The notes below the pieces were generated by a model that worked only from the letters and a program-made list of their open reading frames with translations, did not search any database and was not told where the DNA came from. The position numbers were made by a program, and so were the translations under genes. A stretch of DNA of 64,000 bases from Salinirubellus salinus (GTDB taxonomy: Archaea > Halobacteriota > Halobacteria > Halobacteriales > Haloarculaceae). Positions 1 to 64,000 of this stretch are shown here, one piece after another. The stretch spans positions 3,673,960-3,737,959 of the forward strand of contig NZ_CP104003.1 of the NCBI RefSeq assembly GCF_025231485.1, read 5' to 3'. Position 1 is the stretch's first letter. Every line of letters starts with the position of its first letter.

Positions 1-811
1 CGAGGTAGAGCTCCTCGACGGGGTGGGTGAGCTGGAAGCCGAAGATGTCCCAGCCCTCGAACTTCGAGTTGCGGCAGGTGTGGACGTGGCCGGTGCCGGC
101 GCCGTAGACGTCGAAGTCGTTCGAGGACTTGAACCCGTAGCCGTCGTTCTCGCCACGGTGGTTCGATACCTCGGCCTTCCCGTGCATGTCGACGCCGTAG
201 TACGTGTTCCCGTAGGTGTGACAGTGGTCGATGCGGTTGACCTCGCCACTCGCCATGTTCCGGGCGTACGTCGTCGAGATGCCGTGCTTGTCGCCGTTGG
301 CGACGGTACAGTAGCTGACCGTCGTCGCGCGGGCGACCTGGATGCCGGCGGTCAGGGCGTCCTCGACCCAGCAGCCACGGACCTGGATGTTGCGGTCCTG
401 CGGCTGGGAGGCGTCGGACTTCATGACGATGATGCCCCAGCCGTTGTTGGCGCCGCCGTTGTTGCGGGCGTTGCCGTCGACCCGCAGGTTCTCGATGGTC
501 AGGTCGGTGATGGCGCTGGAGCCGGCGTCCACACGGACGGTGAACATGTTGCCCGACCGCCCGCCGGCCTGCCGGAGGACGGAGTCGTACCCCTCGCCGG
601 CGAGGGTGACGCCGCTCTCGCTGGCGCCGAGACTGACACCGACCTCGCTACCGGGGTCGATGCTGTAGTAGTCCGTGTCCGGGTTCGGGACTGCCGGAAT
701 CAGGACCGTGTCGCCGCTGGACGCGTCGTCCAGCGCCGCGTTGATGGCGCCGGAGTCGTCACCGCCGCTGGTGGGGTCCGCGCCGTAGTCCTGGACGTTG
801 AGCGTCGCCAT
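1..811 (-). CDS. Right-handed beta-helix (pectate-lyase-like) protein, partial
   Basis: The first 270 codons are present; the C-terminus lies beyond the left edge. The N-terminus MATLNVQDYGADPTSGGDD followed by SGAINAAL is the classic opening of pectate_lyase_3 / polygalacturonase-type parallel beta-helix proteins. Downstream come short strand-turn repeats rich in Asn and Gly (TIENLRVDGNARNNGG, IQVRGCWVEDALTAGIQV, GEVNRIDHCHTYGNTYYGVDMHG) that match helix coils. No signal peptide is visible, which is odd for a polysaccharide-acting fold. It is the last visible gene of a minus-strand run and starts 1 nt after the stop of the upstream gene, so the two are surely co-translated. A role in binding or cutting a surface glycan is inferred from the neighbouring glycan genes; no catalytic residues can be assigned. 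Confidence 0.85.
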   Translation of the reverse strand, partial: MATLNVQDYGADPTSGGDDSGAINAALDDASSGDTVLIPAVPNPDTDYYSIDPGSEVGVSLGASESGVTLAGEGYDSVLRQAGGRSGNMFTVRVDAGSSAITDLTIENLRVDGNARNNGGANNGWGIIVMKSDASQPQDRNIQVRGCWVEDALTAGIQVARATTVSYCTVANGDKHGISTTYARNMASGEVNRIDHCHTYGNTYYGVDMHGKAEVSNHRGENDGYGFKSSNDFDVYGAGTGHVHTCRNSKFEGWDIFGFQLTHPVEELYL

Positions 812-812
812 G

Positions 813-1361
813 TTACCAGCGCTCGTACTCGAGCGAGAGGGCCAGTGTGACGTCCTCGCTCGCCCCCGAGGTGTCGAGGGTGAGGACGAGGTCCTGCCCG
901 CTGTCGAGTGTGGTGTAGACGTCGTAGTCGGCCTCGTTGCCGTTCACCTTCGAGACGGGGCTGTTGCTCGTCGAGTCGGCGTACACCCGCGCGGTGACCG
1001 ACGAGTCGGCCGAGCCGCCGCCGAGCATCGCCGCGCTCAGGCCGGTCACGCGGTAGGTGGAGCCGTCGCCGGGCAGGCGGAAGAGCTCGTACTCCGCGAG
1101 GCCGCCGCCGTAGGTGGTCATCTGCGTGCTGAACGCGTCCGAGTCGGCGATGGAACCGGCCAGTTGCCAGTTCGAGCCGTCGCCGATGTAGACGGTGCCG
1201 GTGTCGGTCGCGAGGAACTTCGCGCCCGCGGCGGGGTCGTAGTTGCCGCGGTTCGCGTCGAGGTCGCGCAGTTCCACGTCGCGTTCGAGCGCGAGGAAGT
1301 TCTCGTTCAGCGGGACGTGCCAGTCGAGTGTGCCCTGGTCGGGCGTGTCGTATCGTGCCAT
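813..1361 (-). CDS. Tail-fibre-like hypothetical protein
   Basis: A 182-residue protein without signal peptide or membrane segment. The first 70 residues contain LDWHVPLNENFLALERDVEL and then AGAKFLATDTGTVYIGDGSNW, the latter a motif often seen near the tips of phage tail fibres and related surface adhesins. The remainder is predicted beta-rich (ELFRLPGDGSTYRVTGL, DVTLALSLEYERW). It sits between the PPC lipoprotein (39 nt upstream) and the beta-helix protein (1 nt downstream), so all three are probably one operon. I infer a structural or trimerisation partner of the beta-helix protein. The exact family is not recognised. Confidence 0.75.
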   Translation of the reverse strand: MARYDTPDQGTLDWHVPLNENFLALERDVELRDLDANRGNYDPAAGAKFLATDTGTVYIGDGSNWQLAGSIADSDAFSTQMTTYGGGLAEYELFRLPGDGSTYRVTGLSAAMLGGGSADSSVTARVYADSTSNSPVSKVNGNEADYDVYTTLDSGQDLVLTLDTSGASEDVTLALSLEYERW

Positions 1362-1400
1362 GTGTGCCAGTTGGTTGTATCGTGTTCGGGGAGGTGGTCG

Positions 1401-2141
1401 TCAGGCGGTGCCGCCGTAGCCGAGCTCGCCGTAGCCCTGCTCGCCGTAGTCGTCCTCGGGGAGCGGGGTGCCGGTCGGCGTCGGCGTGGCCGTCGGCGTC
1501 GGTGTGGCCGTCTCCGTGGGAGTCGGGGTCGCCGTGTCGCCGCCATCCGGCGGCGAGCCACCCTCTGCGAGGAGGGTGTAGCTTCCCTCGGCGTCGCCGA
1601 TGTCGACGGTCTGGACGAAGTACGTCCCGTCGGTCGGGGCGGTCTTCTCGACCGTGATCGGCTTGCCCTTGCCCACGTACTCGACGTGGAGGTTCGACCC
1701 GTCGGGGGCGTAGATGACCAGCGCTGCCGTCCCCTTCCCCGTCTTCCGGTCGAAGGTGACGGTCATGGTGTCCCCGGCCGTGTAGCCGAGCGAGAACCAG
1801 TCCACCTCGGAGGTGGTGAGTTCGGCGCTCAGTTCGACCCCGCGCGTGAGCGGCGTCGCCGTCGCGCGTTCGTCGTTCGGTTCGGACTCGGCCGTGGTGG
1901 CGACGCTGGCGCCCATCGCGAGCACCGGTGCGCCGCCGTAGCCGTACGCGGCCGACCCGGACGTGATGCCATCGCTGGGCGGCGAGTCGTCGCCGCCGAT
2001 GCACCCGGCGAGCGCCGCCGCCGTGGCGGCTCCCGCGAGCCCACCGAGGTAGGCTCGACGACCGAACGGGTCCAGTCCGGACCCCTCGTCGTCGTCGGGG
2101 TCCGTCGCCCGTTCGTCTCCGGCTGCCAGTTCGCGTGCCAT
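1401..2141 (-). CDS. Tat-exported lipoprotein with PPC domain and YGE/GYG tail
   Basis: The start at MARELAAGDE is chosen because a TTTTATC box lies about 30 nt upstream (2169-2175); a longer reading back to 2210 would include that promoter. Residues 27-46 carry a twin-arginine signal (GRRAYLGGLAGAATAAALAGC) with a lipobox ending at the Cys, so the protein is probably lipid-anchored outside the cell. A PPC (bacterial pre-peptidase C-terminal) beta-sandwich follows (ESEPNDERATATPL to GSYTLLAEG, with the typical DWFSLGYTAGDTMTVTF). A TPTPT-rich linker and a peculiar C-terminal DDYGEQGYGELGYGGTA complete it. PPC domains usually help secreted enzymes attach or mature; here there is no enzyme domain. 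It heads the operon with the tail-fibre-like and beta-helix genes. Confidence 0.85.
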   Translation of the reverse strand: MARELAAGDERATDPDDDEGSGLDPFGRRAYLGGLAGAATAAALAGCIGGDDSPPSDGITSGSAAYGYGGAPVLAMGASVATTAESEPNDERATATPLTRGVELSAELTTSEVDWFSLGYTAGDTMTVTFDRKTGKGTAALVIYAPDGSNLHVEYVGKGKPITVEKTAPTDGTYFVQTVDIGDAEGSYTLLAEGGSPPDGGDTATPTPTETATPTPTATPTPTGTPLPEDDYGEQGYGELGYGGTA

Positions 2142-2168
2142 TGCGACCTTCCCTACCGAAGAGACGGC

Positions 2169-2207
2169 GATAAAACTCCCAATACTCTCGGTTATCAGAG
2201 TCGGGAG
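2169..2207 (-). promoter_or_regulatory. TATA-like box plus imperfect inverted repeat upstream of PPC lipoprotein
   Basis: On the minus strand TTTTATC (2169-2175) lies about 30 nt before the chosen ATG at 2141, the distance expected for a leaderless haloarchaeal transcript. Immediately upstream is an inverted repeat, CTCCC-aat-ACTCT...AGAGT-c-GGGAG (2176-2207), which would cover the BRE position. It looks like an operator; the binding protein is unknown. Confidence 0.5.
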
Positions 2208-2221
2208 CAAGCCTTTAGTAA

Positions 2222-2284
2222 AGAACGTCTTGGAACCCAGAACGTCTTGATAACCTTTCTGGCCGGCTCGGAGTTAAGCCGGCC
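2222..2284. repeat. 11-bp direct repeat and 8-bp perfect hairpin in intergenic region
   Basis: AGAACGTCTTG occurs twice (2222-2232 and 2239-2249), 17 bp apart start to start. It is followed by a perfect 8-bp inverted repeat GGCCGGCT/AGCCGGCC (2261-2268 and 2277-2284). The rest of 2142-2436 is AT-richer than its surroundings and holds no gene that I can see. The hairpin could serve as a terminator of the minus-strand membrane-protein gene ending at 2437; the direct repeats could be regulator sites. Confidence 0.4.
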
Positions 2285-2436
2285 GCTGTCTGGCGATTTC
2301 GCCGTCGAAACCGAGCGACTGCGGCTCAGTTCTCGATAGCTCCGACACCCGAAAATTCACGAATTCGTGAGTGTCTCGAACCTATGACTGTCACAAATAA
2401 CCAACGGACGGAGGCGGGTGTGGGGGGCCGAAGTTG

Positions 2437-4392
2437 TCACTCGGCAATCGTGTCAGGCGCTGCACGGTCGAGGCGGGCCGCGCCGGTAGGTGGCGCGAGG
2501 TCGGCGTCGGCGTCAGCGTCGGCGTCGAGCGTCCCGGTCACCCGGTACGTGTCGAGCTCGCCGTTGTCGTAGACGTGCGCGACGGTGGGGTCGTGTTCGA
2601 GTCGGGCGAAGTCCTCCGGGGTGTAGCGCCACTGGCTCCGGTAGTCCGGGAACTTCTCGGGGTAGGAGATACGCCCGAGTTCGCTGACGACGAAGTACCG
2701 GTCGGCCTCGAGGCTGGCACCGAACGTCGGGCGTTCGGTGTAGTTGAAGTGAGCGGGGATGCCCGGGTCCTCGAACGCTCCGACCGGGAGGTCGGTCCAG
2801 ACGCCGAACTGGGCGTGGTGGTGTCGCTCCATGCCCACGCCGAGCGTGCTGATGGCGAGGTCGGGGTCCCGGTGTTCGAACACCCACCCGGTGCCCTCGA
2901 GCTCCTGCTGGGTCACCTGGTGGTTCTCCAGCGACGCCAGCGGGGAGTAGAACAGGGCGAACACGGTGACGAACGTCAGCGAGACGACGGCGACGACCAC
3001 CACGACCCGACCGACCGTCGGCCGGAGCCAGTCCGACTCGGGCGGCTGCGGCCTCCCCCGCCGACCCCACCCCTGGCGGTCGTCCCGGCCCAGTCGGTCA
3101 GTCCAGTCCGCGCCGTGCCAGAGGTGGCCCACCACGATCCCGGCCGGCACCAGTCCGAGGTAGACCCCGAACAGCAGCGGGCGGCTGTAGTCGAGCGGGA
3201 GGCTGAACACGAACAGCAGGGCCGAGAGCCCGGTGAACAGCACCGTCCCGGCGACGAGCGTGAGTCCCGCGCGGGTGAACCCCCGGCGCCCACGGAGCTC
3301 CCCGACCAGCAGGTAGAGCACGTAGAGTCCCGTCAGCCCGACGACGACGAGCGGGATGACGTACCTGAGCGCGGCGACCCGGAGCAGGTCGAGTAGCGCC
3401 GGCTGGCTCGACTCCACCGTGGAGGTGTACGAGTCGAGCGTCGAGGGACCGCCGCCGACGCCCAGCAGGCGGTTCACCGTGTCGCGGAACTTGAAGACGA
3501 TGCCGGCGAACTGGAGGTACCAGGTGGCGAACGCGCTGACCGTGACGTAGCCGGCGAGGGCGGGACTCCGCGCGTCGGCCGCGAACCCGAGGCTTCCGGT
3601 GACCGCGTACGCTCCGAAGACGAACAGGACGAAGAACGCCGTCAGCGGGTGGTAGAGCACCAGCGAGACGAGCGCGACGACGAGCGCTATGCGCGGGCCG
3701 ATGGAGCCGGTCCGCTGGCCGTAGAAGAACAGGTACAGCACCAGCGGCACCAGCAACAGGCTCTGGGCGTACGGCGAGGTGTTGACGTGGGCGGTGGTGC
3801 CGATCGGGACGGCGAGGATGGCCGTCGCGGCGATGGCCTGCCGACGGTCCCCGGACACCTCCGCCAGCAGCAGGTAGAGCCCGGCGATGGAGGTGAACGT
3901 CACGAACGGCGTGATGCCGTTGATGACGTGCATCGGGTCGACGCCGGTTGCGTAGGCGAACGCCAGCACCAGCATGTGGATGTTCGGGTAGATGTTCGTC
4001 GGGTAGAACTCCCGGTTGCTGGCGGTCCCGAAGATGTCGATGCTGCGGACGAACCCGACGTGGCTGAGCACGTCTGCCCGGCCGTAGACGGGGTAGCCCC
4101 GGACGTACGGCAGCACCAGCAGCGTCACGATGGTGAGCAACAGGACGGCCAGCAGGACGACCCAGGCCCCGGTGCGGGCCTCGGGGTCGAACGCACGGGC
4201 GAGGAGGCCGGCCTGCGCGACGAGGATGGCGCCCACCACGAAGACCCAGAAGGCCGTCGGGAGGGCCTCGTAGAGCGATATCTCGTAGCCGGGCGCGGGA
4301 CCGACGAACAGCAGCGTGAGGACGGCGGCCACGAGGAGCCAGAGGCTCACGGCCGCCAGCACCTTCACCCGTCGGTCACCGGTCACGTCCAT
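2437..4392 (-). CDS. Polytopic membrane protein, GT-C/polymerase-like
   Basis: About 651 residues with roughly a dozen hydrophobic segments in the first two thirds, then a soluble C-terminal domain ending in YDNGELDTYRV, the type of outer-face domain found in GT-C oligosaccharyl/mannosyl transferases and polymerases. The loop after the early helices contains YGRADVLSHVGFVRSIDIFG, where acidic and His residues in a GT-C active-site loop would be expected. ATG at 4392 (MDVTGDRR) is preferred because a TTTACTATG box lies about 30 nt upstream; an ATG at 4422 falls inside that box. The tail has an Asp-Ala repeat (DADADADAD). Neighbouring glycosyltransferases and a flippase suggest transfer or polymerisation of surface glycan; the substrate is unknown. 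Confidence 0.75.
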   Translation of the reverse strand: MDVTGDRRVKVLAAVSLWLLVAAVLTLLFVGPAPGYEISLYEALPTAFWVFVVGAILVAQAGLLARAFDPEARTGAWVVLLAVLLLTIVTLLVLPYVRGYPVYGRADVLSHVGFVRSIDIFGTASNREFYPTNIYPNIHMLVLAFAYATGVDPMHVINGITPFVTFTSIAGLYLLLAEVSGDRRQAIAATAILAVPIGTTAHVNTSPYAQSLLLVPLVLYLFFYGQRTGSIGPRIALVVALVSLVLYHPLTAFFVLFVFGAYAVTGSLGFAADARSPALAGYVTVSAFATWYLQFAGIVFKFRDTVNRLLGVGGGPSTLDSYTSTVESSQPALLDLLRVAALRYVIPLVVVGLTGLYVLYLLVGELRGRRGFTRAGLTLVAGTVLFTGLSALLFVFSLPLDYSRPLLFGVYLGLVPAGIVVGHLWHGADWTDRLGRDDRQGWGRRGRPQPPESDWLRPTVGRVVVVVAVVSLTFVTVFALFYSPLASLENHQVTQQELEGTGWVFEHRDPDLAISTLGVGMERHHHAQFGVWTDLPVGAFEDPGIPAHFNYTERPTFGASLEADRYFVVSELGRISYPEKFPDYRSQWRYTPEDFARLEHDPTVAHVYDNGELDTYRVTGTLDADADADADLAPPTGAARLDRAAPDTIAE

Positions 4393-4544
4393 CTCGCACC
4401 ACCGTAGATTCGGATACTGCATAGTAAACTCCAGGCTAAACGGGGGTGAAACGCGGCCACGCGAGCCCCGTCGCTCGGGACGCGCCCACCCACCCCCCAG
4501 CTCGGCCGACAACCACAAATCACGGGGGTGTGTACCCCCCGGAC

Positions 4545-4823
4545 GTGTCCACCGACCTCGACACCGTCCGGAGCCCGCGTGAGCAGACGCTCCGCTGGTC
4601 CGGGGTCTGGGTGCTGTTCGCCGTCGTGTTGCTCGCCGCGTTGCAACTGCTGACGCTCGAACTGTTCTTCGTCGTCGCGTACATCGGCGTCCTCGCCATC
4701 AGCGGCGTCTACGCCCCACGGCCCCCTGCGCCGCGCTGGTGGCGACGGCTCAGGCTCCTGCTGGCGGCGGGGTTCGTCGTCCTCGCGTACGTCGTCGTCG
4801 AACAGGCCCTGCAGTTCCTCTGA
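4545..4823 (+). CDS. Small membrane protein
   Basis: A 92-residue protein starting at GTG (VSTDLDTVRSPREQ), with two hydrophobic stretches (WVLFAVVLLAALQLLTLELF and VVAYIGVLAISGVY) and a third near the C-terminus (LLLAAGFVVLAYVVVEQAL) after a basic PRWWRRLRL loop. The start follows a GGGGGT-gtgt-ACCCCC hairpin (4524-4539). A longer upstream reading is possible but has non-coding-like composition. It is divergent from the large membrane protein and convergent, 14 nt apart, with the DUF1616 gene. No family recognised; an accessory role in the glycan machinery is only inferred. Confidence 0.65.
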   Translation: MSTDLDTVRSPREQTLRWSGVWVLFAVVLLAALQLLTLELFFVVAYIGVLAISGVYAPRPPAPRWWRRLRLLLAAGFVVLAYVVVEQALQFL

Positions 4824-4837
4824 CCGGGAGACGGCGC

Positions 4838-5908
4838 TCACGTCGCCACTCCGTCGTCCCCGTCTACGTCCACCCAGATGTGGGCCGCGCGATGCGCGGT
4901 CTCCGTCGACGGTGACGGGGGCGCGTCCCCGACGTACAGGAGGTACGTCAGCCGGAGGTCCTCGCCGGTCAGCGCGCCGGTCGGTGTCACGTCGTGGGGG
5001 CCCTGCCAGTCCTCGCCGGCGGCGAGCGACCGCTGGAACCGGTCGAGTTCGGCCGACTCGACGACGCGGCCGTCGTCGTCCAGCCGCTGGAGTTCGACGA
5101 CCACGGTGTACTCGGCGGCGCGCTCCTCGTGGTTCGCGATCTCGACGTAGAGCGTCTCTGACTCCTCGGCGACCAGCGTCTCGGGGTAGTCACGTGCCAC
5201 CAGGTCGCCGTCCGGGCTCTGGGTCAGCAGGCCGAAGCCGGTGAAGCGCTCGCCGTTCGTGGGGACGCCCACCGCGGCGGCCAGCCCCACTGTCGCCACC
5301 ACCAACCCGGCCACGAGGGCGACGTTCAGGGCGATGTCGAAGCGGTCCGTGCCGTCCACGGCCGTCGGGTCGTCGCTCGCCCGGCCGTCGGTCCGGAGCC
5401 ACGTCCAGAGGGTCCCGAGCCAGGTGCCGACTCGGAGCCCGAACCGGCGGGCAGCCGGTCGCTGCAGGCGACGGTACGCGGCCACTGCGGCCGCGAGGAC
5501 GGTGAAAGCGGCGAGCGTCGGCAGCACAGTCCCGACCTGGATGCCCGCGGGCGAGAAACTGTGGAGGATGCCGGCCAGCGGCGTGACGAACAGGCTCAAT
5601 CCGACCGTCAGTACGAGGCGTGCCCCCGGCTCGATGTTGTACAGCCCGTCGACGGCCCCCTCGGTGTGGTCCTCGAGGGACCGCTCGGGGAACAGCGCCG
5701 CGACGAGGGCGTACCCGGGGAGGACGAAGACGAACAGGGCACCGAGGACCACCCGGAGCGGCGAGGGAGCCCCCCCGCCGAGCGCGAGGGTCAGGAGCGC
5801 GAGGGCAACCACCGCCACGAGGTCGACGGGCAGTCGCTGGGAGAGCGTCGCGTCCACCGCTGTGTTCGTCGTTCGGGTCACTGGAATCAGTACGGAGGTG
5901 ATGCACAT
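4838..5908 (-). CDS. DUF1616 family membrane protein
   Basis: 356 residues. Transmembrane segments at about residues 28-75 and 100-145 flank the conserved LGALFVFVLPGYALVAALFPE stretch characteristic of DUF1616. A further helix near residue 195-215 is followed by an extracellular beta domain (ETLYVEIANHEERAAEYTVVVELQ). Family members are frequent in archaeal exopolysaccharide and S-layer glycosylation clusters, but the biochemical role is unknown. An alternative start is the in-frame GTG at 5881 (VTRTTNTAV), because CTTATG lies 25-30 nt before it; the ATG at 5908 has a GACATATACC box about 40 nt upstream. Its neighbours are glycan genes on both sides. Confidence 0.85.
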   Translation of the reverse strand: MCITSVLIPVTRTTNTAVDATLSQRLPVDLVAVVALALLTLALGGGAPSPLRVVLGALFVFVLPGYALVAALFPERSLEDHTEGAVDGLYNIEPGARLVLTVGLSLFVTPLAGILHSFSPAGIQVGTVLPTLAAFTVLAAAVAAYRRLQRPAARRFGLRVGTWLGTLWTWLRTDGRASDDPTAVDGTDRFDIALNVALVAGLVVATVGLAAAVGVPTNGERFTGFGLLTQSPDGDLVARDYPETLVAEESETLYVEIANHEERAAEYTVVVELQRLDDDGRVVESAELDRFQRSLAAGEDWQGPHDVTPTGALTGEDLRLTYLLYVGDAPPSPSTETAHRAAHIWVDVDGDDGVAT

Positions 5909-5982
5909 AAGGTCGGAGTTGGTGTGCGCTCACGGGAGAAGGTATATGTCCGCCACCGCTCAAAAAGGAGGAGAAGCAGTCC

Positions 5983-6015
5983 GTGTCACCGACGAGAAAG
6001 GGTGTACAAGAGTGA
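5983..6015 (+). CDS. Possible 10-codon mini-ORF coupled to the next gene
   Basis: GTG TCA CCG ... GAG TGA encodes MSPTRKGVQE. A good Shine-Dalgarno-like GGAGGAG sits at 5967-5973, about 10 nt before the GTG, and a TATATG box is at 5943-5948. Its TGA overlaps the GTG start of the downstream gene (GTGA, 6012-6015). It may let ribosomes reinitiate on the main gene. The evidence is positional only. Confidence 0.3.
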   Translation: MSPTRKGVQE

Positions 6016-6896
6016 GTGGGAACGATACCGAGACAGACCCGGTCGACGAGCGCGCGACGGCGGCGACGCAACTCCTCGCCGGTGAGGCAGTGAAGACGAG
6101 CGGTCCCGACACCGAGCGGTCCCGGCGCCGTGGCCAGCGACGCGAGCGGGAATCCGGACGGACCGTCGCGGGTCAGGACCGCCGGTCGGTCGGCTGGGCC
6201 GTCGCGTTCGCCGTCCTCGGCCTCGCGGCGGCCGCCGTGTCGGCCGCCGGCCTCGTCGCTCCCGAGACGCAGGGTATCGTCGCCGCGCTGGGTGGGGCCG
6301 GCGTGTTCCTCTCGTTGCTGACGCTCGCGCTCTCGCCGACGACACACGACGGCCGCGAGACGGCGCTGTTCGAGCGTGTCGCAGGCAACTACGAACGGGC
6401 CGCGGCCGACCTCGGCCTCGCCACGGCGCACTACTACGTCCCGACCGGCGGCGAGCCGCCGGTCAGGCTGTTCCGTCCGCGCGAGGCCGACGCGCCGGTC
6501 CCGTCGGTCGACAAACTGTCCGCGACGTTCGTGGGCCGGCGCGACGCGGGTGGGCTGCTCGGGCTGGCGCTGGACCCGAGCGGGCTCGCCCTGCTGGATG
6601 AGGTGGACGCGGACCTGCCCGACGAGCCACTGACGCTCGCCGGCGAGCTCTGCGGGGCGGCGGTCGACCGGATGGAGGTTGCCGAGATCGCCCAGCCGAA
6701 CGTGGACGTCGACACCGGCCGGGCGACGGTGGCGTTCCGCGGGACGGCCTACGGCTCCATCGAGCGGTTCGACCACCCCGTCCGCTCGTTCGTCGGCGTC
6801 GGTCTCGCACTCGGGTTGGACCGGCCGGTCCGGACGGAGGTCGTCGAGACGCCGGACGGGGAGTTCCGCATCCGGTACACCTGGCAGACGAGGTGA
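6012..6896 (+). CDS. Membrane-associated hypothetical protein in glycan cluster
   Basis: 294 residues from the GTG at 6012 (VSGNDTETDPVDERATAATQLL). An in-frame ATG at 5946 lies inside the TATATG promoter-like box, so it is not used here. Two adjacent hydrophobic helices (about residues 59-107: VGWAVAFAVLGLAAAAVSAAGLV and IVAALGGAGVFLSLLTLAL) split a charged N-terminus from a 185-residue soluble domain with alternating strands (VRLFRPREADAPVPS, LALDPSGLALLDEVDADLP, TVAFRGTAYGSIERFDHPV). It resembles a recurrent haloarchaeal family found next to DUF1616 genes; no function is known. Transcription diverges from the DUF1616 gene across a short shared promoter region. Confidence 0.7.
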   Translation: MSGNDTETDPVDERATAATQLLAGEAVKTSGPDTERSRRRGQRRERESGRTVAGQDRRSVGWAVAFAVLGLAAAAVSAAGLVAPETQGIVAALGGAGVFLSLLTLALSPTTHDGRETALFERVAGNYERAAADLGLATAHYYVPTGGEPPVRLFRPREADAPVPSVDKLSATFVGRRDAGGLLGLALDPSGLALLDEVDADLPDEPLTLAGELCGAAVDRMEVAEIAQPNVDVDTGRATVAFRGTAYGSIERFDHPVRSFVGVGLALGLDRPVRTEVVETPDGEFRIRYTWQTR

Positions 6897-6926
6897 GGTG
6901 AGCGCGCTCGCTGCGCTCGACGGTAC

Positions 6927-7895
6927 TCAGACCCCCAGCGACTGCACCCGGCGTGCGAGCCGGTGGGTGGTCGTCCCGCCCGCGGCCGCGAAGAGGTACG
7001 GGTAGAACCGCGACTCCAGCGGGTAGGCCAGCACCGCCCGGAGGAAGTAACGCCGGGCCTCGGGGTAGTGACCGGTGGCGAACGCGTCGGTGCCGGCGCG
7101 GAACGCGGCCCAGCCCCGGAGGCGCCGGGCGGCCCGCCCCGAGAACTCGGGGGCGTGTTTCTCGACGAACCGCCGGTGGCTCTCGTCGGTCCGGTCGAAG
7201 CTCTCCGAGAGGCGGTCTGCCGAGGTGAAGTCGTACTCGACGAGCGGCTCAGGTAGGCGGACGAACCTGGTCACCCGCGAGAGCCGCAGGAACCAGTCGA
7301 GGTCCTCCCACGCCGGCATCGCTGCGTCGAACGGGTGCTCGCGGGCGAGGGCGGTCCGCACGCAGACGACCGACATCGAGCCGACGACGTTCCGGCAGGC
7401 GAGTTCACCCGTCAGGTCCGCGTCGGCCACGTCGGGCGGGACGTGCTCGCGCCGGCCGTCGGGCCGGAGTTCGACCGTGCCGGTGTAACAGAGGCCGGCG
7501 TCCGGGGCGGCCTCGAGAGCCGTGACCTGCCGGCCCACCTTCTCGGGGCGCCACGCGTCGTCGTCGTCGAGGAAGGCGACGTACGCCCCGCGGGCCGCCT
7601 CGACCCCCGTGTTCCGGGCCGCGCCGGCCCCCGAGTGGCCCCCCTCGCGGCGGTAGACGACTCGCTCGAGGGTGTCGGTGTCGAGGTGGGCGAGCAGGTC
7701 CACCGCGCGCTCGGCGGGGTTGTCGTCCACGACGACGAGTTCGAGCGGGCGGTAGGTCTGCGCGAGGACGCTCTCGACGGCTCGGACCAGCCCCTCGGGG
7801 CGGGAGTGGGTGGGGACGACGCAGGTGACGAGCGGTCGCTCGCCGCCGTCTCCGTCTCCGGCCCCGCTCTCGCCGTCCCGAGCGGCCCCGACCAT
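6927..7895 (-). CDS. Glycosyltransferase family 2
   Basis: 322 residues. After an acidic 20-residue leader comes a GT-A fold: LVTCVVPTHSRPEGLVRAV, the nucleotide-binding VVVDDNPAE, the GGHSGAGAARNTGVEAARGAYVAFLDDDD segment (DDDD being the DXD-type metal/donor motif), and the acceptor-side WEDLDWFLRLSR where Glu-Asp is the expected base. The C-terminal 80 residues (RAARRLRGWAAFRAG...) are helical and amphipathic, suggesting membrane association. It starts 1 nt after the FG-GAP gene, so the two are translationally coupled. It most likely adds a sugar to a surface glycan or lipid-linked intermediate; donor unknown. Confidence 0.9.
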   Translation of the reverse strand: MVGAARDGESGAGDGDGGERPLVTCVVPTHSRPEGLVRAVESVLAQTYRPLELVVVDDNPAERAVDLLAHLDTDTLERVVYRREGGHSGAGAARNTGVEAARGAYVAFLDDDDAWRPEKVGRQVTALEAAPDAGLCYTGTVELRPDGRREHVPPDVADADLTGELACRNVVGSMSVVCVRTALAREHPFDAAMPAWEDLDWFLRLSRVTRFVRLPEPLVEYDFTSADRLSESFDRTDESHRRFVEKHAPEFSGRAARRLRGWAAFRAGTDAFATGHYPEARRYFLRAVLAYPLESRFYPYLFAAAGGTTTHRLARRVQSLGV

Positions 7896-7896
7896 C

Positions 7897-9111
7897 TCAG
7901 CGCGCCTCGTTGTACCAGACGTCGACGTGCTGGTCCGGCTCGTAGGACTTGCCGAGGATGTCGAGTCGGCCGTCGCCGTCGACGTCGACCAGTTTCGCCT
8001 CGTGGGTGGCGACACCACGGGCGACCGTCCGCTCGTCGAACGTCCCGTCGCCGTTGCCGAAGAAGACGACGTGCTCGGGGTCCGCGTTCGTCCCCAGACC
8101 CATCTCCGCGACGTAGATGTCGAGGTTGCCGTCGCCGTCCACGTCGGCGACCTGGACCGTGTGGGGACAGAACATCTCCTCGCGCAGCGTGTGCATCTCC
8201 CACTCGCCGTCGACCCGGTCGAACCACGCGACACGGCCGGGGCGGTGCGGTTCGAGGTGCGGGCTGTCGCCCTCCGTGAGGACGATCTCCGGTTCGTCGT
8301 CGCCGTCGACGTCACCGACGGCGACGCGGGCCCAGTACCACTCCTCGACGAGGGTCTCGCGCTCCCAGTGGCCGTCGACCTGCTGGTAGACGTGCGGGCC
8401 GGCGACGAGCTCGTTCTCGCCGTCGCCGTCGAGGTCGGCGATGGCGAGGCCCTCCAGTCGCTCGCCCTCGTCGATGACGTGGCGGCACTCGGCGGGCCAG
8501 GGTTGCTGGGTCGGGTCCTCCGGGAGGTCGAGGTAGAACAGGATCTTCGACTCCTGTGAGGCGGCGACCAGCTCCATTTCGCCGTCGTTGTCGACGTCAC
8601 CGAACGCGATGTCGTGGTAGACCATGAACTCGTCGTGGATGGTGCGCCGAGTCCAGGTGTCGCGGGGGTCGGCCGGCTGTTCGTACCAGTAGAGGTTCCG
8701 GCCCCCCCAGCCCTGCGCGACGACGAGGTCGAGTCGGCCGTCGCCGTTCACGTCGAACAGGGCGTTGGCGAACACGCGCTCGTCGAGGCCACGGGAGATG
8801 GTGTGGCGCTTCCACTCGCCTCCGGTCGGGCCGGGGTTCTCGTACCAGAAGACGTAGTCCTCGAGGAACCAGAGCGCCCGCTGGAGGACGGGGAGGTTCC
8901 GCGAGACGCGGTCGCCGATGCCGGGGAGCGAGACGGGCAACCGGACCTCCTCGGCACCCATCCCGCCGACGACGAGGTCGGGGTAGCCGTTGCCGGTGAG
9001 GTCGGCCGGGAGACAGACCGACAGCCGACCGGAGGGCGGCGCGTCGTCGATGGTCTCGTGTCGGAACCGGAGGGGTATCTCCACGCTCGGTTCGGTGGGT
9101 GTCTGCATCAT
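7897..9111 (-). CDS. FG-GAP/VCBS-repeat beta-propeller protein
   Basis: 404 residues with about seven repeats centred on acidic calcium-binding loops: ADLTGNGYPDLVVGG, FDVNGDGRLDLVVAQ, GDVDNDGEMELVAAS, ADLDGDGENELVAGP, GDVDGDDEPEIVLTE, ADVDGDGNLDIYVAE and VDVDGDGRLDILGKS. This number fits a seven-bladed propeller. There is no signal peptide or membrane helix, although most FG-GAP propellers are extracellular. A TACTAATG box about 30 nt upstream supports the start (ATG 9111, or the next codon). It is coupled to the family-2 glycosyltransferase downstream. A carbohydrate-binding or scaffold role is inferred from the fold and context. Confidence 0.85.
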   Translation of the reverse strand: MMQTPTEPSVEIPLRFRHETIDDAPPSGRLSVCLPADLTGNGYPDLVVGGMGAEEVRLPVSLPGIGDRVSRNLPVLQRALWFLEDYVFWYENPGPTGGEWKRHTISRGLDERVFANALFDVNGDGRLDLVVAQGWGGRNLYWYEQPADPRDTWTRRTIHDEFMVYHDIAFGDVDNDGEMELVAASQESKILFYLDLPEDPTQQPWPAECRHVIDEGERLEGLAIADLDGDGENELVAGPHVYQQVDGHWERETLVEEWYWARVAVGDVDGDDEPEIVLTEGDSPHLEPHRPGRVAWFDRVDGEWEMHTLREEMFCPHTVQVADVDGDGNLDIYVAEMGLGTNADPEHVVFFGNGDGTFDERTVARGVATHEAKLVDVDGDGRLDILGKSYEPDQHVDVWYNEAR

Positions 9112-9237
9112 CGGTTTCAGGTTCCCCGTGTACGGACATTAGTAGGCACCGACAAACGGGGGTCGGACGCGGACGCGATCTCCGCCGGTGTCGACCGTCT
9201 CGGGGCCGTTACCCTCTGGATTCCGTGATTATTCGGC

Positions 9238-9247
9238 CTATATCTAA
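9238..9247 (+). promoter_or_regulatory. TATA box upstream of flippase mini-ORF
   Basis: CTATATCTAA lies in a locally AT-rich stretch, 30 nt before the GTG of the mini-ORF at 9273 but about 80 nt before the flippase ATG. For a leaderless transcript the first translated codon would therefore be the mini-ORF GTG and not the flippase start. Confidence 0.55.
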
Positions 9248-9272
9248 TACCCTCGGTGCCCCTCTGTAGAGC

Positions 9273-9329
9273 GTGAACTCCCCGTCCCGTCGTCAGCCCA
9301 CCGCCCCGTCCAGCGGAGACCGGCGATGA
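9273..9329 (+). CDS. Possible 18-codon leader mini-ORF coupled to flippase
   Basis: GTG AAC TCC ... CGG CGA TGA encodes MNSPSRRQPTAPSSGDRR. The GTG is 30 nt from the TATA box at 9238-9247, the leaderless distance. Its TGA overlaps the flippase start codon (ATGA, 9326-9329). The product is basic and Pro/Ser-rich, with no family. Translational coupling is the likeliest purpose if it is real. Confidence 0.35.
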   Translation: MNSPSRRQPTAPSSGDRR

Positions 9330-10831
9330 GTCCCCGTCGGTGGCTCCGAGCGCTACGGTCCGCGCTCACCCCCGGCGGGAGCGTGACCCGGCTCTCGCTG
9401 ACGAGCGGCGTCTGGATGGGGCTGACGAAGTTCGGCACCCGCGGCGTCCAGCTGGCGATGGTCGTCATCCTCGCGAACCTGCTGACGCCGACGGCGTTCG
9501 GTATCGCGGGCGTGGCGTTCATCGTCGCCAGCCTGCTGAACCGGTTCTCGCAACTCGGCATCGACGCCGCGCTCGTCCAGAACGTCGAGGAAGACGTCGA
9601 CCGCTACCTCGATACGGTGTTCGCGCTGAACGTGGCCCGCGGCGTGGTGCTCGCGGGCCTGCTCGTACTGGTGGCGCCGCTGGCCGCCCGCCTGTTCGAC
9701 ACGCCGATGGTCGCCGCCCTGCTGCCCGTGATGGCCATCAGTCCGCTCGCGGCCGGCCTGCGCAACCCCGGCCTGGTCTACTTCACGAAGGACCTGCAGT
9801 ACCACAAGCGGTTCCTCTACGAGACGAGTTCCAGCGTGATGCAGTTCGTCGTCGCCGTCGGCGTCGCGCTATACGAGCCGACGGTGTGGGCGCTCATCTA
9901 CGGGTTCGTCACCACGGGCGTCGTCTCGATGGTCGCCTCGTACCTCCTGCACGACTACCGGCCGAGCCTCGGTTTCGAGCGCGACCTCGCGGTCGAACTC
10001 GTCGGCTACGGCAAGTGGATGCTCGGCGCGCACGTCCTCAACTTCCTGATGGACGAGGGCGACGACGCACTCGTCGGCATCCTGCTGGCGCCGGCGGCGC
10101 TGGGGTTCTACCAGATGGCCCACCGCATCGGCAACACGCCCGCCACCGAGGTAACCCACGTCGTCTCCGACGTGACCTTCCCGGTCTACTCGAAGATACA
10201 GTCGGACCTCTCGGCGATCCGGACGGGACTGATGCGGGCGGTGCAGGTGTCGATGCTCGTGGCCGCGCCGCTCGCGCTCGGGATGGTCGCCATCGCGCCG
10301 ACGTTCGTCGAGGCGTTCCTCGGCGAGTCGTGGCTGCCGATGATCGTGCCGATGCAACTGCTGGCGCTCTATGGACTGCTCCACGCCTACTCCGCCTCGT
10401 TCGGCTCGGTCTGGAAGGCGCTCGCCCGGCCCGACTTCCTCACCAAGGTCCCGCTGGTCGTCCTCGTGTTCACGTTCGCCGGCATCTGGCCGGTGACGGA
10501 GGCCTACGGCATCGCCGGGACCGCGGCGTGGGTGCTCCTCGTCCGACTGCTGGTGGCGACGCCGCTCGACACCTACGTCACGGTTCGGATGCTCGACATG
10601 GGCGTGTTCCCGCTGCTCCGGGCCGCGGCGTACCCGACGACGGCGGCGGGGACGATGGCCGCGGCCGTCCTGCTCGTGCAGGACCGACTCGTGCTCGGGT
10701 CGTCGATGCTCGAGTTCGCCGTCCTCCTCGCGGTGGGCGTCCTGACGTACGCGGCGGCGGTCGCGCTACTGGAGACGCAACTCGGCTGGGGGCTCCGCGC
10801 GGAGGTACGCGAGGTCCGCCGGGCCATCTGA
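9326..10831 (+). CDS. Lipopolysaccharide/oligosaccharide flippase (Wzx-type, MATE-like)
   Basis: 501 residues, about 12-14 hydrophobic segments. The opening SGVWMGLTKFGTRGVQLAMVVILANLLTPTAFGIAGVAFIV is the signature start of the polysaccharide-biosynthesis flippase (MOP superfamily, Wzx/TuaB-like). A central NTPATEVTHVVSDVTFPVYSKIQSD loop matches family members that export repeat units. It should move lipid-linked glycan units across the membrane for assembly outside. The ATG overlaps the TGA of a possible 18-codon leader, and the TATA box is too distant for leaderless initiation at this codon. The sulfatase-fold gene follows 84 nt downstream with its own promoter. Confidence 0.9.
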   Translation: MSPRRWLRALRSALTPGGSVTRLSLTSGVWMGLTKFGTRGVQLAMVVILANLLTPTAFGIAGVAFIVASLLNRFSQLGIDAALVQNVEEDVDRYLDTVFALNVARGVVLAGLLVLVAPLAARLFDTPMVAALLPVMAISPLAAGLRNPGLVYFTKDLQYHKRFLYETSSSVMQFVVAVGVALYEPTVWALIYGFVTTGVVSMVASYLLHDYRPSLGFERDLAVELVGYGKWMLGAHVLNFLMDEGDDALVGILLAPAALGFYQMAHRIGNTPATEVTHVVSDVTFPVYSKIQSDLSAIRTGLMRAVQVSMLVAAPLALGMVAIAPTFVEAFLGESWLPMIVPMQLLALYGLLHAYSASFGSVWKALARPDFLTKVPLVVLVFTFAGIWPVTEAYGIAGTAAWVLLVRLLVATPLDTYVTVRMLDMGVFPLLRAAAYPTTAAGTMAAAVLLVQDRLVLGSSMLEFAVLLAVGVLTYAAAVALLETQLGWGLRAEVREVRRAI

Positions 10832-10915
10832 GTGACGTGCTCTCGCCCCGTCGTGTCGGCTTTCCCTCGGCTAACCGCTCCATAACTTTACTCGGTTCTC
10901 GCCTCTCGAATCACG

Positions 10916-12280
10916 ATGATCACCGACGCCACCACGGAGCGAGCGCGGAACGTCGTCCTCGTCACGTTCGACAGCGTCCGCGCCGACCACTGTGGGTTCG
11001 TCGACCCGGCGTCGTCGCTGACGCCGGAACTCGACGCCATGGCCGAGCAGGGCACCGCTTTCAGTCGGGCGGTGGCCTCCTCCTCACGGACCCCGACCTC
11101 CGTCCCGGAGCTGCTGACGGGCGTCCCGATGCCCCACCGCGACGCCGACTCGCAGACCGGCGAGATGGCCCGCATCCGCGAGCACGTCACCAGTTACGAG
11201 ACGGTGGCAGCCCGGTTCGCCGAGCGCGGCTACACCACCGCCGGCTTCTCCGCGAACCCGTGGACCGGCGACGGGACGGGCTTTCCCGACGCGTTCGAGC
11301 GGTTCGACCAACTCGACCAGGGTGGCGAGTACACCCGCCTCTACCGGACGCTGATGCCGTTCGTCACCGGCACCGCCGCGGGCGTCGTCGTCTACTACCT
11401 CGACTCGTGGCTCCGCAAGACCGGGAGCTTCTCGCAGTGGGAGGCGTTCGCCGAGGACCTGTTCGCCACCATCGACCGCCTGCCCGAACCGTACTTCGTC
11501 TGGGTGTTCCTGATGGACGCGCACAACCCCTACATCGTCCCGAAGCGCGACCGGGTGGAGAACTCCACGCTCGACATGTACTACGGGATGCTGCGCGGGA
11601 ACTCGCAGTTGCGTCACTCCTCGGGCGAGAGCTACCTCGCCGACGACCTCCCGCCGAGCGTCGAGAAGCGCGTGGTCCGGGCCTACCGTGACTCGGTCCG
11701 GTCGGTCGACCGCTTCGCCGGGGAACTCCGCCAGCGGGTCGACACGAGCGACACGAGCGTCGTCTTCCACGCCGACCACGGCGAGGCGTTCAAGGAACAC
11801 GGCACCTACGGCCACCAGAACGCCCTCTATCAGGAGAACGTCCACGTCCCGCTGCTGGTCTACGGGGCCGACGCCGAGGCGGGTCGGGTCGTCGAGGACC
11901 CCGTCTCGCTCCGGTCGATGCCGGACCTCCTGCTCTCGCTCGGGGCCGGCGAGGGGGTCCCCGTCGACGAACTGACGGCGGGGCCCGTCGTCTCGCGGAC
12001 CGCCTCGGGCGACACGCTCGCGGTGTCGACGCGCCGCTGGAAGTACATCGTCGGCCCCGACGGCGCCGAACTGTACGACCTCGAGGCGGACCCCGAGGAG
12101 CGACGGAACGTCGCGGACGAGCACCCCGAGGTGTGTGCCGACCTCGACCGCGACCTCGGGGCGTACCGCGCGACGGTGCCGGAACTCGACGCGGCGGCCG
12201 AGGCGGCGGCCGCGCGCGAGGACGACGACATCGGCGACGAACTCCGGAGCCACCTCCAGACGCTCGGATACGTCGACTGA
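10916..12280 (+). CDS. Sulfatase-fold (alkaline phosphatase superfamily) enzyme, Thr in nucleophile position
   Basis: 454 residues; a CTTTAC box about 30 nt upstream makes ATG 10916 a leaderless start. Metal-site motifs are present: VVLVTFDSVRADHCG (Asp19), then HADHGEAFKEHGTYGHQ with the Asp-His pair and a later His, and an LYDLEADPEERRNVADEHP C-terminal sulfatase signature. The nucleophile region reads SRTPTSVPELLTG, so by alignment to CxPxR...LLTG the formylglycine Cys is replaced by Thr59 and the Arg is missing. Thr is the nucleophile in the related LtaS/EptA phosphotransferases, so a phospho-group or phosphoglycerol transferase/hydrolase is as likely as a sulfatase. No signal peptide. 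It follows the flippase and has a relative at 62.1 kb. Confidence 0.8.
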   Translation: MITDATTERARNVVLVTFDSVRADHCGFVDPASSLTPELDAMAEQGTAFSRAVASSSRTPTSVPELLTGVPMPHRDADSQTGEMARIREHVTSYETVAARFAERGYTTAGFSANPWTGDGTGFPDAFERFDQLDQGGEYTRLYRTLMPFVTGTAAGVVVYYLDSWLRKTGSFSQWEAFAEDLFATIDRLPEPYFVWVFLMDAHNPYIVPKRDRVENSTLDMYYGMLRGNSQLRHSSGESYLADDLPPSVEKRVVRAYRDSVRSVDRFAGELRQRVDTSDTSVVFHADHGEAFKEHGTYGHQNALYQENVHVPLLVYGADAEAGRVVEDPVSLRSMPDLLLSLGAGEGVPVDELTAGPVVSRTASGDTLAVSTRRWKYIVGPDGAELYDLEADPEERRNVADEHPEVCADLDRDLGAYRATVPELDAAAEAAAAREDDDIGDELRSHLQTLGYVD

Positions 12281-12363
12281 CGGCCGCCCCGGGCCGCCGA
12301 GCCGGGTGGCCGCGCTCGCCGGAACGTCGCGGATTTATGAGGGCCGGGCCTCGCATTGACGGT

Positions 12364-13503
12364 ATGACTGAGGACACGGACCCGGTCGTGGTCGAGGCCA
12401 TCCGGACACCGCAGGGCAAGCGCGACGGCGTGTTCGCCGACGTGACCAGCGAGCAGCTGTCGGTGCCGCTCGTGGACGAGATACTGGCCCGGACCGGGTT
12501 GACCGGCGAGGACGTCGACGACGTGAAGTGGGGCTGTGCGCGCCCCGAGGGCGAGCAGGGCTCGAACATCGCCCGCGTCATCGCGCTCACCTCCGAACTC
12601 GGCGAGACCGTGCCGGGGACGACCGTCGACCGACTCTGTGCCTCCTCCGCGGAGGCCATCATGAGCGCGGCCGACTCCATCCGCGCCGGCTCGCGCGACT
12701 GCATCGTCGCCGGCGGCGTCGAGAACATGACCCGCGTCCAGCGGAAGGAGGAGATCGACGTCTACGAGGGCGTCCAGGCGCGCTACGACGTGGACGACCT
12801 CTGGATGGGGTCGACGGCCGAGGCCGTCGCCGAGCGCTACGACATCAGCCGCGAGGAGCAGGACGCCTACGGGGCACGCTCCCAGCAGCGTGCCGTCGCC
12901 GCCACCGAGGAGGAGAGGTTCGACGACGAGATACTCCCCATCCACAACGGCGAGGAACTCGTCGAGGTCGACGAGGGCCTGCGCCCCGGCACGACGAAGG
13001 AGTCAATCTCGGGGCTCCCGCCCGCGTTCCAGGAGGACGGCACGGTCACGGCGGCCACGTCGTCGCAGATAAGCGACGGCGCGAGCGCCCTGCTGGTCAC
13101 CTCGCGGGCGTTCGCCGACGAGCACGACCTCGACGTGCTCGCCGAGATCGGTGCGCACAACGTCGCCGGCGTGGACCCCGAGGTCATGGGTATCGGACCG
13201 GTTCCGGCCGTGGAGGGACTGATGGAACGCGCCGGCACCACCATCGAGGACTACGACCTCGTCGAGCTGAACGAGGCGTTCGCCTCGCAGACGCTCTACT
13301 GCCAGCGCGAACTCGGCATCCCGGACGACATCTTCAACGTGAACGGCGGGGCCATCGCCATCGGGCACCCGCTGGGCGCGAGCGGCGCGCGCCTGCCCGT
13401 GACGCTCGTCCACGAGATGCACGAGCGCGGCGCGGAACGTGGCCTCTCGACGCAGTGTGTCGGCTACGGACAGGGCGGCGCTATCGAGTTCTTCCTGCCG
13501 TAA
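12364..13503 (+). CDS. Thiolase family protein (acetyl-CoA C-acyltransferase)
   Basis: 379 residues. All thiolase signatures are visible: the acyl-enzyme Cys in DRLCASSAEAIMSA (Cys92), the NEAFASQ motif, GGAIAIGHPLGASGAR with the catalytic His, and the second catalytic Cys in QCVGYGQGGAIEFF. It catalyses thiolytic cleavage or condensation of acyl-CoA (beta-oxidation or acetoacetyl-CoA formation) in the cytoplasm. A GATTTATG box 25-30 nt upstream of ATG 12364 supports that start over upstream in-frame codons. It is a stand-alone gene convergent with the TrkA-type gene; it is metabolically unrelated to the surrounding glycan genes, though an acyl-CoA dehydrogenase lies at 38.9 kb. Confidence 0.93.
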   Translation: MTEDTDPVVVEAIRTPQGKRDGVFADVTSEQLSVPLVDEILARTGLTGEDVDDVKWGCARPEGEQGSNIARVIALTSELGETVPGTTVDRLCASSAEAIMSAADSIRAGSRDCIVAGGVENMTRVQRKEEIDVYEGVQARYDVDDLWMGSTAEAVAERYDISREEQDAYGARSQQRAVAATEEERFDDEILPIHNGEELVEVDEGLRPGTTKESISGLPPAFQEDGTVTAATSSQISDGASALLVTSRAFADEHDLDVLAEIGAHNVAGVDPEVMGIGPVPAVEGLMERAGTTIEDYDLVELNEAFASQTLYCQRELGIPDDIFNVNGGAIAIGHPLGASGARLPVTLVHEMHERGAERGLSTQCVGYGQGGAIEFFLP

Positions 13504-13514
13504 CGCCCCGGCCG

Positions 13515-14171
13515 TCAGGCCGCGTCGGCGCCGAACGCCGCCCGCGTCTCGTCGACGGCGTCCCGCTCGACGGCGACGGTCACGCGCCGCCCCGGCTCGA
13601 GGGTGGTCTCGCCGTCGGCCCGGTGGGTCCCGTCGACGGTGACGACCAGACACCCCTGCGGGAGCGCCGCGTCCGCGAGCGACCGGCCGACGACGGGGGC
13701 CTCCTCGCCCACGACGAGTTCGAGGACGTCCATCCCGCCGACGTGCTCGCGGACGGCGCTCCCCACGTCCGCCCCGAGCGCGTTCGCCGAGGCGGCGACG
13801 CTGGACGCGGTGACCAGTCGGACGTTCTCGAAGGACTCGCGGAACCCCTCGGGTTCGGTGCGCACCCGCGCGGCGAACCGGGCCTCCGGGACGAGCTCGC
13901 GGGCGACCACGAGCGCCTGCATGTTCGCCTCCCCGTCGGCGGTCAGCGCGCCGAACGCCGCCACGTCGCCCTCCAGCGCCCGCTCCAGTACCGGCGGGCT
14001 GGTCCCGTCGCCAGCCACCACCGTCAGTTCCACGTCCGACCGCTCGCGCAACCGCTCGCACTTCTCGGCGTCGCGTTCGACCAGTCGGACCTCGCGGCCC
14101 CGTGCGGCGAACAGTTCCGCCGTCCGGAAGCCGACCCGTCCGGCACCCACGATGACTATGGCTCCATCCAT
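13515..14171 (-). CDS. TrkA-type NAD-binding / RCK protein
   Basis: 218 residues. N-terminal Rossmann fold with IVIVGAGRVGFRTAELFAARG and the ribose-binding acidic residue in VRLVERDAEK, then the typical VVAGDGTSPPVLERA. This is the TrkA-N/RCK-N domain. The C-terminal part (VVGEEAPVVGRSLADAALPQGCLVVTVD) is a TrkA-C (RCK-C) domain. Such proteins gate potassium uptake or other cation channels in response to nucleotides. The start at ATG 14171 is chosen because the glycine-rich motif begins three residues later; a longer frame to 14210 adds only low-complexity residues. No channel subunit is adjacent, so its partner is unknown. Confidence 0.88.
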   Translation of the reverse strand: MDGAIVIVGAGRVGFRTAELFAARGREVRLVERDAEKCERLRERSDVELTVVAGDGTSPPVLERALEGDVAAFGALTADGEANMQALVVARELVPEARFAARVRTEPEGFRESFENVRLVTASSVAASANALGADVGSAVREHVGGMDVLELVVGEEAPVVGRSLADAALPQGCLVVTVDGTHRADGETTLEPGRRVTVAVERDAVDETRAAFGADAA

Positions 14172-14277
14172 GTGTGGGGGTAACACGCGCAGGTGACTAA
14201 TAGGTAACACGTCCGAAACCGGGCGGAGCGGGCCGGTGAGGAGCGAGTCGGGGGAGCGGGTCCAGACGCCGCCGCGG

Positions 14278-15336
14278 TCACTCGGTGAGGACGAGTTCGA
14301 GCGGGTGGTTCTGCTCGACGTCGAAGGCGATTCCGACCGAGAGGACGGTGCCGGCGGCGACGAACAGCACCGTCGTCAGCACGGCCGCGAAGAACCCCTC
14401 CACCAGCGTGAGCGGCAGGGCGACCGCGGCCACCGTCGCCAGCAGCGTCGCCAGCAGGCCGACGGTCCCGAACAGGTAACAGAGGACGGCGGGGTGGAAG
14501 TCGAGCACGAGGTAGCGGGCCTTCAGCCGGCGGACGAAGTTCCGCGCCAGCAGTGCCGACACCCGGGGGACGAACCGACGCAGGCGGATGCTGCTGCGTT
14601 CCTCGCCGTACACCGCCCGGTGGGGGACGTTCGCGACGCGCATCCCGTGGATGTTGAGCGTCGTGAGCGTGTCGTTGAGGAAGCCGTACTCGTCGTACAG
14701 CGACTCGTAGGGGATGCGCTCCAGCGTCTCCAGCGAGACGGCGGTGTAGCCGTTCTGCGAGTCGTTCATCTTCCAGTAGCCGCTGGCGAACTTCGTCATG
14801 ATGGTGAGCGCGGCGTTGCCGACGAAGCGGAACCCGCTCATCCCCTCGCGGGTGTCGCGGGTGCGCATCCGGTCGCCCTTCGCGTAGTCCGCCCGGCCGT
14901 CGACGACCGGGTCGATGATACGGTGGAGCTCCTCGGGCGCCATCTGCCCGTCACCGTTCATGACGGCGACGACGTCCATGCGGTCGCCGTGGGCGTGTCG
15001 GTAGCCGGTCTTGACCGTCGCGCCGTAGCCGCGGTTCCGGGCGTGCTTGATGCCGAGGACGAACGGCACGCTCGTCGCGTAGCCGCTCCCGTCGGTGACC
15101 ATCCCCTCGCCCGTGGTGGGGACGGGGACGGGGTCGTCTGTGGAGGGGGTCTCCACCCCCTCGACCTCCACGTCGTCGGCGTGTTCGAGGATCTCGTTCC
15201 AGGTCCCGTCGGTCGACCCGTCGTCGATGGCGTACACCCGGTCGACGAACTCGGGCATCGTCTCGATGACCCGCCCGACGAGACCCTCCTCGTTGTACGC
15301 CGTCACGACGACCCCGACTGTCTGGCCCTCGTACAT
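14278..15336 (-). CDS. Family-2 glycosyltransferase with C-terminal membrane helices (dolichol-phosphate sugar synthase type)
   Basis: 352 residues. GT-A domain: TVGVVVTAYNEEGLVGRVI, YAIDDGSTDGTWNEIL, RNRGYGATVKTGYRHA and VVAVMNGDGQMAPEEL (the DXD-like GDGQ). Two long hydrophobic helices follow at about residues 280-340 (VLCYLFGTVGLLATLLATVAAV and VLTTVLFVAAGTVLSVGIAF). This layout is that of polyprenyl/dolichyl-phosphate glucose or mannose synthases such as those feeding archaeal N-glycosylation. A ~25-residue insert after the first helix (VEGVETPSTDDPVPVPTTGEG) is unusual. A GGGAGGTCGGTGAG stretch just upstream provides a good ribosome binding site, so this gene seems to have a leader. Confidence 0.88.
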   Translation of the reverse strand: MYEGQTVGVVVTAYNEEGLVGRVIETMPEFVDRVYAIDDGSTDGTWNEILEHADDVEVEGVETPSTDDPVPVPTTGEGMVTDGSGYATSVPFVLGIKHARNRGYGATVKTGYRHAHGDRMDVVAVMNGDGQMAPEELHRIIDPVVDGRADYAKGDRMRTRDTREGMSGFRFVGNAALTIMTKFASGYWKMNDSQNGYTAVSLETLERIPYESLYDEYGFLNDTLTTLNIHGMRVANVPHRAVYGEERSSIRLRRFVPRVSALLARNFVRRLKARYLVLDFHPAVLCYLFGTVGLLATLLATVAAVALPLTLVEGFFAAVLTTVLFVAAGTVLSVGIAFDVEQNHPLELVLTE

Positions 15337-15657
15337 CGCTCACCGACCTCCCGCCCGTGCCGGGCGGCGCGCACCGGCGTGGGCACTCGCTCCGCCCGCC
15401 CCGACCCCGTCGTCGCTCCTGTACGTGTTCATGATTGGAACCTTTCCCGACGACGTAGAGGTCGTCTCGGGGTTTCGTTATGGAGTGTCTGCCGCCCGGT
15501 CCCCCACACGGCGGCGGGCGTCACCGAACGCGACCAGATGCAACCACCGCGTCGCCCCGCTCACCGTCGCTGCGTACCGACGACGGCGTCTCCGTGTAGT
15601 TAACGCCGCGTTTAGTCCCGAACTAACAAACTCTGCTCCCGCGCATCTCCGTAACCA
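15337..15657. other. Intergenic region without an identifiable gene
   Basis: A divergent promoter region between the minus-strand glycosyltransferase and the plus-strand mini-ORF/GT4 unit. It contains weak AT-rich boxes (TTTAGTCC at 15611-15618 and ACTAACAAA at 15622-15630). The latter lies about 30 nt before the ATG at 15658. I see no RNA gene or repeat in it. Confidence 0.5.
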
Positions 15658-15732
15658 ATGAGCGTCCCCCTGACGAGTCGGAACGAGACCGGCGGTGTGC
15701 ACGCGGGTGAGCCGCGCGGAGCGACGCGATGA
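15658..15732 (+). CDS. Possible 24-codon leader mini-ORF coupled to GT4
   Basis: ATG AGC GTC ... ACG CGA TGA encodes MSVPLTSRNETGGVHAGEPR followed by GATR. The ATG lies about 30 nt after an ACTAACAA box, the leaderless distance. The TGA overlaps the ATG of the family-4 glycosyltransferase (ATGA, 15729-15732). It has no recognisable homologue. It has the same length as the mini-ORF at 17057 but no obvious sequence similarity to it. Confidence 0.35.
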   Translation: MSVPLTSRNETGGVHAGEPRGATR

Positions 15733-17060
15733 CCGACGGCCGCCGGCTGGTCGTCGTCTCGCAGCACTTCCCTCCGGACAACAGCGGCCACGCCTCCCGC
15801 GTCGGCGACACGACGACGTATCTGGCCGAGGCTGGCTGGGACGTGGAGGTACTGGCACCGCCGCCGAGTTTCCCACACGGCGAGCACGAGCGCCGCTGGT
15901 ACCGGACCGAACGCGACAGCCACGGCGACGTCGGCGTCCGACGGCTCTGGGCGTGGCAACCGGCCGAGGCCGACCCGTCGACGCTGTCGCGGCTGGCCTA
16001 CTACCTCACGTTCGCCGTCCACGCGGCGCTCTGGCTCGCGCTCAACTTCCGCCGGTACGACGTGGTGCTGACGACCGACCCGCCCATCTTCACCGGGCTG
16101 GCGGGGTTCGTCCCCTCGTGGTTCGGCCGCAAGTGGGTCGTCGAGGTGCGCGACCTCTGGATCGACGCCTCCGTCTCGCTGGGGTTCCTCCGCGAGGGGA
16201 GCGTCTTCGAGCGGCTGAGCCGCGCCTTCCAGCGGGCGACGCTCCACCGCGCCGACCTCGTCGGGGTGACGACCGAGACGCTCGGTGAACGGCTGGCCGA
16301 GACGTACGGCGAGGGACTGGCGGCGAAGACCCGCGTCGTCCCGAACGGTGCCGACGTCGCCCGCCTCGGGACGCCGACCGAGCCGCGCCCCCACGACGAC
16401 GGCTCGCGGCCGACCCTCGTCTACGTCGGCAACATCGGCCACGCGCAGGACCTCGAGTCGTGCATCAGGGCGATGGCCCACCTCGAACACGACGCCGTCC
16501 TGCGGCTGGTCGGCGGCGGCGACGCGGTCCCGCACCTCCGCGAGGTGGTCGCCGAGACGGGGCTCGAGGACCGCGTGGAGTTCGTCGGGCAGGTCCCCCG
16601 CGAGGCGGTGCCGGACATCGTCCGGTCGGCGGACGTGGGGCTGGCCCCGCTCGTGAAGGACGAGGGACTCGCCTACGCGATGCCGACGAAGGTGTACGAG
16701 TACCTCGGTTGCGCCCGGCCGGCCGTCGTCACCGGCTGTGGCGAACTCGAGCGGTTCGTCGAGGCCTCGGGCGGGGGCCTGCTGGCCGAGAACACCCCAG
16801 AGGACATCGCGCGGGCCGTCGACGAACTGCTCGGTGACCACGAACGCCGGGTCCGGATGGGTCGCGAGGGGTACGCGTACGTCTGGGAGCACTACGACCG
16901 GCGCAACATCGCGCTGAACTTCGACCGCCACCTCTCGGCGCTCGTCGGGGTGGAGCCCTCCGCACCCGTCTCCGAGCGGTCGGCCCCGGAGGTACTGCCG
17001 GCGGCGACGGCCGACGAGACGGCGACCGAGAGCACGGCGTCGGAACTCCGGGCTCGATGA
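15729..17060 (+). CDS. Family-4 glycosyltransferase (WbuB-like)
   Basis: 443 residues in the GT-B fold. The N-terminal acceptor domain begins VVVSQHFPPDNSGHASRVGD (the HFPPD/GxA pattern of WbuB/WcaI-type GT4 enzymes) and contains DVVLTTDPPIF and VVEVRDLW. The C-terminal donor domain has LVYVGNIGHAQDLES, VGGGDAVPHLREVV, DVGLAPLVKDEGLAYAMPTKVYEYLGC (the E-x7-E-type nucleotide-sugar region). It probably adds a sugar to a lipid-linked or exopolysaccharide chain. Its stop overlaps the start of a second mini-ORF (ATGA), which in turn overlaps the heparinase-like gene, so the three are likely one translationally coupled unit. Confidence 0.92.
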   Translation: MTDGRRLVVVSQHFPPDNSGHASRVGDTTTYLAEAGWDVEVLAPPPSFPHGEHERRWYRTERDSHGDVGVRRLWAWQPAEADPSTLSRLAYYLTFAVHAALWLALNFRRYDVVLTTDPPIFTGLAGFVPSWFGRKWVVEVRDLWIDASVSLGFLREGSVFERLSRAFQRATLHRADLVGVTTETLGERLAETYGEGLAAKTRVVPNGADVARLGTPTEPRPHDDGSRPTLVYVGNIGHAQDLESCIRAMAHLEHDAVLRLVGGGDAVPHLREVVAETGLEDRVEFVGQVPREAVPDIVRSADVGLAPLVKDEGLAYAMPTKVYEYLGCARPAVVTGCGELERFVEASGGGLLAENTPEDIARAVDELLGDHERRVRMGREGYAYVWEHYDRRNIALNFDRHLSALVGVEPSAPVSERSAPEVLPAATADETATESTASELRAR

Positions 17061-17131
17061 GTCGCCAGTCACCCTCGCACGCCCGGAACGGCTATCCGCG
17101 TCGCTCGTGTCGACACGCGGTAGTGAGATGA
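17057..17131 (+). CDS. Possible 24-codon linking mini-ORF between GT4 and heparinase-like gene
   Basis: ATG AGT CGC ... GTG AGA TGA encodes MSRQSPSHARNGYPRRSCRH followed by AVVR. It overlaps the GT4 stop by ATGA (17057-17060) and overlaps the next gene's start by ATGA (17128-17131), so it bridges the 67-nt gap exactly. The product is very basic and Arg-rich, unlike the acidic proteome. That argues for a coupling device and against a functional protein. It could also be chance in GC-rich DNA. Confidence 0.3.
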   Translation: MSRQSPSHARNGYPRRSCRHAVVR

Positions 17132-19086
17132 CCGACGACGCACGCCTCTCGGGGCTCGTCGACCCGGCGAAACTCCCCCTGCTCTACCACACGGCCCGGA
17201 ACATGCACGTCCGGCAGTTGACCGGGGTCGCCGAGCGCAAGCTCAGACACGCCGTCGTCCCGCGCCTCCCCGTGGACTTCGACGCCCGCTACGAGCGGCA
17301 GGTGCCGGCCGAGACGACGGCGACGCCGGCGCCGCTCGCGGCGAACACGGCCACGCTCCGTGCGGCGCTCCCCGACTCGCTCCGCGCGACGTACCGCGAG
17401 CGGGCGACCGAGGTGGCCGCTGGCGCGGTGACGTTCGCCGGGCACACGGTCCAGGTCGAGGACGACGCGGGGGGCGTCGACTGGTTCGGCTCCGGCGTGA
17501 CCGAGCCACCGGCGCTCTACGCGCTGAAACTCAGGGGCTTCGAGTTCCTCCGGTACCTGTACCTCGGTCACGACGCCCCCGACGAGTGCCCCGACGCCGT
17601 CGAGGCGGCCCGGCGCTGGACCGAGTCGTGGGCCGAGAGCGAGGCCACCCGCGTCGGCGAACCGGGCTACCTCCGGGGAGCGTGGACACCCCACTCGGTG
17701 TCGTTGCGTCTGCTGAACTGGGCGCGGTTCTACGCGTGGGCCGACCTCGAGACGCACGACCGGGAGTTCGCGGCGCTCGTCCGCCACCAGCTGTGGAAGA
17801 ACGCCCGCGTGCTCGAGAACCACGTCGAGTACGACCTCGGGGGGAACCACCTGATAGAGAACGGCGCCGGCCTCGCCGTGGCAGGCGCGTTCCTCGACGA
17901 CGACGACCTGTGGGACCACGGGGTCCGCGTGCTCGTCGACGCCGCCGACCAGTTCCTCGCGGACGGCGGCCACTTCGAACTGAGTCCGATGTACCACGTC
18001 CTGACGCTGACGCGGTACCTCACCGTCCTCGACCTGTGTCGCGAGACGGGCCGCGAGGTCACCGGTGCGGTCCGGCGCGTCGCCACCGAGGGGACCCGCT
18101 TCCTCGCGGCCGTCGCCGGCCCGGACGGCCGCATCCCGCTGCTGAACGACTCGGTGTACGGGGAGGCGCTGCCGGCCGACGCCTGCCGCCGGTACGCCGA
18201 GGCGGTCGGCGTCGACCCGGACGTGGTCGCCGGCCGCGAGAGCGACCCCGCCGCGCTGGAGCCGTCGGGGCTCTACTGGCTCGGCTCGGACGAGGACCGC
18301 CTGCTGTTCGACGGGGGTCCCGTCGGCCCGCCGCACCTCCCCGCCCACTCGCACGACGACCTCCTCGCCGTGTCGCTCTGGGTCGACGGCCGGCCCGTCC
18401 TCACCGACACCGGGACGAAGTCGTACGTCGCGGGGCCGGCCCGGCAGCACGCCCGGAGCGTCGCGGCGCACAACACCGTCCAGTACGGCGACGTCGAACC
18501 CATCCCGGTCGGGGGGTCGTTCCTGATGGGCCGACGGGTCACGCCGACGGTCCGGGCGGGGGGTGACGAGGGTGTGGACTGGGTCGAGGGGACCTACCGG
18601 CGCGAAGGGGACGCTGGCGAGGGCTACCGGCACCGCCGGCGGGTGTTCTGCGGCGGCGAGTCCGACGCGTCGTGGTGGCTCGTCTGGGACCGCGTGACCG
18701 CCGAGGCGGCCCGGCCGGTCCGGAGTCGCCTCCACGTCGCGCCCGGTCTCGAGGTCTCGGCCGACACGGCCGGAGACGCACCCGAGGGGGCGCTGGTGGT
18801 CCGCCCGGTGGACGCGGCCGCGGACACGGCGCTGGCACACCTCGTCCCGGTCGGGGCCGAGGACGTACACGTCGGGTGGAGCCCCTCCTACCCCGCGTTC
18901 GGCCGGGAGCGCGAGCGGCCGTCGGTCACGCTCCGGGCCGACGGGCGGGACGTCTCGATGGGCGTCCTCGTCTCGACGCGGCCGCTCCACTCGGTCGGCG
19001 TCGGCCGCGAGCGGGGGACGGCGAGCGAACTCCGCGTGGACGGGTCGGTCACCCGACTCCCGCGGGTGGGGCCGGCCGGCGAGTGA
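17128..19086 (+). CDS. Heparinase II/III-like polysaccharide lyase
   Basis: 652 residues from ATG 17128; an in-frame GTG at 17107 is the alternative. The N-terminal alpha/alpha-toroid (residues about 100-330) includes YDLGGNHLIENGAGLAVAGAF and HFELSPMYHVLTLTRYL, the Asn-His and Tyr-His motifs that hold the catalytic residues in heparinase II/III (PL12/PL21-type) lyases. A beta-sandwich follows with HSHDDLLAVSLWVDGRPVL and DTGTKSYVAG (His and Asp of the family's metal site). No signal peptide is seen, so it may act on a cytoplasmic intermediate or be exported by another route. In bacterial and archaeal exopolysaccharide clusters such genes accompany glycosyltransferases and may trim chains. 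Confidence 0.87.
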   Translation: MTDDARLSGLVDPAKLPLLYHTARNMHVRQLTGVAERKLRHAVVPRLPVDFDARYERQVPAETTATPAPLAANTATLRAALPDSLRATYRERATEVAAGAVTFAGHTVQVEDDAGGVDWFGSGVTEPPALYALKLRGFEFLRYLYLGHDAPDECPDAVEAARRWTESWAESEATRVGEPGYLRGAWTPHSVSLRLLNWARFYAWADLETHDREFAALVRHQLWKNARVLENHVEYDLGGNHLIENGAGLAVAGAFLDDDDLWDHGVRVLVDAADQFLADGGHFELSPMYHVLTLTRYLTVLDLCRETGREVTGAVRRVATEGTRFLAAVAGPDGRIPLLNDSVYGEALPADACRRYAEAVGVDPDVVAGRESDPAALEPSGLYWLGSDEDRLLFDGGPVGPPHLPAHSHDDLLAVSLWVDGRPVLTDTGTKSYVAGPARQHARSVAAHNTVQYGDVEPIPVGGSFLMGRRVTPTVRAGGDEGVDWVEGTYRREGDAGEGYRHRRRVFCGGESDASWWLVWDRVTAEAARPVRSRLHVAPGLEVSADTAGDAPEGALVVRPVDAAADTALAHLVPVGAEDVHVGWSPSYPAFGRERERPSVTLRADGRDVSMGVLVSTRPLHSVGVGRERGTASELRVDGSVTRLPRVGPAGE

Positions 19087-19152
19087 GTCCGGATTACCGA
19101 GCACACAGTCACCTGAAGTTTCAAGACCGTCTCTCCCCGAGTGCCACTAGAC

Positions 19153-21198
19153 ATGGGGGGCCACGAACCGGACGTAGGGCCACGTTCGTGGCCGGCGGGC
19201 CCCCTCGACGAGCGACGGGCGTGGTGGGAACTCGACGTGGAGGCGTCGTCGCTCGAACTCCAGCAGGACACGAGTGCACCGACGCTGCTCGGCTACGACG
19301 TCGGCCGGTTCGACGCCGACAGTCCGTACCTCGAGCTGGTCCACCCCGACGACCGGACGCTCGTCGAGGAGGCCATCGCCGCGCACATCCGGGGGGAACG
19401 CGAGAACTACGAGGCACGCTACCGGGTCCGGGCCGCCGACGGAGAGTACCGACACGTCCACGCGGTCGGCCGGGCGACCGGCTGGGACGCTGACGGCCGG
19501 GTGACCCGCGTGGCCGGCGTCCTCACGGACGTGACACCGCGGGTCGAGCACGAGCGGAAACTGGAGTTGCTCCGCGAGCGCTCGCAGAGGCTGATGCGGA
19601 CGCGGTCGCGGGAGGAGGCGGCGAAGGTGGCCGTCGACACCGCCGACGAGGTCATCGGCGCGCCGCTGAGCAGCGTCCACCTGCGGTCGGCGTCCGGCGA
19701 CCGACTGGCTGCGACGGCCGTCGTCGACGCCGTCGACGAGATATTCGGCGAACCTCCCGTCTACGAGCGCGACGCCCCGTCGGGGAGCCGGAGCCGGGTC
19801 GTCTGGGACGTCTTCGAGTCCGGCGACCCGCTGTTCCTCCCGGACGTCTCGGCCCACGAGCCGCTGGAGGAGGGCACGCCCGCCGGCTGTGTCCTCATCC
19901 ACCCGCTCGGTGACCACGGGGTGTTCATCGTCTCCGCGCCGGAGCCCGATGCGTTCGACGAGACCGAGCGGACGCTCGTGGACCTGCTGGCCTCCTCGCT
20001 CACGACGTCGCTCGACCGGGCGGAACGCGAGGAGCGGCTCCGCGACCGCGAGCGGCGCCTCGAACGCCTCCACGAGGCCACGCGCGACCTGATACGCGCG
20101 GAGTCGAGCGACGCCGTCGCCGAGCGGGTGGCGATGGCGGCCCGCGACGTCATCGGGTTCGAGATCGCGATGGTCCGGTTCTACGACGAGTCGGCGGGCG
20201 GCCTGGTCCCCGTCGCGGGCACGGCGTCGGTCGCGGAGCTACTCCCGGAGCGGCCGGTGTTCACCCCCGAGAGCGGGAGCCTCAACTGGGAGGCCTACGA
20301 GAGCGGTGAGACGCGGGTCCACGACGACATCAGCGACCTCGACGTCGCCGTGGACTCGGAGACGGGCATCCGGAGTCTCGTCATCGTCCCGCTCGGAGAG
20401 TACGGGACGCTCGCGGCGGCCGACCCGGCCCCGGCGGCGTTCGACGAGACCGACCTGTTCCTCGCACGGATCCTCGCCACGTCGGGCGAGGCGGCGCTCG
20501 AGGCGGCCGAGCGAGCGGGTGAACTCCGCGCCCGACGCGACGAACTGGAGCGACAGAACGAGCGTCTGGACGAGTTCGCGAGCGTCGTCAGCCACGACCT
20601 GCGCAACCCGCTGTCCGTGCTGAAGGGGTCGCTCGAGATCGCCGCCGAGACGGGGGGGCAGGCTCACGTCGACCGGGCGCTGGACGCCGTCGGCCGGATG
20701 GAGGGCCTCATCGACGACCTGCTGACGCTCTCGCGGGCGGGCGAGAGCGTCGACGAGCGCGAACGCGTCGCCCTCGCGCCGCTCGTCGAGCGCTCCATCG
20801 AGTCGGTCCCCGGCCCGCTGACGGCCGACGTGACCGTCGACGAGGACCGCGTGTTGCTGGCCGACACCGGCCGGCTCGGGCAGTTGCTGGAGAACCTCCT
20901 CCGCAACGCCGCGGAGCACGGCTCGACGAACGCTGCCGGCGCCGACCCCGTCCGGGTCACGGTCGGTCTCCTGCCCGGCGGCGACGGGTTCTACGTCGCC
21001 GACGACGGTCCCGGTATCCAGCCCCGCGAGCGAGACCTCGTGTTCGAACACGGCTACTCGACGACCGACGGCGGGACCGGGTTCGGCCTCCACATCGTCC
21101 AGCGCATCGCCGAGGCCCACGGCTGGACCGTCTCGGTCACCGAGAGCGAGCCCGGGGGCGCCCGCTTCGAGGTGCGTGGCGTCGACTCGCTGGAGTGA
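19153..21198 (+). CDS. Sensor histidine kinase (PAS-GAF-GAF-HisKA-HATPase)
   Basis: 681 residues from ATG 19153 (GTG 19141 is an alternative). Order: an N-terminal PAS-like fold (PYLELVHPDDRTLVEEAI to VTRVAGVLTDVTPRVEHE), two GAF domains at about 150-275 and 295-450, a coiled segment, HisKA with FASVVSHDLRNPL (phospho-His about residue 481), and HATPase with LLENLLRNAAEHG (N box), VADDGPGIQ (G1) and GGTGFGLHIVQRI (G2). No membrane segment, so it senses a cytoplasmic or diffusible signal such as redox, light or a small ligand through PAS/GAF. No response regulator is adjacent. The gene stands alone after the heparinase-like gene. Confidence 0.93.
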   Translation: MGGHEPDVGPRSWPAGPLDERRAWWELDVEASSLELQQDTSAPTLLGYDVGRFDADSPYLELVHPDDRTLVEEAIAAHIRGERENYEARYRVRAADGEYRHVHAVGRATGWDADGRVTRVAGVLTDVTPRVEHERKLELLRERSQRLMRTRSREEAAKVAVDTADEVIGAPLSSVHLRSASGDRLAATAVVDAVDEIFGEPPVYERDAPSGSRSRVVWDVFESGDPLFLPDVSAHEPLEEGTPAGCVLIHPLGDHGVFIVSAPEPDAFDETERTLVDLLASSLTTSLDRAEREERLRDRERRLERLHEATRDLIRAESSDAVAERVAMAARDVIGFEIAMVRFYDESAGGLVPVAGTASVAELLPERPVFTPESGSLNWEAYESGETRVHDDISDLDVAVDSETGIRSLVIVPLGEYGTLAAADPAPAAFDETDLFLARILATSGEAALEAAERAGELRARRDELERQNERLDEFASVVSHDLRNPLSVLKGSLEIAAETGGQAHVDRALDAVGRMEGLIDDLLTLSRAGESVDERERVALAPLVERSIESVPGPLTADVTVDEDRVLLADTGRLGQLLENLLRNAAEHGSTNAAGADPVRVTVGLLPGGDGFYVADDGPGIQPRERDLVFEHGYSTTDGGTGFGLHIVQRIAEAHGWTVSVTESEPGGARFEVRGVDSLE

Positions 21199-21225
21199 CG
21201 TGACGACGCGACCGTCGACTCGGGT

Positions 21226-22179
21226 TCAGAACGCCGCGTCGGGGTCCCCGCCCTCCAGCATCGCCATCGTCACCGCGTGGAACCCCTCGGCGTCGGCCGC
21301 CTCTATCACCGTCGTCCGCGCGCGGCCGTCGGTCACCCCCTCCACGTCCACGCTCGTGTAGCCACGGGTGAGCCCCTCGCGTTCGTCCACGTCGACGTGG
21401 TAGGTGCCGGTCGCCTCGCGGAGTTCGGGGTACGCGAGCAGGGCGGCCGCCAGCGAGTCGGGCTGAGTGACCCCCTCGAGCCCCTGCTGGTCGCGGGTGA
21501 ACTCGAGCACGGACTCGCTCATCGTCGTGAAGAACTCGGCGAGGTCGGTGTCCACCGTCGCGACCCGCTCGACCGTCTCGTGGTCCAGTACCGAGGCCTC
21601 CAGACACAGCCCCCAGTCGACGAGCGTCAGGTCGAACGCGTCGAACACGCGTTTCGCGGCGTCCGGGTCGACCCAGATGTTGTACTCCGCAGCGGGCGTG
21701 ACGTTCCCACGGCAGTTCACGGCGCCACCCATCACCCACACCTCGTCGACGAGGTCGGGGAGGTCCGGTTCGCGGGCGTGCGCCAGCGCGAGGTTCGTCA
21801 GGGGGCCGATACAGAGCAGGGTGAGTTCGCCGGGGGACGCCCGACAGCGCCGCGCTATCTCGTCCGGCCCGAAGCCGTCGGCGCTCTCGATACCGGTGTC
21901 GGGGAACAGCTCGCCGCCGAGGCCGCCCTCGCCGTGGACGTAGGTGGCGTACTCCCACTCCTTGAGCAGGGGTTCGCGGGCGCCCTCGTAGACGGGGACG
22001 TCCTCGCTGTCGGCCAGCGACAGGGTGTACTTCGCGTTCTCTACCTCGTACTCGAACGGGACGTTCCCGGCGACGACGGTGACGGCCTCGACGTCGAGGC
22101 GGTCGGTGAGGCAGGCCAGCAGGAGGGCCTGCGTGTCGTCGCCCGCTGTGTCGGTGTCGACGATGACGCGACGGGTCAT
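21226..22179 (-). CDS. Inosine-uridine nucleoside hydrolase family protein
   Basis: 317 residues. N-terminal VIVDTDTAGDDTQALLLA carries the DTDxxxDD calcium-binding cluster of nucleoside N-ribohydrolases. LLCIGPLTNLALAH, VWVMGGAVNCRGNVTPAAEYNIWVDPDAAKRVF (with the conserved N and D that contact ribose) and the distal TTVIEAADAEGF complete the fold. It should hydrolyse nucleosides into ribose plus base in the cytoplasm. The divergent neighbour is a ribokinase-type sugar kinase, so together they could recycle nucleoside ribose. The two start codons are about 100 nt apart. Confidence 0.93.
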   Translation of the reverse strand: MTRRVIVDTDTAGDDTQALLLACLTDRLDVEAVTVVAGNVPFEYEVENAKYTLSLADSEDVPVYEGAREPLLKEWEYATYVHGEGGLGGELFPDTGIESADGFGPDEIARRCRASPGELTLLCIGPLTNLALAHAREPDLPDLVDEVWVMGGAVNCRGNVTPAAEYNIWVDPDAAKRVFDAFDLTLVDWGLCLEASVLDHETVERVATVDTDLAEFFTTMSESVLEFTRDQQGLEGVTQPDSLAAALLAYPELREATGTYHVDVDEREGLTRGYTSVDVEGVTDGRARTTVIEAADAEGFHAVTMAMLEGGDPDAAF

Positions 22180-22278
22180 ACCGGGGGGTCGGTGGGGGCG
22201 GGGTAAGCCGTTCGGGTCGCGGCTGGCGCGGCGAGCGACAACGGAGGGTTCAGGGCGTGGGGTCTCGAAGCCCGGGCG

Positions 22279-23241
22279 ATGACCGAACCGCGGGTCGCCA
22301 GTTTCGGGAGCGTGAACGTCGACCGGGTGTGCCGGGTCGACGAGGAGACGCTCGCGGCGCTCGCGGCGCGTTACGACTGGTTCCCGGCGGCCGGGGAGAC
22401 GCGACCCGTCGACGCGGTGCCGGCCGCCCTCGACGCCCACGTCACGCGCACCCTGCTCGGGGGGAAGGGGGCCAACCAGGCCGTGGCCGCGGCCCGTGCC
22501 GAGACCGACGCGGTGTTCTACGGCAAGGTCGGCGACGGAGACGCGACGGACCCGCGCGCGGAACTGGCCGACCGGGGGGTGGGGACGGCCGCCGTCGAGG
22601 CCGTCGACGGGCCGACCGGGACTGCCTACGTGTTCGTCGGGCCCGACGGCGAGAACCACATCGCACTCCTCGAGGGCGCGAACGGGACCGTCGACGCGGG
22701 CTACGCCCACGCGGCCGTGCCGGAGGTACGCGAGGCGGACGTGCTCCTCCTGCAGAACGAGGTGCCGCTCGCGGCCACCGAGGCGCTCCTGCTCGCGCTG
22801 ACGGGCCAGCATGACCGACCGACCGTGGTCGTCGACCCGGCACCGGCCGAGGGCGCCGCGGCGCTGCTCGACTACGCCTGCGTGGACGTGGTCACGCCGA
22901 ACGAGGCCGAGGCGGCCGCACTCGCCGACGAACTCGCGGCGTTCGACGGCGTCGTCTGCTACAAGCACGGCCCGGCCCCCGTCGAGGTGGTCGCCCCCGG
23001 AGACGAGCGGTTCACCGTCGCGCCACCGCCCGCCGACCCGGTGGACACGACGGGGGCCGGCGACGTGTTCGCGGGCTACCTCGGGGCCGAACTCGCCCGC
23101 GGCACCGACCTCCACGGGGCTGTCGAACTGGCCTGCGTCGCGGCCGCCTGCTCCGTCGAGCGCGAGGGCGTCCAGCGGGCGGTACCGGCCCGCGAGGCGG
23201 TGGTGGCCCGGCACCGCGAGACGGCTGGCGACCGGGGGTAG
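22279..23241 (+). CDS. PfkB-family carbohydrate kinase (ribokinase-like)
   Basis: 320 residues. The first PfkB signature is TLLGGKGANQAVAAARA (about 58-73). The second, with the anion hole and catalytic base, is VDTTGAGDVFAGYLGAE (about 255-271). SFGSVNVDRV at the N-terminus supplies the substrate-binding Asp typical of ribokinase. VVVDPAPAEGAAALLDYACVDVVTPNEAEAAAL matches ribokinase closely. It probably phosphorylates ribose or a nucleoside, consistent with the divergently transcribed nucleoside hydrolase. A GHGPAP-like stretch occurs as YKHGPAPVEVV, where ribokinases commonly have GxxG, so the exact substrate is uncertain. Confidence 0.92.
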   Translation: MTEPRVASFGSVNVDRVCRVDEETLAALAARYDWFPAAGETRPVDAVPAALDAHVTRTLLGGKGANQAVAAARAETDAVFYGKVGDGDATDPRAELADRGVGTAAVEAVDGPTGTAYVFVGPDGENHIALLEGANGTVDAGYAHAAVPEVREADVLLLQNEVPLAATEALLLALTGQHDRPTVVVDPAPAEGAAALLDYACVDVVTPNEAEAAALADELAAFDGVVCYKHGPAPVEVVAPGDERFTVAPPPADPVDTTGAGDVFAGYLGAELARGTDLHGAVELACVAAACSVEREGVQRAVPAREAVVARHRETAGDRG

Positions 23242-23317
23242 ACTGCTCGCCCGTCGTCCGTGACCCGCCGGGTGGACCCGGCCGACCGTGGTGGCGCTTC
23301 CCGCTGGCCGTCGAGGG

Positions 23318-23731
23318 CTACGACCCGTCCTCGCCGTCGTACTCGTACTCTCGCAGCGTCTCGACCGAGAGCGAGTCGAGGACGGCCTCGCTCGTCGCCT
23401 CGAGGACCACCGGGGGCGCGACCCCCGCCCCGCGGGCCTCCTCCCAGCGGGGGAGACAGAGACACCAGCGGTCGCCCGCCTCGAGGCCGGGGAACTCGAG
23501 TTCCGGACGCGGCGTCACGAGGTCGTTCCCCCGGGCCTTCGAGAACTGCAGGAACTCGTCGGTGAGGACGGCACAGACCTCGTGACGGCCGGGGTCACGT
23601 CGGAGGTGCCGGCAGTGGCCGTCGCGCAGGTAGCCCGTCACGGGGTCGGTGCCGCACGGTTCGAGGGGGCCGCCGAGGACGTTCCGGTCGGCGTCGGTCC
23701 CGTCGGCGTCGGGCGTCTCGCTCACGATCAT
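23318..23731 (-). CDS. DUF2237 family protein
   Basis: 137 residues from ATG 23731 (MIVSETPDADGTD). The conserved block NVLGGPLEPCGTDPVTGYLR and DGHCRHL is diagnostic of DUF2237, with CAVLTDEFLQFSKARGNDL and DRWCLCLPRWEEA following, including the family's WCLC motif. Three or four conserved cysteines suggest metal binding, though no biochemical role is established. It is a single gene, convergent with the kinase and divergent from the small plus-strand protein at 23824. Confidence 0.88.
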   Translation of the reverse strand: MIVSETPDADGTDADRNVLGGPLEPCGTDPVTGYLRDGHCRHLRRDPGRHEVCAVLTDEFLQFSKARGNDLVTPRPELEFPGLEAGDRWCLCLPRWEEARGAGVAPPVVLEATSEAVLDSLSVETLREYEYDGEDGS

Positions 23732-23823
23732 GTGTTCGACCGGCCGACCCAAAGGTGTGCGGGCGACCCGCCCGCGGTGCCGGCACCGAAACCCACGAGA
23801 GGCGCAGGCCCCTCCGTCCACCC

Positions 23824-24183
23824 ATGCAGACGCTCGAACTCCCCTCCGGCGAGACGGTCACTCCCGAGGACGTCTTCATGTACGAGGGGTACCCGTACCG
23901 TTTCCGGCCCGCTGGCGACGGCGAGACGGCGGCGTTCTACCTCACGCCGCTGTACTGGGGTGGCGGGGAGATGGACGTCCCCTTCCCGGACCGCGGGGTC
24001 CTGAAGGGACAGTGGGGCGAGGAGTCACGCGGCGTCCTGACCACGGAGGAGTGGGCCGAGTGGCTCCGGGCGGTGCGCGACGACGACCGGTTCGACGCGG
24101 CGGAACTCGACGCGCTGGCCGAGGAACTCGGCGTCGAGGAACCGGGGCTCGTGACCCGTATCCGTCGTTCGCTGGGGTTCTGA
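23824..24183 (+). CDS. Small acidic hypothetical protein
   Basis: 119 residues, starting MQTLELPSGETVTPEDVFMY. The first half is beta-rich with aromatic residues (YEGYPYRFRPAGD, AAFYLTPLYWGGGEMDVPF), the second half a charged helix region (LTTEEWAEWLRAV, AAELDALAEELGVEE). No membrane segment or signal. I do not recognise the family; conserved small proteins like this are common in Halobacteria. It is 60 nt before the DUF5789-like gene in the same direction, and they could share a transcript. Confidence 0.65.
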   Translation: MQTLELPSGETVTPEDVFMYEGYPYRFRPAGDGETAAFYLTPLYWGGGEMDVPFPDRGVLKGQWGEESRGVLTTEEWAEWLRAVRDDDRFDAAELDALAEELGVEEPGLVTRIRRSLGF

Positions 24184-24243
24184 ACGTTCCCGAACTTTCG
24201 TTAGGATCACCATTGCTATGCCGGCTCGTGTCGTGAGACGGCC

Positions 24244-24501
24244 ATGGAACGACGACTGACGCTCGACCGGTGCCGGCAGGTGTTCGACCTGCTCTCGTAC
24301 CCTATCACCCGGGAGGACGCGGGCCGGGTCCTCGGACACGTCACGCTCCAGTACGCCGACGGCGAGGAGCCGTTCCCGGCCGCCGTCGAACGCACGCCGA
24401 GCGACCGGTTCGAGTCGGCCGACGACCTCGAACTGGAGCTGTTCATGAGCCTGCCCATCGCCGCGGTGGGCGAACCGGGGCAGTCCGAAGGGGACGCCTG
24501 A
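24244..24501 (+). CDS. DUF5789-like small protein
   Basis: 85 residues. The pattern LTLDRCRQVFDLLSYPITRED, GHVTLQYADGEEPF, DLELELFMSLPIAAVGEPGQSEGDA matches the haloarchaeal DUF5789 family as I remember it, with the invariant C-terminal GEPGQSEGE-type tail. The fold looks like a short helical domain; function unknown. A hairpin followed by a T-run lies 46 nt after the stop and probably terminates the transcript. Confidence 0.75.
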   Translation: MERRLTLDRCRQVFDLLSYPITREDAGRVLGHVTLQYADGEEPFPAAVERTPSDRFESADDLELELFMSLPIAAVGEPGQSEGDA

Positions 24502-24546
24502 CCCCGGCGACCGTCAGGCACGGGTGAGCCTCTGGGTCGGGGGAGG

Positions 24547-24576
24547 GCGTCAGACGCCTGCCTGACGCGGCTTTTT
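24547..24576 (+). terminator. Hairpin plus T-tract terminator
   Basis: A perfect 7-bp stem GCGTCAG/CTGACGC (24547-24553 and 24562-24568) is followed after two bases by CTTTTTG. This is the best intrinsic-terminator-like structure in the window. It lies just after the DUF5789-like gene and before the next promoter. Confidence 0.55.
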
Positions 24577-24622
24577 GTAGCAGGACGACCGACCTGACGT
24601 CCTGAAGCGACACCCACGAACC

Positions 24623-25006
24623 ATGTCCGACCGCCACGTCCCCATCGAGATAAGCGTCGCCGAGGAGGGCGACGAACGCCCCGCCGTCGAGTCGGGTACC
24701 CGGCTGGACGTCGCGGTGCGCGGGGGGCTGTACCCCACCGCTCGCCTCGACGACGGCCGCTACGCCGCCTGGTGGTTCGAGGCCGAGAACAACCCCGCGC
24801 TGGACGACGAGGCCACGACCGAGTGGGTGGCGGCGCCCACCCGGTTCCTCGCGGCGGCCACGCTCTCCGAACTCTGGGACGACCCCACCGCCTTCGACCG
24901 GGTGGTGACGGACGGGGGCGAGGGGAACGCGGACGCGCGACCGGCGGCCCCGGACGGTCCGGAGACGCCGGACGGTCCGGAGACGCCGGACGGCCCGGAT
25001 GTATAA
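24623..25006 (+). CDS. Acidic hypothetical protein with Pro-Asp repeat tail
   Basis: 127 residues beginning MSDRHVPIEISVAEEGDERP. The central part (LDVAVRGGLYPTARLDDGRYAAWWFEAENN, TEWVAAPTRFLAAATLSEL) is a compact domain with Trp-rich strands. The C-terminus has a tandem repeat PDGPET-PDGPET-PDGPDV, encoded by a 15/18-base DNA repeat. No signal or membrane helix. Family not recognised. It is preceded by the terminator at 24547 and followed by a separate promoter for the large esterase, so it is probably monocistronic. Confidence 0.65.
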   Translation: MSDRHVPIEISVAEEGDERPAVESGTRLDVAVRGGLYPTARLDDGRYAAWWFEAENNPALDDEATTEWVAAPTRFLAAATLSELWDDPTAFDRVVTDGGEGNADARPAAPDGPETPDGPETPDGPDV

Positions 25007-25074
25007 ACGGCCTTCCACGGGCGACCGGAACCGGACGATGGCGGCGCGGTGCCCGGACTGATAACGGGCGACTT

Positions 25075-25082
25075 CTTATATC
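25075..25082 (+). promoter_or_regulatory. TATA box of esterase gene
   Basis: CTTATATC lies 23-30 nt before ATG 25105, an ideal leaderless promoter. The sequence TATCCGG recurs at 25078 and 25094 (TTATATCCGG and TGTTATCCGG), flanking the expected transcription start; this direct repeat may bind a regulator. Confidence 0.6.
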
Positions 25083-25104
25083 CGGTCGGCTGTTATCCGG
25101 TACC

Positions 25105-27384
25105 ATGGACGGGAACGTCGAGGCGGGCCGTCGCCCCCCGCGGCCGGGACCGGACGCCCTCTACGGGGAGAACCCGACCCCTCCGCAGCTCGAGAACGGG
25201 CCGGGGTGGGACGCCGACCCCCTGCTCGTCGCGGGCAGCGCGGCCTACGTGGAGGGAGAGTACCTCTACCAGGACTACGTCTACGACGACCACGGCGCGG
25301 ACACGCGGTCGCTGCTGAGCCTCGCCCCCAGCGGTGCCGAGGGCATCTGGGGGCCGTTCGCCCAGCCGACGGGTGACCTCCACTACCCGAACGACCCGGA
25401 GCGGTACGGCTACAACGCGGCGGACCTGCTGGAGTTCCGCGCCCGCCCGACCGAGGACGGGGTGGCCTACCGGGTCACGCTGAACACGATGCTCGAGTCG
25501 GACGCCGCGGCCGTGGCCATCGGCATCGACACCACCGCTGGCGACCCCGGGCCGGACCACCGCACGGACTGGGGGTACGGCCTCGGCGAGTTGGGCGCGC
25601 CGGCCGACCACGTCCTCGTGACGTGGGGGACGGGCGCGGAACTGGACGGTGAACCGCTGGACGACGACCGAGTGTCGGTGGACCTCGAGCGGAACCAGCT
25701 GGAGGTGGAGGTGCCGCTCGCCCCCGCCGGTGAGACGTGGCGCCACTACCTCGCCGTCGGCCTCTGGAACCCCGAGTGGAGGTCGTTCAAGGCGGTCGCC
25801 GTCGAGCCGACCGAGAACGTCCCCGGCGGTCGCGGCCGGCAGGAGGACGTCCCGCCGGTGTTCAACGTCGGCTTCCGCTTCGACGAGCCGTGCGAGTGGG
25901 ACCGCGGCGACCTCGTCACCGGGGCCCTCGACGTGCTCACCGGGCACGCGCCGAGTTCGATCGGCGAGGGGAACTGGCGCGAACACGGCCAGGCGATGGC
26001 GCTCGCGGCGCGGGACATCTCTGGGTTCTACGCCGACGTGGCGTTCGCGAGACTCGAGTCGGGCGAGACGGACCACTCGGGGGTGCCGGAGACCGGCTAC
26101 CTCAACTTCCTCTACCCGTCGCGCTACGACTTCGGCGAGGGCGTCGACCCCGTGGAGAACGTGCTCCGCGGGACCATCCAGCCCTACGCCGCGTACGTCC
26201 CCGAGACGTACGAGGGTGACCCGGTCCCGCTCACCGTCCTCCTGCACTCGCTGGGCAACTGCTACAACCAGTACGCCGTCTACACGCCCGGGCTCCTCTC
26301 GTCGCTCGCGGAGACGACGGGCGGTATCGTCCTGATACCGCAGTCCCGCGGGCCGGGGCGCTGGTACCAGCGCGAGGGGGAGATCGACGTGTTCGAGGCG
26401 TGGCGCGACCTCGAGTCCCGGTACGAGATCGACCGGGACCGGGTCTCGGTCGCCGGGTACTCGATGGGCGGGTTCGGCACGCTGATGCTCGCCGGGCAGT
26501 ACCCCGACCTGTTCGCCCGCGGCTTCTCCGTCGTCGGGCCGCCGACCGAGGACCCCATCGAGGGCGCGACGGCGGGCCTGTGCAGCGCCCCCGACCTGCT
26601 GACCGGGACGCTGCTCGGCGGTCAGAACGGCGGCTGGCTCCTCAGCATCTTCAACGAGAACCCCGAGAGCGCGCTCCACGTCACCGACAACCTCCGGCAC
26701 GTCCCGCTGCTGGTGTGGAACGGTGCGGCGGACGTCCTCGTGCCGGTCCAGGGGCCGCTGAGCTTCGCCCGCTACCTCCGGCGACACGGCTACCGCCACG
26801 AGATCGACGTGTTCCCGGTGGACACGCACCTCTCGTTCGCGATCCGGGACAAGTGGCACCGGGGGCCGGAGTTCCTCGCCTCGGGCCGCGTCGAGCGCAT
26901 GCCCGACCGGGTCACCTACCGGCACGTCCCCGAACTCGACCACCCGGACGTCGACCTGATCCACGACGGGGCCTACTGGGTCCACGACGTCCACACCCGC
27001 GGCTGTCAGAGCGGGCGCATCGACGTCACCTCCTACGCCCGGGGGTACGTCGAACCGGAGCGCCGGCGCTACCGGCGGGTCGGGCGCCGCCCGCGACAGC
27101 ACTACGCGAAGGGTGTCGAGTGGGTGACGCCAGCGACGGACGGGAGCGGCGACCCCGAGGGGCGCAACGCCATCGGCGTCCGGATGGACTGCGTCGAGCA
27201 CGCCACGCTCTACGTCGAGGAGGTGGGTATCCGGCCGGACGAGCCGCTCACGGTGCGTGTCGCGAGCGACGGCCCGGCGACGCTGACGCTGGTGGGGTCG
27301 TTCGGCGCCTACGAACTCGCGGTGGAGGGGGGCGACCACACGGTTCGAGTCGACTCCATCGCGGCCGGTGCGGTCACCGACTGA
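25105..27384 (+). CDS. Large alpha/beta-hydrolase (PHB-depolymerase/peptidase-like esterase) with N-terminal beta domain
   Basis: 759 residues. The first ~330 residues form a beta-rich region resembling glucodextranase C-type/DOMON-like modules (YLYQDYVYDDHGADT, YRVTLNTML, AVAIGIDTTAGD). Then comes an alpha/beta-hydrolase core: VPLTVLLHSLGNCYNQY, VLIPQSRGPG, the nucleophile elbow VAGYSMGGFG (Ser about 453), VWNGAADVLVPV (acid) and DTHLSFAI (His). A C-terminal ~120-residue beta domain follows (VRVASDGPATLTLVGSFGAYEL). It lacks a signal peptide despite an architecture usual for secreted esterases. A strong TATA box lies about 25 nt upstream. Substrate unknown; a polyester, glycan ester or peptide ester is plausible. 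Confidence 0.85.
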   Translation: MDGNVEAGRRPPRPGPDALYGENPTPPQLENGPGWDADPLLVAGSAAYVEGEYLYQDYVYDDHGADTRSLLSLAPSGAEGIWGPFAQPTGDLHYPNDPERYGYNAADLLEFRARPTEDGVAYRVTLNTMLESDAAAVAIGIDTTAGDPGPDHRTDWGYGLGELGAPADHVLVTWGTGAELDGEPLDDDRVSVDLERNQLEVEVPLAPAGETWRHYLAVGLWNPEWRSFKAVAVEPTENVPGGRGRQEDVPPVFNVGFRFDEPCEWDRGDLVTGALDVLTGHAPSSIGEGNWREHGQAMALAARDISGFYADVAFARLESGETDHSGVPETGYLNFLYPSRYDFGEGVDPVENVLRGTIQPYAAYVPETYEGDPVPLTVLLHSLGNCYNQYAVYTPGLLSSLAETTGGIVLIPQSRGPGRWYQREGEIDVFEAWRDLESRYEIDRDRVSVAGYSMGGFGTLMLAGQYPDLFARGFSVVGPPTEDPIEGATAGLCSAPDLLTGTLLGGQNGGWLLSIFNENPESALHVTDNLRHVPLLVWNGAADVLVPVQGPLSFARYLRRHGYRHEIDVFPVDTHLSFAIRDKWHRGPEFLASGRVERMPDRVTYRHVPELDHPDVDLIHDGAYWVHDVHTRGCQSGRIDVTSYARGYVEPERRRYRRVGRRPRQHYAKGVEWVTPATDGSGDPEGRNAIGVRMDCVEHATLYVEEVGIRPDEPLTVRVASDGPATLTLVGSFGAYELAVEGGDHTVRVDSIAAGAVTD

Positions 27385-27390
27385 GCGCGC

Positions 27391-27795
27391 TCAGACCGCC
27401 GTGGGTGCCTCCACGTCGGCGAGGTAGGCCGCGAGGTCCGTCGTCGTCACCATCCCGATGAGCCCCTCCGTCTCGTCGACGATGGGGAGGTGGTGGATGC
27501 CGTAGGTGACGAGTCGGTCGGCCACCTCGCGGATGGAGTCCTGCGCGGAGCCGGTGAGCACGCTCTCGCTCATGTACGCGGAGACGGGGGTCTCGTCCTT
27601 CGGTTTGCGCTCGGCGACGATGCGGACGAAGTCCGTCGTCGTCAGGATACCCTGTGGCTGGTGCTCCTCGTCGACGACCACGACCGACCCGATCTCGTTG
27701 GCGAGCATCTCGTTGGCGGCGTCCTCGACCAGCGTCTCCGGCGAGACGGTGTGGAGGTCGGTCGTCATGATCCGGGCTGCGAAGATATCCTGCAT
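27391..27795 (-). CDS. Two-CBS-domain protein
   Basis: 134 residues consisting of a CBS pair: IMTTDLHTVSPETLVEDAANEMLANEIGSVVVVDEE with GILTTTDFVRIV, then VLTGSAQDSIREVADRLVTYGIHHLPIVDE with GLIGMVTTTDLAAYL. Bateman modules of this type bind adenosine nucleotides and regulate partner proteins or act as energy sensors. A GGATATAAGAGG promoter (27821-27830 on the opposite strand) is 25-35 nt upstream, supporting the start. It is convergent with the esterase, 6 nt apart; no partner enzyme is adjacent. Confidence 0.92.
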   Translation of the reverse strand: MQDIFAARIMTTDLHTVSPETLVEDAANEMLANEIGSVVVVDEEHQPQGILTTTDFVRIVAERKPKDETPVSAYMSESVLTGSAQDSIREVADRLVTYGIHHLPIVDETEGLIGMVTTTDLAAYLADVEAPTAV

Positions 27796-27841
27796 GTGTC
27801 CAGTTCGCGTGCTACGGCCTCTTATATCCGCCGCCCGTTCG

Positions 27842-28534
27842 TCACTCTCCGCCGAGCGCCCGCGAGACGTACTGCTCGCGGGTCAACTCGCCGTCGACGA
27901 ACCGCTGGGCGAGCGACCGCTCGACGACGACGCGGGCGCCCCGGCCGTCCTCGCGGACGGCAGTGATCTGCAGGCGGGCGGCGTCACCACCCTGCTCGAC
28001 GTACTCGGCGTAGGTCACCGCGATGTCGCCGAGTTCCGCGCCGAGCGCGCCGCCCGAGTCGGCGCTCGTCGCGTACCGGAGTTCGAGTGTGCGCCCCGAC
28101 CACGAGACGCCCTGCACGTCGTGGTCCTCGGCGACGAGGCCGGCGAACTCCCCGGCCGTGAGGGTGCCGTCGCCGTCCGGCTGGACCGCCTCGACCGCCC
28201 CGTACCGGAACCCGAGGCCGAACGGGTCCGCGAGGACGAACACGCCCGCGTTCGCGAGGACGGCCAGCGCCGCGACGGAGACGACGAGGAAGGCGACGAC
28301 GGCGAGCGCGGCGTTCTCGCGCAGGATGTCGAGGTAGGACGCGCCGCTGCCGGGAGCGAACTCGTCCGGGTCCGTCTCGACCAGTTCGAACTGCATGTTC
28401 CCGCAGCGGTCACAGGGGGGGTTGTTCTTCGGGTGGCCGTGGCCACACTCCGTGCAGCGCCACTCCGAGAACTTCGTCCCGACCTCGCCGGGACCCGTCA
28501 CCTCTCCCGACCCCGCCCCCGACGACTCGCTCAT
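27842..28534 (-). CDS. Zinc-ribbon membrane protein
   Basis: 230 residues from ATG 28534. After an acidic leader, WRCTECGHGHPKNNPPCDRCGNMQFELVE is a CxxC...CxxC zinc ribbon (about residues 28-48). One transmembrane helix at about 75-102 (LAVVAFLVVSVAALAVLANAGVFV) is followed by a periplasm-like domain with LTAGEFAGLVAEDHDVQGVSW and ITAVREDGRGARVVVERSL. Proteins with this layout are common in Halobacteria; function unknown. A cytoplasmic zinc ribbon with an outside domain suggests signalling or assembly. The gene diverges from the APC permease. Confidence 0.78.
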   Translation of the reverse strand: MSESSGAGSGEVTGPGEVGTKFSEWRCTECGHGHPKNNPPCDRCGNMQFELVETDPDEFAPGSGASYLDILRENAALAVVAFLVVSVAALAVLANAGVFVLADPFGLGFRYGAVEAVQPDGDGTLTAGEFAGLVAEDHDVQGVSWSGRTLELRYATSADSGGALGAELGDIAVTYAEYVEQGGDAARLQITAVREDGRGARVVVERSLAQRFVDGELTREQYVSRALGGE

Positions 28535-28596
28535 TGTCCCCCGTAGGCCGTGCCCCCCAATCAGGTTTCGGAAGGCGGCGCGCCCGTAGCCCGCTG

Positions 28597-28614
28597 GATT
28601 TAGGGTGGTCACCC
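28597..28614 (+). promoter_or_regulatory. TATA box and small inverted repeat of the permease gene
   Basis: GGATTTAG (28597-28604) is about 30 nt before the permease ATG at 28629. GGGTG-gt-CACCC (28603-28614) abuts it downstream, where a repressor would block transcription start. The site is short, so this is suggestive only. Confidence 0.35.
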
Positions 28615-28628
28615 GAGACGAGCGACCG

Positions 28629-29843
28629 ATGGCGACGCTGCGACGCGAACTCGGCCTGCGCGAGACGGTGGTGTACGGCGTCGGGCTCATCCTCGGGGCC
28701 GGTATCTACGCCATCCTCGGGGAGGCCGCCGGCCTCACCGGCGAGTCCGTGGTCGTCTCGTTCCTGCTGGCCGCGCTGGTCGCCTCGCTCACGGGGCTGA
28801 GCTACGCCGAACTCGCCTCGATGTACCCGAAGGGGGAGGGCGACTACGTCTACGTCCGGGCGGCGTTCGGCCCGGCGCCGGCGGCGTTCACGGCGCTCTG
28901 TCGGCTGCTCGTGGGCGCCGTCTCCGCCGCGGCCGTCGCCCTCGCGTTCTCGGGCTACCTCGCCGGCGTGTTCGCGGTCCCAGCGGTCCCCGTCGCCGTC
29001 GGCCTCGTCGCTCTGCTCACGCTGGTCAACTACTTGGGCATCGACCTCTCCGTCCGGGTGAACGTGCTGTTCACCGCGCTGGAGGTGCTCGGCCTCCTGA
29101 TCGTCGTCGTCATCGGCGTCGGGTCGTGGGGGCAGGTGGACCCGACGGCGACGACGAACGGCGCGTTCGGCGTCGTCGAAGCCATCTTCCTCGTGTTCTT
29201 CGCCTACCTCGGGTTCGGCTCCATCGTCAACGTGGCCGAGGAGACGCGCGACCCCGAGCGGACCATCCCGCGGGCCGTCGTCCTCGCCATCGTCGTGACG
29301 ACGGTGCTCTACGTGGCCGTCGCCCTGTCGGCCGTCGCACTCGTCGACCCCGCCGCCCTCGGTGCCTCGGGGTCACCGCTCGCGGACGTGGCGCTCGTCG
29401 GGTGGGGACCGCTCGGCGCGCAGGTGGTCGGCGCCATCGCGCTGTTCTCGACGACCAACACCGTCCTCATCCTGCTGGTGTCCACCTCACGGCTGTTCTA
29501 CGGCGTCTCGAAGACGGAGTACCGGGCGTTCCCGTCGGTGTTCTCGCGGGTCCACCCGACGCGACGGACGCCACACTACGCGGTGTTCGCGGTCGGCGCC
29601 CTGACGGTGCCGTTCGTCCTCCTCGGCGACGTGGGCCGGGTGGCCGGGGTGGCGAACCTGCTGCTGCTCGTCGTCTTCTTCCTCGTCAACGCCGCGCAGC
29701 TGCGCCTGCGCTACACGGCACCCGACGCCGAACGGGGGTTCCGTGTCCCGCTCGACGTCGGGCGACTCTCGCTGCCGGCGCTCGGCGGCCTGCTCTCGTC
29801 GGTGCTGCTCGTTGCGTTCTACCTGAACACGCTGGTGTCCTGA
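28629..29843 (+). CDS. APC-family amino acid/polyamine permease
   Basis: 404 residues with about 11-12 hydrophobic helices. The consensus first helix GLILGAGIYAILGEAAGLTG carries the unwound GxGIxxxxG substrate-binding motif of the APC superfamily. YAELASMYPKGEGDYVYVRAAFG and FLVFFAYLGFGSIVNVAEETRDPERTIPRA (helix 6 and the E-E-x-x-x-P loop) confirm it. It should import amino acids or a related amine, coupled to a cation. The TATA box (28597-28604) favours ATG 28629 over an upstream GTG at 28605. It stands alone. Confidence 0.92.
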   Translation: MATLRRELGLRETVVYGVGLILGAGIYAILGEAAGLTGESVVVSFLLAALVASLTGLSYAELASMYPKGEGDYVYVRAAFGPAPAAFTALCRLLVGAVSAAAVALAFSGYLAGVFAVPAVPVAVGLVALLTLVNYLGIDLSVRVNVLFTALEVLGLLIVVVIGVGSWGQVDPTATTNGAFGVVEAIFLVFFAYLGFGSIVNVAEETRDPERTIPRAVVLAIVVTTVLYVAVALSAVALVDPAALGASGSPLADVALVGWGPLGAQVVGAIALFSTTNTVLILLVSTSRLFYGVSKTEYRAFPSVFSRVHPTRRTPHYAVFAVGALTVPFVLLGDVGRVAGVANLLLLVVFFLVNAAQLRLRYTAPDAERGFRVPLDVGRLSLPALGGLLSSVLLVAFYLNTLVS

Positions 29844-29858
29844 GTCGGTCGCCGCGAC

Positions 29859-30176
29859 TCAGACGGTCACCTCGAACGGGCGGAGCGCACGGGCGATCTC
29901 GCGGGCCCGTCGCGTCGGCGTCGCCGCCGGCGGAGCGGTCCGGTAGTGGAAGTCGACGGCCGCGGTCCCGGTCCCCGACGGCCGGAGGATGGCGACCAGC
30001 GTGCCGTCGGTGGTCCGGAACTTCCGCCCCTCGGGGGTGTCCGTGGCGGTGACGTTACCGACGGTGTCGTGGACGAGCGCAGTCGCTCGCTCGGCGTCGA
30101 TGGCGAGGTGTTCGCAGGCGAACTCGGGGTGGACGGGGCGCTCGGCCGGGACGAGCGCGTCGTCTGTCTGGTGCAT
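29859..30176 (-). CDS. Small hypothetical protein
   Basis: 105 residues from MHQTDDALVPAERPVHPEF; an ATG five codons upstream (30191) is the alternative. The sequence CEHLAIDAERATALVHDTVGNVTATDTPEG and TLVAILRPSGTGTAAVDFHYRTAPP looks like a small alpha/beta domain. No membrane segment. Family not recognised. It is convergent with the APC permease (15 nt between stops) and follows the UspA gene on the same strand by about 110 nt. Confidence 0.6.
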   Translation of the reverse strand: MHQTDDALVPAERPVHPEFACEHLAIDAERATALVHDTVGNVTATDTPEGRKFRTTDGTLVAILRPSGTGTAAVDFHYRTAPPAATPTRRAREIARALRPFEVTV

Positions 30177-30287
30177 GGCGGTGGCCTCCACTCCGAGTCG
30201 GCGTCCGGGGGAGGTAGACCCCGGTGGCGGTTCCCGCGCCGTGAGAACGAGTGTCGTGGTCGGGGGCGGTGTGGCCCCGTCTCCGGT

Positions 30288-30743
30288 TCAGGAGACGACG
30301 GTGACCGGGACGGGGGACTGTTCGACGAGCCGCTTGGCGGTGCTGCCGAGTAGCCGCTCCATGCGCTCGCTGAGGCCACGGTGGCCGACGAACAGGCCGT
30401 CGAACTCGCCCGCCTCGGCGAACTCGGCGATGCTCTCGGCCGGGTCGCCGTACAGCAACTCGGCGTCGACCTCGTGGCCACGGTCGGCCGCGAACTCCAC
30501 CGCCCGGTCCAGCAGTTTCTGTCCGCGATCCTCGGCGTCTTCCGGTCCCTCGATGACGAGGAGGCGGTCGGCGTCGGTCACGTCGGCGTCCGCCGGGACG
30601 CCCGCCTCGCTCTCGACCTCGGGGTCCACGGAGTGGACGACGGTCACCGACGCGGGCGTCTCCATCGCCCCGGCCAGCTCCAGCGCGTGTTCGAGTGCCG
30701 ACTCGCTCTCCGACGAACCGTCGACTGCGACTAGATAGTTCAT
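30288..30743 (-). CDS. Universal stress protein UspA family
   Basis: 151 residues. MNYLVAVDGSSESESALEHAL at the N-terminus and GHRGLSERMERLLGSTAKRLVE near the C-terminus form the G-2x-G-9x-G(S/T) ATP-binding motif of ATP-type Usp proteins, followed by SPVPVTVV. It probably binds ATP as a dimer and helps in stress responses. A GGTATATC box (minus strand, near 30765-30774) lies about 30 nt upstream, consistent with a leaderless transcript. Confidence 0.95.
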   Translation of the reverse strand: MNYLVAVDGSSESESALEHALELAGAMETPASVTVVHSVDPEVESEAGVPADADVTDADRLLVIEGPEDAEDRGQKLLDRAVEFAADRGHEVDAELLYGDPAESIAEFAEAGEFDGLFVGHRGLSERMERLLGSTAKRLVEQSPVPVTVVS

Positions 30744-30838
30744 ACTCGGGAGTGTGTCGAGGAGAAAGATATACCGTCACTCTCGGTGCCACGAGGTGGG
30801 AATCAGGCGGCGGCTTCGTCCGCGTGCCGCCGGTCGGC

Positions 30839-31444
30839 TCAGTCGTCGCCCGGGATGGGGGACGAGGCCGTCCGGACGTTCGGTTCCACGTCGTGTGGGA
30901 GTCGGAACAGGTTCCACACTGGCGAACGCCGTGCCCCCGCCTCCAGGAGTTCCCGTTCCGCCTCGCCGAGGCCGTCGCCGGACACCTCTATCTCGATGTC
31001 GACGTTCTCGAACGTGTGCTCCGAGTTCTCGACCTCGTCGAGGAACAGGACGATGCGAGGGTCGAAGTCGAGTCGGACCGTCGTCTCCAGCCCCTCCACG
31101 TCGATCCCCTCGTGGAGCGCGGTGAACGAGACGGCCACGTTCAGACACCCCGTGAGCGCCGCGAGCGCCACCTCTACCGGCTCCGGTCGGTCCGTGGGGC
31201 CGACGAATCCAGCGGCCTCCTCGACCTCGCGCCACGCCCCCATCGGGAACGTGTACTCCCTGGTCTCCCGGTCGATCTCCTCGCCGCCCAGGGAGAACTG
31301 TTCGACCTTGGTCAGCGAGTGGCCCGCACGCCCCTCGTAGACGCCACGCGCCTCCAGCTCGAACTGTATCTCCTCCGGGTGCTCGGCCGCGTGCTCCGAG
31401 AACGCGCCGAACGCCTCCAGATCTACGCCGTGCTTGACAGGCAT
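30839..31444 (-). CDS. OsmC family protein
   Basis: 201 residues. The core is LTGCLNVAVSFTALHEGIDVEGLETTVRLDFDPR, in which Cys of the VxLTGC motif corresponds to the first redox-active Cys of OsmC/Ohr peroxidases; preceding it is EPVEVALAA with the usual catalytic-site Glu. I do not see the second Cys of Ohr, so peroxidase activity is doubtful and a general OsmC role is safer. A TATACCTATC box 25-35 nt upstream (31468-31478 region) supports the start. Confidence 0.88.
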   Translation of the reverse strand: MPVKHGVDLEAFGAFSEHAAEHPEEIQFELEARGVYEGRAGHSLTKVEQFSLGGEEIDRETREYTFPMGAWREVEEAAGFVGPTDRPEPVEVALAALTGCLNVAVSFTALHEGIDVEGLETTVRLDFDPRIVLFLDEVENSEHTFENVDIEIEVSGDGLGEAERELLEAGARRSPVWNLFRLPHDVEPNVRTASSPIPGDD

Positions 31445-31532
31445 GACAGCCCCCAGTCTGTGTGTACGATAGGTATAGTTATTCGATGATCATCTCTCGG
31501 GCCGTGGACCTCGTCCGGACCGTGGACGGCGT

Positions 31533-32345
31533 TCACACCGCGAACGTCCCCGGTGGGGGTCGGGTGGCCTCCGTCCGGAACGCCTCGGCCGTGGTCCGCG
31601 CCCACGACCGGACGGCGTCGTCCTCGCTGGTGACCGCGGCGTGTGGAGCGCCCTCGTCGTCCGAGAGGATGATGGTGACCCGGTCGTCCGTGACGAGGAG
31701 CGGGTACGGGACCGTCCCGTCGTAGCGGAACAGTTCGGTCCGGCCCGCCGTCAGCATCTCGTGGAGCGTCGCGGAGAGGGCGGCATCCGCGCGCAGGGCG
31801 TCGACGACGGCCGCCGTGACGATGGCCACGATGTGCTGGTCGCCGTCGACCGTCGGGTCCCGGCACGCCTCGATGGCGCTCGGGAGGACGGCGGGCGAGA
31901 CGACGGTCACCTCGGTGGCCTGCCGGAGCTCGCGCACCGCGTGTGTGGTCGGCGCGACGGCGTTCGTCGGCGTCGCCGTCACCACCTCCGCCGTGGCGAG
32001 TCGGTCCAGTTCGAACTCGAACCCCTCGCGGGGGAACCAGCGAGCGACGTCGTCGAGGAGCGCCACGGGCCGCACCCGCTCGACGAACGCCTCGAACTCG
32101 CTGGCGAGGAACCGCCCCAGCGCGGTGGCGTGGTACGTTCGGCCGTCGCGGGTGACCCACCCTCGCTCGACGAGTTCGTCGAGGATCCGGCTCAGCGTCG
32201 GCCGGGTGATGCCCGTCTCCTCGGCGAGTTCCCGCCGCTCCCGCGGCGACTCCGAGAGCCCACTGAGCACCCGGACCCGGTTCGGTGACCGAGTGAGGTA
32301 GTCCACGTCGGCCAGCGCGGACCCGTATCGGTCGAGCGAGAACAT
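31533..32345 (-). CDS. Haloarchaeal winged-helix transcriptional regulator
   Basis: 270 residues. An N-terminal winged helix (about 12-85) has YLTRSPNRVRVLSGLSESP, the recognition segment ITRPTLSRILDELVERGWV and the wing DGRTYHATALGRFLASEF. The C-terminal ~170 residues form an effector-type domain with LATAEVVTATPTNAVAPT, VAIVTAAVVDALRA and PLLVTDDRVTIILSDDEG, a layout seen in many haloarchaeal ArsR/TrmB-like regulators. The protein at 54.6 kb has the same architecture. It is divergent from the small acidic protein at 32444, whose promoter it may control. Confidence 0.85.
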   Translation of the reverse strand: MFSLDRYGSALADVDYLTRSPNRVRVLSGLSESPRERRELAEETGITRPTLSRILDELVERGWVTRDGRTYHATALGRFLASEFEAFVERVRPVALLDDVARWFPREGFEFELDRLATAEVVTATPTNAVAPTTHAVRELRQATEVTVVSPAVLPSAIEACRDPTVDGDQHIVAIVTAAVVDALRADAALSATLHEMLTAGRTELFRYDGTVPYPLLVTDDRVTIILSDDEGAPHAAVTSEDDAVRSWARTTAEAFRTEATRPPPGTFAV

Positions 32346-32443
32346 GGTCGCCGAGACGGTTGTGTGTCCTCGGTTATAGTCGCAGTCGTCGGTCTCAAGC
32401 CGGTATCCCCCGGATTTTTGTCGTTCGCGTGGTTCCGACCCGC

Positions 32444-32752
32444 ATGAGCGACGACCGCGACCCGGAGGCGACCCTGTGGGAGTGGAAAGAGGGGATGCAG
32501 GCCGAGCACGAGCGGGCCATCGCGGACCCGGACCCGGCCGATGACCACCGAATCGAGGCCGTCTCGCAGGTGAGTTTCCGACTCGCCTACGCGTACGAGG
32601 ACGGCGAACTCGTCCAGACCGAGCGGGCGCAGGTGGACGAACCCACCCAGCCCGAACTGTTCTCCTGTGTCTGTGGCGTGCGCGGGATGACCCGCGAGGA
32701 GGCCGAACGGCACGCCGAGGCGGCGGCCGAGACGCCGAGCGACGGCGCCTGA
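32444..32752 (+). CDS. Small acidic protein with CxC motif
   Basis: 102 residues beginning MSDDRDPEATLWEWKEGMQ. The N-terminal half is helical and charged. The C-terminal half holds EYEDGELVQTE-like strands and FSCVCGVRGMTREEAERHAE, a CxC pair that could bind metal. No signal. A GGATTTTTG box about 28 nt upstream supports leaderless expression. Family not recognised. It lies 60 nt before the site-2 protease gene and could be cotranscribed. Confidence 0.68.
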   Translation: MSDDRDPEATLWEWKEGMQAEHERAIADPDPADDHRIEAVSQVSFRLAYAYEDGELVQTERAQVDEPTQPELFSCVCGVRGMTREEAERHAEAAAETPSDGA

Positions 32753-32812
32753 GCGGGGCCGAACGGTGCCGCCTCGGAAAGCGCTAAACGACTCGCGACC
32801 CTAGTACCGACG

Positions 32813-33898
32813 ATGTCCACGTCGCTCCCGACGGGGCTGGGGCCGGACGCGCTGGACGAGGCGTTCCACGTCTACGAGGTCGAGGTCGCGGACGGCGACG
32901 TCCGCTACTACGGCGAGCCGCTCGTCGAGCGCGAGAACGTCGTCCAGCGACTCGCCCCACAGTTCCGCGAGCGGGGCTACCGCGTGATGCTCAACTACGA
33001 GACGGGCGAGTACGTCCTCGTCGCCACCGAGCGGTCGGTGGGCGTCGACGGGGTGCCGTGGACGAACGTCGCCCTGTTCCTCGCCACCGTCCTGACGACG
33101 CTGTTCGCCGGGTCGCGCTGGTACGGTGTCGACCCGCTGGCCGACCCGGCCCGGCTCGTCGAGGCGTGGCCGTTCGCGGCAGCCGTCCTCGGCGTGCTGG
33201 CGGTCCACGAGTTCGGCCACTACGCGCTCTCACGGCACCACGACGTGGCCGCGAGTCTGCCGTACTTCATCCCGCTGCCGAACCTGCTCGGGACGCTCGG
33301 GGCCGTCATCTCGATGAACGACCACATCCCGGACCGGGACGCCCTGTTCGACATCGGCGTGGCCGGGCCGCTCGCCGGGCTGGTCGCCACCGTCGTCGTC
33401 ACGGCCATCGGCGTCTCGCTCCCGCCCGTCGAGGTGGCGCAGGTCGCGGGCGGGGTGACGCTCGGCTACCCGCTCCTGATACAGGGCGTGGCCGCGCTCC
33501 TCGGTGAGCCACTCGTCTACGGCGAGGGCCTCTCGGTCAACCCCGTCGTCGTCGGCGGCTGGGTGGGGGCGTTCGTCACGTTCCTGAACCTCCTCCCCGT
33601 GGGCCAGCTCGACGGAGCCCACGTCACGAAGGCGCTCGTCGGCGACTACCTCGGGGCGGTCCAGCGTGCCGTCCCGGTGGCCCTGTTCGGCCTCGCGGGC
33701 TACCTCTACCTGTTCGAGGGCGGCCGCTCGGCCGGCGTCTGGGCGGTCTGGGGGTTCCTCACGCTCCTGCTCGGGCGTGCCGGGAGCGCCGAACCGCTCG
33801 ACGACACGCCGGTCGGCACCGGCCGGAAGCTCGTGGGAGCGCTGACGCTCGTCCTCGGCGTGCTCTGCTTCACGCCGATGCCCGTCGTGCTCGGCTGA
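32813..33898 (+). CDS. Site-2 protease (M50 metallopeptidase)
   Basis: 361 residues. An N-terminal ~80-residue soluble region is followed by a membrane core with LAVHEFGHYALSRHHD (zinc HExxH at residues 132-136) and NLLPVGQLDGAH (third ligand Asp, about 259-270), plus PYFIPLPNLLGTLGAVI. About six to seven hydrophobic segments. This is the classic S2P arrangement, used for intramembrane cleavage of regulators or signal-peptide remnants. The substrate is not apparent from the neighbours. Confidence 0.95.
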   Translation: MSTSLPTGLGPDALDEAFHVYEVEVADGDVRYYGEPLVERENVVQRLAPQFRERGYRVMLNYETGEYVLVATERSVGVDGVPWTNVALFLATVLTTLFAGSRWYGVDPLADPARLVEAWPFAAAVLGVLAVHEFGHYALSRHHDVAASLPYFIPLPNLLGTLGAVISMNDHIPDRDALFDIGVAGPLAGLVATVVVTAIGVSLPPVEVAQVAGGVTLGYPLLIQGVAALLGEPLVYGEGLSVNPVVVGGWVGAFVTFLNLLPVGQLDGAHVTKALVGDYLGAVQRAVPVALFGLAGYLYLFEGGRSAGVWAVWGFLTLLLGRAGSAEPLDDTPVGTGRKLVGALTLVLGVLCFTPMPVVLG

Positions 33899-34044
33899 CG
33901 GCGGGCGAACGGCAGCCGCCTGCCTCGCACACGCCCGCCGCCTCGGCCGCCCGACCCGTCGCCGTTGGGGCGACCCGGACCGCCGGCCGGCGTCCGGGTT
34001 GCCCCCTCCGAAACCTTGTGGTTCGTGCGCCCGCAACGTGCGGT

Positions 34045-34227
34045 ATGGTCTGGCACGTGTACACGGAGGACTGGGAAGAGACGCGCGCGGCATTCCTCGA
34101 GTTCGTCGAGGAGCGTCGGGCGGCCGAGGCCGGTGAGACGACGCCCGGGCACCTCTCCGACGAGCCGACGGACGACGACGACTACGACCTCGTCACCGAC
34201 GGCGGCGAGGCGAGCGGCGCGAGGTGA
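34045..34227 (+). CDS. Acidic microprotein (Trp-rich start, VTDGG tail)
   Basis: 60 residues: MVWHVYTEDWEETRAAFLEF then acidic VEERRAAEAGETTPGHLSDEP and DDYDLVTDGGEASGAR. It has the same plan as the 55-residue protein at 34351: an MxW start, an amphipathic helix, an acidic stretch and a [LV]xTDGG[ED] end. CCGAAACCTTGT (34008-34019) upstream also recurs before the second gene. Family not recognised. Too short for annotation by homology, but the shared features argue it is a real gene. Confidence 0.55.
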   Translation: MVWHVYTEDWEETRAAFLEFVEERRAAEAGETTPGHLSDEPTDDDDYDLVTDGGEASGAR

Positions 34228-34350
34228 GTCTCGCCGGGGCCGTGCCCCGACGGCAGTGAGGGCGCGGCCAGCCCCGGCCGCAGTCCTACTCCGGCCGGCT
34301 CTCTCGGCCGTGTGAGTGTTCCACCGAAACCTTGTCGTCTGTCGAGGCCC

Positions 34351-34518
34351 ATGTCGTGGTGTACCATGTGCCACGGACATCGCGCCGACTGGGAACAGGC
34401 GTACGAGGACCGACTCGCGGAGCACGAGGAGTCGGACGAGGACGAGGCCCCGTCGTTCCTGCGGGAGGAGGACGCCGAGGACGAGGTGGAACTGCTGACC
34501 GACGGCGGGGACGAGTAG
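34351..34518 (+). CDS. Acidic microprotein with single CxxC
   Basis: 55 residues: MSWCTMCHGHRADWEQAYED then acidic RLAEHEESDEDEAPSFLREE and VELLTDGGDE. CTMC followed by His (CxxCxGH) could bind zinc, or could join two chains into one zinc site on dimerisation. Similar in plan to the microprotein at 34045, with the same CCGAAACCTTGT element at 34325-34336 upstream. It probably arose by duplication. No known function. Confidence 0.55.
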   Translation: MSWCTMCHGHRADWEQAYEDRLAEHEESDEDEAPSFLREEDAEDEVELLTDGGDE

Positions 34519-34568
34519 CGACGAGTCATCCCCCGCGCACGATCCTCCGGGACGACTGGCTAGCGCGC

Positions 34569-35120
34569 TCAACCGACCACCGGCACCAGGAAGGTGAACT
34601 CGCGGCGCCCCTCCTCGCTCGTCACGGTCACGTCGTAGGCGACGGTCAGCACCGTCGTCTCGCCGGCGCGCTCCTGGACGACGACGCCGTCCACCGCCCG
34701 ACAGGTCCCGAACGCTCGGCCCGCCCCGCGCGGACACTCGTTCGCCGCCCACTCGGCCGCCACCTCGGGCGCGTACGCCACCCGGAAGACGGTCCCCCAT
34801 TCGACTCGGGAGGTCTCCAGCGTCCGGAGTCGGGGGGCGAGCGACTCGCGCACCTCGGCCACGGCCAGTCGTCGGTCCGACCACGCGTCCCCCGTCACCT
34901 CGCTCCCCGCCTCGTGGGTCGCGCGCTCGAGGAACCGCTCGGCCGACGCGCCCGGCTCCGGTGCCGGCGCCCGCACGTCCGGGTGGGCGCCGAGCTGGAG
35001 GTACGCCAGCACCACCGGCGCGAGCGCGACGGCGACGACCGCGGCGGCGGCCAACACGAGTTGCGCCCGCTCCCGTCGCTCGCCGCCGCCTCCCGTCCGG
35101 TCCGCCCCACCGAGTCGCAT
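34569..35120 (-). CDS. Pilin-like / single-span secreted hypothetical protein
   Basis: 183 residues from ATG 35120. RRERAQLVLAAAAVVAVALA and PVVLAYLQLG form an N-terminal hydrophobic segment after a short basic leader, a layout like haloarchaeal type IV pilin-like or DUF7261-type proteins. A ~150-residue outside domain follows with WGTVFRVAYAPEVAAEWAANECPRG and VLTVAYDVTVTSEEGRREF; two Cys could pair. No prepilin peptidase motif is certain. It diverges from the desaturase gene across a 108-nt gap. Confidence 0.6.
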   Translation of the reverse strand: MRLGGADRTGGGGERRERAQLVLAAAAVVAVALAPVVLAYLQLGAHPDVRAPAPEPGASAERFLERATHEAGSEVTGDAWSDRRLAVAEVRESLAPRLRTLETSRVEWGTVFRVAYAPEVAAEWAANECPRGAGRAFGTCRAVDGVVVQERAGETTVLTVAYDVTVTSEEGRREFTFLVPVVG

Positions 35121-35228
35121 AGTTACGCTGGCCACGCTACCGAATTTAAATCTACCGTCGTCGCCACGCAAGAATGCCCCCACTGTTGCGGGTGGGGGGC
35201 GAGGAGCGTCCCGTCCGTATCGACGAGT

Positions 35229-36755
35229 ATGCAGGACACGACACTCGACTCGGAATCCGTGGTCGTGGTTGGTGCGGGGTTCGGCGGCCTCTCGGCTGCC
35301 TGTCACCTCGCCGACGCCGGCGCCGACGTGACCGTCCTCGAGCGGCGCGAGCAACTCGGTGGTGTCGCCGGCCGCATCGAACGCGACGGGTTCCGGTTCG
35401 ACACCGGCCCCTCGTGGTACCTGATGCCAGATACGTTCGAGCGGTTCTTCGCTCGCTTCGGCCGCCGGCCGGAGACGTACTACTCGCTGGAGCGACTCGA
35501 CCCGAACTACCGCGTGTTCTGGAAGGACGGCGACAGCGCCAGCGTTCCGGCGGACCGACAGGGTCAGCGGGACCTGTTCGAGTCGTACGAGACAGGTGCG
35601 GCCGACGCCCTCGACGAGTATCTCGCGGGTGCCAGCGAGGCATACGAGGTCGGGATGGAGGAGTTCGTCTACGAGGACCGGCCCCGGTGGCGTGACTGGG
35701 TCGACCCGGACCTCCTGCGGGCCGCCCGTGGGCTCACGCTGCTCGGGTCGATGGACGACCACGTCTCGGCGCACGTCGACCACCCGAAACTCCGGCAGCT
35801 GCTGGAGTACACCCTCGTCTTCCTCGGCGGGTCGCCGTACAACACGCCCGCGCTCTACTCGCTGATGAGCCACGTCGACCTGAACCTCGGCGTCTACTAC
35901 CCCGAGGGCGGCGTCCGGGCGGTGGTCGACGGCATCGCCCAGGTGGCGCGCGAACTCGGCGTCACGTTCGAGACGGGGTCCGAGGTGACGGGTCTCGAAC
36001 GCCTGCCCGACGGCCTCCTCGTCTCGACGGCCGACGGCGAACGCGAGGCCGACCGTGTCGTGGCGAACGCCCCGCCGGCCCACGTCGAGCGGGACCTCCT
36101 CCCGCCGTCCCGCCACGACCACGGTACCGACTACTGGAACGACCGGACCTACGCGCCCAGCGCGTTCATGCTCTACCTCGGTGTCGAGGGCGAGCTGCCG
36201 GAGCTCGAGCACCACACGCTCGTCCTGCCGACGGACTGGCGTGGGCACTTCGAGTCCATCTTCGAGACCTCGGCGTGGCCCGAGGACCCGTCCTACTACG
36301 TCAACGTCCCGTCCCGGACCGACGACACCGTCGCGCCCGACGGCCACGAGACGGTGGTCGTCCTCGTGCCCGTCGCCCCCGGCCTCGACGACCCGCCCAC
36401 GGTCCGGGCCCGCTTCCGCGAGCAGGTCCTCGACGACCTCGCCGAACACACCGGCGTGGACCTCCGCGACCGGATCGTCGTCGAGGAGTCGGCCTGCGTC
36501 ACGGAGTTCGCCGAGTTCGGCTACCCGCAGGGGTCGGCACTCGGCCTCGCGCACACCCTCCGACAGACCGGCCCCTTCCGCCCGGACCACCGCTCTGACG
36601 CGATGCCCGGACTCTACTACACCGGGTCGTTCACCGCGCCCGGTATCGGGATGCCGATGACGCTGGTGAGCGGTGAACACGCCGCGCAGGCCGTCGTCGA
36701 GGACGCCGCGAACGAGGGCGGCGCGCTGGCGTCGCTCGGGCTGCGCTCGGACTGA
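35229..36755 (+). CDS. Phytoene desaturase-like FAD oxidoreductase (CrtI family)
   Basis: 508 residues. VVVVGAGFGGLSAACHLADAG is the FAD dinucleotide-binding loop. VLERREQLGGVAGRIERDGFRFDTGPSWYLMP is the CrtI-type signature, and YYTGSFTAPGIGMPMTLVSG is the C-terminal carotenoid desaturase signature. Carotenoid desaturation supplies lycopene and bacterioruberin precursors and, after cyclisation, retinal. In the cell it acts at the membrane. The Brp/Blh-like gene at 37.7 kb and halorhodopsin at 46.6 kb fit a retinal pathway, but no phytoene synthase or lycopene cyclase is in the window. An alternative is a related desaturase or isomerase of bacterioruberin synthesis. Confidence 0.88.
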   Translation: MQDTTLDSESVVVVGAGFGGLSAACHLADAGADVTVLERREQLGGVAGRIERDGFRFDTGPSWYLMPDTFERFFARFGRRPETYYSLERLDPNYRVFWKDGDSASVPADRQGQRDLFESYETGAADALDEYLAGASEAYEVGMEEFVYEDRPRWRDWVDPDLLRAARGLTLLGSMDDHVSAHVDHPKLRQLLEYTLVFLGGSPYNTPALYSLMSHVDLNLGVYYPEGGVRAVVDGIAQVARELGVTFETGSEVTGLERLPDGLLVSTADGEREADRVVANAPPAHVERDLLPPSRHDHGTDYWNDRTYAPSAFMLYLGVEGELPELEHHTLVLPTDWRGHFESIFETSAWPEDPSYYVNVPSRTDDTVAPDGHETVVVLVPVAPGLDDPPTVRARFREQVLDDLAEHTGVDLRDRIVVEESACVTEFAEFGYPQGSALGLAHTLRQTGPFRPDHRSDAMPGLYYTGSFTAPGIGMPMTLVSGEHAAQAVVEDAANEGGALASLGLRSD

Positions 36756-36850
36756 CTCCTCACGGCCTGCACCGTCACGCTCGGCTGACGGTTCTCGGCC
36801 CGCAGGAGTCGGCCCCCGGGGCTTTGTCCTCCCGTCGCGTCCCGGCGGCC

Positions 36851-37666
36851 ATGCTCGACTGGACGACGACCGACGGTGCAGACACGAACCCTGCCGTCGT
36901 GTTCTTCCACCCCGCCGGGTGGACGCGACACGCGTGGACCCCACACGCCGAGCGACTGGCCCACGACTACCGGGTGGTGCGCGTGGACCTGCCGGGCCAC
37001 GGTACCCACCCGGACGCGACGTTCACGATGGAGCGGGCGGTGGCCGACGTCGCCGCCGTCCTCGAAGCGGTGGACGGTGCGGTCCTCGTCGGCCACTCGC
37101 TCGGCGGGTACGTCGCCGGCCGGGTCGCCGCCGAACACGGCGACCGGGTCGAGGGACTGGTGCTCGCCGGATCGGCGTTCAACTGGCGCACGCCGGTCGG
37201 ACTGGTGTTCAGCGCGATCCAGTACGTCGTCAACTACGTCTACGACGCCGCCGCACGGGTGCCTCCGCTCGCCCGCCGCCTCGAGCGCGCGCCGGTCCAC
37301 GAGTCGCAGGTCCCGCCGGCAGAGGAGGCCCCCCACCCCTACCTCCCGGCGTACGCGAGCGCGCTCCGGGCGCTGGTGTTCGCCCAGTCGTGGCCGGACG
37401 TCGAGGCGTACGACGGGCCGACGCTCCTCGTCCAGGGGACCGACGACCCCCTCCCGAGTCACGCCGGGCGACTCGCCGGCCGGGCCAGGGCGGACCTCCG
37501 GTGGCTGCCCGGTGACCACTACGTCCCCGTCGACGACCCCGAGACGTTCACGGCGGTGGTGGCGCGGTTCTGCGCCGACGTGTACGGTGACCCGGCCGTC
37601 CCCGTGGAGGCGCCCGCCGAACGTCGGGAGCGGCGGCTCCGGGCGGCCGTCCAGTCGGTACGGTGA
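36851..37666 (+). CDS. Alpha/beta hydrolase
   Basis: 271 residues from ATG 36851. VVFFHPAGWTRHAWTPHAER gives the oxyanion HxxG-type loop, LVGHSLGGYVAGR the nucleophile Ser83 elbow, LVQGTDDPLPSHAGR the acid, and LPGDHYVPVDDPE the catalytic His. Cytoplasmic esterase or haloperoxidase-type fold; substrate unknown. The gene follows the CrtI-type gene by 95 nt in the same direction and ends 27 nt from the convergent Brp-like gene. This invites a role in carotenoid ester or retinal metabolism, but only the position supports that. Confidence 0.88.
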   Translation: MLDWTTTDGADTNPAVVFFHPAGWTRHAWTPHAERLAHDYRVVRVDLPGHGTHPDATFTMERAVADVAAVLEAVDGAVLVGHSLGGYVAGRVAAEHGDRVEGLVLAGSAFNWRTPVGLVFSAIQYVVNYVYDAAARVPPLARRLERAPVHESQVPPAEEAPHPYLPAYASALRALVFAQSWPDVEAYDGPTLLVQGTDDPLPSHAGRLAGRARADLRWLPGDHYVPVDDPETFTAVVARFCADVYGDPAVPVEAPAERRERRLRAAVQSVR

Positions 37667-37693
37667 CGTGAGGCCCCGGCTCGCCCGGCCCCG

Positions 37694-38746
37694 CTACGGG
37701 ACGTGCCAGATACCCCGTCCCCGGTCCAGCACGCTCCCGACCACGACGTGTGGGAGCGCCACCACGCTGATGAAGACGCTCCAGAACGCCACGAGGCCGA
37801 GGCGGAGGTTCGGGCCGGGAATCGGGGACGGGACGAGGGTCCAGAACGCCACCGCGACGGCGGCCGTCGCCATCGCACCGGCCACCAGCACCCCCCACGC
37901 CCGGAGCGCCACGCCGCCGGCGTCGGCGTCGGGGCCACCGAGTAGATCCGCCCCGCCGAGGTCGGGTTCCTCGACGGCGAGCTCCCGGCTCACCTGCCGG
38001 AGCGAGTACCAGAGCGGGAAGTAGAGGCCGACGGCGACGACGACGGGGACGACCGCGAAGTACGTCACGAGCAGGGTCGTCTCGGCGGCGTCGGCCCCCC
38101 ACGCGCCGTCCCCCGTGCGGTTCCGGAACCCCCAGCCGAGGTGCGCGAGGACGACGGCGGCGTAGCCGACGGCGACCAGCGGCCGCGTGACCGAGAAGTA
38201 CGACGAGACCCCGCCGAGCCCCGCCGGGTCGACCATGCTCACCATCAGCGCGGAGAACGTGTGGAACGTGTTCGGGAACGCGACGATGGGGACGGCCATG
38301 ACGGCGCCGCCGCGGGCCGCCACCGCGAGCAGTCGCTGGGGGCGCGAGCGGAGGTGGCTGGTCCCCGTCGTCGCCCGGAGGACGTGCAGGTCGCCACCGC
38401 CGCCTTTCAGCACCGCCACCCCGATGGCCAGTGCGAGGCCGGCGACGGGTGCGAGGAGGAACAGGCCGACGAACGCGCCCGCGAGCAGGAGGTAGCCGGC
38501 GACGTACGTGCCCCTGAACGTCGTCGCGCGGCGACGGAGGTTGGCGAAGTGCTCGTAGCCGCCGTGCGGGAGGTTCAGCGCGACCATCCCGAGGAGGTAG
38601 ACGGCCGCCTGCGCGGTGAGCGGCACCTCGACGGCGGCGAGGTGGAGCCCGGCGAACAGGACGACCAGCCCCGCCAGCGCCGCCCGCGACGCCGTCAGCA
38701 CCGTCGACTCGACACCGACCGACTCCCTGAGGTGTGTGACGCTCAT
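37694..38746 (-). CDS. Brp/Blh-type beta-carotene 15,15'-dioxygenase-like membrane protein
   Basis: 350 residues with about 8-10 membrane segments. Key motifs are LNLPHGGYEHFANLRRR (about 58-74), GVAVLKGGGGDLHVLRATTG, AFPNTFHTFSALMVSMV and LPHVVVGSVLD at the end, which place the metal-binding His residues of the Brp/Blh family. These enzymes cleave beta-carotene to retinal for rhodopsins. The usual motif is PHGAxDH; here it is PHGGYEH, so this may be a divergent subfamily. ATG 38746 is supported by the loss of similarity upstream. The halorhodopsin gene 8 kb away would be the consumer of retinal. Confidence 0.75.
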   Translation of the reverse strand: MSVTHLRESVGVESTVLTASRAALAGLVVLFAGLHLAAVEVPLTAQAAVYLLGMVALNLPHGGYEHFANLRRRATTFRGTYVAGYLLLAGAFVGLFLLAPVAGLALAIGVAVLKGGGGDLHVLRATTGTSHLRSRPQRLLAVAARGGAVMAVPIVAFPNTFHTFSALMVSMVDPAGLGGVSSYFSVTRPLVAVGYAAVVLAHLGWGFRNRTGDGAWGADAAETTLLVTYFAVVPVVVAVGLYFPLWYSLRQVSRELAVEEPDLGGADLLGGPDADAGGVALRAWGVLVAGAMATAAVAVAFWTLVPSPIPGPNLRLGLVAFWSVFISVVALPHVVVGSVLDRGRGIWHVP

Positions 38747-38882
38747 CGACAGTAGATAGGGCCGGAACCGGGTTCGCACCCGACCCGAAACAGTACGGCC
38801 CTTCTTGAGGGGGGTATCGCTGATTCCCACGCCGTAGTACTGCGGGCAGGTGGTAAGGGGGGTACGGGTGGAACCGCACGGT

Positions 38883-40100
38883 ATGTACACCCACGCGGAC
38901 AGCGAGGTGGCACGGGAACTGGCCGAACGCGCCGAGCGACTGATGGAGGAGGTCGTCCTCCCGAAGGAGCGCGAACTCGCGGCGGGCACCGCCGTCTCTC
39001 GCGGGACCGTCCGGGAACTCCGCGAGGCGGCCCGCGAGTACGAGGTCTACGCGCCACAGGTGAGCGAGGAGTGGGGTGGGATGGGCTACTCGTTCCGCGA
39101 CGTGCTGCCCACGTTCGAGGAGGCGGGCCGCTCGCCGCTCGGTGCCACCGCGATGCACGTCGCGGCGCCCGACGAGGGGAACATGCACCTGCTGGAACTC
39201 GTGGGGACCGAGCTCCAGAAGGAGCAGTACCTCGCGCCGCTCGTCGAGGACAAGCTCCGCTCGGGCTTCTCGATGACCGAGCCGACGCCCGGTGCCGGGT
39301 CGGACCCGAAGATGGTCCGGACCACCGCCGAGAAGGACGGCGACGAGTGGGTCATCGACGGCCACAAGTGGTGGACCACGCAGGGCGTCGAGGCGGACGT
39401 GCTGGTCGTCCTCGCGCGCACGGACCCGGACGTCCACCCCTACGAGGGGTGTTCGCTGTTCCTCGTCCCCGCCGAGGCACCGGGTGTCGACGTGGAGCGG
39501 AACATCCCGCACATCGGCGGGACCACGCGCGGCGTGAGTCACGCCGAGATCGTCTACGACGGGGTGCGGGTGCCCGAGGAGCACCTGCTCGGCGAGGAGG
39601 GAGAGGGGTTCAGCCACGTCCAGCAGCGACTCGGCCCGGCCCGCCTGACGCACTGCATGCGCTACACGGGGATGGCCCAGCGCGCGCTCGACATCGCCAC
39701 CGCGTACACCAGCGAGCGCGAGGCGTTCGACTCCACCATCGCGGAGAAGCAGGGGCCGCGCTTCGCCATCGCGGAGGCTGCGACGGACCTCCGGGCGGCC
39801 CGCGCGATGGTCCGGCAGACGGCCGACCGCATCGCCGCCGGCGAGGAGGCCCGTGTCGACGTCTCGAAGTCGAAGGTGTTCACCGCGCGGGCCGTGAACG
39901 AGGCCGTCGACGCGGCGATGCAACTGGTCGGGGGTAACGGCATCGCCCACGACCTGCCGCTGGCGGAGTTCTACACCAGCGCCCGGCAGTTCCGCTACGT
40001 CGACGGGGCCGACGAGGTGCACAAGCGGGTCATCGCCCGCGACGAGTTCGCCGACCCGGCGACCGAGGAGTTGTCGCCCATCACGCGCTACCGGGGCTGA
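38883..40100 (+). CDS. Acyl-CoA dehydrogenase
   Basis: 405 residues from ATG 38883. FAD and substrate motifs: RSGFSMTEPTPGAGSDPKMV (the signature with the FAD-contacting SMTEP), WVIDGHKWWTTQG, GIAHDLPLAEFYTSARQFRYVDGADEVHKRVIAR, the last containing the flavin-binding QFRYVDGADE-type segment that ends in E-V-H. It oxidises acyl-CoA thioesters in the cytoplasm, usually with electron-transfer flavoprotein. The nearest relatives in function in this window are the thiolase at 12.4 kb and the esterases; it is not obviously in an operon. Confidence 0.93.
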   Translation: MYTHADSEVARELAERAERLMEEVVLPKERELAAGTAVSRGTVRELREAAREYEVYAPQVSEEWGGMGYSFRDVLPTFEEAGRSPLGATAMHVAAPDEGNMHLLELVGTELQKEQYLAPLVEDKLRSGFSMTEPTPGAGSDPKMVRTTAEKDGDEWVIDGHKWWTTQGVEADVLVVLARTDPDVHPYEGCSLFLVPAEAPGVDVERNIPHIGGTTRGVSHAEIVYDGVRVPEEHLLGEEGEGFSHVQQRLGPARLTHCMRYTGMAQRALDIATAYTSEREAFDSTIAEKQGPRFAIAEAATDLRAARAMVRQTADRIAAGEEARVDVSKSKVFTARAVNEAVDAAMQLVGGNGIAHDLPLAEFYTSARQFRYVDGADEVHKRVIARDEFADPATEELSPITRYRG

Positions 40101-40192
40101 ATCCGGGCCGGCCGGGGCCGTGGGTGACCGGACGACGGTCCCCGCAGTAGTGGGGGCCGGTCGGTACGGGCGTCGGCCCCCGAGTGTCTGGC

Positions 40193-40357
40193 ATGACCGA
40201 CTGGTACGAGTTCGACTGTCCGGCCTGCGAGGCCGCGTTCGAGGTGGACGCGCCGGCCCGCACGGAACTCTGTGCGGTCGGGTGTCCGGAGTGTGGGGCG
40301 GCGGTGACGGACGGGGCGTTCGACGCGCTCGGTGACCCCCCGGACCTCCTCGTCTGA
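40193..40357 (+). CDS. Small double-zinc-finger protein (CPxC...CPECG)
   Basis: 54 residues with CPACEAAF near the start and CAVGCPECGAAV in the middle: two C-x2-C knuckles separated by an acidic loop (about residues 9-12 and 30-33, plus Cys27), ending GDPPDLLV. Such CPxCG microproteins are numerous in Halobacteria, bind one zinc and affect diverse processes. It lies 92 nt after the acyl-CoA dehydrogenase and before the Bat-family regulator. No longer ORF overlaps it in the same frame. Confidence 0.7.
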   Translation: MTDWYEFDCPACEAAFEVDAPARTELCAVGCPECGAAVTDGAFDALGDPPDLLV

Positions 40358-40422
40358 GCCGGGTTCCGGAAGCATCCCCCGCCGAGCGTGGTTTTTCGGG
40401 TCGGAGAGCCGTAGGTGCGTGT

Positions 40423-41076
40423 ATGTCGGGTGTGCGTGCCGAAATCGCCGTGAGCGGGCCGTCGAACTGTCCAGTCGCCGCGCTCTCCGCCGAGACGGCG
40501 ACCCCCGTCACCGACGTGACGTGGTCCCGGGCGGACGAGACGTTCACCGAGGAGTTCCGCGTCGACAGCGACGTCGCCGCCGAGAACACGACCGCGCTGG
40601 CCGACGCCGACCCGGTGCTCGAGGTGGGCGACGAGCGCGTCTACCAGTTCAGTCGCGAGGCCGGCCCGGACGCCACCTGCGCTTGCGAGGTGGTGGAGTC
40701 ACTGGGCCACCCACTGGCCGACGTCCGCGTCGAGGGGGGTGACCTCGTGTTGACGCTCCACCTGCCGGGTGTCGAGCGACTGCAGGAGGTGGTCTCGGAC
40801 CTCGAGGCCGTCGCCGACGACGTCGAGATGCGCTACCTCGTCCACGCCGCCGCCGACGGCGAGGGGCGAGGCGACCGTACCGTCGTCGACCGGGGGCGGC
40901 TCACTGAACGTCAGCGTGAGGTGCTCGCGACGGCCTACGAGCTGGGGTACTTCGAGTACCCGCGTGAGGCCAACGCCACCGAGGTGGCCGAGGCGCTCGA
41001 CGTGGGGCTCTCGACGTTCGCCGAACACCTCGCGGCCGCCCAGGGGAAGCTCCTGTCCGAGACGCTGGCGGTCTGA
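40423..41076 (+). CDS. Bat-family HTH_10 transcriptional regulator
   Basis: 217 residues. The C-terminal HTH_10 domain is LTERQREVLATAYELGYFEYPREANATEVAEALDVGLSTFAEHLAAAQGKLL, the hallmark of Bat-type haloarchaeal activators. The N-terminal ~150 residues (CPVAALSAETATPVTDVTW) are a divergent sensor-like domain with two Cys (TCACEVVESLGH) that might respond to redox or metal. Bat controls bacterioopsin, carotenoid and Brp genes in Halobacterium; whether this paralogue governs the local brp-like and hop genes is unknown, but it lies midway between them. Confidence 0.9.
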   Translation: MSGVRAEIAVSGPSNCPVAALSAETATPVTDVTWSRADETFTEEFRVDSDVAAENTTALADADPVLEVGDERVYQFSREAGPDATCACEVVESLGHPLADVRVEGGDLVLTLHLPGVERLQEVVSDLEAVADDVEMRYLVHAAADGEGRGDRTVVDRGRLTERQREVLATAYELGYFEYPREANATEVAEALDVGLSTFAEHLAAAQGKLLSETLAV

Positions 41077-41082
41077 CCGCCC

Positions 41083-41102
41083 GACCCCTACTGTTGGGGG
41101 TC
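41083..41102 (+). repeat. Perfect 6-bp hairpin after the Bat-type gene
   Basis: GACCCC (41083-41088) and GGGGTC (41097-41102) pair across an 8-base loop 6 nt after the stop codon. It may end transcription or stabilise the message. No T-run follows, so it is not a strong intrinsic terminator. Confidence 0.35.
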
Positions 41103-41135
41103 GAGACGGACGGGACTCCGGTCCTTCTGTCCGGT

Positions 41136-41486
41136 ATGGCGACTGGCCAGCACGCAGACCGAACCGGCACGGAGACACTCCCAGACGTGGTCGGCGTCCG
41201 CACGCGCGTCGTCGACCGTGGTCGCGAGACGGTGGTCGTCGAGTTCGAGAACGGCGCGGAACTCCGCTACCGCGCGCCCGCCGAGGACGGAGCGCCCGTC
41301 GAGGAGGCGTGGGTCGCCCCCGGTGCCGACCCGGCGGACCCGACGGTGGTGAACGAGCGCGGGGCCGACGCTGGCGAGGAGGCGCTGGCGCTCCGCGCCG
41401 TCGGCGAGTACCTCTCGTTCGACGACCGTCGGCGCGCCGCGTTCGTCTGGGGCGAGCGGAACCTGAGCGCACTCCTCGGGGAGTGA
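41136..41486 (+). CDS. Hypothetical acidic protein
   Basis: 116 residues from ATG 41136. A first half of beta strands (VVGVRTRVVDRGRETVVVEFENGAELRYRAPAED) and a second half with VVNERGADAGEEALALRAVGEYLSFDDRRRAAFVWGERNL. No signal or membrane segment. Family not recognised, though it looks like a small beta-barrel domain plus helical tail. It is 59 nt after the Bat-type gene, so may be co-transcribed with it. Confidence 0.6.
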   Translation: MATGQHADRTGTETLPDVVGVRTRVVDRGRETVVVEFENGAELRYRAPAEDGAPVEEAWVAPGADPADPTVVNERGADAGEEALALRAVGEYLSFDDRRRAAFVWGERNLSALLGE

Positions 41487-41694
41487 CTCCCCCCAGACCC
41501 GCAGTGTTTCGGGTCGGGTCCTATGCACCCTCGGCCACTACCGTACGGTGTCGGCCGCGAGGGAAGGCGGCCGATGGTGTGGAAACGGAACGGAAGGGTA
41601 CGAGATAGAACGGCTCACGACGAAGCGTCAGAGTACTGGTGCCTGCAGTTCGGTACGACGAGGGTGTCGGTGCCACGACCCCTCGCGACCGGCG

Positions 41695-41734
41695 CCGGCC
41701 GGAGGATTTAGTCTACGGCGCCCCCTCCGGCCGG
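41695..41734 (+). promoter_or_regulatory. 11-bp perfect inverted repeat around the alcohol dehydrogenase promoter
   Basis: CCGGCCGGAGG (41695-41705) and CCTCCGGCCGG (41724-41734) are exact reverse complements, separated by 18 bases that contain a TATA-like ATTTAGTC (41706-41713). The second arm ends directly before the ATG at 41736. It is a strong operator or mRNA hairpin candidate controlling the dehydrogenase. Confidence 0.6.
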
Positions 41735-41735
41735 T

Positions 41736-42788
41736 ATGCGCGCTGCGCTCCTCCGCTCGTACGGCGACCCGCTGGACGTGACAGACGTGTCCGTCCCGAC
41801 GCCCGACCCGGACGGGGCCGTCGTCGCCGTCGAGGCCTGCGGTATCTGCCGCTCGGACTGGCACGCCTGGAAGGGCCACGGCGAGTGGGCGGACGACCAG
41901 GTACCGCTCGACTCGGTGCTGGGCCACGAACCCGCCGGCCGGGTGGTCGCGGTGGGCGACGAGGTCGAGACGTTCGCCGAGGGCGACCGGGTCGTCGTCC
42001 CGTTCGACCTCGGCTGTGGTGCCTGCGGACGGTGCACCGCTGGTCACGGCAACGTCTGTCGCGACGGCCACGCCCTCGGCTTCGAGTCGAGCGCGCCCGG
42101 CGCGTTCGCCGAACGGGTGGCGGTCCCCCACGCGGCGTTCAACCTCCAGCGACTCCCCGACTCGGTCGGGTTCGTCGCCGCCGCCTCGATGGGATGTCGG
42201 TTCGCCACCGCGTTCCACGCCCTGTCGAACCGGGCCGCGGTCGAGGCGGGCGAGTGGGTCGCCGTCCACGGCTGCGGTGGGGTGGGCCTCTCAGCCGTCC
42301 AGGTCGCCCGCTCGCGCGGGGCCGAGGTCGTCGCGGTGGACGTGGCCGACGAACCGCTGGCGATGGCGGCCGACCTCGGGGCCCACACCGTCGACGCCTC
42401 CGAGGCGGACCCGGTCGACGAGGTCGAGGACCTGACCGACGGCGGCGCGGACGTCTCGCTCGACGCCCTGGGGCGCGCGGAGACGGCCCGGAACTCCGTG
42501 CGCTGTCTCCGCGAACTCGGCCGGCACGTGCAGGTGGGCCTCACCACGGACGCCGAACGCGGCCAGGTGAGCCTGCCGACGGACTGGATGACCCGCTGGG
42601 AGGTGGACTGGCTGGGTGCGCGCGGCTGTCCGCCGAGCCGGTACGGCGACCTGCTGGACGCGGTCGCAGGGGGGGCACTCGACCCCGGTGCGCTGGTGAC
42701 GCGGGAGGTGTCGCTGGCCGAACTGCCCGAGCGACTGGCCGCGATGGACGAGTACGGGACGGTCGGGGTGGAGGTGCTGGTCCTGTAG
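41736..42788 (+). CDS. Zinc-dependent alcohol dehydrogenase (MDR family)
   Basis: 350 residues. The catalytic zinc site is ACGICRSDWHAWKGHGEW with GHEPAGRVVAVG. Four Cys in DLGCGACGRCTAGHGNVC hold the structural zinc. The cofactor fold is VHGCGGVGLSAVQVARSRGAEVVAVD with the acidic residue favouring NAD. It oxidises an alcohol or reduces an aldehyde; the substrate is not visible. The ATG is 1 nt downstream of an inverted repeat straddling the promoter, indicating regulated expression. It converges with the small protein at 42795 (6 nt apart). Confidence 0.93.
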   Translation: MRAALLRSYGDPLDVTDVSVPTPDPDGAVVAVEACGICRSDWHAWKGHGEWADDQVPLDSVLGHEPAGRVVAVGDEVETFAEGDRVVVPFDLGCGACGRCTAGHGNVCRDGHALGFESSAPGAFAERVAVPHAAFNLQRLPDSVGFVAAASMGCRFATAFHALSNRAAVEAGEWVAVHGCGGVGLSAVQVARSRGAEVVAVDVADEPLAMAADLGAHTVDASEADPVDEVEDLTDGGADVSLDALGRAETARNSVRCLRELGRHVQVGLTTDAERGQVSLPTDWMTRWEVDWLGARGCPPSRYGDLLDAVAGGALDPGALVTREVSLAELPERLAAMDEYGTVGVEVLVL

Positions 42789-42794
42789 CCCGGT

Positions 42795-43157
42795 TCAGAC
42801 GTCCGTCTCGGCGATGGTGTAGTAGTGCCCCGAGGGCACGTCGTCCCCCTCGACGATTCGACTCTCGAGGAACCCCTCGCGTTCGAGCCGCTGCAGGATG
42901 AGTTCGGCCTTCGTCATCGTGTCGAACAGCGTCGCCAGCCTGAACGTAGCCTGCTCCCCGGTCTCGCCGAGGTCCTCCGGGCCGACGTCGCCGGCCACGA
43001 GGTCGTCGAGCAGCGCCGTCCCGAGCGCGGCGTCGCAGATCTCCTGGACGTTGTACGCCTCGCCGGGGTGTTCAGAGAGGAACGCGAGGACGAGGTTCCG
43101 TTCGGAGGCTGGCGACTCGCCGCCCGCCCACGCGTCGGAGTCGGTCGGTATCGGCAT
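42795..43157 (-). CDS. Winged-helix-like small hypothetical protein
   Basis: 120 residues. After MPIPTDSDAWAGGESPASERN, the region LVLAFLSEHPGEAYNVQEIC and TLFDTMTKAELILQRLEREGFLESRIV reads like a helix-turn-helix with a C-terminal wing (DDVPSGHYYTIAE). The fit to a winged helix is by pattern only. It could be a regulator of the neighbouring dehydrogenase, which it converges with, or of nothing nearby. Confidence 0.6.
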   Translation of the reverse strand: MPIPTDSDAWAGGESPASERNLVLAFLSEHPGEAYNVQEICDAALGTALLDDLVAGDVGPEDLGETGEQATFRLATLFDTMTKAELILQRLEREGFLESRIVEGDDVPSGHYYTIAETDV

Positions 43158-43461
43158 ACGCCTCTCTCGCCGTCCCGAGGGGATAAGTCCCGGTCTCCCG
43201 CTCCGGGCGACCGAGGCGCCGCTCAGCGCTCCGTCTTCGCCGGAGCCTCCACCGAACCGGACGGTCCGCCGACCGTCGTCGAAACTGTCGGGGAATCGGG
43301 AGACAGGACGACCCTACCGAGGGTCGGTCCCCTCCACGTGAGCGGTACTCGGCGTCCGAGCACGGGGTTCGCTACGACGAACCTACCGTGAATGTTCGTC
43401 GACTGAGATATCAGATAGAAGAAATATAACGAAGCCCGAGCCTGTCGAGTCACCACGTGCT
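43158..43461. other. Intergenic region; promoter of DUF4397 gene
   Basis: 304 bp without a convincing gene. It contains AT-rich GAGATATCAGATAGAAGAAATATAACG just before the coding region; the AATATAA box at 43423-43429 is about 35 nt before ATG 43462, so there is a short leader. No repeat or RNA gene is seen. Confidence 0.5.
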
Positions 43462-44607
43462 ATGTCGACAAACCCGGTAGCGACAGTGGCGGTCGTACTC
43501 GCCGTCGTCGTCGGTTCGATCGCGCTCGTCGGGTCGACCGGCGCGCTGTTCGCGGAGCACGAACACGAGGACGAGGAACCGGCGGCCCTGACGTCACAGG
43601 AGACCACGTACGTCCGTGTGGCTCACGCGTCGCCAGACGCGCCAGCCGTGGACGTCCTCGTCGAGAACGAGACGGTGGTCGCGAACGCCTCGTTCGGTGA
43701 CGTGACCGACTATCTGGAGCTGGCTGCGGGGACGTACAACGTCACCATCACCGCCGCGGACGACCCTGACACGGTCGTGTTCGACGACCAGGTGACGTTC
43801 GAGCCGCGGTCGGCGACCACCGTGGCCGCCAGCGGTGAGATCAGTGAGACTGCCAACACCACGTTCGCGCCGGTCGCGTTCAGTGACGACGCGCTCGCGG
43901 TCGGGGAGAACGAGTCGGCCCTCCGAGTCGTCCACCTCTCGCCCGACGCGCCCGCGGTCGACGTGACCGTCGGGGAGGGTAACGAGACGGTCGTGCTCGC
44001 CGACAACGTCACGTTCCAGAACGCCTCGTCGTACGTGACCGTTCCCGCCGGCAACTACACCGTGGACATCCGCGCGGCGACAGCGGCGAACAACGGCACG
44101 GTGGTCACCTCGGTTGATGTCCCGCTCGAAGGTGAGACTGTCTACTCCGCGATGGCCGTCGGCTACCTTGACCCCGCCTCGGCCCCGGCCGACACGCCGT
44201 TCGAGGTGCTGCTGACCGAGGACGCCGAGACGACGATCACCATCCCGTCGGATGAGACGCCGACGCCGACGGAGACACCGACGGCAACGGCAACGAAGAC
44301 GGCGACCCCGACGGCAACGGCGACGCCGACCAGAGCCCCGACGACGGCGGCGACGCCCGTCCCGATACCACCCAGCCCGACCCCGACGGCCACGGAGAGT
44401 CCGACCCCGACGCCGACGCCGACGAGCACACCGACGCCGACGCCCTCGCCGACCGACAGTCCGACGCCGACGCCCAGCGAGAGTCCCACGCCGACGCCGA
44501 CCGACAGTCCGACGCCGACCGAGACTGAGACTGAGACTGAGACCGAGACTGAGACCGGGACCGGGACTCCCTCCGAGACCACCACGGAGACTGTCGAGGT
44601 GACGTAG
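43462..44607 (+). CDS. Secreted DUF4397 two-repeat protein with Thr-Pro tail
   Basis: 381 residues. A hydrophobic N-terminal signal ([20 protein letters not shown]) leads into two DUF4397 repeats: [18 protein letters not shown] (about 50-140) and [20 protein letters not shown] (about 155-250). DUF4397 domains are secreted, Ig-like domains of unknown function. Many N-x-S/T sites suit the S-layer glycosylation common here. The last ~120 residues are a low-complexity TPTPT/TETETE tail ending in TVEVT, without a membrane anchor or PGF-CTERM sorting motif, so the protein may be released or held by partners. Confidence 0.85.
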
Positions 44608-44740
44608 GCCGAGCGGACGTCGCTGGAACGGGGAGCCTACCGCTCGTCTGCCGTCGACACCTCCCCGTAAGAGCTCGGGAGTCATCAGCGGAGGCCCCCA
44701 CCGCCAGCCGCACCTCCCGAGCGAGGACGCTTCGCGCCCG

Positions 44741-45781
44741 CTACAGCGTCAGCGCCAGTCGCTCGCCCGTCTCCAGCCCGTTCCGCAGTGCCGCGTGCAT
44801 GCGGGCCTCTCCGGCCACCCAGTCGCCGATGCAGTAGAGATCCGCCTCCTCCGCACTCCGGACCGGCCCTGACCGTACGCCTCCCTCGGTGAGCGCGTAG
44901 CGCCACCCCTGGTGGTCGGTCCACTGCGGCTCGGCGAGTCGCTCGTCACCGACGACGGCGGCGGCCATCTCGGCGAGGGCGGCGACGTTCTCGGCCGGGT
45001 CGCCGTCGTAGTGCTCGACGGACCACTCGTGGTTGGCCTGCACGACGAGCAGGCTCTCGCCGTCGGGGACGTGGCCCGCCTTGCACTCTTCGCGCGATAT
45101 CCAGCCCACGTCGTGGGCCTTGTCCACGTTGACGAGGCCGTAGTACGGCCGGTCGAGTTCGAACGGGTAGTGGAGGACGGCGGTCCAGATGGAGCGGTAG
45201 TCGACGGCCTCGACCGCCTCGAGCAGGGGCTCGCGGTGGTCACTCTCCCACTCGGCCGAGCGGAGCAACTCGGCCGTCTGCGGTGCGGGCGGGTTGAGCA
45301 CGAGCACGTCGAACGGACCCCACTCGTCGCCGTCGGTGTCGGTGAGGTGCCACTCGTCGGCCGCGTCGTCCCGCGCGATGGTCTCGACGCGCGTGCGACG
45401 CTCCACCCGCGCGTCGGTCCCGCCGAACAGCCGCTTCGCGACCTGCGTGAGCCCGGTCTCGTAGGACCACTTGTGCTCGTCGGCCTCGCGGCCCTCGCTC
45501 ACTTCGCCGTCCGCGTCGAAGACGTAGACGGGCTCGCGGGCGTCGACGAGGCCGTCCTCGCCGAGCGTCTCGCGGACGAGCTCGTTCACGCGCTCGTCGT
45601 CTGACTTCAGGTAGTTCGCGCCGTAGTCGTAGGTCAGGTCCCCGTGCCGACGGGTCGCGCCGCGGCCGTTGAGACCGCCGGACTTCTCGAGGACCGTGAC
45701 GTCGGCGTCGGTCGTCCCGCAGAGGACGTGCGTCAGCGCGGCGCTGGCGGCACCGGCGCCGACGATACCGATTCGTGTCAC
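44741..45781 (-). CDS. FAD-dependent amine-oxidase/renalase-like oxidoreductase
   Basis: 346 residues from the GTG at 45781 (VTRIGIVGAGAASAAL). The dinucleotide loop is IGIVGAGAASAALTHVL and the NAD/FAD-associated VTVLEKSGGLNGRGATRR follows, then a C-terminal FAD-binding LYCIGDWVAGEARMHAALRNGLETG. This matches renalase-type or other flavin amine oxidases. Substrate unknown. The GTG start is chosen because the Rossmann motif begins three residues later; upstream codons are low complexity. Confidence 0.85.
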   Translation of the reverse strand: MTRIGIVGAGAASAALTHVLCGTTDADVTVLEKSGGLNGRGATRRHGDLTYDYGANYLKSDDERVNELVRETLGEDGLVDAREPVYVFDADGEVSEGREADEHKWSYETGLTQVAKRLFGGTDARVERRTRVETIARDDAADEWHLTDTDGDEWGPFDVLVLNPPAPQTAELLRSAEWESDHREPLLEAVEAVDYRSIWTAVLHYPFELDRPYYGLVNVDKAHDVGWISREECKAGHVPDGESLLVVQANHEWSVEHYDGDPAENVAALAEMAAAVVGDERLAEPQWTDHQGWRYALTEGGVRSGPVRSAEEADLYCIGDWVAGEARMHAALRNGLETGERLALTL

Positions 45782-45912
45782 GACCCACAGTTGGGCTCCG
45801 GTCCCCGAGAACCCTCCGACAGCGGCGATTCGGACGGCGCGCGAGATTCCAGTGAGCACACACCAACCGCAAAGTTACCGCGACCGAGGGCCGAGTCAGT
45901 CGGTGAGTAGCC

Positions 45913-46620
45913 ATGACATCGGTGCTCGTCGCGTACGGCACAGGTGAGGGACAGACCGGGAAGATCGCCGCGTTCGTCGGGTCGGTCCTCGAGGCGTACG
46001 GTCACGACGCCACGGTCGTCGACCTGACAGCGACGCCCGAGCAGTCCGTCGAGGGGTTCGACGCCGTGCTGGTCGGGTCGCCGGTCCACAACCGTCGGCA
46101 CCACCCGGCCGTCCTGGCGTTCGTGGAGCGTGAGCGGGCGGCGCTCGCCGAGCGGCCGTCCGGGTTCTTCCAGGTGTCGCTGGCCTCGATCATGCCCCTC
46201 CGGTGGGCCCAGCGGGGGGCCCAGGAGTTCGTCGACCACTTCGTCGAGGAGACCGGGTGGGAACCCGACCGGGTCGGTACGTTCGCGGGCGCGGTCAAGT
46301 ACAGCCAGTACGACCGCTGGACGCGGTTCACGTTCCGCCTCGTCTCCGCGGTGACGACGGGAGACACTGACACCTCGCGGGACTACGAGTACACCGACTG
46401 GGACGAGGTGGAGGAGTTCACGCTGGCGTTCGTCGCGGACACGACCTACCGCGTCGGCCCGCCGTCGTCCGAGGTTCCCCGGCCGGCACCGGTCGCGCTA
46501 CTCGGGCTCGGGTTCGCGCTGGGGTACTGGTGGGCCCGGCGGCGCGAGGCCGGGCGGACGGTGCCGACGGCCATCGGCGCCGACGACTCGACGCCGGCGG
46601 TACGGACGCTAGCCGACTGA
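45913..46620 (+). CDS. Flavodoxin-domain protein (HemG-like) with C-terminal membrane helix
   Basis: 235 residues. MTSVLVAYGTGEGQTGKIA is the flavodoxin FMN phosphate loop, GFDAVLVGSPVHNRRHHPAV the second FMN loop, and FAGAVKYSQYDRWTRFTFRLV matches protoporphyrinogen IX dehydrogenase HemG and its archaeal relatives. A single hydrophobic segment (APVALLGLGFALGYWWARRRE) near residue 190 could tether it. Haem-type redox or a flavodoxin electron carrier is likely; the adjacent renalase-like enzyme is divergent. Next to the halorhodopsin gene, which is convergent. Confidence 0.85.
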   Translation: MTSVLVAYGTGEGQTGKIAAFVGSVLEAYGHDATVVDLTATPEQSVEGFDAVLVGSPVHNRRHHPAVLAFVERERAALAERPSGFFQVSLASIMPLRWAQRGAQEFVDHFVEETGWEPDRVGTFAGAVKYSQYDRWTRFTFRLVSAVTTGDTDTSRDYEYTDWDEVEEFTLAFVADTTYRVGPPSSEVPRPAPVALLGLGFALGYWWARRREAGRTVPTAIGADDSTPAVRTLAD

Positions 46621-46633
46621 GTCGGCGGGCGGG

Positions 46634-47473
46634 TCAGTCGTCGGCCATCGTCGTCGTCCCGCCCAGCGGGTCGGCCCCGCCGACGGACCGCTCGTTGGCG
46701 GCCACCCAGCGCAGGAGCAGGAACGCGAACACGTACTTCGCGAGGATGTCGAGCGCGGAGTAGCCCCACGAGGTGACGCCCACGTCGAGCAGGGCGAACC
46801 CCTCGACGCCGAGTGCCCAGAGGATGGGGTAGCCCAGCCAGAGCACGACGGTCAGGTTCCGGAGCGTGCCGAATATCTCGCTCGTCCCGGCGGCCTGCGC
46901 GTCGGCCGGCCACTCCACGAGGAGGACGTACAGCACCGCGACGAAGAACGCGCAGCTGATGACGAAGAACACCCAGCGGAGCAGGTACGACGAGGTGACG
47001 AGCGCCGCCGCCAGCCCGGTCACGCACATCCCCACGTCCATCGTCACGGCGGTGAACAGTTTCGCGCGGTCGGTGCCGGCCAGCAGGCCGAGCGCGAGCA
47101 GTATCATCGGTGTCGACAACGTCCACGTGAGGTAGCGGCCCCACGGCTGGAGCACCTCCTGGCCGGCCAGCGGGTGGCCGGGTGGCATCGTCAGGACGCC
47201 GACGGTCAGCCCGGAGACGAGGCCGACGTAACTGGCGATGGAGACGAGCGGGACGAGCAGGGTGGCGACCCAGATGAGCTTCGCCCGCTCGGACTGGAGG
47301 CTCCGGCCCATCGCGACGAACAGCAGTATCGAGAAGCCGGCGAGCGCGACGTTGGCCCAGAGCGAGGAACTGAGCACCACGTCGCTCGCGATGCGGTCGA
47401 ACACCTCCGCCTGTGTCGCCTGGAGGGGAGCGAGGGACGGTACGAGCGCGGCCGCAGTCTTGTAGGGTATCAT
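46634..47473 (-). CDS. hop: Halorhodopsin (light-driven chloride pump)
   Basis: 279 residues, seven membrane helices. Helix C reads WGRYLTWTLSTPMILLALGL: Thr116, Ser120 and Ala127 stand where bacteriorhodopsin has Asp85, Thr89 and Asp96 (the TSA motif of chloride pumps), with Arg113 conserved. Helix G has LDILAKYVFAF with Asp242 and the retinal Schiff-base Lys246. The long B-C loop (LTMPPGHPLAGQEVLQPWGR) and the ISCAFFVAVLYVLLVEW segment resemble the Natronomonas pharaonis type closely. It imports chloride on illumination. Start: ATG 47473; the TATA box (47546-47555) is ~70 nt upstream. Retinal would come from the local Brp-like route. Confidence 0.97.
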   Translation of the reverse strand: MIPYKTAAALVPSLAPLQATQAEVFDRIASDVVLSSSLWANVALAGFSILLFVAMGRSLQSERAKLIWVATLLVPLVSIASYVGLVSGLTVGVLTMPPGHPLAGQEVLQPWGRYLTWTLSTPMILLALGLLAGTDRAKLFTAVTMDVGMCVTGLAAALVTSSYLLRWVFFVISCAFFVAVLYVLLVEWPADAQAAGTSEIFGTLRNLTVVLWLGYPILWALGVEGFALLDVGVTSWGYSALDILAKYVFAFLLLRWVAANERSVGGADPLGGTTTMADD

Positions 47474-47545
47474 GGTGGTGTCCCGGCGACGAGCCGACCG
47501 CCCGGTCGACGACCGTCGCGCTACTGAACGTTCGTCACGAGCCGT

Positions 47546-47555
47546 CTTATATCCG
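47546..47555 (-). promoter_or_regulatory. TATA box of halorhodopsin gene
   Basis: On the minus strand CGGATATAAG (47546-47555) is the strongest promoter-like box upstream of hop. It is about 75 nt before the ATG, implying a ~45-nt 5' leader, unlike the leaderless genes around. An AT-rich CATATTCACG follows further upstream, a possible activator region. Confidence 0.6.
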
Positions 47556-47675
47556 CGTGAATATGTCCCCCTTTGCCCGCTCTTCCCACCCGGTTCTCGC
47601 TCGATGTGCGCGGAAATCTCGTGTTCAGACGAGTGGCCCGCCCCCGTCCGCCAGTTCGGTGTCGAGGAGGTCTGT

Positions 47676-48524
47676 TCAGGCCGCGAGCCGCCGGACCGAC
47701 ACCTCGCCCAGTTCACTGTACACGCGGAGGCGGTGGCCCCCACGGTTCAGGCGGCCGGCGACGAGTCGGCCGCCGCCGGTCCGACTCGTCAGCGGCAGGT
47801 CGCAGTCGACTGCGCCGTTGGCCTCCGCCAGCACGTCCACGTCGAGGTCCTCGTGGACGGCGACGGTGGCCTCGCCCCACTCCGTGCCCACCTCGGCGTC
47901 GGTGCGCAGGTCACGAACCTCCACCGTCACCTCTCCCACGTCGGTGACCGCGCGGTCGATGCCGGTCACGTCGGTGGCCTCGACGCGGCCCAGCCCGCTC
48001 GAGAGCGTGAGGAAGCCGTCGACGCGCTCGGCCAGCACCGCTCCGACGCCGGCGTGGAGGGTGGCGTCGCCGCGGGCGTCCCGGAGTGTCACCTCGCCGG
48101 CGCGGGTGGTGAGCGACTCGACGACGGGACCGGGCGCCGGGAAGGTGACCCACACGTCGACGCGCGGGGTCTCGTCGACGCTGGTGAGCCGACGGGCCGG
48201 CGTCCGCGTCCGGACGGTGAGCGAACCGTCGACCAGTTCGACGTCGGCGACGATGTCGCGGAGGGTCGCCCGCTCCTCGGCTCGCTCGACGACGGTCACC
48301 TCGACGCGGTCGGTCGCGGCCGTCCCGACGACGACGTTCCCGACCGCGCTGTCGACGGCGAGCGTCGCCACCTCGCTCGCGGGGAACGAGTGGCGCTCCT
48401 CCTCGGCGTAGTCGGCCACTCCGAACGGGAGGCCGCGGGCGGTGCAGCCGGCGAGCGCGGCGAGTGCGACGGCACCGCCGGCGGTGAGGAGTGTTCGGCG
48501 TCCGATGGTGGGGTTCTGGTCCAT
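47676..48524 (-). CDS. Tat lipoprotein with adhesin-like beta-helix domain (DUF4097-like)
   Basis: 282 residues from ATG 48524. The signal IGRRTLLTAGGAVALAALAGC has the twin arginine and lipobox. The mature domain is a run of short strands with repeated V-x-V/D patterns (VATLAVDSAVGNVVVGTAATD, VTLRDARGDATLHAGVGAV, GEVTVEVRDLRTDAEVGTEWGEATVAVHE), like the DUF4097 / head-GIN left-handed beta-solenoid proteins. It is lipid-anchored outside; function unknown. It lies upstream of hop on the same strand with a 200-nt gap between them, and just downstream of the zinc-finger regulator. Confidence 0.82.
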   Translation of the reverse strand: MDQNPTIGRRTLLTAGGAVALAALAGCTARGLPFGVADYAEEERHSFPASEVATLAVDSAVGNVVVGTAATDRVEVTVVERAEERATLRDIVADVELVDGSLTVRTRTPARRLTSVDETPRVDVWVTFPAPGPVVESLTTRAGEVTLRDARGDATLHAGVGAVLAERVDGFLTLSSGLGRVEATDVTGIDRAVTDVGEVTVEVRDLRTDAEVGTEWGEATVAVHEDLDVDVLAEANGAVDCDLPLTSRTGGGRLVAGRLNRGGHRLRVYSELGEVSVRRLAA

Positions 48525-48608
48525 GCCACCGGCAGGTCGTATCCCGGCATAACTGCGCGCAGAACTGGATTTCTGTACGTCACGACGGGGCACGACACCG
48601 GCTGTCGC

Positions 48609-49496
48609 TCAGTCCCGCTCGAGCGACCGGACCGTCGCATCCGGACCGAGGACGGCAGTCAGCGACGAGCGCTCGTCGCCGAAGGTGACGGCGACCTCGG
48701 GTGGGTCCGTCGAGCGGAGCGTCGTCTCCGGGAGGCCGAGCGCGTCGTGACGCCACGACGGGTCGGTCCGGACGTCGTGGCCCCGCTCGTAGAGGAACCC
48801 CTGGACGGCCGGGTGGAACGTCGCGGGGCCGTGCGGGCCGACGCGGGCCACCGAGCCACACCGGGCGCACTCGTACTCGACGTGGGCGGGGAGCGACGCG
48901 ATCTGCTCCTCGGGTGGATCGACGACGAGTCGGCCGTCCATCCGTCCGGCACAGAGGTGACAGAACCCGGCGACCACGCCGTCGAGGACGTGGCGCATCC
49001 AGCGGTCGAACGCGCCCGGCAGCGCGTCCGGTTCGAACTGGTCGAGCGACCCCGGCGGGAACGCGAACTCGTTTCGGAACGCGTCGCACGCCGAACAGCG
49101 GATACGGCCGACCTCGTCGGCGTACTCGGCGACGAGGCCGCCACCACAGAGCGGACACGGGTCGTCGATGGGGACGTTCTCGACGGTCGCGTCGGCCGTG
49201 AAGGTGCCGGCGTACATCGCGCCGACGACCTGCCGGCCCGCGTGCGTGAGTTCGTACCCGGCGTCCGTACGGCGGACGAACACGTCACGGAGCTTGCCGA
49301 GGTGGTAGTTGAACTGGCCGGAGTCACGCACCCCGACCCGGCGGTGGAGTTCGGCGAACGGGACGGCCTCGTCTGGCGTCTCGCCGAGCGCCCGGACGAT
49401 GCCGACGCGGATGTCGTCGCCCAGTAAGGCGAACACCGCCTCTGGCGAGCGGCGCTCGACGGCGACGCCGTCGGCAGGTTGCGAGCTGTCGAACAT
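48609..49496 (-). CDS. ArsR-type winged-helix regulator with two zinc-ribbon-like pairs
   Basis: 295 residues. N-terminal winged helix: AVFALLGDDIRVGIVRALGE, DSGQFNYHLGKLRDVFVRRTDAGYELT (about 20-95). Two Cys clusters follow: CPLCGGGLVAEYADEVGRIRCSACD (about 115-140) and CHLCAGRMDGRLV...ECARCGSV (about 185-220). The domain after this (DUF7351-type by pattern) is of unknown function. Such proteins are haloarchaeal ArsR-family regulators that may sense metal or redox through the zinc ribbons. It precedes the ABC exporter operon on the same strand by pointing the same way and could regulate it. Confidence 0.85.
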   Translation of the reverse strand: MFDSSQPADGVAVERRSPEAVFALLGDDIRVGIVRALGETPDEAVPFAELHRRVGVRDSGQFNYHLGKLRDVFVRRTDAGYELTHAGRQVVGAMYAGTFTADATVENVPIDDPCPLCGGGLVAEYADEVGRIRCSACDAFRNEFAFPPGSLDQFEPDALPGAFDRWMRHVLDGVVAGFCHLCAGRMDGRLVVDPPEEQIASLPAHVEYECARCGSVARVGPHGPATFHPAVQGFLYERGHDVRTDPSWRHDALGLPETTLRSTDPPEVAVTFGDERSSLTAVLGPDATVRSLERD

Positions 49497-49559
49497 ACCC
49501 GACTCGGGGCGAGGCGTGGGGAGAAACGTAGCGTTGGCGCAGGACAGGTCGCCCCCGAC

Positions 49560-50414
49560 TCAGAGGTCGGCGCGGGCGAACGCGCGGTAACCGAGGGCGA
49601 GCGGGCCGACCAGCCACGCCAGCAGGACGGCGACACTGGCCCAGCCGGTGAGGTAGAACGGGACCGGACCGCCGAGCGCGCCACCGAGGGCGAGCGCGGC
49701 GGCGGAGCCGTCGCCGAGGAACCAGGCCAGTGCGTTCGTGTACGCTGCCGTCGGCGTGACGACGTTGAGGAACGCCACCCAGCCGGGGAGCGTCTCGGGG
49801 CTGGCGAACGAGAAGCCGTTGACGACGAACAGCGCCGTCGTCGGGAGCAGGTCCGCGAGGAGTTCGAGCGCGACGAACGCGCCGATGCCGTAGGCCATGG
49901 CACGCCCGCCGGATCCGGTGGTGGCCGACAGCGCCACCATGATGCCGACGTACACGAGGACGAGCAGCAGCGTCACGAGCGTGAACAGTGCGTAGTCGAC
50001 GGGCGAGAACGAGTCGAACAGCACGAGGACGACGACGAGCGTCGCGGCGAGCCCGACGAGCAGCGCCACGCCGAGGACGGCGGTGCGGCCGAGGAGCTTG
50101 CCGAGCACCACGTCGCGCCGGCTGTGCGGGAAGCCGAGCAGGAGCTTCGCGGACCCGCTGTCGCGCTCGCGGGCGATGGACCCCGCCGCGACGACGATGG
50201 CCGCGATGGAGACGAACAGCGAGGTGGCCGCGAGTAGCAGGGTGAGGTAGCCGAGCGTACTCGTCTCGCCGACGTCGACGCGGACCGCTGGCACCGTGGC
50301 GTACAGTAGCGCCATCCCGACCGAGAGCAGGACGAACAGCGCGGTGGTACCCCAGAGCGCCTTCGAGCGCCGGGCGTCCGCGAAGTCCTTCCGGGCGACG
50401 ACGACCCAGGTCAT
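49560..50414 (-). CDS. ABC-2-type transporter permease
   Basis: 284 residues, six hydrophobic segments. The N-terminal soluble WVVVARKDFADARRSKALWGTTALFVLLS and IARERDSGSAKLLLGFPHSRRDVVLGKLLGR match the ABC-2 family (NosY/YhaP-like), with GWVAFLNVVTPTAAYTNALAWFL before the last helix. It pairs with the ATPase gene, which it overlaps by 4 nt (50411-50414). It probably exports a lipid, drug, antimicrobial peptide or copper-related substrate; nothing in the neighbourhood fixes this. Confidence 0.92.
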   Translation of the reverse strand: MTWVVVARKDFADARRSKALWGTTALFVLLSVGMALLYATVPAVRVDVGETSTLGYLTLLLAATSLFVSIAAIVVAAGSIARERDSGSAKLLLGFPHSRRDVVLGKLLGRTAVLGVALLVGLAATLVVVLVLFDSFSPVDYALFTLVTLLLVLVYVGIMVALSATTGSGGRAMAYGIGAFVALELLADLLPTTALFVVNGFSFASPETLPGWVAFLNVVTPTAAYTNALAWFLGDGSAAALALGGALGGPVPFYLTGWASVAVLLAWLVGPLALGYRAFARADL

Positions 50415-51370
50415 CGGCCCACCTCCGGGGTCGCCGCCCCGGCGTCGACGGCTCCGTCCTCCTCTTCGGTCTCCGTGTAGGCCGCGAACAGCTCCTCCAG
50501 CGATACCTCCTCGGTGTCGAAGTCGACCAGCGCGACGCCGACGGCGCTGACGGCGCCGAGGACGGCCGCCTTCGTGTCGTCCTCGCAGGTGACCGAGACG
50601 GTCCGGCTGCCGTCGACCCGGACACTGGAGACGCCCTCGACGGCCTCGATGGCGTCGACCAGTCGGTCGTCCACGGCGTCGACGGTCAGGGTGAGGCGGG
50701 CCTCCGTGCCGAGCGCGCCACGGAGCGCGTCGATGGTGTCGACGGCGACGAGACGGCCCTCGCGGAGGATGCCGACGCGGTCACACACGGCCTCGACCTG
50801 CTCGAGGACGTGCGAGGAGAAGAACACCGTCGCGCCGCGGTCGCGTTCCGCGCGGATGATCTCCCGGAGTTCGCGGGCCCCGTTCGGGTCCAGCCCGGTC
50901 GTCGGTTCGTCGAGGACGAGGACGTCGGGCGTGCCGACGAGCGCCATCGCCAGCACCAGACGCTGTCGCATCCCCTTCGAGAAGCCGCCGGCCTTGCGGT
51001 CGGCGGCGTCGGCGATGCCGACCCGCTCGAGCAGGGCGTCCACGTCGTCGTCGCTCCGCTTCGAGGCGACGGCGAACTCGACGTGTTCGCGCGCCGTGAG
51101 CCGGTCGTACAGGTGGTAGCCGTCGGGGAGGACGCCGACGCGCTGGCGGACGGCCAGCGACGCCTCGCGGCAGTCGTGGCCGAGCACCGACGCCTCGCCG
51201 TCGGTGGGGCGGACGAAGTCGAGCAGGACGTCGATGGTCGTCGACTTGCCGGCGCCGTTCGGCCCGAGGAAACCGAAGATTTCCCCCTCGCGCACGTCGA
51301 GGGTCACGTCGTCGAGCGCGGTCACGTCACCGAAACGCTTCGTGAGTCCGCGGAGTTCTATCGCGTTCAT
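50411..51370 (-). CDS. ABC transporter ATP-binding protein
   Basis: 319 residues. Walker A GFLGPNGAGKSTTID (about 34-48), Q-loop in RVGVLPDGYHLYDRLTAREH, signature KAGGFSKGMRQRLVLA, Walker B DVLVLDEPTTGLDPNG, and the switch His in FFSSHVLEQVE. The C-terminal ~90 residues (LTLTVDAVDDRLVDAIEAVEGVSSVRV) form a DUF4162-type domain of ABC-2 exporters. It powers the permease encoded just downstream. CTTTATC (51396-51402 complement) about 30 nt upstream and a palindrome next to it form the promoter region. Confidence 0.95.
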   Translation of the reverse strand: MNAIELRGLTKRFGDVTALDDVTLDVREGEIFGFLGPNGAGKSTTIDVLLDFVRPTDGEASVLGHDCREASLAVRQRVGVLPDGYHLYDRLTAREHVEFAVASKRSDDDVDALLERVGIADAADRKAGGFSKGMRQRLVLAMALVGTPDVLVLDEPTTGLDPNGARELREIIRAERDRGATVFFSSHVLEQVEAVCDRVGILREGRLVAVDTIDALRGALGTEARLTLTVDAVDDRLVDAIEAVEGVSSVRVDGSRTVSVTCEDDTKAAVLGAVSAVGVALVDFDTEEVSLEELFAAYTETEEEDGAVDAGAATPEVGR

Positions 51371-51407
51371 CGACAGGTCGGATGACGAACGTGGAGATAA
51401 AGACTCT

Positions 51408-51423
51408 CAGAAGCGCGCTTCTG
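51408..51423. promoter_or_regulatory. 16-bp perfect palindrome between divergent promoters
   Basis: CAGAAGCGCGCTTCTG reads identically on both strands. On its left is the minus-strand TATA-like CTTTATC (51396-51402) of the ABC operon. On its right is GCTATAGC (51427-51434), a candidate TATA for the CPBP protease. Such symmetry is typical of a dimeric repressor site; an autoregulated ABC/protease divergon is plausible. Confidence 0.6.
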
Positions 51424-51506
51424 TCTGCTATAGCACACCCCGTGCGACGAGGTGACGAACAGAAGGACAGTTCTGCAAGCGACTATGTCCCCGTGCGGCC
51501 TCCCCG

Positions 51507-52295
51507 GTGGCTACGAGTCTCCAGACCGACACGACGACCCGCCTGCCCGACCGCTTCGCCGGAACCCCACTCGCCAGCCGACTCCGCGCGCTCGGCGCCG
51601 CGGCCGCACTGCTCGTGCTCGGGACGCTCGCCGCCCCGCTCGTCTCGGGTGGGGTCGGCCTGCTCGCCGACGCGCTCGGCCACGGTGACGACCTCGTCCG
51701 CACGTACGCCGTGAGCGGCACGCTCGCCACGCTCTCGCTGGCCGCAATCGCGCTCGCGTACCGGCGCGTCCGCCCCCTCCCGATGCCCGTCCGCGTCCCC
51801 GACGGCCGGGAGTGGCCGTGGGTCGTCGTCGGCATCCTCGCCCCACTCCTCGGGGCCGTCGTCCTGCAACTCGGCGCCGCCGCGCTCGGCGTGGGAGCCG
51901 GCGAGACGGCGACCAGCGGCATCGGCCGGTTCGCCGCCACGAACCCGGTGCTGTTCTACTCGCTGGCCATCCTGTCTGCGCTGTTCGTCGTCGCACCCGC
52001 CGAGGAACTGCTCTACCGGGGGGTCGTCCAGGGCCGCCTCCGCGAGGAGTTCGGCCCAGCCGTCGCCATCGGGCTGACCTCGCTCGGCTTCGGCGCCGGC
52101 CACGTCTTCAGCTACGTCGTCGGTGGCTCGGACCCGCTCTCGGGGGCCGTGGCCATCGCCCTCGCCACCATCGTCCTCGGCGGTGTCGTCCTCGGCGTGC
52201 TCTACGAGCGGACCGGGAACCTCGGCGTCACCATCGTCGCCCACGGTCTGTCCAACGCGCTGGTGCTCACGGTGTCGCTCGCCGCGGTACTCTAG
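51507..52295 (+). CDS. CPBP-family intramembrane metalloprotease
   Basis: 262 residues from GTG 51507, with about seven hydrophobic segments. VAPAEELLYRGVVQGRLREEF holds the EExxxR motif, and FGAGHVFSYVV plus VAHGLSNALVLTV hold the FxxxH and HxxxN/D motifs, the four conserved elements of the CPBP (CAAX/bacteriocin-processing) family. The family cleaves prenylated proteins or bacteriocin immunity substrates. The divergent ABC-2 exporter shares its promoter region and a palindrome, recalling export or immunity pairs. Confidence 0.9.
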   Translation: MATSLQTDTTTRLPDRFAGTPLASRLRALGAAAALLVLGTLAAPLVSGGVGLLADALGHGDDLVRTYAVSGTLATLSLAAIALAYRRVRPLPMPVRVPDGREWPWVVVGILAPLLGAVVLQLGAAALGVGAGETATSGIGRFAATNPVLFYSLAILSALFVVAPAEELLYRGVVQGRLREEFGPAVAIGLTSLGFGAGHVFSYVVGGSDPLSGAVAIALATIVLGGVVLGVLYERTGNLGVTIVAHGLSNALVLTVSLAAVL

Positions 52296-52313
52296 TGCTC
52301 GTTCTCACTCGAC

Positions 52314-52925
52314 TCAGAGCGCACACCCGACGTTCCCCGTCGAGACGCCCGCCTCGTGGACCGTCAGGTCGAGTCGCGTCACGTCGCCGTCGCCACAGGT
52401 CACGACGTCCCAGTCGTGGACCCGGCCGTCGACGGTGACGACGTAGACCACGTCGCTCGCCGCCGTGGGGATGCCGAGACTGAACCTGCCGCCGGTGGCG
52501 TCGTCGCCCGCCCGCACCGCTCGCTCGACGGGCACCTCGAGGACGAGCGCCACCGCGTCGACCAGTGCGCCCTCGGGGAGGTCACCCCGGGTGCTCGCCG
52601 CGTAGGTCCGTTCCGTGCCGTCCTGGTACCGGACCGTCACCCGCTCGACCGGGTCGTCGACGAACAGGACGGTCACCTCGAAGGCGGTGCCGTCCGTCGC
52701 GCCCACCTCGACCCGCAGGTCACGGCGTTCGGGGGCCGGGGTCGCGGTCGGCGTCGGTGTCGGGGACGGCGTGGGCGTCGCCGTCGGGTCCGGGGTTGGG
52801 GTCGGCGTCGCCGAAGGCGAGGGGGTGCCGCGGTCACCCGGTCCGGCGTCCAGTCCCCCACAACCGGCGAGGAGAAGGAGGAGCGCCAGCAGCGCCGAGA
52901 CGAACGGTCGGGAGTGTCGATTCAC
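52314..52925 (-). CDS. Sec lipoprotein with TPTPT linker
   Basis: 203 residues. Signal LALLLLLAGC with a lipobox Cys at about 22, a TPSPSATPTPTPDPTATPTP linker, then a beta domain of about 130 residues (VTVLFVDDPVERVTVRYQDGTER, VTVDGRVHDWDVVTCGDGDVTRLDL, ending GNVGCAL). The two Cys may form a disulfide. Anchored outside the cell. It converges with the CPBP gene (18 nt apart). No recognised domain; likely an envelope protein. Confidence 0.75.
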   Translation of the reverse strand: MNRHSRPFVSALLALLLLLAGCGGLDAGPGDRGTPSPSATPTPTPDPTATPTPSPTPTPTATPAPERRDLRVEVGATDGTAFEVTVLFVDDPVERVTVRYQDGTERTYAASTRGDLPEGALVDAVALVLEVPVERAVRAGDDATGGRFSLGIPTAASDVVYVVTVDGRVHDWDVVTCGDGDVTRLDLTVHEAGVSTGNVGCAL

Positions 52926-53049
52926 GCACGCGTACAGTCCCGTTCAGCGGATAACGATTCGCTGACAGGTGTGTGCACGCAGCGTGCTACCGCGGACAGA
53001 ATCCCGTTTCTGCGAGCGGTTATCTCCGAACCTGTCCTCCCGACTGGAC

Positions 53050-53571
53050 ATGGCTCAGCTACCACGCCTTCCACTGCTGGCCGTCGTCTGCCTCGTCCTG
53101 ACCGCGGGGTGTTTCGGCGCGGTCGGTGACGGGAACGACGCCCCGCGAACGCCAGCCGGGACGCCCGTCCAGGGGACCACTCCGACCGGCGACTGGGACC
53201 CCGACGACTCGGTCGCCGTCCAGCGGTTCACCAGCGGAGCGGCCGTCTGCGAGCGGTCGAACGTCCCGACGCGGATGGCGCTCTCCCAGAACGCCACTGC
53301 CGAGGTGGTCACCGTCACCGTCGACGGGAACCTCTCGGTGGACGACGTGGCCCGGTTCGCGCCGCCGGCCGCACTCGTCGAGGACGCGCCCGGTCGCTAC
53401 ACGATCTGGGTGTCGACGCGCGAGGACACCCGCCGGACGCCACGGGCCTGTGACGGCCACGTCCCCTACGAGGCCGTCTTCGACCTGCCGCACGACGGGC
53501 TCGACGGATTCCACCTCACCGTCATGCACGACGGCGAACGGGTCGCCACCTGGGGGAACGATTCGGTGTGA
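53050..53571 (+). CDS. Sec-exported lipoprotein
   Basis: 173 residues from ATG 53050. The signal LLAVVCLVLTAGCFG has the lipobox at Cys20. The mature domain has GDWDPDDSVAVQRFTSGAAVCERS, VSTREDTRRTPRACDGHVPYEAVF and ends LTVMHDGERVATWGNDSV; two Cys could pair. A GGTTATC box (near 53017) is about 30 nt upstream. The stop overlaps the start of the next membrane gene by 4 nt (GTGA), so they form an operon. Family not recognised. Confidence 0.75.
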   Translation: MAQLPRLPLLAVVCLVLTAGCFGAVGDGNDAPRTPAGTPVQGTTPTGDWDPDDSVAVQRFTSGAAVCERSNVPTRMALSQNATAEVVTVTVDGNLSVDDVARFAPPAALVEDAPGRYTIWVSTREDTRRTPRACDGHVPYEAVFDLPHDGLDGFHLTVMHDGERVATWGNDSV

Positions 53572-53903
53572 GCGCCCTCGTCCGCTCCCGGACCGTCCCA
53601 GTCCGGCCCCGCCTGGCGCTCGCCGGCCTCCTCGCCCTCGTCGGCGTCTTCGCCGCCACGCTCGCGGCGGGGAACGCCGCCCGGATGGGACAGCCTCCGG
53701 CGACGGTCCTCCCGTTCGCCGGGGTCGTCGCCGCGTGGGGGCTCCCGGCACTCGTCGCCTACCGACTCGTCGCGACGGCTACCGTCTGGGCCGCCGTGGC
53801 CCGCGTCGCCCCCCGCCGTCGGACCGCCGCCCTCGCCGGCCTCGGCGTCGGCTGGCTCTGCTGGACCGCCTGGCAGCTGTGGCTGTTGCTCGCGCTGACC
53901 TGA
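53568..53903 (+). CDS. Small polytopic membrane protein
   Basis: 111 residues, about three to four hydrophobic stretches (LALAGLLALVGVFAATLAAG, VLPFAGVVAAWGLPALVAYRL, ATVWAAVARVA, LAGLGVGWLCWTAWQLWLLLALT). Starts at GTG inside the stop of the preceding lipoprotein gene, so it is translationally coupled. Function unknown; a membrane partner of the lipoprotein is inferred. Confidence 0.7.
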   Translation: MSALVRSRTVPVRPRLALAGLLALVGVFAATLAAGNAARMGQPPATVLPFAGVVAAWGLPALVAYRLVATATVWAAVARVAPRRRTAALAGLGVGWLCWTAWQLWLLLALT

Positions 53904-53919
53904 CACCCCCATCACGACC

Positions 53920-54525
53920 GTGACACGACACCCCCCGTCCGACCGCCTCGCCCGCAGACCGTTCCTCGCCGCCGGCGCCGCCGGGATGGCCGCGCTCGCC
54001 GGCTGTGCCGACGGCCCCGGCACCGCCAGCCTCGACTGGGTGGGCGAGGCCGTCGACGCCGACGGCCGGGAACACCACCACTGGTTCGGCCCGGCCCGCG
54101 ACGTGACGGCCACCGTCCGGCAGACGGCGTCCGTCGTGGATGCCGACGCCCCGGTTCCGCTCCTCGTCCTCCTCCATCACCGCGAGGGATTGCGGACGGA
54201 GCGCCTCCGGCTCCGACTGCTGGCCCCGCCACGCTCCGGGAGCGCGTTCGTCGCCCCCATCTGGGTCCAGTCGCCCGCCAGCACCGCCGTCGCCCAGACC
54301 GTCGCCCGCGACTCCGACGGGTGGACGATGGTCGACCTCGGGCCGGCAGACGGGGCGGCGCGGCGGTTCGGCGCCGGCAACCTCGCCCTCGAGTTCGCGG
54401 TCCACCCGACGTCGGCGCCCGTCGACACCCTGTTCGTCGACGTGGTCGCGACGCTCCGCGAGACGGCCACGTTCGGGCGCCGGCTGACCTGCCGGCGGAC
54501 GCTCGACTACGCGTTCGTGCGGTGA
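53920..54525 (+). CDS. Tat-exported lipoprotein
   Basis: 201 residues from GTG 53920. LARRPFLAAGAAGMAALAGC is a twin-arginine signal with a lipobox. The mature part has DWVGEAVDADGREHHHWFGPA, three adjacent His, LLVLLHHREGLRTERLRLRLLAPP and VATLRETATFGRRLTCRRTLDYAF. Likely surface-exposed lipoprotein; the HHH/HH clusters may bind metal. It is 17 nt after the previous gene in the same direction and so probably in one operon. Confidence 0.7.
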   Translation: MTRHPPSDRLARRPFLAAGAAGMAALAGCADGPGTASLDWVGEAVDADGREHHHWFGPARDVTATVRQTASVVDADAPVPLLVLLHHREGLRTERLRLRLLAPPRSGSAFVAPIWVQSPASTAVAQTVARDSDGWTMVDLGPADGAARRFGAGNLALEFAVHPTSAPVDTLFVDVVATLRETATFGRRLTCRRTLDYAFVR

Positions 54526-54603
54526 CCGCCCCACGCCCGACGGTGCGGGCGTACCTGCTTCCGGCGTGGGGTATTATCACCGTGGCACCCGCGAGTCGAG
54601 GGC

Positions 54604-55428
54604 ATGAGTGCCGACGACGTGGCGTTCCTGGTCCGCTCGCCCCACCGCGGCGCGGTGCTGGCGGCGCTGGCCGAGACGCCGGCCGACCGGAGCACGCTCC
54701 GGGAGCGCGTCGGCGCCTCACGGGTGACCATCGGCCGCATCACCACCGACCTCGAGGAGCGGGGCTGGGTCGAACGCCGGGGGAACGAGTACGCGGTGAC
54801 GAACGCCGGGGAGGCGGTGGCGGGGGCGTTCGAGCGGTTCCTCGACACGGTGGAGACGACGCGCCGGCTCGAACCGCTCCTCGAGTACCTGCCAGTCGGG
54901 GCGTTCGGGTTCGACCTGGCGGCGCTCGGCGACGCGGAGGTGGTCCGCCCGACGCCGACCGACCCCGGCCGACACCTCTCGCGACTCCGCGAGCTGTTCG
55001 AGACGTCGAGCGAGGTGCTGATGGTCGTCCACGCCGTGGCGCCGCGGGTGGTCGCCTCCGCATACGAGGCCGCGATGGCCGGCGGCCACCACACCCACGG
55101 GGTGTTCACGCCGGCGGTGACCGCGGCTATCCGCGCCAACCCCGAGGTCCGGCGGAAGGTCCGAGCGATGCTCGAACGCGGGACGATGGACATCTACGAG
55201 CGACCGTCGGTGCCGTATCAGATCGCCACCTTCGACGAGACGGCCATCGTGTCGGCGGACGACGAGACGGGCGTCCCGCGCGGCATCGTCGTCAGCGAGT
55301 CGCCGGTGGTCCGCGAGTGGGTGGCCGAGGAGTTCGACCGACTCCGGGCCGACGCGACGGCCCTCTCGGCCGAGGCGTTCCGCGTGCCCGACGGGGCCGA
55401 CGGGGCGGACACCGCCCCCGGCCCCTGA
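54604..55428 (+). CDS. Haloarchaeal winged-helix transcriptional regulator
   Basis: 274 residues. N-terminal winged helix: FLVRSPHRGAVLAALAETPADRS, recognition segment ASRVTIGRITTDLEERGWVERRGNEYAVTNAGEAV (about 30-80). C-terminal effector-like domain: DAEVVRPTPTDPGRHLSRLREL, VHAVAPRVVASAYEAAM, AIVSADDETGVPRGIVVSESPVVREW. The same architecture as the regulator at 31.5 kb, so a paralogue. TATTATC (54572-54578) about 28 nt upstream. The palindrome at 55463 upstream of the next lipoprotein pair may be its target. Confidence 0.85.
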   Translation: MSADDVAFLVRSPHRGAVLAALAETPADRSTLRERVGASRVTIGRITTDLEERGWVERRGNEYAVTNAGEAVAGAFERFLDTVETTRRLEPLLEYLPVGAFGFDLAALGDAEVVRPTPTDPGRHLSRLRELFETSSEVLMVVHAVAPRVVASAYEAAMAGGHHTHGVFTPAVTAAIRANPEVRRKVRAMLERGTMDIYERPSVPYQIATFDETAIVSADDETGVPRGIVVSESPVVREWVAEEFDRLRADATALSAEAFRVPDGADGADTAPGP

Positions 55429-55462
55429 GGCGGCGCTCGCGGCGCTCGCGACTCGAACGTCC

Positions 55463-55477
55463 GTTCACGTCGTGAAC
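55463..55477. promoter_or_regulatory. Inverted repeat GTTCAC-gtc-GTGAAC upstream of lipoprotein pair
   Basis: A perfect 6-bp inverted repeat with a 3-bp spacer, about 15 bp upstream of the TATA-like GTAACCTAACACC (55491-55503). The ATG (55525) is about 28 nt after the box. The preceding gene encodes a winged-helix regulator, a plausible binder. Confidence 0.45.
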
Positions 55478-55524
55478 TGGTGTACACGCGGTAACCTAAC
55501 ACCTCTCTGCTCCGGACCGTTCGT

Positions 55525-56277
55525 ATGTACGGACTCTCTCGACGACGGGTACTTCTGGGTGCAGCAGCCGCGGCCACGACCGGGCTGGCCGGCTGTACGG
55601 GTGGCGACGAACCGGCGGGTACGGGCGACGGTGGCGGTGGGGGGAGCACGCCGACGGCCACGGCCGCGAGCGGTGGCGGCGGTGACGCCGGGACGCTCGA
55701 GGCGACACCGATGCCCAGCGCGGACCCGGACTGCTCCAGGCTGACCGGGAGTCCGACCCCATACGACGCGGCGGGGACGCCGTTCGTCTTCACGTTCGAG
55801 TACGTCGGCAGCTGGGAACTGCAGGACCCGCTCGAGGGGCCGGGTGGCATGATACAGGGCATCAGCAGCCCGGTCGTGACCGTCGACGGCGAGACGGAGA
55901 GCGCGGGACTCACCGTCGGTCAGAAGTTCGAGGCGCTGACCGAGGCCGAGGTTCAGGACGCCGTCAGCGGTGCGACGGACGGGGAGTACGCCCGGTCGGT
56001 CGTCGTCGCCGAGCCGTCGTTCGGCGGCGAGACGATACAGATAATCGGGTTCGAGGACGTGGAGTTGCCGACCTACCAGACGTGGCTGCCACACGGCGAC
56101 GACGAGGCACGCTACTACGAGCTCACGATGATGCTCAACTCCAGCATCCTCCGGCAGGACGACGAGGGCGAGTCACAGACGCTCTGTCTGGAGTCGACCG
56201 TGGTGGGTGTCGAGACGGTGCGCCAGAGCCTCGCACCCAACCCGGAGACGACCATCGCGGAGGTGCGCGAGCAGTGA
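55525..56277 (+). CDS. Tat lipoprotein A (tandem paralogue pair)
   Basis: 250 residues. SRRRVLLGAAAAATTGLAGC is a twin-arginine signal with the lipobox at about 24. After a Gly/Ser/Thr linker, the mature domain begins CSRLTGSPTPYDAAGTPFVF and includes FEYVGSWELQDPL, VGQKFEALTEAEVQDAV, PSFGGETIQIIGFEDVELPTY, HGDDEARYYELTMML and ESTVVGVETVRQSL. The gene downstream has the same blocks in order. A PsbP/DUF1795-like domain is conceivable from the Trp-strand pattern, but not verified. Lipid-anchored on the outer face; function unknown. Confidence 0.75.
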   Translation: MYGLSRRRVLLGAAAAATTGLAGCTGGDEPAGTGDGGGGGSTPTATAASGGGGDAGTLEATPMPSADPDCSRLTGSPTPYDAAGTPFVFTFEYVGSWELQDPLEGPGGMIQGISSPVVTVDGETESAGLTVGQKFEALTEAEVQDAVSGATDGEYARSVVVAEPSFGGETIQIIGFEDVELPTYQTWLPHGDDEARYYELTMMLNSSILRQDDEGESQTLCLESTVVGVETVRQSLAPNPETTIAEVREQ

Positions 56278-57008
56278 GCGGCGGCGACCTCTCGCGCCGG
56301 CGGGTCCTGCTCGCGTCGGCGGCCGCAGCGACCGGGTTGGCCGGGTGTACCGGCGGTGGCGCACCGAGCGGTGGGGGGACGTCGAGTCCGACGGCGACGC
56401 CGACCGCCACCGCGACGAGCACTCCCACTGCCACCGACAGCCCAACGCCCACGGAGTCGGCCACGGCCAGCCCCGGCCCCGCGGACTCGTTCTGTGCGCC
56501 GCTCGACGGGTCGCCGACGCCGTTCGACGTGGCCGGGACCCCCTACGTGTTCGCGTTCGACTACGTCGACAGCTGGTCGGTCGGCGAGCCGATCGAGCAG
56601 TCCAACGGCCGGTACGAGCGCCTCGAGAGTCCCGTACTGCGCAGCGAGAACGGGGAGTCGAGCGCGACGATCCGCGTCGGCCAGTCGTTCGACGCGCTCA
56701 CGGCCGCGGAGGCCGAGTCGTTCGTCCAGGACCAGATCGACCGCGAGGACAGCACCGGCGTCGCCTACGAGGAGTCGTTCGGCGGCGAGACGGTCCGGTT
56801 CGTCGAGTTCCCGAACGTGGACGTGAACAGTTACGTCTTCGTCCTCCCGTACGGCGACGGCGAGGCGCGCTACTACCCGACCTCCATCGTGACCTTCCTC
56901 GACGGCGGGGGACCCGGACAGACGGTGAGCCGGTGTCCCGACGCGGTGGACGCCGCCACGCAGACGGTCCGCGCGAGTCTGACAGTCAACGCCGAGTCGA
57001 CTACCTAG
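56274..57008 (+). CDS. Tat lipoprotein B (paralogue of lipoprotein A)
   Basis: 244 residues from GTG 56274, which overlaps the stop of lipoprotein A (GTGA). SRRRVLLASAAAATGLAGC signal and a TPTATATSTPTATDSPTPT linker precede FCAPLDGSPTPFDVAGTPYVF, FDYVDSWSVGEPI, VGQSFDALTAAEAESFV, ESFGGETVRFVEFPNVDVNSY and YGDGEARYYPTSIVTF, matching lipoprotein A block by block. The two are a recent-looking tandem duplication expressed as one coupled unit. Export and anchoring as for A. Confidence 0.75.
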   Translation: MSGGDLSRRRVLLASAAAATGLAGCTGGGAPSGGGTSSPTATPTATATSTPTATDSPTPTESATASPGPADSFCAPLDGSPTPFDVAGTPYVFAFDYVDSWSVGEPIEQSNGRYERLESPVLRSENGESSATIRVGQSFDALTAAEAESFVQDQIDREDSTGVAYEESFGGETVRFVEFPNVDVNSYVFVLPYGDGEARYYPTSIVTFLDGGGPGQTVSRCPDAVDAATQTVRASLTVNAESTT

Positions 57009-57146
57009 CCGGCCTGCGGCCCGACCCGGCCCGCGATGCTCGACGGCTCCGCTCGGGAACGTGATGGTTCGGCAGAAGGTTCAAGTGGGCGGCAGTGTAT
57101 CGGAGAATCGATAGCCGGCTCTCGGTCGCGTGACTCGGTTTCTTCC

Positions 57147-57168
57147 AAAACGGTCTCGCGAGAGTTTT
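57147..57168. repeat. Palindrome TCTCGCGAGA inside AAAAC/GTTTT arms
   Basis: AAAAC-gg-TCTCGCGAGA-GTTTT (57147-57168) followed by ATT. The inner 10 bp is a perfect palindrome and the outer arms extend it with a 2-base bulge. It may end the lipoprotein transcript (T-run after the stem) or be an operator 35 bp upstream of the TATA box of the 44-residue gene. Confidence 0.45.
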
Positions 57169-57202
57169 ATTCACTAATTTCGTACCAGAACTGTTCAAAT
57201 AA

Positions 57203-57212
57203 ATATAATATC
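57203..57212 (+). promoter_or_regulatory. Strong TATA box of the 44-residue membrane microprotein
   Basis: ATATAATATC (57203-57212) in a very AT-rich run, 25-34 nt before ATG 57237, so a leaderless transcript is expected. It is one of the best promoter boxes in the window, implying substantial expression of a tiny protein. Confidence 0.65.
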
Positions 57213-57236
57213 GCGTGCCACTCAGTGCGGGCTGTA

Positions 57237-57371
57237 ATGTCCGACAGCACCCTCGCGATGTACCTCAAGGAGAACCCGCGGATGACCGGCGTCCTGTTCA
57301 CGATCACGCTGCTGCTCGCGCAGGCCGGCAACGCGGCGGCCGCGGCGGGCTGCTCGAACCCCGGTCCCTGA
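57237..57371 (+). CDS. 44-residue single-span membrane microprotein (CHAT-linked)
   Basis: MSDSTLAMYLKENPRMTGVL then a hydrophobic FTITLLLAQAGNAAAAAG and CSNPGP. One membrane-spanning helix (about 17-38) with a small charged head. Several small haloarchaeal proteins of 40-45 residues share the pattern KENPRMxGVLFT...LLxQAG; I associate it with the DUF7503 type but cannot check. The gene converges on the CHAT protease operon with 9 nt between stops. It has its own strong promoter. A Cys near the C-terminus could be lipidated, cross-linked or cleaved around. It is a candidate substrate or effector of the CHAT protease. Confidence 0.75.
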   Translation: MSDSTLAMYLKENPRMTGVLFTITLLLAQAGNAAAAAGCSNPGP

Positions 57372-57380
57372 ACGGCCCCG

Positions 57381-59525
57381 CTACAGCGAGTCTAGGTCGA
57401 AATTCCGGCTCCAGCACAACTGCCCCCCGACGCGCATCGGCACGTCCTCGCGACCGAGGAACTCCCGACACGCCGCCTCGTCGAGGCGGAACGTCCCCAC
57501 CTCCCCGGAGTTGAGGTAGGTGTCCGCGGAGTCGTCGATGAACGGCATGAACGCGGTCCCCATCCCGAACTGGCCGGTCGGGAACGCGTGCAGTTCGACG
57601 TCGTAGCCACCCGTCTCCGCCGCCCGCACCTCGTAGAGGAGCGGCGTCCCACTCTCTGCCTGCGTGATGGCGAGGCCGCCGTCGCCGACGACCGTGTACT
57701 GACTGCCGACGAGCGACTCGTCGCGCGCGACGTCGAGCGCGGCGTTCAGCGGGAACCCGCGGTTGAGGAGCCGCGCGACGGTCCGTCCGATGCGGACCGC
57801 CCCGGAGTTGACGACGTCCGAGAGGGTGACGATGCCGCCGATGCTCCCGGCGTCGACGAGCGCCATCCCCTGCTCGTACGAGGAACAGGCGTTCAGGAAG
57901 AACGCGTCGATGCCGACGTCTCCGAGGTCGCGCGCGTCGAGGTAGCCGTCCGGACAGCGGAACCCCTCGGCGTCGATGTGTCCGATGTAGTGGAGGAGGT
58001 CGCGGTCCTCCCGGAGCGTCTCCCGGAGCTCGGCCACGTCGAGGCCACGCTTCAGCGTCACGTCGAACGGGAGTTCCTCGCGGTCGCCGTACGCGTCCTC
58101 CACGACGCCCTCCTCGCTGGCCATCGCGGCGTCGTTGCAGACGACCGTGATGTCGATGTCGCCCCGCTTGGCCGAGCGGCCGAGGCGGTTCCGGTAGGCC
58201 TGCACGGTCGCCTTGCTCGCGCCGAACGGGGCGTCGTCGCCGACCCACGCCTGCTCGAGCGAGTCGGCGGCCGCCGGCGAGACGACGCTGCCGACGGTGG
58301 CGCTCTCCGTCTCGCTCCGGGTGAAGCCGTCACCCGCCCGGAGGAACTCCTCGACGGCGCGTGACTGCTCGACCGGGGCGGCGGCCGACCCCGTCTGAGG
58401 CGACCGGACGACCGCGAGGTCGTCGACGAGGAACGGGAGCGTCTCCGCGCTCGCCGGGGTCGGCGCGACGTGCGTCGTCAACTTCCACTCGGGGAGGTGC
58501 GGTTCGACGATCTCGAACGGGACCTCGAGGTAGGCGGCGACCTGCTCGGTGAGCGAGGCACCGTACAGCGCCGCGAAGTCGAGGTCGACGGTGCCCTCGA
58601 GCGCCCGGCGCTCGTGCAGGTCGGACCCGTAGCCCCCCTCCGTCCGGGTGAGACAGTCGAGGAAGAACACCTGCTTGAGCACGCGTTCGACGGTCCGCTC
58701 GAACCCGAGCGGGCGGTCGAGCGCGTAGTCGAGCGTCCCGTCGTCGGTGACGAGTCGCGGGATGGGGCCGGGTTCGACGCGCGCGCCGAGGTAGTACGCC
58801 AGCGGCGCGACGACGTAGACGGCCCCGCGTTCCGGGGGCACCTCGATGCGGAGGCCCGTCTCCGGCGGTTCGAGGCCGGCCGGCACGTCGAGTTCCTCGC
58901 CCACCTCGATGGCCGGCGGGTGGCCCCGCAGCGTGGGGTACGAACGCTCGGGGCCGGTCGTCTTGAGCGCCGACCCGAACGTCGAGACGGCCCGCATCAG
59001 GTCCTCTGGGTCACCGGTGGTCGTCACCGTCGCGGCGGGGCGCTCGTGGAACGAGCGAGCGCCGACACGGACCGTGGTCGGCGCCTCGAACGCGAGTCGC
59101 GTCGCCGCGAACCCCGTCGTGACCGTGAACGGCCCCTCGACCTGCAGGTACAGTTTGATGGGCGTGAACAGCTCGACGCTGTAGCGGCCGGGCTCGAACG
59201 CCTCGTCGGAGGTGTGGTCGAAGCCACGGGGCTCTCCCGGGCCCCCGTCGAGGGGGCGGACGTTCCCGCCGACGACCGTCGCGAGGTCGACGCCGGTCGT
59301 CTCGAACTCGACGGCGGCGTCGACGGGGTACTCGAACCCGGCGGTGTCGACACCGGCCGGCGTCACCGGGTCGTCGGTGTAGAGCGTGTAGCGGTGCCGG
59401 TCGATGGGGTCGACCACCTCGACGCCCGTGAACTCCGCGAGCGGGTCGAACCGGACGTCGACGCAGTCGGCCGGGTCCCGCTCGGGCGAGTCGACCGGGT
59501 CGGGCGCACGACCGCTCCGACTCAT
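57381..59525 (-). CDS. CHAT-domain caspase-fold cysteine protease
   Basis: 714 residues. The C-terminal ~250 residues are a CHAT domain: LLHYIGHIDAEGF with the catalytic His516 and AFFLNACSSYEQGMALVDAG with the catalytic Cys547 (31 residues apart), the GH...NAC pair of clan CD peptidases; GSIGGIVTLSDVVNSGAVRIG follows. The N-terminal ~450 residues show no TPR repeats; they are beta-rich segments (FTGVEVVDPIDRHRYTLYTD, YSVELFTPIKLYLQVEGPF) and probably sense or bind a partner. Its start overlaps the stop of the RecA-like gene by 4 nt. Related CHAT proteases act in gasdermin-type and CRISPR-linked cell suicide in bacteria; that it cuts a protein to trigger a response is an inference. Confidence 0.88.
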   Translation of the reverse strand: MSRSGRAPDPVDSPERDPADCVDVRFDPLAEFTGVEVVDPIDRHRYTLYTDDPVTPAGVDTAGFEYPVDAAVEFETTGVDLATVVGGNVRPLDGGPGEPRGFDHTSDEAFEPGRYSVELFTPIKLYLQVEGPFTVTTGFAATRLAFEAPTTVRVGARSFHERPAATVTTTGDPEDLMRAVSTFGSALKTTGPERSYPTLRGHPPAIEVGEELDVPAGLEPPETGLRIEVPPERGAVYVVAPLAYYLGARVEPGPIPRLVTDDGTLDYALDRPLGFERTVERVLKQVFFLDCLTRTEGGYGSDLHERRALEGTVDLDFAALYGASLTEQVAAYLEVPFEIVEPHLPEWKLTTHVAPTPASAETLPFLVDDLAVVRSPQTGSAAAPVEQSRAVEEFLRAGDGFTRSETESATVGSVVSPAAADSLEQAWVGDDAPFGASKATVQAYRNRLGRSAKRGDIDITVVCNDAAMASEEGVVEDAYGDREELPFDVTLKRGLDVAELRETLREDRDLLHYIGHIDAEGFRCPDGYLDARDLGDVGIDAFFLNACSSYEQGMALVDAGSIGGIVTLSDVVNSGAVRIGRTVARLLNRGFPLNAALDVARDESLVGSQYTVVGDGGLAITQAESGTPLLYEVRAAETGGYDVELHAFPTGQFGMGTAFMPFIDDSADTYLNSGEVGTFRLDEAACREFLGREDVPMRVGGQLCWSRNFDLDSL

Positions 59526-60244
59526 CGGTCACCCACCCCGATGGGGAGCCAGTCGCTGACGATGCCCGCCTCGTGGAGGAACCACCGCTGACGCGGCTTG
59601 CCACCGAACAGGTCCAGTTCGACGGTCACGTCGAACAGCGCGCCGAGAATCGCGGCCCGTTCTGCTTCGCGAGCCACAGGCAGGTGGACGTGTCCGAGCC
59701 CCTCGGCCGCCCGGACCGTCGCGTTCAACTGGTGACAGAAGCGGAACACGGAGCGCTCGGACGTGGCCTCGACGAGCGGTCCGAGGGAGTCGATACAGAC
59801 CCGGAGTTCGCCCGGCGCCGTGTCCGCTGCCGCCCGGTCGACGGCCGCCGCGGTCGCCTCACCCAGCTCCGAGAGGGTGGTCGCCTCGGTCACGGTGCCG
59901 TGGTCGGTGCCAGTGTGGTCGCCGGCCGTCGTGGCCGCCCCACGGGCTCGGTCCGCCCACCGGACCGTCCGCGTGTGCGACGGGTCGCGACCCACACCGC
60001 CGCAGGTGCAGCCACCGCCCGTCTCGACGGTCACGAGTTCGCGCTCGGGGCCGCCGGCGAGTGCTGCACACGCCTCGCGGGACACCTCGGCCGGCACCTC
60101 ACCGACGACGAGGATGGTACACCCCGACTCGCGGAGTGCCTGCAACTCCTCGCGGAGTCGCTCGGCCGTCTCCCGTGGGTCTCTCGGGTCGCTCCCGCGA
60201 CCCGGCCTGTCGCTCGCCGCCGGTCGTGCGTCGCCGTCTCTCAT
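59522..60244 (-). CDS. Degenerate RecA/KaiC-like protein (DUF7504-type)
   Basis: 240 residues. A coiled N-terminus (DPRETAERLREELQALRESG) is followed by CTILVVGEVPAEVSREACAALA, which occupies the place of a Walker A loop but lacks GKT/S, and by VCIDSLGPLVEATSERSVFRF, a Walker-B-like DSL as in KaiC/RecA folds. HLPVAREAERAAILGALFDVTVELD matches the end of such domains. Without a P-loop, ATP hydrolysis is unlikely; a scaffold or sensor is more probable. It overlaps the CHAT gene by ATGA and its own start overlaps the receiver-HalX gene by 4 nt, so the three form a tight operon. Confidence 0.75.
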   Translation of the reverse strand: MRDGDARPAASDRPGRGSDPRDPRETAERLREELQALRESGCTILVVGEVPAEVSREACAALAGGPERELVTVETGGGCTCGGVGRDPSHTRTVRWADRARGAATTAGDHTGTDHGTVTEATTLSELGEATAAAVDRAAADTAPGELRVCIDSLGPLVEATSERSVFRFCHQLNATVRAAEGLGHVHLPVAREAERAAILGALFDVTVELDLFGGKPRQRWFLHEAGIVSDWLPIGVGDR

Positions 60245-60846
60245 GTCGTATCGTCCTCCGTCCCCGCCGCTGCTCCGGTGCCCATCGGCTCCCCGACGAA
60301 CAGTCGTTCCCGGTCCTCCGTCCGGACCTCTGTGAGCGCCGCGTCCGCCGCCGCTCGCGCGGCGAGCACCGCCCCGTCGACGGCGTCGAACCCACCGTCA
60401 CCCACCGGGGGTGCGGCGTCGTCGCGTCGACCCTGCCGGCGGGCCAGCTCGTACAGCCGGTCCACCCGCGTGTCGTACTCCTCCAGCGAGACCAGCCGGT
60501 CGACGGCCCGCGAGAGGGCCGCGGCCGTCACCGGTCGGTCCACGCGCACGTCGAACGTCGGGAACGCGCCCGCCGTCGGCGGCGCGAGCACGCCAGCACG
60601 GACACGCACGCCGCGCTCGCGGAGCGTCTCGAGGAGCGCCTCGCCCGAGCGGTCTGGCAGGTACGCCGCGGTCACCAGCAGGTCCACATCGTGGCCAGCG
60701 TCGTCGCTCACCCCCAGCGCGGTCAGCGCTTCGTCGGCCGAGCGCGCCGTCTCCACGCGGTACGCACCGCCCATCCCATCGGCGGCGGTGAGGGCGTCGC
60801 TCGAGTCGGCGACGACCAGCACGGTCCGCGGTCCCTCACCCCCCAT
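60241..60846 (-). CDS. Receiver-HalX protein without phospho-acceptor Asp
   Basis: 201 residues. The N-terminal ~110 residues follow a response-regulator receiver: VLVVADSSDALTAADGMGGA replaces the DD pair of VLVVDDE, and VDLLVTAAYLPDRSGEALLE has Ala where the phospho-Asp of LLDLxLPDxSG should be. A HalX-type C-terminal piece follows (LVSLEEYDTRVDRLYELARRQ). So it is probably a pseudo-receiver that binds partners without His-Asp phosphotransfer. First gene of the CHAT operon; the promoter-like AAGTATTCAAGTACG region lies 35-45 nt upstream. Confidence 0.72.
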   Translation of the reverse strand: MGGEGPRTVLVVADSSDALTAADGMGGAYRVETARSADEALTALGVSDDAGHDVDLLVTAAYLPDRSGEALLETLRERGVRVRAGVLAPPTAGAFPTFDVRVDRPVTAAALSRAVDRLVSLEEYDTRVDRLYELARRQGRRDDAAPPVGDGGFDAVDGAVLAARAAADAALTEVRTEDRERLFVGEPMGTGAAAGTEDDTT

Positions 60847-60934
60847 GGTTCTCTCGACCTACGTTACACCCTGACGTACTTGAATACTTCGCGCGATAAC
60901 GCGGCGTGAAAAAGTGAGCGGCGGCCGTGCAGCC

Positions 60935-61579
60935 TCACTCGCCGCCCGGCAGCGAGAGTTCGTCGACGTCTCGCAGGTGGAGCACGCTGAGCGTGGCCAC
61001 GGCCAGCAGGACCCCGCCGAGAACGACCTGCGTCGCCAGCGCGCCGATACCGAGGCTGGCGACGAACAGCAGTCCACCGACCAGCACGGCGGCCGCGTAG
61101 TACCGTGGCCAGGGGCGGGTCGAGGCCGGCTCGTCCGTGGTGTCGTCTCCGTCCCCACGCCACGGCCGCGCCGTCCGGAGTTCCTTGGCGTCCTCCAGGT
61201 ACCGGTTCAGTGCAGCCGCGTTCCGGCCCAGCTCGATGACGCCGCGTGGCTTGTTGAACTCGATGACCTCCACGTCGTCCATCCGCGGGAGGTGACACTG
61301 GTAGAGCGCGACGTAGACCCGCTTTCGCTCGCTCGCGGAGAGCTCCTCGACCGGTTTCCCCGTCTCCCACGACGCGAGCGCCTCCGCCAGTTCGCTCATC
61401 TCCGCGCGCCCACCGTTCTCGACGAGGAACCGGAGCGCCCGTCGCCGGCGCTCGTTGCGCAGCACGTCGAACACCTGGTCGAGCGGGAGCGGGCCGAAGC
61501 CGGCTGACTCCGGCTCCCCGGCCTCCTCGGGTGTCCCTTCGGTCGGCGGCTCCTCGATCTCTGGGACGGCGTTACTCAT
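60935..61579 (-). CDS. Winged-helix membrane protein (DUF7344-type)
   Basis: 214 residues from ATG 61579. After an acidic leader, FDVLRNERRRRALRFLVENGGRAEMSELAEALASWETGK, RKRVYVALYQCHLPRMDDVEVIEFNKPRGVIELG reads as a winged helix (about 35-110) of the haloarchaeal DUF7344 pattern. Two hydrophobic helices close the protein (PRYYAAAVLVGGLLFVASLGIGALATQVVLGGVLLAVATL), so the DNA-binding domain is tethered to the membrane. It lies 88 nt upstream of the pseudo-receiver gene and may regulate the CHAT operon. A T-run after its end (60906-60914 complement) could be a weak terminator. Confidence 0.78.
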   Translation of the reverse strand: MSNAVPEIEEPPTEGTPEEAGEPESAGFGPLPLDQVFDVLRNERRRRALRFLVENGGRAEMSELAEALASWETGKPVEELSASERKRVYVALYQCHLPRMDDVEVIEFNKPRGVIELGRNAAALNRYLEDAKELRTARPWRGDGDDTTDEPASTRPWPRYYAAAVLVGGLLFVASLGIGALATQVVLGGVLLAVATLSVLHLRDVDELSLPGGE

Positions 61580-62092
61580 CCTTCGACGCCCCCAGTGGCA
61601 ACCACCGCGCTGGGTGCGTGACTGTCCGTCTCGGTGCTCGACTGACCGCGTACGTGGTGTGGAATCTGCATAGACTCTCGTACCTCCACCCGCCCCACCG
61701 GTGCCACCGTCGCGCACCGGGCTACGCCGAGCGGGGATAGTGGATTATTGACAATTGGACGCATAGGTAGTTATCCATTATTTGATGAGTGTTCCGTCAT
61801 CGTATCAGGTAATATCTCTGTTACGAGATGATGCCCGACAAAACCACACTACTGGGGTCCATCTTCAAGAACGGGAGAGTGTGTCAGGGTAGTGATTAAA
61901 GATGCAGAACTCGGGGGCGGAGCGCCTTTCTCCCGTCTGGTGGACGAGGATAGACTGTCGATAACTCGCGGGGTTAACGGCGGTAAGGAGAGTCTACTGT
62001 CCTCCACGAGCGGTCCACCGACCAGGCACCCGGAGACGTCGGGGGAAGTTCGAGGGTCCTAACAATAGGTGTGGGACGGGCAGTGTAGCGGA
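61580..62092. other. AT-richer intergenic region between CHAT module and glycan genes
   Basis: 513 bp. The stretch 61740-61900 (TGGATTATTGACAATTGG, GTTATCCATTATTTGATG) is clearly richer in A/T than the rest of the window. A 35-codon frame (61785-61892, MSVPSSYQVISLLRDDARQN...) lies there with no supporting features. TAAC/TTAACGG elements follow to 61980. No tRNA, IS end or attachment repeat was found by eye. It could be a remnant of past integration or a regulatory zone. Confidence 0.5.
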
Positions 62093-62146
62093 ATGCGTAC
62101 GACGACCCGCACCGCCGACTGGCAGGAACTGTGGTGGGACCCATGA
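62093..62146 (+). CDS. Possible 17-codon leader mini-ORF coupled to sulfatase-fold gene
   Basis: ATG CGT ACG ... GAC CCA TGA encodes MRTTTRTADWQELWWDP. The TATA-like CCTAACAATAGG (62058-62069) is about 29 nt upstream, the leaderless distance. The TGA overlaps the ATG of the downstream gene (ATGA, 62143-62146). Three Trp in 17 codons is unusual, so a Trp-responsive leader is conceivable, but no attenuator hairpin is clear. Confidence 0.35.
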   Translation: MRTTTRTADWQELWWDP

Positions 62147-63456
62147 CCGACGGGCGGCCGAACGTGGTTCTCGTCTCCATCGACAGTCTCAGGGCCGACC
62201 ACTGCGGCTACGTGGGTGCCAGCCCGGAGTCCGGACTGACCCAGACGCTCGACTGTCTCGCCGCCGACGGTGTCGCGTTCCGGAACGCCATCGCGCCGGG
62301 GCCACAGACCTTCTCGTCGATGCCAGCCACGTTCACCGGGGTCCCGCGAGCGCCGGCCGCGGTCGAACGCCACGGGGACGCCTACGGCTGGGAACGCCGA
62401 CTCACCACCATCGCGACGCACCTCGAGCGGTACCCCTCGCTCGCCGAGCGGTTGCACGATCGGGGGTACACGACCGCGGCGCTCACCCCGAATCCGTGGA
62501 CGTCGACCGCCGCTCAGTTCGAAGCCGGGTTCGACCGGTTCCTCGACCGATCGGCGACCGGCCAGCATAGCCGTCTCTCGAACTTCATATCACGAATCCC
62601 ACAGGTCGACGTCGACACCAAGCCGCTGGAACTGGGGCTGAACATGTTGACCAACCAGTCGTTCTTCTCGAACTGGGAGTCGTTCTACGACGACCTGCTG
62701 GACCTTCGCGCGGGGCTCCGAGAGCCGTACTTCCTCTGGGTGTTCCTCATGGACACGCACATCCCGTATATCACCAGGCGAGCCCATCGCCAGGAGAACT
62801 CGGTGCTCGAGATGTACTACGGCGTTCTCAGGTCGGAGGGAGCGATGCGCGGCCGTGCCGAGTCGGTCCCTCCCTCCGCGGTCGGACCGCTCGAACGGAG
62901 CTACCGGGACACCGTCCGTGCCGTCGACGCGTTTCTGGCTCGCCTCCGGTCGGACCTCGCGGCGGATGACCCGGTCTGGGTCGTCCACTCAGACCATGGT
63001 GAGTCGCTCGGGGAGCACGGCAACTGGGGCCACCACCACCGAAATGTCTACGAGGAGAATCTACACGTCCCCTTCGTCGTCGCCAACGCTGGCGTCCAAG
63101 AGGTGGTGGACGAACCTGTATCGCTGACGGCTGTCCCGGACCTCGTCGAGACGCTCGCCCGCGGCCGCCAGTTCGTGCCGAGAGCGATGACGTCGCCGTT
63201 CGTGTTCGCGAGTAGCGAGTGTGGACGCTTCCGAACGGTTCGCGGGCGTCGGTTCAAGTACGTGGACGGGGACGGCGACGCGGCCCTCTACGACCTGTCG
63301 AACGACCCCGACGAACGCCGGGACGTCGCTCCCTCGTTCCCGGCAGTCGCCCGCGAACTCCGCCGTCACCTGGACGGGGTCGAGCGCCACCGGTCCGAAC
63401 AGGACCGCATCGAGCGCGCGGCGGCCGTCGCGGCGGCGGAAGACCCGACCGCGTGA
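62143..63456 (+). CDS. Sulfatase-fold enzyme (second copy), Thr in nucleophile position
   Basis: 437 residues from ATG 62143; GTG at 62131 is an alternative. VVLVSIDSLRADHCGYV carries the first metal ligand (Asp14), WVVHSDHGESLGEHGNWGHHH the later Asp-His pair and His, and ALYDLSNDPDERRDVAP the C-terminal signature. The nucleophile zone APGPQTFSSMPATFTG again has Thr (Thr56) where the sulfatase formylglycine Cys belongs and lacks the CxPxR Arg. Blocks YFLWVFLMDTHIPYI, NSVLEMYYGVLRSEG and YEENLHVPFVV match the enzyme at 10.9 kb, so they are paralogues. A phospho-group-transferring or hydrolysing role on glycan is likely. Confidence 0.8.
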   Translation: MTDGRPNVVLVSIDSLRADHCGYVGASPESGLTQTLDCLAADGVAFRNAIAPGPQTFSSMPATFTGVPRAPAAVERHGDAYGWERRLTTIATHLERYPSLAERLHDRGYTTAALTPNPWTSTAAQFEAGFDRFLDRSATGQHSRLSNFISRIPQVDVDTKPLELGLNMLTNQSFFSNWESFYDDLLDLRAGLREPYFLWVFLMDTHIPYITRRAHRQENSVLEMYYGVLRSEGAMRGRAESVPPSAVGPLERSYRDTVRAVDAFLARLRSDLAADDPVWVVHSDHGESLGEHGNWGHHHRNVYEENLHVPFVVANAGVQEVVDEPVSLTAVPDLVETLARGRQFVPRAMTSPFVFASSECGRFRTVRGRRFKYVDGDGDAALYDLSNDPDERRDVAPSFPAVARELRRHLDGVERHRSEQDRIERAAAVAAAEDPTA

Positions 63457-63465
63457 CGCTACACG

Positions 63466-64000
63466 CTACCGGCGAACGGTGGTCGCGAGACGCCTAGCGG
63501 CCCGCATCAACAGCGTTCCGGACTCCATCTCGGCGTACGGCTCGAGGTGGGGGGCGAACTTGGCCTTGTATCGGCTGATGCTGCGTTCGTTCGCCCCCAC
63601 GAGGTCGTAGCGGGTCAATCCCCGCTCGGCCGCGTCGCGGATGATGCGCCAGTCCACGAGGTCGTTGACCGGCAGGTCGCTCTCCGGTTTGGCACCCCCT
63701 TGCCACCGGTAGACGGTGTCGCCCGACTCCAGCGTGATCATCCCGCCGGCGAACTCGCCGTCGACGGTACAGGCGTAGGGGCGGACCGTCCCCTCGGGGA
63801 GCGCCCGCCACAGGTCCGTCACGAACGCCGTGGAGACCGGATACGGCTCGTCCTGTGCCTCGTGGCGCGCTCGCACCTGCTCGACGATGCGCTCGACGGT
63901 CTCGGCGCCGCCCTCGGAGATCTCGTACCTGTCGTCGTGGCCGTTCCGGACGTTCCGGCGCGCGTCGCTGCTGAACTCGTCGATGAGCGCGTCCGGTCCG
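63466..64000 (-). CDS. FemAB/GNAT-like aminoacyl or acyl transferase, partial
   Basis: About 177 C-terminal residues; the N-terminus is beyond the right edge. The visible part begins GPDALIDEFSSDARRNVRNG, like the FemAB/GNAT_6 fold (EFSSxxRRxxR), and continues YRWQGGAKPESDLPVNDLVDW, IIRDAAERGLTRYDLVGANE and SRYKAKFAPHLEPYAEMES, the typical final part with the substrate-site KxxFG/APH-like segment. These enzymes transfer an acyl or amino-acyl group to a cell-surface molecule, often within exopolysaccharide gene clusters. It is convergent with the sulfatase-fold gene (9 nt between stops). Confidence 0.8.
   Translation of the reverse strand, partial: GPDALIDEFSSDARRNVRNGHDDRYEISEGGAETVERIVEQVRARHEAQDEPYPVSTAFVTDLWRALPEGTVRPYACTVDGEFAGGMITLESGDTVYRWQGGAKPESDLPVNDLVDWRIIRDAAERGLTRYDLVGANERSISRYKAKFAPHLEPYAEMESGTLLMRAARRLATTVRR

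Follow-up and report, generated by a model that had tools for sequence, protein, structure and literature searches.

In mycobacteria, leaderless transcripts begin with small ORFs whose stop codon overlaps the next start (RTGA) above expectation (Shell et al. 2015, PMC4633059). That class is bacterial and was demonstrated by RNA-seq and ribosome profiling, whereas the present analysis works from sequence alone; the accessible part of the report (PMC4633059) ties it neither to a specific promoter box nor to glycan genes. In Haloferax volcanii, gene pairs translated by termination-reinitiation (PMC6728339, PMC10666635) have the same ATGA/TGATG overlap, tight coupling and very short working distance that are of interest here, and in reporters reinitiation was lowered at a distance of 13-14 nt and no longer occurred at 22-23 nt (PMC10666635). 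These pairs couple two full genes, while in our case the first cistron is a short, apparently leaderless frame, seemingly without a peptide function. Long 5′ UTRs of H. volcanii also hold small ORFs (15-31 aa), among them one in the leader of the glycan flippase gene agl15 (PMC4983044), but those leaders measure 150-250 nt and neither a systematic stop-start overlap nor a shared box was described. A synthetic leaderless bicistronic design in Corynebacterium glutamicum uses a coupled leaderless fore-cistron to shield expression from the context around the start of the gene of interest (PMC10367133), as might happen here, but it is engineered and bacterial.

Mini-ORFs and the genes behind them

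The window, i.e., the whole 64,000-nt stretch that was analysed (C1:3673960-3737959), lies in the 4.38-Mb genome of Salinirubellus salinus (GC 69%). The initial annotation had listed five mini-ORFs, each ending in a TGA that overlaps the start of the next gene. When re-read from the sequence, all five were open at their coordinates, and the claim was borne out at each of them with an overlap of 4 nt (GTGA at 6012; ATGA at 9326, 15729, 17128 and 62143).

5983-6015 (+), 10-codon GTG frame before the gene at 6012, probably incidental; GTGA at 6012, promoter score -7
9244-9249 (+), CTAATA, candidate promoter box of the flippase upstream ORF (uORF), 29 nt 5′ of the GTG at 9273; weaker than the TAACAA sites
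9273-9329 (+), uORF of the flippase, 18 codons, GTG start; TGA overlaps the flippase start (ATGA)
9326-10831 (+), polysaccharide flippase gene (Polysacc_synt_3; Pfam PF13440)
15624-15629 (+), TAACAA box of the GT4 uORF, 34 nt 5′ of the upstream ATG at 15658
15658-15732 (+), uORF of GT4, 24 codons, ATG start; TGA overlaps the GT4 start (ATGA)
15729-17060 (+), GT4-family glycosyltransferase gene, 443 aa (Pfam PF13692/PF00534)
17057-17131 (+), putative relay mini-ORF, 24 codons, ATG start; ATGA overlaps with both the GT4 stop and the heparinase start
17128-19086 (+), heparinase II/III-like gene (Pfam PF07940)
62060-62065 (+), TAACAA box of the sulfatase uORF, 33 nt 5′ of the upstream ATG at 62093
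62093-62146 (+), uORF of the sulfatase, 17 codons, ATG start; TGA overlaps the sulfatase start (ATGA)
62143-63456 (+), sulfatase-like gene, N-terminus MTDGRPNVVLVSIDSLRADH; 42% identity to the Pfam-supported sulfatase at 10916

The GT4 gene could be extended upstream in frame by ~6 codons at most (open frame 449), and a Pfam search with the gene at 6012 returned no match. Two mini-ORFs are indeed exactly 24 codons long, as had been pointed out, but we regard the agreement as coincidence because orthologous and box-led uORFs span 10-57 codons. That the frame at 17057 joins two genes through ATGA at both ends can be read directly from the sequence. Three mini-starts had also been described as lying ~30 nt from the promoter box; this description is accurate for 15658 (34 nt) and 62093 (33 nt) and fits 9273 only roughly (29 nt, CTAATA).

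A TAACAA box at a fixed distance

Across haloarchaea, 22/27 short ORFs whose ATG lies 31-36 nt after TAACAA ended at a gene start, compared with 12/103 at other distances (p = 6e-12; the loci counted are partly related and not fully independent). With all loci of the first sighting excluded, the held-out counts were 12/17 and 8/97 (p = 1e-7), and TTACAA behaved similarly (6/11 vs. 2/92). Among 30 hexamer permutations, TAACAA ranked first for the architecture of uORF plus gene, and only self-overlapping hexamers came close behind. The box-to-ATG spacing peaks sharply at 32 nt and is mostly 32-34 nt. Stops of the TAACAA set fall between -4 and +8 of the gene start (+1 in 14/22), so that this set shows the overlap or very short stop-start distance typical of termination-reinitiation.

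The canonical haloarchaeal leaderless promoter likewise sets the first start codon ~30 nt away. Aligned TAACAA sites nevertheless keep only an A/T-rich signal at -34 to -26; the -10 TA is absent, and the full canonical set of BRE, TATA at -29 to -26 and -10 TA was not found at them. A model of the canonical type, trained on first-in-unit genes (BRE near -34, TATA at -29 to -26, TA at -11/-10), scored 1.1 at 15658 and -4.1 at 62093. The same hexamer also occurs 32-34 nt before ordinary gene starts. In the genome itself, 7 of the 12 TAACAA-N25-28-ATG sites lie in a total of 96 kb of glycan region (p = 2e-9), and three of these seven open long ORFs directly. Across whole related genomes the pattern was not enriched over a reversed-pattern control, and TAACAA is therefore informative only together with its gene context. 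TAACAA is probably a shared, non-canonical promoter box which could act as a core promoter or as an activator site. A literature search for TAACAA in archaea, judged by titles and abstracts, yielded no paper that was recognisable as dealing with such a promoter. Just past the window (L177, G000:C1:3738001-3758000), further TAACAA boxes at 10990(+), 15500(+) and 15196(-) each lead a uORF; the genes behind these uORFs encode a DegT aminotransferase, a DUF1616 protein and a hexapeptide transferase.

Based on this arrangement, we infer a transcription start, translation of the uORF and reinitiation. At 15658 and 62093, and probably at 9273, the transcript would start at or a few nt from the start codon of the mini-ORF, with which the promoter spacing is consistent; a transcript starting there would have its mini-ORF translated by leaderless initiation, as we propose. 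The ribosome would then terminate at the stop that overlaps or abuts the start of the glycan gene and reinitiate at that start. In this glycan cluster, the promoter would be marked by TAACAA 31-36 nt before the first ATG, which may open the gene itself or a uORF. Overall, we consider it likely that leaderless uORFs behind a shared box deliver ribosomes to glycan genes by termination-reinitiation, with relays inside operons. The case for leaderless coupled uORFs appears strong at 15658 and 62093.

It could also be that the gene is translated de novo from its leader via a Shine-Dalgarno sequence, and that the 5′ ATG is merely part of the transcription start signal. A GGAG stands ~12 nt before both the GT4 and the flippase starts, and SD-like motifs were detected at 9/22 uORF-led genes, the proportion being 6% among leaderless genes and 53% among operon-internal ones; in this respect uORF-led genes are nearer to operon-internal than to leaderless ones. 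We nonetheless hold this explanation to be unlikely, as it fails to account for the frame that stops at the gene start in 22/27 loci, and the Haloarcula GT4 starts carry no such motif.

Frequency of the bare pattern and of promoter-linked uORFs

With regard to chance, few stops occur in GC-rich DNA, and any gene starting at NTGA may gain an upstream start codon in frame. Genes called by script (including their starts) in 1.26 Mb of the genome had NTGA starts in 38% of cases. A frame of 10-24 codons ending at NTGA preceded 129/400 of these genes (32%), compared with 104 ± 10 (26%) after dinucleotide shuffling, and an equivalent frame was found before 22% of non-NTGA genes. The bare ATGA mini-ORF is thus weak evidence, near the chance level, and we rejected its count as evidence because the excess over shuffling is small. 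The initial annotation had warned that GC-rich DNA makes such frames by chance and had suggested a genome-wide count against shuffled controls. Its caution was justified for the bare pattern, and the count gave a divided answer: a weak excess for bare ATGA mini-ORFs and a strong enrichment for those linked to a promoter. An absence of enrichment, which the initial annotation had named as refuting its reading, is therefore not what is seen when promoter position is taken into account.

For this second class, we surveyed 2.06 Mb (about half of the genome) with the canonical leaderless promoter model. Of the out-of-frame upstream ATGs that scored as leaderless, 21/29 had a stop no more than 8 nt to either side of the gene start, compared with 121/657 (18%) of the others (p = 1.2e-9). 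Frames ending exactly at NTGA made up 7/14 in the discovery stretches and 7/15 in independent replication stretches, compared with 10-13% of non-promoter ATGs; in the discovery set, the result for GTG uORFs was weaker than that for ATG uORFs. The same test in relatives had a tiny sample (3/5 in G154, and almost no informative cases in G001). This genome-wide class uses canonical promoters and is not limited to glycan genes. As in mycobacteria, stop-start overlap exceeds chance here, in both the canonical-promoter set (21/29 vs. 121/657) and the TAACAA set (22/27 vs. 12/103).

Chance suits the frame at 5983 well. It leaves unexplained why the frames are tied to promoter spacing, why their positions are conserved in orthologues and why the box is shared, and for the mini-ORF class it is already refuted by the promoter-linked enrichment; as a general account we rate it as quite improbable. 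At 5983, the GTG has a promoter score of -7 and the predicted transcription start of the gene at 6012 lies near 5972-5973, ~10 nt upstream of it. No orthologue was informative about a uORF at this site, the one homologue of the 6012 gene (L276) being too distant to judge. Termination-reinitiation, which had been suggested for all five mini-ORFs, is unsupported at 5983 and the suggestion was dropped there. It was retained for 15658 and 62093, where the TAACAA box is shared, the spacing fixed and the orthologues alike; it seems plausible at 9273, and at 17057 it is supported in a different form, as a relay within an operon and with no promoter of its own.

Orthologous loci

Comparisons across genera demonstrate that the anatomy recurs with its spacing and enrichment, and that in one clade the peptide is unconstrained. 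Relatives of GT4 (~50-58% protein identity) show a box followed after ~33-37 nt by the ATG of a uORF, which is 24-53 codons long and stops near the GT4 start; in Haloarcula, Halogeometricum, Haloarcula salina and others, the orthologous uORF stops at -5 to +8. Eleven GT4 loci, either named or from the window, have a box-placed ATG (TAACAA, CTAATA and variants). Ten of them have uORFs ending at -5, +1 or +5; at the remaining locus the box-placed ATG is the GT4 start itself. At other loci, such as those of Halorussus, Natronomonas and Halovenus carboxidivorans, a long ORF precedes GT4 and stops near the GT4 start, and in some orthologues the box or the uORF is absent. Among box-bearing orthologues the length and peptide of the GT4 uORF vary and the stop position is kept.

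Substitutions in the Haloarcula uORFs are distributed over the codon positions as 45/44/41, unlike those of the GT4 gene, which are biased to the third position. Since the uORF substitutions are even in this way, it appears to be the open path that is kept in Haloarcula and not the peptide. This preservation of linkage over peptide is also a feature of the mycobacterial class. Haloarcula GT4 starts (L037-L055, ATGACGACTGAC) carry a TGA in each of the two other frames (+1 and +8), and uORFs of either frame therefore end there. By our reading, the peptide would be largely irrelevant, and what is maintained would be an open route between the ATG set by the promoter and the start of the gene.

The other sites gave similar results. 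Flippase homologues in L004 and L025 have ATG uORFs that match the length and position of that in the window (-53 to +1), those in L005, L008, L011 and L028 are similar, and the uORFs of the flippase homologues end at +1. The canonical promoter score at 9273 is 2.3, a value reached by 1.3% of random intergenic positions. Given its GTG start, its diverged box and a uORF conserved in homologues, we hold this site as a coupled uORF with moderate confidence. In sulfatase orthologues (L062, L064, L065 and L067), uORF stops fall at +1, +5 or +8.

For the heparinase gene, the GT4 stop overlaps or almost touches its start in most orthologous pairs. In the window the gap is 67 nt and is bridged by the 24-codon mini-ORF at 17057; in L098 the gap is bridged by a mini-ORF of 14 codons. 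A relay would be needed across 67 nt because reinitiation in H. volcanii is abolished at 22-23 nt (PMC10666635), and mini-ORFs of this type may act as operon relays over gaps beyond the reach of reinitiation. There is good support for this role at 17057. In a generic test of operon gaps, ATG frames bridged 12/119 gaps before non-leaderless genes, compared with 7.5 ± 1.4 after shuffling and 1/307 before leaderless genes, and we consider this excess suggestive. Within 17093-17128, the canonical model gives a score of 5.8 at 17121, ~7 nt before the heparinase ATG. An internal start predicted near 17121 is possible, as an alternative to heparinase expression through the relay only.

Bacterial leader peptides precede biosynthetic genes. 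The uORFs found here also sit before biosynthetic genes, and they could be attenuators that mainly sense conditions (by peptide stalling or codon supply) and repress the gene, the coupling being incidental. Neither regulatory codon runs nor a conserved peptide, as expected of an amino-acid attenuator, were found in these uORFs: their peptides are unrelated and their lengths vary from 10 to 57 codons. Considering also that codon positions are unconstrained in Haloarcula and that the recurring feature is the stop at the gene start, we find attenuation very unlikely.

The least credible explanation is that the mini-ORFs are genuine small protein genes forming the first cistrons of operons, which does apply to some of the coupled cases of the genome-wide list (e.g., a protein resembling ribosomal protein L39e and a CxxC protein of 52 aa), but most promoter-linked uORFs in those 2.06 Mb have negative coding scores and the peptides of the glycan-gene uORFs are not conserved. 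The two small genes just named, both leaderless and NTGA-coupled, were seen in L218 (gene at 6450; L39e-like) and L124 (gene at 378-935; the 52-aa CxxC protein, uncalled).

Annotated exopolysaccharide-type clusters

We also inspected four annotated clusters (Haloarcula hispanica pHH400, Haloferax mediterranei pHME505, Halobellus limi and Halobaculum), which contain 32 TAACAA boxes. An ATG follows at 31-36 nt in 18 cases, namely six annotated starts and 12 upstream ATGs. For six of the 12 uORFs the stop lies no more than 9 nt from the annotated start, for two others it is at +10 and +14, and together these eight span -8 to +14. The remaining four were resolved by eye, after the test: two end beside an in-frame upstream start and two reach a second mini-ORF that leads to the gene. 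In the annotated clusters alone, the near-stop test was not significant (7/13 vs. 3/10, p = 0.24). Several instances each of the box-led layout were found in H. mediterranei and H. hispanica, both of which are laboratory strains.

In two genes the uORF stops at an in-frame ATG ahead of the annotated start, by 75 nt in HAH_RS18085 (DUF1616; L294 12982) and by 27 nt in DV707_RS16215 (GT2; L296 34171-35133). This suggests that both genes are annotated too short and that their starts are mis-annotated. Two glycosyltransferase genes, DV707_RS16145 of Halobellus limi (L296 16763) and HAH_RS18075 of H. hispanica (L294 10766-11905), seemingly have two serial mini-ORFs between box and gene. A PadR-family regulator gene in the Halobellus limi cluster (L296 15941-16225) starts exactly 32 nt after TAACAA, and we consider it a candidate regulator of the box regulon.

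A broader proposal, to which we give somewhat less than an even chance, is that TAACAA is a dedicated non-canonical element (served by an alternative TFB or an activator) of a haloarchaeal exopolysaccharide regulon and fixes a leaderless start 32-34 nt downstream. Horizontally shuffled glycan genes would be plugged in behind it via disposable mini-ORFs (in some cases two in a row) whose only role would be to bring ribosomes to the start of the gene.

Implications

Within the searchable literature, the archaeal occurrence of this arrangement as a class, its link to TAACAA and its concentration in glycan clusters look new. If our reading is true, archaea would use leaderless fore-cistrons for ribosome delivery, as mycobacteria do and as synthetic designs exploit. 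Annotated gene starts would be corrected, and TAACAA followed after 32-34 nt by an ATG would provide a sequence handle on how exopolysaccharide and surface glycan clusters are controlled.
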